Assembly (NCBI GenBank): GCA_030744095.1
Contig: JASLRF010000387.1
Coordinates: forward strand, 1 to 12,596
From: Pirellulaceae bacterium
GTDB taxonomy: Bacteria > Planctomycetota > Planctomycetia > Pirellulales > Pirellulaceae
Length of the DNA: 12,596 nucleotides
Direction: 5' to 3'
The notes under the pieces are model-generated. The model did no database searches. It saw nothing but the letters and a program-made list of their open reading frames with translations, and was not told where the DNA came from. The first letter of the stretch is position 1; each line of letters starts with the position of its first letter. Position numbers and translations under genes: made by a program. Shown here piece by piece: positions 1-12,596 of the stretch.

Positions 1-1306
1 AAAACACCGCGGCCCAGATCCAGAGCCCGACCGTCCACACGATGATGTAGACCCATCGCTGCCGAAAGTCGTACCACTGCAGCGCATTGGTCAGGGCACA
101 GGCGATGAACAACACCAAGCTGTGCCACATCCACAGCAGGCCCCAGTGTTCGAGGATGGTAGCGTGATGGGTTTCGCGAAACAGACCTGCCACAACATCG
201 GCAAAGCGGCCTCTGCTCGCCGCGATTGGTTCGTCGTTCAGGTAGGCTTCGAGATCTTCAGCCAGGGCGCGAGCCGTGTCGTAGCGCAGTTTGACGGGCT
301 TCTGCAAACAACGTAACGCGATAATCTCCAAAACGCGATCAGCTCGAGGATTCACGATGCGCGGTGGCACCACATCCTGGTCACGGAGCATCAGAATGGT
401 GTCGACGGGCGAGGCAGCTTGGAACGGTGGCCGCCCTGTCAACGTCTGGTAGAGAATCGTACCCAAGCTGAACACATCACTGCCCGGCCCGACCGGCTCC
501 CTGCCACCGGCTGCCTGTTCGGGGGACATGTACGAAGGCGTCCCGAGAATCGCTCCACTGTGCGTCAGGCTGTTGGCAGTGGCCAATGTCTGTTTCGCCA
601 AACCAAAGTCCATCACATGAGGGTCACCCTGCTGATCGATCAGGATATTGGACGGCTTGAGGTCGCGGTGCAACACACCCTGGCGATGCGCGAAATGGAC
701 GGCCGTGGCGACGGCGGCCAGAATCTCGGCAGCCTCGCGCGGCAACATGAGACCTTCAGCCAGCCGTTGTGAGAGAGTCCGCCCATTCACTAGTTTCATG
801 CTAAAAAACGGATGGTCGTCGATGTCGCCAACTTCGTACACCGGGACAATACCGGGATGGTGGAGGCCCGCAGCCGCTTCCGCTTCCGCTTCCGCGCGGA
901 ATCGTTCACGATCAACGTCTGAAGCAAGCTGGCCACGCAAGATCATCTTGACGGCAACCTCGCGATTCAGGCTGATCTGTCGAGCTCGATAGACGACACC
1001 CATGCCGCCACGACCAACCTCTGCGAGCAATGTGTAGTCGCCGAAACGACAGGGCAGTTCGAATGACAGCGCCGCGTTATCGTGGGCGGAATCTGTTTCG
1101 TCTGCGGCGGTTTGTGAGCCACTTCCGATCGCCTCGGCCACCATGACCGCACCCCACAGTTCCCGCAATTCGCCGCTCAAGTCAGGGTGCTCGCGGCAAA
1201 TACGATCAATGTCGACGGGGAGGCCGCGCTGCGCATCGTCGGTCATTTGCGCCAGCAAACGCGCCAGTTGATCGTCACGGTCTGAAGCTGTTGGGTCGCT
1301 TTTCAT
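1..1306 (-). CDS. Membrane Ser/Thr protein kinase (Hanks type), 3' end off the window
   Basis: Phosphorylates Ser/Thr of unknown target proteins. The frame is open from ATG at 1306 to the window edge, giving 435 residues. Residues 1-85 form a short acidic N-terminal region. The kinase domain spans about 89-355: glycine loop G98-R-G-G-M-G103, ATP lysine K120 in VAVK, catalytic loop HRDLKPSN 213-220 (D215, N220), DFG 233-235, and activation segment GTPSYMSPEQ 255-264. All catalytic residues are present, so it should be active. Two hydrophobic segments follow (about 387-410 and 417-435), so the missing C-terminus is probably a multi-span membrane region. The helix-C region carries a two-residue insertion from a hexanucleotide repeat. 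The gene starts 53 bp after the sigma factor stop at 1360 on the same strand, so the two are probably an operon; ECF sigma factors paired with kinases are common in planctomycetes. No clear Shine-Dalgarno precedes the ATG. The kinase call is firm; the target is unknown. Confidence 0.95.
   Translation of the reverse strand, partial: MKSDPTASDRDDQLARLLAQMTDDAQRGLPVDIDRICREHPDLSGELRELWGAVMVAEAIGSGSQTAADETDSAHDNAALSFELPCRFGDYTLLAEVGRGGMGVVYRARQISLNREVAVKMILRGQLASDVDRERFRAEAEAEAAAGLHHPGIVPVYEVGDIDDHPFFSMKLVNGRTLSQRLAEGLMLPREAAEILAAVATAVHFAHRQGVLHRDLKPSNILIDQQGDPHVMDFGLAKQTLATANSLTHSGAILGTPSYMSPEQAAGGREPVGPGSDVFSLGTILYQTLTGRPPFQAASPVDTILMLRDQDVVPPRIVNPRADRVLEIIALRCLQKPVKLRYDTARALAEDLEAYLNDEPIAASRGRFADVVAGLFRETHHATILEHWGLLWMWHSLVLFIACALTNALQWYDFRQRWVYIIVWTVGLWIWAAVF
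874..896. repeat. Hexanucleotide microsatellite (CCGCTT, ~3.8 copies) inside the kinase gene
   Basis: Three perfect CCGCTT units at 874-891 plus a partial fourth. On the coding (minus) strand this gives alternating Ala-Glu (about residues 138-144) in helix C of the kinase. It is in frame, so gain or loss of one unit changes the protein by two residues. Confidence 0.85.
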
Positions 1307-1359
1307 AGGACCGTTGTTAGGGCTTTCAGGAGGATACCGAGGTTGCAGGCCGGCAAGAG

Positions 1360-1986
1360 TCAATCGTCGAGCGGCTGTTCGCCCAACAAACCGCGCAGTC
1401 GGCGTACGGCGCGTAAATATCGCATGCTGGCGGCCTGTTCGGATAATTCCAACGCCACCGCAACTTCTTGATTCGATAGATGCTCGTAATGCCGCATTAC
1501 AATGATCTCGCCGTCTTGGTCGGCCAGTCGCGAGATCGCCTGTTCGACGTGCCGGGCCATCTCCGCTTGAGTCGCCCGCGCTGCGGGGGTCAATTCAGGA
1601 TCGCAGAGCTGAGCGACCAGCTGGATCGTCGAGCGGTCGTTGCCTGGCACCGCCAGTGGCTGCTCGCGGTCGACACTCCGTTTGGCCGAACCTCGGTGGC
1701 GGCGATGAGCGTCAATAATCCGATCCTTGGCAATGTGACGCAACCACAAATGAAACGGCATGGTGGGATTGTCCAGGTAGCCTTCCAGCCGTCGATTGGC
1801 TTCGATCAGCACGTCCTGGACGACATCGCTGATATCCACGCGGCATCGGATCTTCTGGTCCAACCGCATCTGCACCATGCGCTGGATCGCATTTCGGTGA
1901 CGATCCATCAGGAGGTTGACGGCGGCGTCATCCCCCTGACGGGCCCCGGCAAGAAGTTGTTCGGTCTTGTCTGTGTTTGGCCACAT
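1360..1986 (-). CDS. ECF-type RNA polymerase sigma factor, planctomycete kinase-associated type
   Basis: Directs RNA polymerase to a specific promoter set. 208 residues from ATG at 1986. Sigma region 2 covers about 25-100, with the core-binding helix around DISDVVQDVL (51-60) and the DNA-melting/-10 part around FHLWLRHIAKDRIIDAHRRH (78-97). A linker follows, then region 4 (about 143-200) with the -35 helix-turn-helix SNQEVAVALELSEQAASMRY (171-190). The opening MWP(N)T..TEQLL.. and the long linker resemble the Planctomycetaceae-specific sigma-70 subfamily. A TTG five codons upstream (2001) is a possible alternative start: an AGGA lies about 6 nt before it, whereas the ATG has no Shine-Dalgarno at normal distance. 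I prefer the ATG because family members often begin with M-W-P. It probably shares a transcript with the kinase downstream, which may control or be controlled by it. It is divergent from a second ECF cassette. Confidence 0.93.
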   Translation of the reverse strand: MWPNTDKTEQLLAGARQGDDAAVNLLMDRHRNAIQRMVQMRLDQKIRCRVDISDVVQDVLIEANRRLEGYLDNPTMPFHLWLRHIAKDRIIDAHRRHRGSAKRSVDREQPLAVPGNDRSTIQLVAQLCDPELTPAARATQAEMARHVEQAISRLADQDGEIIVMRHYEHLSNQEVAVALELSEQAASMRYLRAVRRLRGLLGEQPLDD

Positions 1987-2127
1987 GGGAATTATTATCA
2001 ATCAGTTCCTAACAAATCGGCAAGGTCGTCGTTATAGAGATAGAGGCGTTCTCCCTCACCACATGCGTTTCGTAGGGAAATCTACCAACTCGTCCCGCTG
2101 GCACGGACTTGGCGAATGTTGCGTAAA

Positions 2128-2174
2128 GCCCTACGGGAGGGCAATTTGCAGACACGCGGAGCTTTCAATTGCCC
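2128..2174. promoter_or_regulatory. Overlapping inverted repeats, possible operator
   Basis: GGGCAATT (2139-2146) and AATTGCCC (2167-2174) are perfect 8-bp inverted copies 20 bp apart. The left arm also pairs with an upstream arm: GCCCT (2128-2132) with AGGGC (2138-2142), loop ACGGG. The two pairings exclude each other. The right arm overlaps the spacer of the candidate rightward promoter, where a bound regulator could act. The symmetry is seen directly; function is inferred. Confidence 0.45.
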
Positions 2175-2192
2175 ACCCCTTTCGTGTAAAAT
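2163..2192 (+). promoter_or_regulatory. Candidate sigma-70-like promoter for the 2255 operon
   Basis: A good -10 hexamer TAAAAT (2187-2192) is preceded 18 bp upstream by a weak -35, TTTCAA (2163-2168). Transcription would start near 2199, leaving a leader of about 55 nt before the GTG at 2255. The -35 match is poor and planctomycete promoter consensus is uncertain. Confidence 0.3.
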
Positions 2193-2254
2193 TGGATTTA
2201 TGGTGAATCCGTCGAACGCATGGCCTCGTCTTACTTGCTGAAGAGGCACTTCAC

Positions 2255-2794
2255 GTGACTAACGTAGCTCGCAAGGGTGAGTCGCCTAGCGACACAGATT
2301 GCGGAAAGCTGGAGAACGCCTTCGCGCAATACCGCGGCGAGCTGCTGGGCACATTGTACTATTTGGTCGGCAATCTGGAGGACGCAAACGACGCGTTGCA
2401 GGAAGCTTTTATCAAATGTTGGCGACACCGCGAGCAAGAGCCGGAGGTTCGAAACCTCAAAGCGTGGATCTTTCGCATTGCCCTGAATACGGGTCGCGAT
2501 ATCCGCAAAACGGCGTGGTGTCGCAAACGCCAATCGCTTCCTCAGGATGAAGCAGTCCTTGAGTCAACGCAGGATGGACCGCAAACCGCTGCCGAGCATC
2601 GGGAGCAACTGGCTCAGGTTGGCGAGGCAATTAAGCAGCTGCGGCCGGAAGAACAAGAGGTTTTCCTGTTGCGACAAAACGGCCAAATGAAGTACGAAGA
2701 GATCGCTGACGCCGTCGGCATTCCGCTGGGTACGGTGAAGACCCGTATGCGGCGAGCATTGTCCGATCTGCGTCTGGCTTTAGGTGAGACGTAG
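2255..2794 (+). CDS. ECF RNA polymerase sigma factor (RpoE-like)
   Basis: 179 residues. Region 2 spans about 22-90, with the core-binding helix NLEDANDALQEAFIKCWRH (40-58) and the DNA-contacting WIFRIALNTGRDIRK (71-85). Region 4 spans about 118-175, with the helix-turn-helix KYEEIADAVGIPLGTVKTRM (146-165), a textbook ECF motif. The start is GTG at 2255; AAGAGG (2241-2246) sits 8 nt upstream, a convincing ribosome binding site that decides this start. The next gene begins 57 bp downstream on the same strand and encodes a membrane protein with an anti-sigma-like cytoplasmic head, so that protein is the likely partner that holds this sigma factor inactive. The sequence is quite different from the divergent sigma factor at 1360-1986, so the two are not a recent duplication. 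Confidence 0.95.
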   Translation: MTNVARKGESPSDTDCGKLENAFAQYRGELLGTLYYLVGNLEDANDALQEAFIKCWRHREQEPEVRNLKAWIFRIALNTGRDIRKTAWCRKRQSLPQDEAVLESTQDGPQTAAEHREQLAQVGEAIKQLRPEEQEVFLLRQNGQMKYEEIADAVGIPLGTVKTRMRRALSDLRLALGET

Positions 2795-2851
2795 TTCATC
2801 ACGCAAGACACGCTTAGTTCTTAGCGCTGCTTTTGTCAGCGAGCAACTGCC

Positions 2852-5800
2852 GTGAGTTCGAACGAACAACTGGAACAACCACTGTGGGAGCTGATCTACG
2901 AGCTTCTCTCGCCCGACGAAGAAGCCGCGCTCCGGCAGCGTATCACGTCCGACCCCGAGCTGGCTCGGGCCTATGCCAGAGTCAGACTACAGTCAGAGCT
3001 GGTCGCCGCGGCCGCCAAGTGTGACGACACGCGCGGCACACTGAAACGGCCTGGAGACGAAGTTGAGGATGGGGACGATACCTCAGAAACTGGCGTCGTC
3101 GCCAGCGACAAACCTGACTTGGTTTCACCCAGATCACGGTCGCACGCCTTTCGCGCAGCGAATTGGATCGTCGCGGCCGCGGCCATGGGCCTGGTTGTGA
3201 TGTCCGCAATGTCGCTCTCGCAACTTCGCTCGCCCGCGCCAACTGAATTGGCAAGGACTGACGCGACTTCGCGTAGTTTGGCCAGTTTGAGTTCCATTCG
3301 GACCGTTGTGGCAACGCCCGCCGTCTGGAACAAAGACACGATGAATCCCATCTCGGTCAGAACATCGTCACTGGATGGCACGCCGGCGGCAACGTCGTTC
3401 GACCTGAAACTATACGACGCAGAGGGCGAAATTCAGCTGAACGAATCGTATGATACGGATGAAGCGGGGACAGCCCAGGTCGAGCTTTCTGGGTGGCGTG
3501 GCGCCAACACGGCATGGATGGAAGTCGCGGTGAAGGATGACGTTTCTCCACCTCTTGCCGCCTCAGCAAGATGGGTTCGTAGCGGGCATTTGACCCACCT
3601 GACAACAGATCTCCCCACCTATCAGCCGGGAGACACCGTTTTTTACCGTTCATTGTCACTCTCGCGATTCGACCAACGCGTCGATGGTGAAGTCTCAGTC
3701 GAATTCAACGTGTTGGACGATCAAGGTAGGCCCATTCCAAGTGCTAATCACCTCAAGTCCAGCGAGCGGGGTGTCGCGGACGGAAAATTCTCCATCCCAG
3801 CGAATGCCGCCTACGGGAGACTGACCGTTCAGGTTAGCAGCCCGGATAGTGCATTTCCCACACAACAGCGCGACGTACTGGTTCGTAAGATCGATATCCC
3901 CCGTTGGAACAAAGAACTGAAGTTGGCTCGCGACAGTTACGAACCGGGTGACAAAGTGGAAGCACGGCTGTCGGTCACATCGCAAGATGGTCAACCTGCT
4001 GTGGGCACACAACTGTCAATTGCCGCTTTTGTGGATCAACAACCGATCAAGTTCGACGCACCGAAGGCGATGACCGATGTCGAAGGCAACTATGACATTC
4101 ACTTTTCGCTGCCGCAATCGATCATTCGTGGTGACGCCGTCGTCACGGTGAACGTGGCGGACGATCAGTTCCAAGAGCAACTTGCCAGGGCGATTCCCAT
4201 TCACACTGGTCGCGCCGATGTGCAGTTCTTTCCAGAGGGAGGCGAATTAGCCGCTGGCTTACGCAATGACGTCTATTTTCAAGCGCGGGATTTGCAGGGG
4301 CAGCCAATCCACCTCGAGGGCCGCGTCGTCGACGACGCCGGCAACGACGTGGCCCGGGCCGTGACCGTTCACGATGGGCGAGGCAAATTCGCATTCACGA
4401 CGCAAGCGGGCACCGCTTATCAATTGATCGTGGATAAACCGGCCGGCGCGAAACAAGAGTTGATGTTGCCCACTGTTTCCTCTGACGCCGCGCTGGTATT
4501 GCACGCCAGTGGCCAGGTTTTCGATCCACAAGATCCGCTCGACATAACGTTGCGCATGCGCAGCCCTGATCGTTCGCTCGTCTTGGCGGCAGCCTGCCGA
4601 GGTGGTTTGGTCGGCTTGCAAGCGATCGAACGTTTCGATTTTCTGGATGTCGCGGACGGGACCAGCGAATGTCAACGACAATTGAAGTTGGCACCAGGAG
4701 CCAGCGGCGTCATTCGCGTCACCGTTTATGATTCCAGCGATGTGCCGCCAACACCGATGGCCGAGCGACTTGTTTTTCGCCGCCCAGCCAGGCAGCTGCA
4801 GGTCCAGGTCGATCCGATCGATTCCCTGCGATTGGGCGAACAGGTTACGCTCGGACTGCAAACCACGGACGAACAGGGGCAGCCGGCAGCAGCCACGTTG
4901 GGCATTTCGGTCGTCAAACAAGCACTGCTGAACGTCGCCAAGGACCAGTTCGCTAATCTGGAAACGCATGTTTTCTTGACGAGTGAAATTCGGAATGCGG
5001 ACGAGTTGGAGGACGCGAACTTCTTCCTGGGAACAAGCGACGAAGCCGCCACGGCGATGGACCTGCTGTTGGGCACGCAGGGTTGGCGCCGGTTCGTGGA
5101 ATCAGGACTCGATCAGATCGTGCAGGCAGATAGCGGGAAGCCCCTCCTTGCAGAAAACATGTCTGTGCCAAATGCCAAGTACTTTGACAAGAACGTCTCA
5201 GACCAACTTTTCGATCAACTTGTCCCCGTCGTGCTGGACAATCGAGACGCGATTGAATACGAGCGGGCTGTGCCTCCACCGTTAGCAATGTCCACCGCGA
5301 AACCGCAGTGGATTCGGTCTCGCGAAACGTTGTCGCAACGCTGGGGAACCGTATTAATGGTCGGCGGGTTGCTGGTATTGGTCGCGGTTCTCGGTTTGGC
5401 AATCACTCGCTCACTCGGCCGACCGCAGGTTTGGATCCCGTCGGTTGTAACCGCGGGAATTGCGACTGTGCTCGGCGTGTTCTGGATGGGATCACAGATG
5501 AATCCACTGGACAAGGTTGCGTACGCGCCCGGCAGTGTGGCCAGCAAACCGGCAGCTACGGCATCGACAAGCGACGAGGCAATCACGATGGATGCCATAT
5601 CGGACAGCTCCACCGCTGCGGACGCTGAGCCAAATCAATACGAAAGAGCTTTCAAGCAATCAGAGGCTCTCCAACAACCTCTTGCGGTTAGCCCCAGGCA
5701 AGCGTTCAGAATGAAGGCTGAAGCGCCCCGCAGCGGGGCTCTTGGGCAACGACCTGAAGGTTTGCGATTCTCCGCTGAGGCAGCTGGCGGTGGTGGGTTT

Positions 5801-6382
5801 GGTGGAGGTGGGGCCGGTGAAAGCGCTGCGCCAGCTAATGCCGCCAAGAGGGGTGAGGCCGTTGGCAAGAGTGCCTCTTTCGACCGTGTGCGAGCAGAGT
5901 CGAAGGAACCGCGGCAGTTGCAAGTGCCCCGCCCAACGTCGACATTCGCCAAGGAACCAACGGCCAAAGCGAAAGCGGACACTGAAGATCTTGTAGTGGG
6001 ACCAACCGCCGCACCGAAACCGTCCGAACCACAGCCTGCAGCCGCCGCGACGATCAGCGAGAGCGTGACACCCAAGGACGCGCCGTCGGCGGAAACGCCT
6101 TCACTCGAGACATTCGAACGACAACCTGTAGAGAAGAAGTTGGCCGAATTGGGGCGCAGATCTCACAGAGTCTACGTCAACGATTTCTTTCTGAGCGCCC
6201 GTCGAAGCGGCGCACCGTCCACGTTATTGTGGCAGCCGCTGGTCATCACCGATGCCAACGGACGTGCAACGGTCTCATTCCAGCTGCCCTCAGCTAATGT
6301 GACGTATCTGCTGCGAGCGGACGCACACGGCGGTGGCCGCATTGGATCTGGCAAGGCAATGATCGACGCCCGGCAACCGTAG
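2852..6382 (+). CDS. Membrane anti-sigma / alpha-2-macroglobulin-like (MG domain) fusion protein
   Basis: 1176 residues, start GTG at 2852 (no clear Shine-Dalgarno; no ATG before residue 113). Order of parts: residues 1-55, a helical acidic head (LLSPDEEAALRQRI, DPELARAYARVRLQSEL) of the kind that opens planctomycete anti-sigma proteins, without the zinc HxxxCxxC motif; first membrane span about 104-126; extracytoplasmic MG-type beta domains about 150-810. MG landmarks are TTDLPTYQPGDTVF (251-264, the macroglobulin 'TDRPIYRPGQ' site), FFPEGGE (459-465), AERLVFRRP (637-645) and LLLGTQGWRRF (738-748). Two more spans follow at about 832-852 and 861-880. Then comes a low-complexity Ala/Pro/Lys/Gly segment (885-1100, Gly-rich at 979-989) and a tail resembling the start of the A2M domain (LLWQPLVITDANGRATVSFQLP, 1125-1146). 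Only three cysteines are present and no CxEQ thioester motif. An N-in topology puts MG domains and tail outside the cytoplasm. Known: MG domains build protease-trapping macroglobulins. Inferred: it holds the upstream sigma factor and senses an extracytoplasmic signal. Confidence 0.85.
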   Translation: MSSNEQLEQPLWELIYELLSPDEEAALRQRITSDPELARAYARVRLQSELVAAAAKCDDTRGTLKRPGDEVEDGDDTSETGVVASDKPDLVSPRSRSHAFRAANWIVAAAAMGLVVMSAMSLSQLRSPAPTELARTDATSRSLASLSSIRTVVATPAVWNKDTMNPISVRTSSLDGTPAATSFDLKLYDAEGEIQLNESYDTDEAGTAQVELSGWRGANTAWMEVAVKDDVSPPLAASARWVRSGHLTHLTTDLPTYQPGDTVFYRSLSLSRFDQRVDGEVSVEFNVLDDQGRPIPSANHLKSSERGVADGKFSIPANAAYGRLTVQVSSPDSAFPTQQRDVLVRKIDIPRWNKELKLARDSYEPGDKVEARLSVTSQDGQPAVGTQLSIAAFVDQQPIKFDAPKAMTDVEGNYDIHFSLPQSIIRGDAVVTVNVADDQFQEQLARAIPIHTGRADVQFFPEGGELAAGLRNDVYFQARDLQGQPIHLEGRVVDDAGNDVARAVTVHDGRGKFAFTTQAGTAYQLIVDKPAGAKQELMLPTVSSDAALVLHASGQVFDPQDPLDITLRMRSPDRSLVLAAACRGGLVGLQAIERFDFLDVADGTSECQRQLKLAPGASGVIRVTVYDSSDVPPTPMAERLVFRRPARQLQVQVDPIDSLRLGEQVTLGLQTTDEQGQPAAATLGISVVKQALLNVAKDQFANLETHVFLTSEIRNADELEDANFFLGTSDEAATAMDLLLGTQGWRRFVESGLDQIVQADSGKPLLAENMSVPNAKYFDKNVSDQLFDQLVPVVLDNRDAIEYERAVPPPLAMSTAKPQWIRSRETLSQRWGTVLMVGGLLVLVAVLGLAITRSLGRPQVWIPSVVTAGIATVLGVFWMGSQMNPLDKVAYAPGSVASKPAATASTSDEAITMDAISDSSTAADAEPNQYERAFKQSEALQQPLAVSPRQAFRMKAEAPRSGALGQRPEGLRFSAEAAGGGGFGGGGAGESAAPANAAKRGEAVGKSASFDRVRAESKEPRQLQVPRPTSTFAKEPTAKAKADTEDLVVGPTAAPKPSEPQPAAAATISESVTPKDAPSAETPSLETFERQPVEKKLAELGRRSHRVYVNDFFLSARRSGAPSTLLWQPLVITDANGRATVSFQLPSANVTYLLRADAHGGGRIGSGKAMIDARQP

Positions 6383-6391
6383 GCAGAACTC

Positions 6392-6484
6392 AGTCGAGCG
6401 AAACGACTAGCGAGGCTGTGCCTCGGACCGACGCGAGCTATCGCGCGGTTGCATCGACCCGCTCCCCGACCAACCTGCGGTCGG
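6392..6484 (+). terminator. Cluster of four hairpins after the macroglobulin-like gene
   Basis: Four inverted repeats follow one another just after the stop at 6382: AGTCG/CGACT (6392-6396, 6404-6408), CGAGGC/GCCTCG with a 3-nt loop (6411-6416, 6420-6425), a bulged ACCG-CGCG/CGCG-CGGT stem (6427-6449), and CCGACC/GGTCGG (6466-6471, 6479-6484). None is followed by a T-run, so this is not a classic intrinsic terminator. It may be a termination or 3'-end stability region. Confidence 0.4.
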
Positions 6485-7329
6485 TGCCCGTCACTGAGAA
6501 CTTGACTCATTTGTAAAGAAAAACCTGACACAAGTTTTCTGGTGCTCTGTCAAGACTAAGAAATAGGGTTTTTGAGCCTGATTGTCGCCAGGCGACCAGT
6601 CTTCTTCAACCCTAAAATCAAAAATTGACACGGCACTCGAGCACGGATCGTCTCTCTTCGTGACCAGTCTCCTGACGGTTGTGGCCAGTCTCTTGACCGA
6701 GCCACTTGGTTGACCGAAGGTCTCCGCGTCGTGACAGTCCGAAAAATCTCGTGACGAATCTCGGGGCGTCGGCAACTTACTCGAAGACCGGTATCGTGCT
6801 GGTCACAATCCCCACCATGTGGGAATCGACTTGTCACTCCAGACTGACGATGACGCCATGAATATCACTCTTGCCGGTTTTGCGGCCTCGCTGTTCATCC
6901 TGTTGCTCGACCTCGTAACTGAAAACCAAGGTTGATCCGGTTGTGTGGCACATTGCTGTCCGCGGCCGTCTGTTGGCATAGGGATCGTCGCTTGATCAGC
7001 CACAATCTCGGTCGCAGTGACCGTCCGAATCTAGCCTCTCGGCCCAACCGAAACGGGCGATTGTCGGCTCCAAGGCCGCAAAGGCACGGCGAGAAGGTCT
7101 GTCTCGCGTCGCTTCCGAATTGTTTGGAGCGAACGGCACAACACGGACATTGACGAGCAGCTACAATGCTTCTGTTCTGAGGCGAAGCAGCTGGTCCACC
7201 ACTTTGGAATACACCGTCGATGTCGGACTCGTTGAACGGATCGATCCGCATGTTCGAACGCAATCTGGTGGCGGATAGCGATGCGGCTGGTGTGTTATTC
7301 CATCGAAGTGTCTTTATAGTGTAGCAAGC
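6485..7329. other. Long gap with no convincing gene
   Basis: About 845 bp upstream of the WD40 kinase. Short repeated words lie near its start: CCAGTCTCYTGAC at 6664-6676 and 6685-6697, a related GACCAGTCTTCTT at 6594-6606, TTGACCGA at 6693-6700 and 6710-6717, and several CGTGAC words between about 6658 and 6756. A small perfect hairpin CCCAC-cat-GTGGG lies at 6811-6823. Open frames on the minus strand between 6803 and 7344 show no domain, overlap one another and have skewed Arg/Ser/Pro composition; a decayed gene here is possible but unproven. Confidence 0.5.
7293..7320 (+). promoter_or_regulatory. Candidate promoter very close to the kinase start
   Basis: TATAGT (7315-7320) resembles a -10 box; TGTTAT (7293-7298), 16 bp upstream, is a poor -35. 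Transcription would begin at about 7327, only a few bases before the ATG at 7330, implying a nearly leaderless message. That agrees with the absence of a Shine-Dalgarno before this ATG. The match is weak. Confidence 0.25.
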
Positions 7330-10300
7330 ATGAAGCGGAAACATCCGACCCTTGATGCCACGATTGCGTCCTCATCGCAACTAGCCTTCGTGCTCGATCG
7401 CTTCGAACAGGCATGGGAGACAGACTCCTCGCCAGACATCACGGGCTTCATCAAAGATGTCGCAGTTTCTGAGATGCGGCGAACGATGCTCGTCGAACTT
7501 GTGGCGATGGATCTTGAGTTTCGCTGGCGTCGGTATGCATCGAACGGCGAAGTCTCGGTGGCGACGAAAGCCTGGCTGATTCATGACTACCTCAACTCGT
7601 ACCCGGAACTGGGGCCGCTTGAAAAGGTCCCATTGGTCTTGATCATCGAAGAGTATCGGGTGCGCCGGCGCTGGGGAGATCAGCCGTGTCACGAAGAGTG
7701 TTTCAGGCGGTTCTCCAACTTGGAAGGCGAATTGCAGGCTGGCTTGCTGCGTGTTGATCGCGAGCTGACTGCGGAAACTGAAGAAACTGCCGCCCACGAT
7801 CGTCAGGAAGAACTGGGGGACTCGCGGGGCAGCACACTGCGAGTCCGTTGTCCACACTGTCAAGAGCTCGTCGAGACTGTCCGCGATGGCTCGCTGTTCG
7901 AGATCTCTTGCGAGTCGTGCGGCAACTCATTCAGTCTTGTAAGACCAAACGAAGATCAGCCAGTCTCTGGTGTCTACGACACGATCGCTCACTTTGATTT
8001 GCTCCAGCGACTTGGAGTAGGAGCATTTGGCGAGGTCTGGAAAGCCCGTGATCGTGAGTTGGATCGCATGGTCGCTGTGAAGATGCCTCGGAAGGGACAA
8101 TTGGATGCCGAGGAAGCCGAGATGTTCTTGCGCGAAGCGCGGGCAGCCGCCCAATTGACGCATCCCAACATCGTCAGTATTCACGAAGTCGGCCGCGATT
8201 CCGATCGTCTGTATATCGTCAGTGACTTCGTCCCGGGCGACACGTTGGCCGACTACTTGAAAGATCAGCGTCCGACGGCGCGGCGAGCTGTCGAGCTCAC
8301 TATTGTGATTGCACGAGCCTTGCATCACGCCCATGAAGCGGGCGTCATTCATCGTGATCTAAAGCCCAGCAACATCATGCTAGACGGCGCCAACGAACCG
8401 CACGTCATGGACTTCGGCTTGGCCAAACGTTCCGCAGGTGAAGTCACGATGACGATGGAAGGACAGGTTCTTGGCACCCCTGCCTACATGTCACCGGAAC
8501 AAGCAAAAGGGTATGGATATATCGCTGACCGTCGGGCCGATATTTACTCGCTCGGCGTGATTCTGTTCGAGTTGCTCACTGGCGAAACTCCTTTTCGCGG
8601 GAACTTGCAGATGATGCTTCAGCAAGTTGGGTTTGAAGAACCGCCGAGTCCCCGGGAATTGAACGACACGATCAGCCGCGATCTGGATACGATCTGTCTA
8701 AAATGCCTGCAGAAGAGCCCCGATCACCGCTACGAATCCGCGGCATCTCTTGCCGATGATCTTCGTCGGTCTCTGAATCGTGAGCCGATCCGAGCACGGC
8801 CAGTCAGCAGTGCGGAACGGATCTGGCGGTGGTGCCGGCGGAAGCCAGCCATCGCCGGATTGCTTTTCACTGCGGGGGCAACGATCTGTACGCTGGTTGT
8901 GTTGGCCCTGGTTGGCTCTCAGTTGCAACTCGCACGCGAACGAGCACGGATTCTCGAAAAGGAAACCGAGCTTCATGCCGAGCAGTTACGATCTTCTAAG
9001 GAAGTTGCCTCGACGCAAGAGTATTACGCCGCACTAAGCAGCGTCCGCGAGCGCACGGCGGAGCGAGAGATGGGGTGGGCGTTTTCGGGGCTCGCCGAAT
9101 TGGAAAAGGCGGCGGCGCTCCAAGCTGACGTAGTCGATCAACACACCTTGCGAAACGAGGCCGTGCGATGCTTGACCGGGGTCGATCTGCGGCAAGCTGA
9201 AGCCGAGATACCGAAGGGGGCACTGCAAACCCATCTCGTGGCATTTCATCCTCAAGGAAACCTCCTGGCAGTGGGCACGCTCATAAGTCGTTTTCCAGTG
9301 CCTGTCCGTATCTACGAGGTTTCCAGCGGTGAATTGGTCCACGACTTGTCCATCCCCAACCTAGCGCGATTGAATGGAATTCGTCATATCGCATTCTTCA
9401 GCGGCGGCGATACTTTGGCAGTCACAACTCGCTACGGCTACCTGCATCGGTGGGATCTCAGGCAATCACCACCAACACGTACACCGATCAAGATGCCTGT
9501 TGGTGATAACACGAAATTCTCCTTCGACGAAACTGGTGACGTTGCGTTCTATATTACGGAAAACAGACTCTACCGGTGGTCGGTGGCGGCCGAGTCCGAA
9601 CCACAGTCTATTCTTGACGAAACTGTTCACAATCTAAAGGCAAGTGGTGACGGGCGTTGGCTTGCGGCAGACCGGTACATTCTTGACACTCGCAACAGTC
9701 AAGTGGTACGCGAACTTGACATTGACAGAGGTGCAAAATGTTTCAGCCGTGATGGGAGAATGCTCGCGATGGCAGATCCCGAGGAGATGACGATTGTTGA
9801 ACTTGAATCGGGGCTTACTATTCGTTCGTTCAAGGATCCTCGCATTGAAGCCCTTCATGAAGATGGCAGGATACAAGTTGATTTTGCATCGAATGATTCG
9901 ACCATTGTGACCGGTTCTGGGGACGGCCGAATTAAACTCTGGGATATCGCGAGCGGCAGCCTTCTGCTGAGTGTTCCTCTAGGAGCGGAAAACGTCTACC
10001 CAGTTGTCAGCCCCGATGGACGTGTGTTGGCAACGACATACAACAATCAGGCGATGCTGTACGACATAAATGGACCATCCTTGTTGACATCGACGGCACT
10101 GCAGGCCGGCACTCTGTGCGACTTCGACGTTGCGCACAATCAAATGTTGCTCGTTTGCGCGGCAGATCTGACTGAAGGTACACACGTCTCGATCTGGGAG
10201 GCTGATCGCGGTGTTGAGCTCGACCGTTGGGAAGTCAACACGACCTCCGAGCGAACTGCGCGCGTCGCGGTTCAGGAGGACGGGACCCGTTTGTTGCTTA

Positions 10301-11052
10301 GCCAACATCCGTCCAAGGCGATCCAGCTATGGGACCTGAATTCCGAGCGGACCAGCAGTTCCGCGGACACTGCGTCGCTCGTGTCGAGTGCCAGGATTAG
10401 GAGACCATCGCCGATAGCACTGTCGCGTGACGGAAACACGGCATGGACCATTAGCGATGAGTTACTTATCAACTCGTGGTCGCTCCCCGACTTCGTAAAG
10501 CAACTTCACTGGGATAACAAGATTATCGGGAATGCAATCGGTGTAGGCACGATAACAAGCATCGATGCGGGACTTGACTGGATAGTGGCCGGGACAAAGA
10601 GCCGCTCCGTTTATCTGTTTCATCGCACCGACAGCAAGCCGCGTCTTTCAATCAGCATCAGGGATGAAGTCAGCAGTGTCTCGCTCAGTCACGACGAATC
10701 GATTACAGCTTGCGGTACATTCGATGGACGCATTCACGTCGCGTCAATCCCAGGCGGACAACGTATCGCTGAATGGGTCGCTCATCGCGATGAAGTCACG
10801 TCCGTTCAGTTCGCGCATGACGATCAGCTCCTCGCAACAGGGTCTCGTGACGGTAGTCTCCGGCTTTGGCGGAGGGATGACGAGCATTTTCATCCTATTC
10901 TCACATTGCGGGCGTCGGGTTCTGTGGAATCCGTCCGCTTTTCGGGCGACGGAAGCCGGCTGTTCGGACGGATTCGGGGCGAGTCGGGTATCCGCGTTTG
11001 GGATCTTCAGGGGATCCATGAACGATTACGCGAGATCGATCTGGCATGGTAA
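7330..11052 (+). CDS. Ser/Thr protein kinase with zinc ribbon, membrane span and WD40 repeats
   Basis: 1240 residues from ATG at 7330. Residues 1-165 are a helical N-terminal region, typical of planctomycete kinases but without a named domain. A zinc ribbon follows with C174-x2-C177 and C194-x2-C197. The kinase domain is about 222-482: GVGAFGEV (229-236), K251, helix-C E269, HRDLKPSN (341-348), DFG (361-363) and GTPAYMSPEQ (382-391), all catalytic residues intact. After a basic stretch (WRWCRRKPA) comes one membrane span (about 508-530), a charged, coiled-coil-like helix (535-600), and a beta-propeller of degenerate WD40 repeats (630-1240). The clearest repeat units end at IKLWDI (868-873), IQLWDL (998-1003), LRLWRR (1177-1182) and IRVWDL (1221-1226). 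The charge pattern puts the kinase in the cytoplasm and the propeller outside it. Propellers usually bind proteins or peptides, so it may be the sensor that controls the kinase. It appears to be a single-gene unit, with about 950 bp free upstream and a convergent gene downstream. Confidence 0.95.
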   Translation: MKRKHPTLDATIASSSQLAFVLDRFEQAWETDSSPDITGFIKDVAVSEMRRTMLVELVAMDLEFRWRRYASNGEVSVATKAWLIHDYLNSYPELGPLEKVPLVLIIEEYRVRRRWGDQPCHEECFRRFSNLEGELQAGLLRVDRELTAETEETAAHDRQEELGDSRGSTLRVRCPHCQELVETVRDGSLFEISCESCGNSFSLVRPNEDQPVSGVYDTIAHFDLLQRLGVGAFGEVWKARDRELDRMVAVKMPRKGQLDAEEAEMFLREARAAAQLTHPNIVSIHEVGRDSDRLYIVSDFVPGDTLADYLKDQRPTARRAVELTIVIARALHHAHEAGVIHRDLKPSNIMLDGANEPHVMDFGLAKRSAGEVTMTMEGQVLGTPAYMSPEQAKGYGYIADRRADIYSLGVILFELLTGETPFRGNLQMMLQQVGFEEPPSPRELNDTISRDLDTICLKCLQKSPDHRYESAASLADDLRRSLNREPIRARPVSSAERIWRWCRRKPAIAGLLFTAGATICTLVVLALVGSQLQLARERARILEKETELHAEQLRSSKEVASTQEYYAALSSVRERTAEREMGWAFSGLAELEKAAALQADVVDQHTLRNEAVRCLTGVDLRQAEAEIPKGALQTHLVAFHPQGNLLAVGTLISRFPVPVRIYEVSSGELVHDLSIPNLARLNGIRHIAFFSGGDTLAVTTRYGYLHRWDLRQSPPTRTPIKMPVGDNTKFSFDETGDVAFYITENRLYRWSVAAESEPQSILDETVHNLKASGDGRWLAADRYILDTRNSQVVRELDIDRGAKCFSRDGRMLAMADPEEMTIVELESGLTIRSFKDPRIEALHEDGRIQVDFASNDSTIVTGSGDGRIKLWDIASGSLLLSVPLGAENVYPVVSPDGRVLATTYNNQAMLYDINGPSLLTSTALQAGTLCDFDVAHNQMLLVCAADLTEGTHVSIWEADRGVELDRWEVNTTSERTARVAVQEDGTRLLLSQHPSKAIQLWDLNSERTSSSADTASLVSSARIRRPSPIALSRDGNTAWTISDELLINSWSLPDFVKQLHWDNKIIGNAIGVGTITSIDAGLDWIVAGTKSRSVYLFHRTDSKPRLSISIRDEVSSVSLSHDESITACGTFDGRIHVASIPGGQRIAEWVAHRDEVTSVQFAHDDQLLATGSRDGSLRLWRRDDEHFHPILTLRASGSVESVRFSGDGSRLFGRIRGESGIRVWDLQGIHERLREIDLAW

Positions 11053-11130
11053 CCGTCTAGCCATCGCCGGATACGTCTGACGCGGCAGCGGGGCACTGTC
11101 CAGCCAAGACAACTGTCCGATTCTAGCACC

Positions 11131-11443
11131 CTCTCCCAAGTACGAGTTTAGCGTGCTCGTAAGATCCAACGCCGAAGGCGTTACACATCGTAGCCCAGGG
11201 TCAGCGGCGCAGCCGCGCCACCCTGGGTAAATGGAGTGGAAAACACTTGCACGCTGAAGGCGTGCGACAATCCCGAGATGTGCAACGCTTTCAGCGTTGA
11301 TTTGGATCGTTCGGTATCGCGCCCCAGGGTGGCGCGTCGCGGCTGCGCCGCGTTGCTTACCCTGGGCTACGATGTACAACGCCTTCGGCGTTGTTCGTGT
11401 CTAACTCGGCTGCGGTGCTAGTGGAATGCGTGAGGCGAGGCAG
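11131..11443. repeat. Palindromic repeat unit, copy 1 (two inverted three-hairpin modules)
   Basis: A 313-bp unit repeated at 11476-11789. Its core 11167-11393 is a large imperfect palindrome: arm 11167-11201 is the inverted complement of 11359-11393 with two mismatches. Hairpins in order: AACGCC-gaa-GGCGTT (11168-11182); CCCAGGGT...ACCCTGGG (11194-11227) with inner GCGGC/GCCGC; GCACGC/GCGTGC (11249-11265); CAACGC/GCGTTG (11283-11299); CCCAGGGT...ACCCTGGG (11323-11366) with inner CGCGGC/GCCGCG; ACAACGCC-ttc-GGCGTTGT (11376-11394). Hairpins 4-6 mirror hairpins 3-1, so the unit is one ~110-bp module plus its inverted copy. It lies between convergent genes. Confidence 0.9.
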
Positions 11444-11475
11444 CATCGCAACTTCTAGAGTTAAGATCCAGTCAT

Positions 11476-11789
11476 CTCTCCCGAGTACATATTTAGCGTG
11501 CTCGCAAGATCCAACGCCGAAGGCGTTACACATCATAGCCCGGGGTCAGCGGCGCAGCCGCGCCACCCTGGGTAAATGGGGGTGGAGAACATTTGCACGC
11601 TGAAGGCGTGCGACAATCGCGAGATGTGCAACGCCTTCAGCGTTGATTTGGTTCGGTCGGCATCGTAACCCAGGGTGACGCGTCGCGGCTGCGCCGCGTT
11701 GCTTACCCTGGGCTACGATGTACAACGCCTTCGGCGTTGTTCGTGTCTAACCCGGCTGCGGCGCTAGTGGAATGCGTGAGGCGAGGCAG
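11476..11789. repeat. Palindromic repeat unit, copy 2
   Basis: Direct repeat of 11131-11443, offset 345-346 bp, with about 22 differences over 314 bp by eye (roughly 93% identity) and a 32-bp unrelated spacer (11444-11475). The same six hairpins are present; the outer arms are 11512-11546 and 11705-11739. Stem changes are mostly confined to the left CCCAGGGT stem (CCCGGGGT here) and the CAACGC stem, where a loop base changed; the outer stems are intact. The junction at 11790 leads to non-repeated sequence. Confidence 0.9.
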
Positions 11790-11962
11790 TCGACAAAGTC
11801 GGTGGACAGGCCGTCACAGGTGGCGACGAGGTTGGTGAGGATCTGCCAGCAGCGACGTCCGCCCTCAAGCGAGAGATGCATGATATGAAAACCGTTGCAA
11901 ACCAACAACCAAATGGCGAGGAAGTCTGTCTCGGAAAGAAGGATGTTTTCAGAGTTCTGCCT
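11747..11962 (-). pseudogene. Possible decayed gene end running into repeat copy 2
   Basis: An open stretch of 71 codons lies between TGA (11963-11965) and TAG (11747-11749). It reads as a plausible hydrophobic/amphipathic protein segment (ENILLSETDFLAIWLLVCNG, then from an ATG at 11881 a 44-residue tail MHLSLEGGRRCWQIL... ending LAPQPG). The final CLASRIPLAPQP and stop are conserved in repeat copy 1 (complement of 11402-11444), so they belong to the repeat. The stretch overlaps the znuA-like 3' end in another frame and has no start of its own before residue 28. I do not recognise a family. It may be a gene remnant or chance. Confidence 0.25.
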
Positions 11963-12596
11963 TCAGCGCTTCGATGTTGCGTCTCATGATCGTCAGGTAG
12001 TCGTCTCCACGCTCGGCGGTCGTTGGTGGATGTTCGCAGGGCTGGAAGACAATGCTGTCGAGCCCCAACTGTTCTTTGAGTCGGGCCTCGATCGCCTTTC
12101 TGGGCGTTTGCTCCCAAAGGATGATATGGGCACGCTGCTTTTCTACCGCTGTTTGCAGTTGATCGAGCGTCTGATCGTCGGGCATTTCTTGCCCGTCGAG
12201 AAGGACGTTGGTCAGTTTCCCGCCGTAGCGACGAATTAGATAGTTATAGGCCGGATGTGAAGCCAGTAGATGTTCCTTTTTCAATTGGTCGGACAACTTG
12301 CTCAGTGCCTGGTCCAACGTGTCCAGGTCCGCCACGAGCGCGTCAAAGTTGGTCTGAAAATGTTCGGCGGACTCGGGCTGCAGTTTGGCAAGGCGGCGGT
12401 GAATTGCCTCGGCCTGCTTCTTGGCATGAAGGGGATCGATCCAAATGTGCCCGTCGATCCCCTCGTGACTATGCTCACCCTCGGGTCCGTGGCTGTGTGT
12501 GACGGCCCCTTCGTAACGCAAAAGTTCCTCGTTCAGCGAGTTGGACGTGTCCACAACTTTCGAATACGGCAAACTGATTTTGGAAATCCACTTCTC
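11949..12596 (-). CDS. znuA: Zinc/manganese ABC transporter substrate-binding protein (ZnuA-like), 5' end off the window
   Basis: The C-terminal 215 residues of a cluster A-I solute-binding protein, which captures Zn2+ or Mn2+ outside the inner membrane and passes it to an ABC permease. The frame stays open to the right edge, so the start is outside; a TTG at 12572 is internal. Visible landmarks: a His-rich loop THSHGPEGEHSHEG (from about 12498), typical of zinc members; GHIWIDP with the second metal-ligand His; LASHPAYNYLIRRYG with the third ligand His; and EHPPTTAERGDDYLTIMRRNIEALKAEL at the end, where the fourth acidic ligand is expected. The first ligand His lies in the missing part. The other transporter genes are not in the window and may lie to the right, upstream. 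Zinc is preferred over manganese because of the His-rich loop. The gene is convergent with the kinase at 7330-11052. Confidence 0.92.
   Translation of the reverse strand, partial: EKWISKISLPYSKVVDTSNSLNEELLRYEGAVTHSHGPEGEHSHEGIDGHIWIDPLHAKKQAEAIHRRLAKLQPESAEHFQTNFDALVADLDTLDQALSKLSDQLKKEHLLASHPAYNYLIRRYGGKLTNVLLDGQEMPDDQTLDQLQTAVEKQRAHIILWEQTPRKAIEARLKEQLGLDSIVFQPCEHPPTTAERGDDYLTIMRRNIEALKAEL

Follow-up and report, generated by a model that had tools for sequence, protein, structure and literature searches.

Our results suggest that the repeat region of the window (the whole stretch of DNA analysed, 12,596 nt) probably consists of two tandem copies of a REPIN-like, non-autonomous DNA element that lacks a transposase gene and belongs to the system of the subclass 1.2 Y1 transposases, a reading based on comparison of sequences. 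A build and placement like those of a REP system are well supported; the modules fall outside the GTAG-REP with a RAYT.

The preliminary description, in which four three-hairpin modules form two tandem nested palindromes between convergent genes, is borne out by the repeat structure (Table 1). Both units, which are 93% identical, lie in the 896-bp gap between the genes for a kinase-WD40 protein, ending at 11052 (+), and a ZnuA-like protein, ending at 11949 (−), and their inverted arms are 83–87% complementary. The ~313-bp unit had been taken for the palindrome itself; it is indeed the repeated block, but the dimer proper measures ~235 bp and the remainder, ~29 bp on the left and ~49 bp on the right, is co-duplicated flank. 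No subclass 1.2 gene was found in the window. Elsewhere in the window, an ECF-type sigma factor adjoins a 1176-aa MG2-domain protein (2255–6382) and a second sigma factor is found with a kinase (1–2001); we take this set of sigma factor, MG2 and kinase genes to be planctomycete-like.

Table 1. Coordinates of the repeat units, modules, hairpins and neighbouring genes in the window
Feature	Position	Strand	Remarks
Repeat unit 1 (313 bp): two three-hairpin modules, inverted to each other, and co-duplicated flanks	11131–11443		93% identity with unit 2
Repeat unit 2, direct tandem repeat of unit 1	11476–11789		spacing 345–346
Direct repeats	11131–11234/11476–11579 and 11233–11443/11579–11789		93% identity; spacing 345–346
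Inverted arms, unit 1	11167–11213 with 11347–11393		47 nt; 87% complementary
Inverted arms, unit 2	11512–11558 with 11693–11739		83% complementary
Module 1, H3-H2-H1 when read on the minus strand	11163–11273	−	R1 80.1 bits, not independent, as the module is one of the 45 R1 training rows
Module 1, match to RF01687	11168–11227	−	29.9 bits
Module 2, inverted partner of module 1	11275–11397	+	R1 69.8 bits; RF01687 17.3 bits at 11360–11392
Module 3	11508–11619	−	R1 71.6 bits; RF01687 29.9 bits at 11513–11572
Module 4	11621–11743	+	R1 69.6 bits; RF01687 17.3 bits at 11706–11738
H1, outer hairpin	11167–11183 (module 1); 11377–11394, 11512–11528, 11723–11740 (others)		
H2, CCCAGGGT ... ACCCTGGG around a GC-rich inner stem	11194–11227 (module 1); 11323–11366, 11539–11572, 11669–11712 (others)		
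H3, inner hairpin	11249–11265 (module 1); 11282–11299, 11595–11611, 11628–11645 (others)		
GTAG 5' foot of H2, module 1	11190–11193	+	
H2 foot, modules 2 and 4	11367–11370, 11713–11716		as CTAC
H2 foot, module 3	11535–11538		ATAG
Fast-changing H2–H3 spacer	11228–11248 (with 11300–11322)		
Left neighbour, Ser/Thr kinase with WD40 repeats	7330–11052	+	converges on the repeat
Right neighbour, ZnuA-like metal-binding protein	11949–12596	−	converges on the repeat; runs off the window

Each of the four modules can be read as three hairpins: H1 (AACGCC-gaa-GGCGTT), H2 (CCC[A/G]GGGT-inner stem-ACCCTGGG) and H3 (GCACGC-tgaag-GCGTGC or AACGC-tttca-GCGTT). Modules 1, 2 and 4 have GTAG as the foot of H2, and module 3 has ATAG. 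H3 is likely to be a paralogue of H1, the longest run shared by the two within a module being 7.0 compared with 4.3 ± 0.1 in shuffled pairs. Folded as RNA, unit 1 reaches −176.2 kcal/mol on the plus strand (z −10.8) and −167.8 kcal/mol on the minus strand (z −10.4), with none of 100 shuffles as low, and much of this energy comes from the pairing of one module with its inverted partner. Folded as DNA, the pieces containing H1 and H2 give z-scores of −3.7 to −4.6 (none of 200 shuffles as low), and the central piece with both H3, which pair with each other, −2.4 to −2.9. Between the two units the hairpins and feet differ by 4 changes in 168 positions and the spacers by 10 (nine substitutions and one insertion) in 44, a significant difference (Fisher p 3e-5) with borders drawn by hand.

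The same build recurs in related modules. A hairpin descriptor without a foot requirement returned 95 modules at 57 of 74 loci, in which H2 is immediately preceded by AG in 89 cases; T, C or A mostly stands before the AG, TAG being read in 62, and the first base of the four-letter foot varies freely (A 38, T 24, G 22, C 11); among chance modules AG was found in three of nine. The gap between H1 and H2 is 12 nt in 53 of 94 of these modules and the H2–H3 spacer is 18–26 nt in 87 of 94, and a CT cleavage dinucleotide at a constant distance from H1 or H3 was not found in them. Hairpins of the GTAG superfamily of REPs stand directly on a 5' foot that reads GTAG or GTGG. Cutting or selection by two TnpA-REP enzymes depended most on the final two bases of GTAG, while the E. 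coli enzyme tolerated no change at any of the four, in the sections of PMC8266576 cited here. The stems vary while pairing, as expected from the preliminary description, with 69 distinct H1, 30 H2 arms and 69 H3 among the 95 modules; since the descriptor demands pairing, it is the chance control (nine modules in 387 kb), and not covariation, that carries this point.

A scan of public genomes with a relaxed pattern recovered at least 119 stretches, a few of which resemble plain coding sequence, from records titled Planctomycetes, Acidobacteria, Verrucomicrobia, KSB1, Armatimonadetes and others. Alignment A1 was made from 45 of 85 non-redundant modules and model R1 was built from it; its module order is H3, ~20–28 nt, H2, 12–13 nt, H1. 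In A1 only H3 varies, H1 and H2 being fixed by the search pattern, and both-side changes in H3 occupy 24 cells compared with a shuffled mean of 8.2. R1 matched all 18 genomes searched, which had been picked for carrying the relaxed pattern, with 7 to 144 matches each (up to 150 candidates scored per genome), and some of these genomes hold the matches as (−,+) pairs ~10 bp apart. It also matched 58 of 392 genomes taken as Planctomycetota. With 2 to 150 candidates scored per genome in these searches, copy numbers and absences are to be read as lower bounds, and three of the genomes (G010, G007 and G011) had also belonged to the discovery set. The matches contradict a unique locus or an assembly artefact. 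That the region is a satellite-like tandem repeat of one locus, or such an artefact, is consistent with the exact 31-base pattern having no match in the genome contigs searched and with the lack of a close copy of the whole unit in the 392 Planctomycetota genomes (two candidates scored per genome); given R1 matches in all the pattern-carrying genomes and in 58 genomes of one phylum, we regard it as hardly credible. Partial matches to the unit were found in 20 of the 392 genomes, the best with 90% identity over 60 bases and the longest with 70% over ~220 bases.

As in REP systems, the family occurs as inverted doublets, in intergenic DNA and in many copies per genome, which agrees with the REP/BIME-like layout first noted for the window; 35 of 139 modules lie inside predicted ORFs of at least 120 aa. 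Direct rather than inverted tandem runs of modules were observed in a control stretch (L235:6447–6879) and in a Verrucomicrobia contig (L062:3378–4217), with periods of ~165 and 270 bp.

A link to one class of HuH transposase is provided by the surroundings of Y1 genes. Y1_Tnp (PF01797) genes occur in all 18 R1-carrying genomes (118 matches, 110 loci examined), and 44 of the 110 loci carry the signature of subclass 1.2, leaving 66. R1 modules (E ≤ 0.001, best strand kept where matches overlap) lie in the (−,+) layout on both sides of 16 of the 44 subclass 1.2 genes; when genes with a module on one side only are counted as well, the number is 23. At the other 66 loci they were found only at L182, a fragment scoring with subclass 1.2, and the random control, 20 stretches with a total of 387 kb, gave 7 matches at E ≤ 0.001, confined to 3 of the stretches. 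This layout, a minus module on the left and a plus module on the right, is that of the window. Several flanks missed by R1 contain inverted repeats that share this build but differ in stem sequence. Of the 38 subclass 1.2 genes with full flanks, 30 have a module in the correct orientation by a stem-agnostic descriptor (hairpin, 6–14 nt, AG, hairpin, 10–40 nt, hairpin), 16 of them on both sides. Among the 51 fully flanked Y1 genes of other kinds, a group from which the fragments or broken copy L120, L169, L172 and L182 were excluded, the count is 2, neither on both sides, and 387 kb of control gave 6. This descriptor was written after the first flanks had been seen; its rules were then applied unchanged to 30 new loci, one per genome and with slightly narrower flanks, and a correctly oriented module was found at 22 of the 28 with full flanks (both sides in 12). 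Module-like matches in the wrong orientation were seen at 9 of 38 loci in the first set and 7 of 28 in the second. The modules of the window thus have the architecture and orientation found at the ends of subclass 1.2 TnpA elements. The resemblance of H2 between dispersed and transposase-flanking modules of one genome is weak, which counts against the link: the own genome ranked first in only 5 of 13 cases, with a mean rank of 5.5 against 8.5 expected.

The transposase profile matches solved TnpA chains of the IS200/IS605 type, including that of ISHp608 (2a6m). All four transposase proteins scanned are assigned to NF033573 ('IS200/IS605'); the RAYT model NF047646 is absent in two and far below its cut-off in the other two. 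Together with the module counts at Y1 genes (2 of 51 against 30 of 38), these scores rule out a classical RAYT (Y1 class 2, YI..NP) as the partner. The preliminary guess of a non-autonomous mobile element with a RAYT-like Y1 enzyme elsewhere is supported, with the IS200-like subclass 1.2 as the associated transposase in place of a classical RAYT. Two further observations concern Y1 loci. A KSB1 subclass 1.2 gene (L126:1221–2339) has modules of lower G+C that score 12–25 bits with R1 and are perhaps diverged forms of the same ends, and several Y1 genes outside subclass 1.2 (e.g. L187, L209, L215 and L219) lie within long inverted repeats, as expected of REPtrons or TIRtrons.

Gene and modules also co-occur across genomes. 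RF01687, the Rfam model of Acido-Lenti-1, was found at E ≤ 0.001 in 99 of the 392 Planctomycetota genomes (79 above gathering) and subclass 1.2 genes in 86. Both were present in 76, RF01687 only in 23, the gene only in 10 and neither in 283 (odds ratio 94, p about 1e-48), so that RF01687 occurs in 76 of 86 carriers versus 23 of 306 others. Among 189 genomes taken as Acidobacteriota the corresponding counts are 35, 11, 5 and 138 (odds ratio 88), that is 35 of 40 carriers versus 11 of 149 others. The p values are uncorrected for phylogeny and inflated by shared ancestry; the physical linkage is independent of them. For R1 in Planctomycetota, leaving out G010, the counts are 40 (both), 17 (R1 only), 45 (gene only) and 289 (neither). 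Speaking against the association, no subclass 1.2 gene was detected in 28 of the 105 Planctomycetota genomes with R1 or RF01687 matches, and 9 of the 86 carriers had a match to neither model.

RF01687 corresponds to H2, GGCUA and H1 of a window-type module. In the window it scores below its gathering threshold of 37 bits by cmscan (29.9 bits for modules 1 and 3, 17.3 bits for modules 2 and 4), and it is present in 52 of the 58 R1-positive Planctomycetota genomes. We scanned 20 subclass 1.2 loci with it, hand-picked, most of them for carrying modules: in four (L125, L133, L138 and L270) it reached gathering on both sides of the gene, in three more it matched below gathering, and in 13 there was no match at E ≤ 0.01. 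Acido-Lenti-1 resembles the window-type modules in flanking subclass 1.2 genes, but differs in that its model lacks H3 and the inverted partner. As RF01687 misses most window-type modules, the Rfam family and these modules only overlap; they are overlapping but distinct subfamilies of one build. Acido-Lenti-1 is associated with group II introns; this association finds no support in the 18 acidobacterial pattern loci, where Rfam at gathering returned one tRNA, no RF01687 and no group II intron. Weinberg 2010 (PMC2864571) presents the family as a candidate RNA from Acidobacteria and Lentisphaerae, and Acido-Lenti-1 has been annotated beside protease genes in Tannerella (PMC13298647), in the parts of these sources cited here. 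No earlier link of RF01687 or of three-hairpin repeats to a transposase was found in the main texts of the openly accessible literature searched.

Rfam lists RF01687 as 'Gene; sRNA', and the modules could accordingly be a structured RNA (Acido-Lenti-1), a small RNA gene or a 3'-UTR element, with the transposase link secondary. The preservation of hairpins while spacers decay, in the window and in two genomes, agrees with this; however, the modules occur in inverted pairs on both strands, those between co-directional neighbours agree with the direction of the genes in 21 cases and oppose it in 19, and no sigma-70-like promoter, the only type looked for, was found in 10950–12000. In addition, the AG of the almost invariant foot lies on the other strand from that of the Rfam model, and the modules flank one class of HuH transposase. 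We consider an RNA of this kind improbable.

The decay of spacers between conserved hairpins was seen in ten dimers each from two genomes, G012 and G010, picked from the top matches of R1, which favours intact hairpins, and compared on a free alignment: outer flanks share 29–37% identity and spacers 34–44%, H1, H3 and H2 arms 86–100%, and feet 67–89%. The ends of the dimers are sharp, mostly TCTTT...AAAGA in G012, a tail that the dimers of the window lack. The unrelated outer flanks show that dimers were dispersed in the past. The hairpins may be kept intact by a present use to the host, as bidirectional transcription ends or as protectors of mRNA 3' ends, and such a host role, which is possible though on the doubtful side, is compatible with the transposase-element reading rather than exclusive of it. 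It is consistent with the constraint on the hairpins, with the location of the window repeat between convergent genes and with a depletion from divergent (promoter) gaps (5 of 56 versus 68 of 258, p 0.005), gap classes resting on a simple longest-ORF caller and L026, L075 and L084 having been dropped beforehand as coding or unrelated sequence. However, the enrichment between convergent genes that had been predicted is not significant (16 of 56 gaps versus 48 of 258, p 0.10), and the proposed role in termination is not borne out, terminator-like sites (a stem with a T run) numbering 2 versus 0.9 ± 1.0 in shuffles, which also dismisses an intrinsic terminator as the definition of the element.

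Alternatively, the hairpins may be kept alike by mutation bias, through template switching in palindromes, exchange between copies or transposase-driven replacement, with neither host function nor sRNA. The inner parts of H2 are alike within one genome (97–99% in G012, 79–82% in G010), and array copy number differs between sister genomes, as this would predict; but exchange would need to end abruptly at the borders of the hairpins and leave the spacers untouched, and the copies compared were chosen by R1, which favours intact hairpins. We judge this account rather unlikely.

No insertion event was found in the sister genomes G531 and G573, where all seven region pairs keep their flanks (89–98% identity) on both sides of the arrays. 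The Acido-Lenti-1 copies of these genomes (L308–L321) lie in few arrays at shared sites, and their number changes, for example six versus two at one site; local tandem copy-number change of modules has thus taken place. The tandem units of the window fit such local amplification because flanking DNA has been duplicated with them. A segment of ~9 kb bounded by arrays in G531 (L310:2375–11449) has no counterpart in G573 (L311), and arrays may promote rearrangement.

The observations on the element reading can be assembled into a mechanism. Each module comprises, from the outside in, H1, ~12 nt ending in [T/C/A]AG, H2 standing on this foot, a spacer usually of 18–26 nt, and H3, and modules of the same build and orientation form both ends of elements that carry a subclass 1.2 HuH Y1 transposase. 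The site that the transposase would recognise is H2 together with its AG foot, on single-stranded DNA such as that of the replication fork, by analogy with GTAG plus hairpin for TnpA-REP; we infer binding, cutting and transposition by subclass 1.2 TnpA. The transposase would once have spread dimers that had lost, or never had, its gene, and the two tandem units of the window would reflect a later local duplication and not two insertions. We also put forward, at about even weight, a wider proposal: that Acido-Lenti-1, rather than being a family of RNAs, is the end recognised in a REP-like system of its own that crosses phyla, with three-hairpin modules served by the orphan IS200-like TnpA of subclass 1.2, and that, with hairpins constant and spacers of near-fixed length drifting, the transposase, and perhaps the host too, would read the module as single-stranded DNA with structures at set intervals. 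A function of the hairpins for the host is possible. This proposal joins two loose ends, an Rfam 'sRNA' so far without a function and a HuH transposase subclass described without a DNA partner. If it is true, sites annotated as Acido-Lenti-1, such as those in Tannerella, call for reinterpretation as DNA that may derive from a transposon, and for subclass 1.2 there is a substrate, conserved in foot and spacing, that can be put to the test. The family poses the question of what keeps hairpins intact while spacers randomise.

With IS200/IS605 elements (ISHp608 and its kin) the present system shares a homologous catalytic domain and hairpin-based ends; to our knowledge, IS200/IS605 ends are not inverted repeats of three hairpins. 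The transposases agree with the subclass 1.2 TnpA-Y1 proteins of Quentin 2018 (PMC6006769) in the motifs DH[IV]H, WQ and YI..Q..HH and a length of ~150 aa. The sections of that paper cited here report no REP and generally no IS200 ends for the subclass, and place it mostly in Cyanobacteria and Bacteroidetes, whereas many of the genes analysed here, which come from genomes titled Planctomycetes, Acidobacteria, Verrucomicrobia and KSB1, are bounded by inverted three-hairpin ends. TIRtrons, in the part of their description used here (Di Nocera 2013, PMC3733652), also comprise Y1 genes (TIRYT) between inverted repeats that are dispersed in some species, with some dimers; their protein class (20 of 26 TIRYTs in subclass 2.1, most with a GGGGWSAS-type motif; PMC6006769) and their repeat differ from subclass 1.2 and the three-hairpin modules, although the modules may overlap with the R. 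baltica or O. terrae families of PMC3733652. REP, BIME and REPIN are alike in having a hairpin on a 5' foot ending in AG, in inverted doublets and tandem runs, in a mostly intergenic position and in occurring beside a HuH Y1 transposase, and the dimer spacers of some REPs are likewise alike in length and different in sequence (PMC3733652 and PMC8266576, in the sections cited). The novelty with respect to REP and REPIN lies in three hairpins per end, at near-fixed spacing within the module, in place of one; in the AG foot, [T/C/A]AG rather than a strict GTAG; and in an IS200-like subclass 1.2 transposase instead of a RAYT.
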